From an uncultured Pirellula sp. (lineage in GTDB: Bacteria; Planctomycetota; Planctomycetia; Pirellulales; Pirellulaceae), in NCBI GenBank assembly GCA_903837255.1, contig CAILTZ010000189.1, positions 1-13,238 of the forward strand: a stretch of 13,238 nt of DNA. Direction: 5' to 3'. Both the position numbers and the translations under genes were made by a program. The notes beneath the pieces are model-generated. The model did not search any database. It saw nothing but the letters and a program-made list of their open reading frames with translations, and was not told the origin of the DNA. This document shows, one piece after another, positions 1-13,238 of the stretch. Numbering within the stretch: position 1 is the first letter of the stretch; the number at the start of each line of letters is the position of its first letter.

Positions 1-44
1 AACCCAATACGTAGACTTTAAGTTGGTTTGGTTGGGAAATCACT

Positions 45-1358
45 ATGAAGCATCCTTGGTGTTGGGTACTGATTTTTTGCGCTTCGGGCCAGATAGCCCT
101 TGCGCAACAAGTCCCACCGGTCCGCGAGATCAAATCGCTCGATAGCCCTTTGCCAGCAAATTTCCAGGCAGCACAGAGCGTGCAAGAGTCGAATGCCACA
201 CGACTTTTGACGATTCAAGAGGCAGTCGATTTCGCTCTAGCGAACCACCCTGCGATGCAAGAGGCGTTGGCTGCCGTTGAGGAAGCGCGAGGATTGGCCT
301 ACCAGGCGGGATTGTATCCAAACCCTAGGCTCGACAGCGGAAATCCTCAAACGATCGGGGGGGCTAACAGTGTGTATTCGCTGGGTGTGACTCAAGAGAT
401 CGTTCGGGGCGGCAAGCGTCAATTGGATGTTGCTGCAGCTCAGAGGTCCATCGCGCGACTGCAGTACGAGTACCAGCAAAAGAAGTTTTTCTTGGTGACT
501 GAAGTACGTCGAGGATTTGTTGCGGCTTTAGCGGCACAAGAGCGTGTCGAGATCCTCGAGTCGCTTGCTAAGATCGCTAGGGAGCTAGAAAAGACAACCG
601 ATAGTTTGGTCAAGGCGGGTCAGGCGTCCGAAGCGGATTTGCTTTTGCTGCGGCTCGAGCGGCGTCGAGCTGAAACAGCTTTGACAGCGGCCAACGCTGA
701 ATTATCAGGAAAGCTTTCCCGGCTCGCGGCCCAGATTGGATCGATCGGCTATCCGATCGAAAAAGTGGCCGGAGAGCTCGACATGCCGATTCCCAATTAC
801 GAGGGACTTGTTTTCGACGATGACTTGGTCAATCGAAACAACTTGATCAACGCTGGGCGGACGGAGGTCCAGCGCAGCCGATTGCTCTTGCAACGGGCCA
901 TCGCAGAACCGATCCCCAACGTGACTCTTCAAGCAGGAGCGCAGCAGACAGCCAGTGCACCTCATGAGCAGGGGCTCGTCGGTGTGTATTTCGATCTGCC
1001 GATATGGAATCGAAATCAGGGAAATATTCGGGCTGCGGAGTCGTCGGTGCGACGGAACGTTGCGCAGGTCGCCATGATACAGACCGAGATTGCTAAACAG
1101 ATTGCTGAAACAAGATCGCGTTACCTTTCGGCGGCCCGCCAGGTCCAGTCCTACGAGGAAGGAGTGTTGCCTGACGCCAGAGAAACACTCAGGCTCGTGC
1201 GGTTGGGTTACGACAAGGGTCAGTTCGATATCGTCCGATTGGTTCAGGCGCAGCGGACAGTCTTCGAGGCGAACTTGGAATACCTTCGAGTGCTCGAATT
1301 ACGCCTCGACGCGGCTGCTGAAATATCGGGCTTGCTTCAATCCGACGAGTTTCCTTGA
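45..1358 (+). CDS. TolC/CzcC-family outer-membrane efflux channel
   Basis: This 437-residue protein is the likely outer-membrane exit duct of the tripartite pump encoded just downstream. A signal peptide is visible at residues 1-20, with a hydrophobic core and a likely cut after ALA before QQ. Two TolC-type repeats follow. The first opens with TIQEAVDFALANHP (about 56-69) and the second ends in a long helix at about 330-430. The motif FDLPIWNRNQG at 316-326 is typical of the CzcC/CusC-like branch of the outer-membrane efflux protein family. The length is normal for the family. The ATG is chosen because it gives a proper signal peptide and an in-frame stop lies at 12-14; the ribosome-binding site is weak. 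The metal-pump assignment comes from the adjoining CzcA-like permease. The substrate is not determined by this subunit. Confidence 0.93.
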   Translation: MKHPWCWVLIFCASGQIALAQQVPPVREIKSLDSPLPANFQAAQSVQESNATRLLTIQEAVDFALANHPAMQEALAAVEEARGLAYQAGLYPNPRLDSGNPQTIGGANSVYSLGVTQEIVRGGKRQLDVAAAQRSIARLQYEYQQKKFFLVTEVRRGFVAALAAQERVEILESLAKIARELEKTTDSLVKAGQASEADLLLLRLERRRAETALTAANAELSGKLSRLAAQIGSIGYPIEKVAGELDMPIPNYEGLVFDDDLVNRNNLINAGRTEVQRSRLLLQRAIAEPIPNVTLQAGAQQTASAPHEQGLVGVYFDLPIWNRNQGNIRAAESSVRRNVAQVAMIQTEIAKQIAETRSRYLSAARQVQSYEEGVLPDARETLRLVRLGYDKGQFDIVRLVQAQRTVFEANLEYLRVLELRLDAAAEISGLLQSDEFP

Positions 1359-1391
1359 TCCGCAACGTCTTGCAGTCTTTCGGGTTGTTTT

Positions 1392-1435
1392 CTGCAATCC
1401 TTTGCAGGAAGACTTGTGGGCTTCGAGTTAGCCCA
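1392..1435 (+). other. two small hairpins between channel and permease genes
   Basis: The 174-nt spacer between the channel and permease genes contains two perfect 6-bp inverted repeats. CTGCAA (1392-1397) pairs with TTGCAG (1402-1407) across a 4-nt loop. TGGGCT (1417-1422) pairs with AGCCCA (1430-1435) across a 7-nt loop. No T-tract follows either, so a standard intrinsic terminator is unlikely. They could act in transcript processing, attenuation or mRNA stability to set the ratio of channel to pump, or they could be chance. Seen in the sequence; function is inference. Confidence 0.3.
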
Positions 1436-1532
1436 AAGCGATGCCAAAAGGCCCAATGGACTAGAGGTATTGGCCGTTGGTTCGTAAGATGGACTCCATG
1501 AATGAGGACATCGAGATCGGACTGCAGCTATT

Positions 1533-4500
1533 ATGATCCATGCTATTGTCGTTTGGGCGTTGCGAAATCGCTTGATCGTCTTGCTCGCTATTTTGGCGTT
1601 AATTGGGGTCGGGACTCATGCGACACTCAATCTCAACGTTGAGGCCTATCCAGATCCGACGCCCCCGCTGATCGACGTGATTAGTCAAAATCCCGGTGCG
1701 AGCCCAGAGGAAATTGAACGGCTTGTAACGATCCCAATCGAGACGGCGCTCAATGGTATTCCGGGTTTGGAGTATGTTCGCAGTACTTCGATTGCCGGCC
1801 TGAGCGACATCAAGTGCCAGTTCGCTTACGGAACCAACTACGCCGCCTCTCGGCAAGAGGTCTTAAACCGTTTGGCGTTTGTCGATCTGCCCGATGGAGT
1901 GCGCCCCGAACTGTCCCCTTGGAGTCCTACGGGCGAAATTGTCCGCTATGTGTTGGAAGGCCCGGGTTACACGACCAATCAACTCAAGGCCGTTCAGGAT
2001 TGGGTGCTGAATCGGATTTTCAAGCAGGTTCCGGGGGTGATCGATGTAGTTGGCTTTGGTGGTACGATCAAACAGTACCAAGTGCTCGTCGACACCCGGT
2101 TGCTACACAAGTACGAACTGACGATGGCGCAGGTGGAATCTGCGATTGCCAAGTCCAACGCCAATGTCGGTGGCAACGTGATGATGCTTGGGGCTCAAGC
2201 CCACAATGTCCGGGTGATCGGTCTGCTCGGTGGTGGCAAAGATCCTTTGGCTCTAGAGAATGTTGACCAAGCATTAGAGATAGAGCAGCAGAAGATCGAA
2301 GACATACGCAATGTCGTGTTGACCACGAGCGACGACGGCACGCCGGTACGGGTAGCGCAGGTCGCCCAGGTTATCCTCGGGCATCAACCCCGTTTAGGAG
2401 TGGTCGGTCGAGGTGACCAGAACGACGTGGTCGAGGGGATCGTCATGATGCGTAAGGGGGAGAAGTCGCTAGCAACGGCCAAGGCTATTGCTGCGAAAAT
2501 TCGCCAGATCGATCAAGAGGGTTTGCTCCCCAAGGGGATGAAAATTGAGTATTTCAACCAGCGTACCGATTTGGTAAATGTCACAACGCACAATGTCATC
2601 CACAATCTGCTTGTGGGCGTGGGTTTGGTGATCTTGGTATTGCTTGTTTTCCTCGGAGATCTGCGAAGCGCGTTGATCGTCGCGTCGGTAATACCGCTGG
2701 CTTTGTTGTTCGCCATCAGCGTATTGTACTATCTTGGGATGTCCGCCAACTTGCTCTCGCTAGGGGCCGTGGATTTTGGGATCATCGTCGACAGTTCTGT
2801 GATTATCGTTGAAACGGTGTTTCGGGAGCTATCGAGCGATCGGGGTGGAGCTAATCGCGACGTACGTCAGCGAATTGCCGATGCGACCCGTTCGGTCGAG
2901 CGACCCATGCTGTACTCGACGGTGATCATCGTATCAGCATTTTTGCCCTTGTTCACCTTGACCGGACCTGCCGGTGCACTGTTTGGTCCCATGGCCATGA
3001 CGTATGCGTTTTCCATACTGGGTGCCTTGCTCATCTCCGTTACCTTTGCACCGGTCCTTTGTTCGTTTTTCTTCCAAGGCACCTTGAGTGAACATGACAC
3101 GATCATCGATCGAATCATGAAGTATCTTTACGGGCGAACACTCTCGCTAGCGCTTCGATTGCGCACGTTGACCGTGGCTATCTGTGCGATCATGATCTTG
3201 GTGACGTTGCTGCTCATGACTCGCATCGGAGCTGAGTTCATGCCGCAACTAGAAGAAGGCAATCTTTGGATCCGAGCATTTCTTCCACGAACGGTATCCC
3301 TAGAGGAAGCTCAGCGTCTAGCGCCACGATTGCGGCAGGTCATTTCGAGTATTCCTGAGGTGCGGGGCGTAATGTCCCACGTTGGGCGTCCAGACGACGG
3401 AACAGACGTGACGAGCTTTTTCAACCTGGAATTCAACGTTCCACTTAAACCCATGGAAACCTGGCGGCCGGGGGTTACTCGCCAATCGATCGAAGGTGAG
3501 CTAGCCGAGAAATTCAAAAACTATCCGGGGATCGAATTCGGCTTTTCCCAATTGATACGGGATAATATCGATGAAGCCCTATCGGGAATCAAGGGTTCGA
3601 ATTCCGTCAAGCTCTTTGGGACTGATCTTGCTACCCTGGAAGAAACCGGAACAAGGATTGAGGAAGCGCTTCGATCGGTACGCGGGGTCGAGGATGTCGG
3701 GGCATTTAATATCATCGGACAGCCGAATCTGGAGATCACCGTCGATCGAGCTGCATGCGCTCGGCACGGCATCAATGTTCAGGAGGTCGAAGATGTCGTC
3801 GGAGTTGCGATTGGAGGCAAAGCCTTTTCGCAGATGGTCGAAGGAGAAAAGCTCTACGACATCGTGCTGCGACTCTCCACGGACTTGCGCAACGATCCGG
3901 AGAACATGGCTAGGATACCGATCGATATTCCAGAAAGACCCGGAGCGGCTGCCCACCAGATCCCCTTGGCTCTTTTGGCCAAGATCGATCCGCACAAACC
4001 CGGAGCCCAATACATCTATCGAGAAAACAACCGTAGATATCTGCCGGTCAAATTCAGCGTCCGAGGCCGAGATCTAGCTTCGGCGATCGCCGAAGCCAAA
4101 GAGCGCGTCGATGACCCGAACGCAGGAGCTAGGCTGCCTCAGGGCTATCGCTTAGAGTGGTCTGGTGAATTTGCGCAAATGCAATCTGCAAACGCCGTCT
4201 TGCGAGTCACCGTACCGATTTCGATCACCCTGATCATGGTGGTTTTGTATCTGATGTTCGGGAGTTTCAAGGACGCGCTGCTGGTCATGGCAGGAGTCAT
4301 CATCGCCATGATCGGCGGAATTTGGGCACTGGTGATCGTCGGCATCCCCTTTAGCATTTCTGCTGCTGTCGGATTCATCTCGATCTTTGGTGTTGTCGTC
4401 CAAAACGGTGTGTTGCTGATCAATTACTTTAAGCAGAATCAATCGGATCATAAATCGTTGGATGTTGTCATCCACGAGGGTTCTATCACGCTCTTGCGCC

Positions 4501-4721
4501 CGGTCGTGATGATCTCTTTGACCGCAATCCTAGGACTATTTCCTGCCGCAATCGCTACCTCAGTTGGATCCCAAGCCCAAAAACCGCTTGCGATCGTCGT
4601 CGTAGGGGGAATGATGGCAGCCATGATTTTCCCCCAGTACCTCCTCCCGGCTTTGTATCTCTTTTTCCCAAAAAACAATTTGGCTCCTGAAGACAGAAAT
4701 CCCTCCATCCACGGTCATTAG
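1533..4721 (+). CDS. HME-RND efflux permease, CzcA-like (complete)
   Basis: This is a 1062-residue inner-membrane proton/metal antiporter subunit of the heavy-metal-efflux RND family. The N terminus (TM1, about 14-33) is followed by the family sequence around NPGASPEEIERLVTIPIE (53-70). The first membrane block spans about 355-510 and the second about 888-1045; two large periplasmic domains lie between TM1-TM2 and TM7-TM8. TM4 carries D414-F-G, D420 and E427, with the same 6- and 7-residue spacing as the CzcA proton-relay residues D402/D408/E415. The segment GAEFMPQLEEGNLW (566-579) is a family hallmark. By-eye alignment shows no Met at the position of CusA M573, which argues against a Cu(I)/Ag(I) pump and for divalent cations such as Zn, Co, Ni or Cd. 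The ATG is fixed by an in-frame stop at 1503-1505; no clear Shine-Dalgarno is present. The gene lies 174 nt after the channel gene and 29 nt before its adaptor. Family confidence is high and substrate confidence is low. Confidence 0.95.
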   Translation: MIHAIVVWALRNRLIVLLAILALIGVGTHATLNLNVEAYPDPTPPLIDVISQNPGASPEEIERLVTIPIETALNGIPGLEYVRSTSIAGLSDIKCQFAYGTNYAASRQEVLNRLAFVDLPDGVRPELSPWSPTGEIVRYVLEGPGYTTNQLKAVQDWVLNRIFKQVPGVIDVVGFGGTIKQYQVLVDTRLLHKYELTMAQVESAIAKSNANVGGNVMMLGAQAHNVRVIGLLGGGKDPLALENVDQALEIEQQKIEDIRNVVLTTSDDGTPVRVAQVAQVILGHQPRLGVVGRGDQNDVVEGIVMMRKGEKSLATAKAIAAKIRQIDQEGLLPKGMKIEYFNQRTDLVNVTTHNVIHNLLVGVGLVILVLLVFLGDLRSALIVASVIPLALLFAISVLYYLGMSANLLSLGAVDFGIIVDSSVIIVETVFRELSSDRGGANRDVRQRIADATRSVERPMLYSTVIIVSAFLPLFTLTGPAGALFGPMAMTYAFSILGALLISVTFAPVLCSFFFQGTLSEHDTIIDRIMKYLYGRTLSLALRLRTLTVAICAIMILVTLLLMTRIGAEFMPQLEEGNLWIRAFLPRTVSLEEAQRLAPRLRQVISSIPEVRGVMSHVGRPDDGTDVTSFFNLEFNVPLKPMETWRPGVTRQSIEGELAEKFKNYPGIEFGFSQLIRDNIDEALSGIKGSNSVKLFGTDLATLEETGTRIEEALRSVRGVEDVGAFNIIGQPNLEITVDRAACARHGINVQEVEDVVGVAIGGKAFSQMVEGEKLYDIVLRLSTDLRNDPENMARIPIDIPERPGAAAHQIPLALLAKIDPHKPGAQYIYRENNRRYLPVKFSVRGRDLASAIAEAKERVDDPNAGARLPQGYRLEWSGEFAQMQSANAVLRVTVPISITLIMVVLYLMFGSFKDALLVMAGVIIAMIGGIWALVIVGIPFSISAAVGFISIFGVVVQNGVLLINYFKQNQSDHKSLDVVIHEGSITLLRPVVMISLTAILGLFPAAIATSVGSQAQKPLAIVVVGGMMAAMIFPQYLLPALYLFFPKNNLAPEDRNPSIHGH

Positions 4722-4750
4722 CCACCTGCAAAACGTCCATCGAGTCTCTT

Positions 4751-6112
4751 ATGCAAGCAACCCAAACGTCAGTCGACGATCAAAACCCAAACGAAGCGCA
4801 AGAAATCCTGTCCAACCTCTCGTCGGATTCGCAAAGTCAAACCCTACCCAGCGATTCGGTCAAGAGAGCTAGAAAGCCAGGAAATGGGCTGCTGTGGCTC
4901 GGCATGCTTTCGGCAATCCTCGCCGGAGCTTACTACTTTCGCGATGAACTATTCGGTACCAAGCACACGCAATCAACCGCCAGTATCGAAGTGGTAAAAA
5001 AAGACCCAACGCCTTGGAATGGAATCATCGAATTGTCCGCTCAGGCCCAGGAGAGTATCGGACTGAGCCTCACAGATGTCGTCGCCCAAACCGAACCGAT
5101 ACTCCTACCTATCCTGGGTACCAGTAGCCACGACGATACCAAGCTCTCGAAGATTGCTCCTCTTTTTAAGGGCAGAGTCGAGAAGGTCTATGTTTCCGTC
5201 GGTGACCAAGTCGCACAGGGCCAACCGTTGGTCGATCTGTATAGCGCAGAGCTAGCCCAAGCGAAAACGAACTACGAAATTGAACGAAGCCAATGGGAAT
5301 ATGTCCATCGCCTGTTAGAGGTTCGGACCCAATTGCGAGCCTCGAATGCCATCAGTGAGCAACTGCTGCTCGACACCCAGAACGATGAACTGAAACAACG
5401 CCACGAGTACGATATCGCTCTGGAAAAGCTGATTCTTTACGGACTCTCCGACGCGGAGATCACCGCGGTTGAACAAGAAAAGGGAGCTCAAAGAGCTCGA
5501 CTCACAGTCCGTTCTCCTGCCAATGGCATCGTCATCAACCGCAATGCAGTGACTGGAAATCTCTACAACGAAAGCGATATCATGATGGTCGTTGCCCCCA
5601 ATGATCATCTTTGGGTCTGGGGGAATGTTTTTGAATACGATCTGGCGAGAGTTCATCTAGGACAAAAGTGGGATATCAAATTCGGTTTCCGAAAAGATCG
5701 TATATCAGGGACCATCGAATATGTCTCACCGAATGTCGATCCGCAATCTCATGCCGTCAAAATACGAACCACGATACCCAACCCTGACGGCTCGCTAAAA
5801 GCCGATATGCTTGTCGATGGCTACCTTCAAATTCAACCCGAACCAAACTATGTTTCCATCCCTCGGCTTGCGATGATCGTCGTCGATGGCGGTTGCTTCG
5901 CATTCACCAGACTTCCGAATGAGCCCGGAAAATTCCAAAGACACCTCGTGCACGTCGTCCACGAACGCGAAGATCATGTCATCCTCAAAGATGGTGTGGC
6001 GATCGGGGAAAAGGTCGTGGTTATAGGCGGTCTGATCCTGCAACAACTTTATGAGGAGAACGAGGTCCTAGCTCATGGTCACCTAGCCCGAACACCCTCG
6101 GATCGAGACTAG
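4751..6112 (+). CDS. RND periplasmic adaptor (membrane fusion protein), CzcB/CusB-like
   Basis: This 453-residue adaptor would join the upstream permease to the TolC-like channel across the periplasm. About 45 polar residues precede one hydrophobic segment (about 46-63), which should anchor it in the inner membrane. The lipoyl-like halves lie at about 137-165 (FKGRVEKVYVSVGDQVAQGQPL) and 249-283 (LTVRSPANGIVINRN). They are separated by an alpha-helical hairpin (about 166-245). A beta-barrel domain (about 285-360) and a membrane-proximal domain (about 365-430) follow. There is no lipobox and no Met- or His-rich metal-binding extension, unlike some CusB/CzcB adaptors. The start is 29 nt after the permease stop, so the two are probably one transcript. 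The gene order channel-permease-adaptor differs from the usual channel-adaptor-permease order of czcCBA. Confidence 0.92.
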   Translation: MQATQTSVDDQNPNEAQEILSNLSSDSQSQTLPSDSVKRARKPGNGLLWLGMLSAILAGAYYFRDELFGTKHTQSTASIEVVKKDPTPWNGIIELSAQAQESIGLSLTDVVAQTEPILLPILGTSSHDDTKLSKIAPLFKGRVEKVYVSVGDQVAQGQPLVDLYSAELAQAKTNYEIERSQWEYVHRLLEVRTQLRASNAISEQLLLDTQNDELKQRHEYDIALEKLILYGLSDAEITAVEQEKGAQRARLTVRSPANGIVINRNAVTGNLYNESDIMMVVAPNDHLWVWGNVFEYDLARVHLGQKWDIKFGFRKDRISGTIEYVSPNVDPQSHAVKIRTTIPNPDGSLKADMLVDGYLQIQPEPNYVSIPRLAMIVVDGGCFAFTRLPNEPGKFQRHLVHVVHEREDHVILKDGVAIGEKVVVIGGLILQQLYEENEVLAHGHLARTPSDRD

Positions 6113-6117
6113 GGGCC

Positions 6118-6192
6118 CACGGTTTTTTCTTGCAGCTGCCGACCGTGCGAATTGAGTAAAGTTTGCGGATTGCGCAAGACGAAAGTATTACA
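6118..6192 (+). promoter_or_regulatory. possible promoter or leader region ahead of the cytochrome gene
   Basis: The 129-nt gap after the adaptor gene holds an inverted repeat CACGGT (6118-6123)/ACCGTG (6142-6147), whose loop contains the palindrome GCAGCTGC (6132-6139). It also holds a second palindrome, TTGCGCAA (6170-6177), and a weak sigma70-like pair: TTGCGG (6163-6168) and TATTAC (6187-6192) with an 18-nt spacer. These could be an operator and promoter giving the cytochrome gene separate control. The promoter match is poor and planctomycete promoters are not well defined, so this is tentative. Confidence 0.22.
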
Positions 6193-6241
6193 AGCACGCG
6201 AATTTTGAAGCCACTGCTTGAATCTTAGGTACTTATTGATC

Positions 6242-8026
6242 ATGAACGGTCGCTCTCTTGGCTCTGCACGACGGAGATCGCAACTATTTGCAGTCTCAAG
6301 GTTGTTGATGAGTGCAGTTTTTTGCACAAGTCTCACAGCGCTGCATGCTCAGGATTATTTTGAAGGGGTAAAGCCTACGCCAACCAGCGAGAATCCTACG
6401 GCGAGTATCCAGGGCTTGCTCGACGGTCGAAAAGAGTTTCAAACGCACTGCCTGAAGTGTCACGATGCTCAAAAATCGATGGCGGAAAACTATGACTTTC
6501 AAGGCTGGCTAGATACGATCGATCGAATGGTTCGCAAGAACGAAGCTACGGTTCCACAAGCCTCACGTCAGCCGATCGCCACCTATCTGAGTTTGATGGC
6601 CGGTACATCCATGTCGGGGGCCTCAAGCACGTCAAGCATCTCAAGCGACGAGAAAGCAAATGCTACTGAAAAGAATCAGGTCCAAGACCGACAGCTGATT
6701 GAATCCGGTAGGGGTGCGTTCCAGACCAGTTGTATCTCCTGCCACGATGCGGAAAAATCGCTCAGTAAAACCAAGTCCAAATCGGATTGGCTTGTAACGA
6801 TCAACCGGATGGCAACCAAACAAGGAGCAAGCATACCGGCGGGATCTTTCGACTCGATCGCCACTTATTTGGCATCGCTGTCTGGATCCTCCAGTTCGAC
6901 AAACGATAAGACCACTGGGAATCTAGCAAGCGACGCAGGTGGTGGCTCCCTTTCGGTCAGCGGTACCTTTTCCCCGACCTGGAGAGGTGGAAACGACAAT
7001 ATCCAAAATGGGGGTTTCTTTCCCGACACTTGGCTCACCGCGAACTGGACCGGCAAAGCCCTTTCAGGCCAAGTCACGGCTTGCGTCAGTTGCCACACCA
7101 CTGCAGAGGGAATGGGCGATCGCGTTGAATTAGTAGAAGCAAAGCTCAGACTGGATATCACCTCGGTTTTTGATCAATGCGCACGGGATGACTTGAAGGT
7201 GGCCGTCGAGGGTGGTCGATTTATTGTCCCATTCGGAGCATTTGCGTCCCAGAGCAATCCTGCTGTCTACCGTACCGTCACCAGGCCGCTGATCTACAAC
7301 ATGGGGCAACGGGTGCATGATGGTGATATCGGAGACCCGGTCTTGCCCATGCCTTATTCCGATGAAGGAAGCAACATCAGTATCGATCGGGATCTAAATG
7401 GTACCTGGAGGCTCGGCATGATCGGATATGTAGTCAACGGATTGCAGTCGGACCGAAACGGGATCAACTTCGACCAAAGCCGCGACTATGTTGCCAACAA
7501 CAACAACCCCTCGTTTGGTTCCCGCGTAACACTAGGTACTCCTCGATTGAATTTTGGTAGTTCGATCATCACAGGTCAGTCGAGTCCAAGCGGGGGCATC
7601 GATGGGGTTTCCGACAAGCTGTATTACCGTATCTACGGATACGATGCGACTTACAAAATCCCCTCGTTGTTGCGTATGCAATTTGAGTATGCACACAGAG
7701 AAAGCGACCGAGCGGCCCCTGAGCCGGATGCATTCCGGGTCCGAGATCGGGTCGCTGGCTATTACCTCGAAGGAGAGTACTATTCTCAAATGTTCTCCAG
7801 ACTTTCGTACATCACGCGATACGACTGCCAGGATCGGCGCTCGGACTATGCTCCCGATGAAAGTTCGATCGGACTCGGATCTCTGACGGTCTCTAGATTC
7901 ACCTATGGTTTGAATTTGAATCTAAAGCGAGCCGGACTCGTAATGATCAACCACGAACGGTGGAATCTCCCAGGCGGACTTGAACGGATGGACGTCCTAG
8001 GTGTGCGTTGGGTCTATTCTTTCTGA
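6242..8026 (+). CDS. triheme cytochrome c fused to a predicted outer-membrane beta-barrel
   Basis: This is a secreted multidomain protein of about 594 residues. The ATG is preferred over an in-frame TTG at 6218; both give the same signal peptide, with Arg-rich n-region, hydrophobic core and a cut near ALHA/Q (about residue 36). Two tandem cytochrome c domains follow (62-121 and 156-215), each with CxxCH (70-74, 164-168) and a Met 26 residues after the first Cys (M96, M190) as likely axial ligand. They resemble the heme-binding domain of quinohemoprotein amine dehydrogenases. Ser/Thr-rich linkers separate the parts. From about 235 onward the protein has alternating aromatic/polar strands, [11 protein letters not shown] (324-334) as in O/P-type porins, and a C-terminal WVYSF ending in Phe, as expected for BAM-inserted barrels. 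A third CxxCH (281-285) lies early in this region. The arrangement resembles Cyc2-type porin-cytochromes. An electron-transfer role at the outer membrane is inferred; a periplasmic role is possible. Confidence 0.85.
6425..6886 (+). repeat. tandem duplicated monoheme cytochrome domain (two copies)
   Basis: Two 60-residue units at 6425-6604 and 6707-6886 align without gaps, with 28 of 60 residues identical by hand count. Both share the pattern GR..FQT.C..CHDA.KS, then W-L, T-I-x-R-M, K, A, P, S, I-A-T-Y-L and a final G. The heme-binding Cys pair, His, Trp and presumed axial Met are all kept in both copies. They are joined by a Ser/Thr/Lys-rich linker of 34 residues. This indicates an internal domain duplication with both copies still under selection to bind heme. 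Confidence 0.85.
7082..7096 (+). other. third c-type heme attachment site (CVSCH)
   Basis: A CxxCH motif (residues 281-285 of the cytochrome-barrel protein) lies outside the two duplicated cytochrome domains, between segments that read as the first strands of the barrel. The surrounding sequence, with GMGD seven residues on, does not match the other two domains, and no Met is found at their spacing of 26 residues. The axial ligand is therefore unclear. Covalent heme attachment here is inferred from the motif only. Confidence 0.7.
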
Positions 8027-11000
8027 ATCTCTTGAGCGATGATTTTTCCAACAAAGGAGAAACTGCAGATCACCGGCAGCAGGATCAAATTCACCAGGGT
8101 CGCTGTGATCAGGCCAAAAAGGATCACAAGCCCCATTGGGTACTCGATCTCCTGCCCAGGAATTTCTCCCGTAAGGATCAGTGGCACGAGTGCCAACCCT
8201 GTCGTCGCGGCGGTCATCGTGATCGGCGAGAGCCGCTCCTGGGCTCCTTGCAACACCAATTCTCGCTGGTCGCGAACCCCTTCCTGGATCGCAAGATGCC
8301 GATAATGGCTCACGAGCATGATCGCATTGCGAGCAGCAATACCCAGTACTGTGACGAACCCAACCAGTGACCCCAGCGATAGAATCCCACCCGATGCATG
8401 AACCCCCAACACGCCCCCGAGCAATGCCAGCGGCAGGGTGCTGAGGATCAACGCCACAAGCTTCCACGACTGAAAATCGATGTACAGGATCACTGCAATC
8501 GCGAGCACCGACGCGATCGATAAAAGCAACAGTCGATTGCGGGATGCTTTTGCCTCTGCGTATTCCCCAAGAAACTCTGGATGATAACCCGCCTGGAATT
8601 CGACGTTGCTGCGAACCGCCCGTTCGATATCGGTGGCCACCGACGCGAGATCTCGTCGATCGACATTGCATGTGATGTCGATTCGCCTTGATGCCGCCTC
8701 TCGCTTGATTTCGTTCGGTGCAGGGACGATCGCAAGGGTCGCAACATTCCCGAGCGGAACTTGTCCTCCTCCCGGAATATCGATCATCAGCTCACTGAGG
8801 GTTCTCAGGTCGGTGTGCAAACTCTTTTCGCCTCGCACCACCACGCCGAAGATATTCTGATCTTTGTAAATCTCACCGACCTGCGTTCCATTGACCAGTG
8901 TCGTGACGCTCCGCATCAAGGCACCGGGAGTTAGATTGAACTGAGAAGCCGCCTCGGGTCGCATCTGCACCGAGATCTGCGGTACGAGGACTTGAGGCTC
9001 GACCTTGAGCGTCGTGACCCCCTCGATGGGCTTGATCTCCGCTGCGATCGCGTTGGCTGTCATGCGCAGCTGTTCCATGTCCGGTCCAAACACACGAACG
9101 ACGATCGAGGCGCTGGTTCCCGTGAGGACTTCTTTGATCCGCTCGGTAAGGTAGGTCAGCAGATCGCGATACAGACCAGGATAACCATCGACGATCGTTT
9201 GAACCTGGGCCACCGTTTTGTCGTAGTCTTTCGAATCGTCGATGCTGATCCAAAGCTCGGTAAAGTTCGGGCCGACGACCTCATCGGCAACCGTCGCGCG
9301 ACCGATGTGGGATCCAAAGTTCAACACACCCTCGACAGCCATCAACTCCTGGCTTGCCCGCTTGGTGATGCGATTCATCGCATCGATTCCTATCCCCGGT
9401 TTTTCTACCCAATGCATCAGAAAATCGGTCTCTCGGAATTTGGGCATGAGCTGCTCGCCCAGTCGGGTGATGGTCGCCCCGAGCAGCACAATCGCAAGCG
9501 ACGAGAGCCCGATCGTCACCCATCGCCAGCGGATCGAACCTTCTAGCACCCAGCGATAGAGTTGCTTGAGGAATTGGACCAAGGGTCCATCGGCATGCCG
9601 ATTCCGTGCCGATACCGGGAGCAGGTACAACGACATCGCGGGGGTGACCGTCAGCGCGACGGCTAGCGATGCTAGGATTGCCAAGATGTAGGCTGCTGCC
9701 AGCGGTTTGAAGAACGCGCCTGCCAATCCAGTCAAAAAGAATACCGGCAAGAATGCCAGGACCACGATGATCGTCGCATAGACCACCGCGCTTCTGACCT
9801 CCATCGATGCATCAAATACCACCGCAAATGCCGAGCGAGGATTGCCCAACTGCTCGTTGATCCTCAATCGCCTAATGATGTTCTCGACATCGATGATCGC
9901 GTCGTCGACGACCTCCCCGAGCGCAATGACCAGCCCTGCCAAAACCATCGTATTGATCGTTCCACCTCGATAGTAAAGAACGAGCATGGCTGCGATGAGC
10001 GAAAGCGGGATCGCCGTGGCGCTGATCAAGGCGCAGCGCCAATCGTAAAGAAACAGGATCAATACGACGATCACCAAGACGCAACCCAAAAGCATCGAAT
10101 GGCTGAGGTTCTTCAGAGATCGCTCGATGAACGTCGCCGGCCGAAAAATCGTCGTGTCATACTGCACCTCGTGCATGGCAGGCGCAAGATCCGACATCGC
10201 CTTTTCTACTTTGCGGGTTACGTCCAAGGTGTTGGCCCAAGGTTGTTTCTCGACGATCAGCAAAAGCCCTGGTCGATTGTTGATAATCGCATCCCCAATC
10301 GGCGGTGCATGATCGATTGTCACCGTGGCGACGTCTCGGATGCGAAGCGGTGTTCCATCGGCCTGCATTCCAATTGGCTGGGGTTGGACCGGCTGCGTTG
10401 ATGTCCTGCGGATCGGAATGTCCCCTAGCTGCTCAGGGGTATAAACAGCCGGGATGTGCCTGAGGGCCAGTCGCTGATTGGGGGTGTCGACAAAACCTCC
10501 CGATCCAACAGCCGTCGCCTCACGGACGGTTTGCAAGATCGTATCGAGAGTCAGCCCGTGGCGGCTAAGCCTGACCGGATCGACAACCACCTGCAACTGC
10601 GGATCCTTTTCGCCCCAGACCGCGACGTTGGCCACTCCAGCGATCCCCATCAATCGAGGACGTATCGTCCACTTGGTCAACGTCGTCATGTCCATCTGCG
10701 ACTTAGTGTCTGACCACAGCCCGATCTTCATGCATCGGCTCAGCGACGACAAAGGGGGCAAAATCACCGGCGGTCTTGCAACCAATGGCAACGTCGACTG
10801 GGCCAGCGCCAATCGCTCTTGGACCAATTGCCGAGCAACCAACAAATCGGTTCCTGGCTCGAAGATCATCCGAACACTCGATAACCCTAAGACCGATTTG
10901 GAACGGACGGTTTGAACGAACGGAATACCGTTGACCGCATTCTCGATCGGCACGGTGATCAGACTCTCGACATCCTCGGTGGATATCCCCGGCGCTTCGG

Positions 11001-11148
11001 TTTGGATCTCCACGAGCGGTGGCGCAAATTCAGGAAACACATCCAGCGGAATCGAATCGCTATTGCGAATACCGACGACCACCAGGATGACGGCCAGGAT
11101 CAGGACGAGGAGTCGGAGCTCGAGCGATGTTTTGATCAACCAACTCAT
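8014..11148 (-). CDS. RND efflux permease, CusA/CzcA-like, second system
   Basis: This is a 1044-residue inner-membrane RND permease of the heavy-metal-efflux type. TM1 is at about 12-27. It has the family sequence [25 protein letters not shown] (52-76, quoted in parts: [11 protein letters not shown], then [10 protein letters not shown]). The first membrane block is about 350-510 and the second about 872-1035. The TM4 region carries [13 protein letters not shown] (411-423). Aligned to CzcA, D415 and E422 match D408 and E415, but the D402 position is Ala409, and D416 and D420 are extra. TDFLMHW (574-580) puts a Met-His pair close to the CusA M573 region, which could mean a different metal preference; this is speculative. 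The ATG overlaps the adaptor stop as ATGA, indicating translational coupling. The 3' end runs 13 bp into the oppositely directed cytochrome gene. Full length, no frameshift seen. Substrate unknown. Confidence 0.93.
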
Positions 11149-12497
11149 TTGCCGGCTCCGAATTCGGTGCCAAACAACTCGGCCGAACCATCCGTGACAA
11201 TCTCAGAGCCCAGTGCTGGACCCGCCGACAGGATGGCTTGGTCACCCTCGACCCACTCCAACATAATTCGGCTTCGGCGAAATTTCACAAAACCCTCTTT
11301 GCTCGCCGATTCCTGAACATAGACCCAGGTCCCTCCATAAATGTCATACAGGACAGCAGCCATCGGAACGACCAAGGCCTCGGTCAAGCTCGTCATCGGC
11401 ATGTCGACTCCGACACGCTGGCCGGGCCGTAATCCCAAACTGCGGTTATCCACCTCGTAGTACAAATCGGCTGAGGAACTGATCGCATCGGCCGTTGGTG
11501 GTGCCGCAATCGGCTTGGCCGATTCCTGAGTTTGACTCAAGGGGTTTCCATCCAGAGACACCAAACGCACAGGTATGTCCCGTTTGAGCTTCGGTAGCAA
11601 ATCGACATACACCGGCAAACGGATCCAGATAGTGCTCAAGTCCACGACTTCGAAAAGAGGTGCACCAATCGATACGTTCTGCCCCGCCGAGACTTGGACG
11701 TTGCGAACGACACCCGTGACTGGTGCTCGAAGTGTCAACGGCAAAGGTGGATCGACACGTCCACCGTATTTATCGGCTTTCTCGATCGTTTGCAAAAGCG
11801 AACTGAGTTCAGCCTGCCGCTGCTTGGACGCCTCCAAGGTTGATTTGGAAACCGAAAGCAAAGCCTCTGAATCATCCAGAGCCCGTTGACTACCAGCGCG
11901 ATCCGCTAGCAGTTTGGCGGCTCGATCACGTGCGATCTTCAGGCCCTGGACCTCGGACTCACCGCGAGCCACATCGCCTTGCGCGGTGACCAAAGCGACC
12001 ATCAGGTTCGCCTTGGCACCGGTGATCTGAACTTGCTCGGCCGGCGTAGGTACATCGCGTTCTGGCGAAAGAAGAGGTTTGAGAATCATTAGGGATTGCG
12101 CTACGGTTACCTGGCTGCCAGGCAGTGGGAAGTATTCCCCCGATGGTTCGATTAAGCCCGGGACCGGAGCCGTGGCGATGATCGACTTGCCCGAAGGTAC
12201 AATCGCCTCGCCAGCGAGCGTTCGATGCCGGGCGACCTGGCGCTTTTCGATCGGGACCAATCGAATCCCAAGTCTCCCGACGGCCTCGTCGGTCAGCTTG
12301 AGTGTTGCCAGCTGGGTCTCTTGCGGCACCATCTCGACCTTGGCCGGCGAACTTTTCGATGAAGACGAAGACGAGGACGAAGACGAGGGTTTGTTGCAAC
12401 CGATCATCGCAACGGCGATGAGCCATGCCAAAAGGAACCAAATAAAGACTGGCCTAGTGAGCCAGCCAAACCAAGCTAGGATGGGTGAATTTTTCAT
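11145..12497 (-). CDS. RND periplasmic adaptor, probable lipoprotein, second system
   Basis: This 450-residue membrane fusion protein partners the permease downstream on the same strand. The N terminus has a hydrophobic stretch (about 17-33) ending in AMIGC; C34 is a probable lipidation site, though the lipobox is not canonical (Met at -3). A run of ten Ser (38-47) follows as a flexible tether. The lipoyl-like halves lie at about 105-140 ([13 protein letters not shown]) and 254-285 ([20 protein letters not shown]). They flank a helical hairpin at about 155-240. Beta-barrel and membrane-proximal domains fill 288-440. An AGGA sequence (tcct at 12502-12505 on the + strand) lies 4 nt before the ATG as a weak Shine-Dalgarno. 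The stop overlaps the permease start by 4 nt. It differs clearly from the first adaptor in anchor and sequence, so it is not a recent copy. Confidence 0.92.
12357..12386 (-). repeat. ten-serine codon tract in the second adaptor
   Basis: Thirty nucleotides encode ten consecutive Ser (residues 38-47) using mixed TCN codons (TCG, TCT, TCC, TCA), so the DNA is a degenerate triplet repeat of TC-rich codons. It sits three residues after the likely lipidated Cys34 and probably spaces the adaptor body from the membrane. Such tracts can change length by replication slippage in multiples of three without breaking the frame. Confidence 0.8.
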
Positions 12498-12575
12498 AGA
12501 GTCCTATTGTAATAGCAGACACCGAAACGTCCGGGGTCTTGCGTGACTTCTATGAAAATAACTGGCGTTTGCGGT

Positions 12576-13238
12576 CTACTCGTTGGCCGAGCCGACCAAA
12601 TCCGGTTCGGTCGCTTGGAGAATCTCGGCGGTCACCAGGGGCGGGGCCAACAAGCTCCGAGAGATACTCCGCTCCAACTCGGCAATCGCGCGATTGCAGG
12701 CTGCCCTCTGAGAGAGAATCTGTCCCTTGGCGTTGAGGTACTGCGTGGTCGTCTGAAGCACAATTAGATAATCTGAACCGCCGAGTTGAAAGCCTTTCTC
12801 TGCGATCTGTCGAGCTTCGTCCAAGGCAGGCTCGACGTCTTGCTTGAGGATCTCAAGGTTTTGCTGGGCTTGCAACCACTGCCGATACGCAGTCTTTACC
12901 TCGGCGATGATTTGGTCAGAGATTGCATCTCTGTTATGCAAAGCGGCCTCGAGCTCCGCCGTTGCGCGGAGGATGCCCCCTTGGTTGCGGTTGAAGATGG
13001 GCAAATCAAAGCGCAGGCCGGCACCGTTTGGGTTCCTTCCATGGACTTCTCGAACATCATAAACTCCATCGAGCCTGAGCCACAACCATCGCGATAATCG
13101 CGATCGCTCGCTGGCGGCTGCCACTGCCCACTTGGCTGCGTGCAGATCGGGCCTGCAAGCCAGCGCTTCTTGGACCAATTCCTCTTCGCTTTGGATTGGC
13201 ATGATCGGCTCGTGCAATTGACCCTCGGAAAGAGACTC
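12576..13238 (-). CDS. TolC/CzcC-family outer-membrane channel, second system (5' part outside window)
   Basis: This is the last 220 residues of an outer-membrane efflux protein; the frame stays open to the window edge, so the N terminus and signal peptide are missing. An internal TTG at 13217 is unlikely to be the true start because family sequence would be lost. The second TolC repeat is recognisable: EEELVQEALACRPDL, then FDLPIFNRNQG at 12978-13010, then a long amphipathic helix to RSISRSLL. This matches the motif in the first channel (FDLPIWNRNQG), but the flanks differ greatly. It lies 78 nt upstream of the adaptor on the same strand, giving the order channel-adaptor-permease, as in czcCBA. 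It would be the exit duct for the second pump. The ending SANE is a normal family tail. Confidence 0.88.
   Translation of the reverse strand, partial: ESLSEGQLHEPIMPIQSEEELVQEALACRPDLHAAKWAVAAASERSRLSRWLWLRLDGVYDVREVHGRNPNGAGLRFDLPIFNRNQGGILRATAELEAALHNRDAISDQIIAEVKTAYRQWLQAQQNLEILKQDVEPALDEARQIAEKGFQLGGSDYLIVLQTTTQYLNAKGQILSQRAACNRAIAELERSISRSLLAPPLVTAEILQATEPDLVGSANE

Follow-up and report, generated by a model that had tools for sequence, protein, structure and literature searches.

A predicted outer-membrane barrel with its own heme site and two fused cytochrome domains in an uncultured Pirellula: a candidate single-chain electron conduit

Electron conduits of the Mtr and Pcc types pair a heme-free barrel with a separate multiheme cytochrome, and the MtrB-type barrels, which are larger than the one described here, are threaded by the decaheme MtrA. 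The Pcc clusters of Anaeromyxobacter are described, in the excerpted source, as a porin accompanied by a 12- or 14-heme periplasmic cytochrome (PMC4245776). In the ext clusters of Geobacter, the phosphate-porin-like barrel ExtI is encoded together with c-cytochromes, namely separate multiheme ones, and with a rhodanese, and the available part of that source describes no heme in the barrel itself (PMC5877670). Cyc2, on the other hand, is a single chain with one heme, carried by an N-terminal cytochrome in which AXPXFAR[Q/K][T/Y] stands upstream of CXXCH and which is proposed, in the part of the source available, to act as a periplasmic plug (PMC8406198). A Cyc2-encoding gene has been reported in one Bythopirellula MAG, according to the excerpted text (PMC10732223).

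The window analysed here, a stretch of 13,238 nucleotides from an uncultured Pirellula sp. (contig CAILTZ010000189.1), encodes a protein in which three c-heme sites and a predicted closed outer-membrane barrel share one chain (Table 1), as the preliminary description had read it. A motif scan places the CxxCH sites at residues 70, 164 and 281 of the 594; in 20,000 shuffles of the protein the mean was 0.0019 CxxCH and three were never reached. The N-terminal part scored above the Pfam cut-offs of Dehyd-heme_bind (PF09098, 37.8 bits against 25.2), Cytochrome_CBB3 and Cytochrom_C, and it also matched the SorB-type small cytochromes c below cut-off; the query domains differ from those small cytochromes in being tandem and fused to a barrel. 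These two domains are homologous (hhalign probability 100, E 1.3e-39, 42% identity) and are a duplication, which agrees with the first reading of the sequence. The C-terminal part matched no Pfam family above cut-off. Of the profile searches proposed at the outset, that with Dehyd-heme_bind gave a match while Porin_O_P (PF07396) gave no query match at E up to 1, and the MtrB/PioB barrel family (PF11854) was likewise absent from the query's Pfam matches at E up to 1. A search of PDB sequences returned a best E of 0.056 with the query and no match with the stand-alone porin profile. A chimeric assembly is ruled out by P0002 and 35 more listed three-heme proteins of identical layout.

Table 1. 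Features of the window and of the cytochrome-porin gene
Feature	Position in window	Strand	Basis
TolC-type outer-membrane efflux protein (context)	45..1358	+	PF02321
CusA/CzcA heavy-metal RND pump (context)	1533..4721	+	TIGR00914, 848.6 bits, cut-off 701.45
CusB-type adaptor (context), stops 129 bp ahead of the cytochrome-porin gene	4751..6112	+	Profile matches
Triheme cytochrome-porin gene, 594 aa	6242..8026	+	ORF and translation, CxxCH count, predicted structure
Signal-peptide-like N-terminus, residues 1-36	6242..6349	+	By eye; model helix 8-30
Cytochrome domain 1, residues 56-119	6407..6598	+	Pfam Dehyd-heme_bind above cut-off, best stretch 66-145; model helices; duplication
Domain 1 CxxCH (C70)	6449-6463	+	
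Domain 1 candidate axial Met, M96	6527-6529	+	
Cytochrome domain 2, residues 137-213	6650..6880	+	Pfam Cytochrome_CBB3 above cut-off, stretch 153-198
Domain 2 CxxCH (C164)	6731-6745	+	
Domain 2 candidate axial Met, M190	6809-6811	+	
Linker, residues 214-235, model confidence mostly low	6881..6946	+	Predicted structure
16-strand outer-membrane barrel, residues 236-594, OprO/OprP fold, C-terminal Phe	6947..8023	+	Predicted structure
Third CxxCH, C281-H285, end of barrel strand 3 / start of loop L2	7082..7096	+	Motif, model, 241/241 tally
Long loop L3, residues 329-372	7226..7357	+	Predicted structure
L3 Met M354, candidate distal ligand	7301-7303	+	
L3 Met M370	7349-7351	+	

The barrel had been expected to close with 14-18 strands over residues 235-594, and the predicted structure gives 16 strands over residues 236-594. 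It shares with OprO/OprP the fold, the strand number and the long L3, in so far as these are predicted for the query, and it differs from these porins (Porin_O_P), which are anion channels without heme. Among the relatives, one locus (L053) scores just below the PF07396 cut-off and a heme-less one (L077) scores above it. By porin topology the two additional heme domains would lie on the periplasmic side, in keeping with the initial proposal.

In the predicted structure strand 3 spans residues 274-283 and overlaps the third CxxCH (281-285); because of this overlap, and by the usual porin topology, the motif would sit on the strand end that faces away from the periplasm. Judging by eye from the alternation of polar and apolar residues along strand 3, C281 should point toward the lumen, and L3, which runs between strands 5 and 6, comes near the motif in the predicted fold. 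We tallied 36 positions, chosen from the invariant or near-invariant list together with the heme residues, in 121 fused-type proteins (the query and the 120 listed of 218 matches) and in 120 listed of 295 stand-alone barrels. C281, C284, H285, M354, G355 and R326 are found in all 241 proteins, and G325, P330, G332, P349, P371, G376 and N420 are further residues invariant in both groups. M370, in contrast, is kept in 119 of the 121 fused-type proteins and in only 36 of the 120 stand-alone barrels, for which reason it was discarded as distal ligand of the barrel heme and M354 is the best candidate. The invariance of M354 may nonetheless reflect the fold and not ligation, since several glycines, prolines and N420 are just as invariant. 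In domain 2 of the fused-type proteins, C164/H168 are conserved in 119/121 and M190 in 121/121. Heme attachment, ligation by M354, the height of the heme in the barrel and the flow of electrons are inferred, and one hop from the periplasmic domains may not suffice to reach a heme that lies in the barrel's outer half. The host genome holds a match to the maturation protein ResB.

The location of this site also bears on the relationship to Cyc2. The query resembles Cyc2 in joining c-heme and a 16-strand outer-membrane barrel, here predicted, in a single chain for which a separate multiheme partner is unneeded, and the preliminary description had accordingly proposed a Cyc2-like porin-cytochrome of new architecture. 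Kinship with Cyc2 was not borne out: the Cyc2 motif, searched as PXFAR[Q/K][T/Y] or AXPXFAR, occurs in none of the 241 proteins, and, unlike the single heme of the N-terminal plug in Cyc2, the third heme site is part of the barrel, falling between strands 3 and 4, and goes with an invariant Met of L3. Membership of the query in Cyc2 is thereby ruled out, although the protein may work like Cyc2. As to the architecture, it does depart from the Cyc2 plan in its heme site, but it is not unique, as the query with its three CxxCH belongs to a family that adds 1, 2 or 4 N-terminal cytochrome units and has split forms elsewhere.

That family comprises 218 proteins matching the query at E 0.001 or better (7992 candidates scored), those that are named being planctomycete. 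Among the query and the 120 listed matches, 80 proteins have two CxxCH, 37 have three (query included), two have five (P0088 and P0102, with four N-terminal cytochrome units ahead of the barrel) and two have one (P0024 and P0120, which start within domain 2, as if their genes had been called too short). Alignment A1 contained 119 of the 121 sequences, P0088 and P0102 being left out of it and kept in the residue tally. A quick barrel tree, which took in 15 of the 120 stand-alone barrels, requires 11 or more changes of the three-heme state across well supported branches; on this ground the N-terminal units seem to have been gained and lost repeatedly, with the reservation that shortened gene calls may inflate the number of such changes.

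The gene has a patchy distribution. At the level of the order, 17 of 296 genomes match, two of them by short stretches only, and the gene was found in none of six other genomes of the same genus. Across the phylum 53 of 392 genomes match, many through the cytochrome domains alone, and a strong match spanning the barrel occurs in 13. The host genome carries one copy, together with matches to heme-copper oxidase and two Porin_O_P genes. The 25 loci named by organism come from planctomycetes, plus a Pontiellaceae MAG and Anaeromyxobacter. The locus L015 stems from a Planctomycetota MAG with an isolate name (OFTM264) in the style of the study that reported the Bythopirellula Cyc2 gene (PMC10732223). 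A plasmid collection gave no match to the cytochrome-porin, and a phage-family search gave nothing informative. Several related loci have neighbours or defects worth recording: in L019 a plastocyanin/azurin-type copper protein gene (11680-12516), a possible electron partner, starts 48 bp past a three-heme cytochrome-porin; L053 has a two-heme fused cytochrome-porin followed by a co-oriented gene for a bc-type cytochrome b (1-925, minus strand); in L009 a three-heme cytochrome-porin is preceded by a DOMON-domain protein and followed by a protein that looks similar to it by eye (460-1452 and 3915-5903, both minus strand); L004 has a BBP7-type planctomycete outer-membrane barrel gene (8106-9581) downstream of the cytochrome-porin; and in L025 (9998-11167) the barrel of a relative runs across two reading frames, so that this copy is broken or misassembled.

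When distant barrels were used as a profile, 295 proteins were retrieved, and each of the 120 listed has a single CxxCH, which aligns with the site in the barrel. In Anaeromyxobacter PSR-1 (L026) four overlapping genes encode an EB_dh lipoprotein, a CX4CH lipoprotein, the one-heme barrel and a 111-aa one-heme cytochrome. The EB_dh-type (ethylbenzene dehydrogenase heme domain) lipoprotein that heads this cluster (8168-9334) has a CX3CH, and small lipoprotein-like proteins with the unusual heme motif CX4CH, found here at 9334-9774, also precede the barrel in many members of the set L079-L103. In the Anaeromyxobacter order, 35 of 145 genomes match the stand-alone barrel. We counted neighbours in 25 of the 30 loci retrieved (L079-L103), excluding the five weakest (L104-L108) and extra copies on other contigs of G698 and G804. 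A c-cytochrome lies directly downstream of the barrel in 23 of them, with one heme in 16 (in L095 within a 308-aa frame) and two in seven; L094 has no c-cytochrome within 1.5 kb downstream, and L098 stops at the contig edge. Profiles built from 19 of the 23 partners matched domain 2 of the query at E 9e-11 (13 one-heme) and 2.2e-11 (six two-heme), an unrelated control protein reaching a probability of 0.17%. Two loci from Planctomycetota (L055, L058) have barrel then cytochrome, as in the Anaeromyxobacter-type loci, and a one-heme protein lies upstream in L052, L055, L057 and L060, the PSCyt1 match in L055 being barely above cut-off; L017, L054 and L056 were excluded from these statements on neighbours. 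Because the split relatives encode a barrel and a homologous small cytochrome side by side, the query looks like the fused version of a two-gene system.

The split loci lead to the decaheme cytochromes of extracellular electron transfer. The OmcA/MtrC decaheme model TIGR03507 matched 72 of the 145 genomes at E 0.001, 45 of them above cut-off; matches occur in 25/25 of the genomes with a barrel locus against 47/120 of the others, and genomes of this kind carry few such genes, with 1 to 10 TIGR03507 matches each. An above-cut-off decaheme gene stands within 4 kb of the stand-alone barrel in at least 8 of the 25 (G691-G698), a lower bound as several loci stop at contig edges (for example G708, at 3.5 kb). 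It is on the strand opposite to the barrel in five (G691, G692, G693, G694, G696) and on the same strand in three (G695, G697, G698), and in G698 decaheme genes adjoin both barrel genes. All eight of these loci belong to the Anaeromyxobacter-like part, against none of the seven loci with two-heme partners; the genomes of the order are related and not independent, so we attach no probability to the association. Five neighbouring decaheme proteins scanned singly all scored above the TIGR03507 cut-off. Decahemes beside one-heme barrels lie at 3293-5797 (minus strand) and 14215-17082 (plus strand) in L109, 3428-6346 in L110, 10085-13045 in L111 and 4748-7282 in L114. Since MtrB/PioB was found in only one of the 145 genomes (G814, E 1e-104, itself without a barrel match), many decahemes of this order are left without a known barrel partner.

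The combination of a barrel with a periplasmic c-cytochrome, which in some split relatives adjoins OmcA/MtrC-family decaheme genes, recalls MtrCAB, MtoAB and Pcc. It differs from them in that the barrel is OprP-sized and has its own heme site, and in that its partners are one- or two-heme units. No periplasmic cytochrome with 8-12 hemes was found in the seven scanned window genes, and the downstream partners of the split form (23 loci) have one or two. The one-heme barrel loci are also arranged unlike the Anaeromyxobacter Pcc clusters, as far as these are set out in the excerpted source (PMC4245776). In the planctomycetes, 11 genomes, of the 17 with a match to the gene and with the host genome (83% complete) included, gave no OmcA/MtrC match above cut-off and one weak match. 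The fused form probably functions without a decaheme partner, so that a small soluble donor or acceptor, such as a dissolved metal ion or another protein, seems likelier than a mineral.

We favour, at a probability of roughly 0.7, the reading that the protein is a single-piece porin-cytochrome conduit for electrons across the outer membrane, made of a barrel with its own heme and a periplasmic relay fused to it. In this picture a 16-strand OprP-type barrel sits in the outer membrane and would bind a heme covalently where strand 3 reaches its outer end; C281 would face the lumen, and the iron would be held by H285 on the proximal side and probably by M354 of L3 on the distal side. On the periplasmic side, next to the mouth of the barrel, the pair of N-terminal His/Met domains would shuttle electrons between the barrel heme and soluble periplasmic carriers. 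A role in electron transfer across the outer membrane had been proposed from the sequence, and the gene neighbours of the split relatives argue for it, although the metal pumps that neighbour the gene in the window are not electron-transfer genes.

A narrower version of the conduit explanation, overlapping with it, would have the protein act as a Cyc2-type oxidase, in which the lumenal heme takes electrons from dissolved Fe(II), or from some other reduced ion that has entered the barrel, and the cytochrome domains pass them inward to the respiratory chain. His/Met ligation often accompanies fairly high potentials, and the heme-copper oxidase match of the host genome and the lack of a decaheme partner in the planctomycete genomes (0/11) also speak for such a direction. 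Cyc2 itself is a 16-strand heme porin described, in the available part of the source, as oxidising dissolved Fe2+ (PMC8406198). We hold this version tentatively, as possible and somewhat doubtful: the family lacks the Cyc2 motif and places its heme differently, the window neighbours include no iron-oxidation genes, and the Anaeromyxobacter-like relatives near OmcA/MtrC-family genes point to reduction or two-way use there.

The genes around the query suggest another function, in which it would be the redox partner of the adjoining Cus-type efflux system and would aid the pump by oxidising or reducing toxic metals such as Cu(I) at the outer membrane. Genes of the CusA-family pump immediately precede the cytochrome-porin in the same orientation. 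Downstream, a second RND operon on the minus strand (8014-13238; pump, adaptor and a TolC-type gene truncated at the window edge) meets it tail to tail, the frames overlapping by 13 bp. The link to the function of the cytochrome-porin is nevertheless weak and the explanation improbable, as RND genes accompany the relatives in 2 of 25 loci (L003 and L008), a lower bound since several loci are short. In L003 the CusA near the relative is 76% identical to that of the window, but it is divergent and about 2.6 kb away, and in L008 the CusA is 34% identical.

It is more improbable still that the protein is an uptake porin in which the heme serves as a gate or as a structural staple and not as an electron hop. 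Barrels of the OprP type are anion channels, an argument from the fold, two relatives of the barrel have no CxxCH (L059, L077), and the invariance of M354 is matched by several other residues of L3 and the barrel; yet the heme-binding residues are kept in all 241 listed relatives, most of the loci examined have a cytochrome fused or adjacent, and 8 of the 25 stand-alone barrels adjoin genes for surface-type decahemes. No better placed is the idea that the barrel merely anchors periplasmic cytochromes to the outer membrane, with electrons remaining in the periplasm, which would suit the variable number of N-terminal units and the at least 11 changes of the three-heme state on the quick tree but leaves unexplained both the conserved heme site of the barrel and the stand-alone barrels beside surface-type decaheme genes.

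Taking the conduit reading to the whole family, we consider the odds slightly in favour of a third general route for electrons over the outer membrane, in which an OprP-type porin would itself supply the middle hop through a covalent His/Met heme placed inside the lumen, with strand 3 on one side and L3 on the other. The route would take two forms. In one, a separate porin is paired with a cytochrome of one or two hemes, and in the Anaeromyxobacter relatives, in genomes where MtrB was not found, an OmcA/MtrC-family surface cytochrome is often encoded nearby; the other is the fused protein of the Planctomycetota, with periplasmic hemes gained and lost like beads. In the open-access literature we found no paper recognisable as describing this cytochrome-porin family or a porin with a heme within its own strands.

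If this reading is right, the gene would be a candidate marker for outer-membrane electron transfer in some uncultured planctomycetes, and its split relatives a candidate route for those Anaeromyxobacter-like metal reducers that have OmcA/MtrC-family cytochromes and in whose genomes, as far as searched, MtrB was not found. The protein would also be a small single-chain conduit, simpler than MtrCAB and amenable to laboratory expression, and the passage of electrons over a barrel with only one heme would become directly testable.
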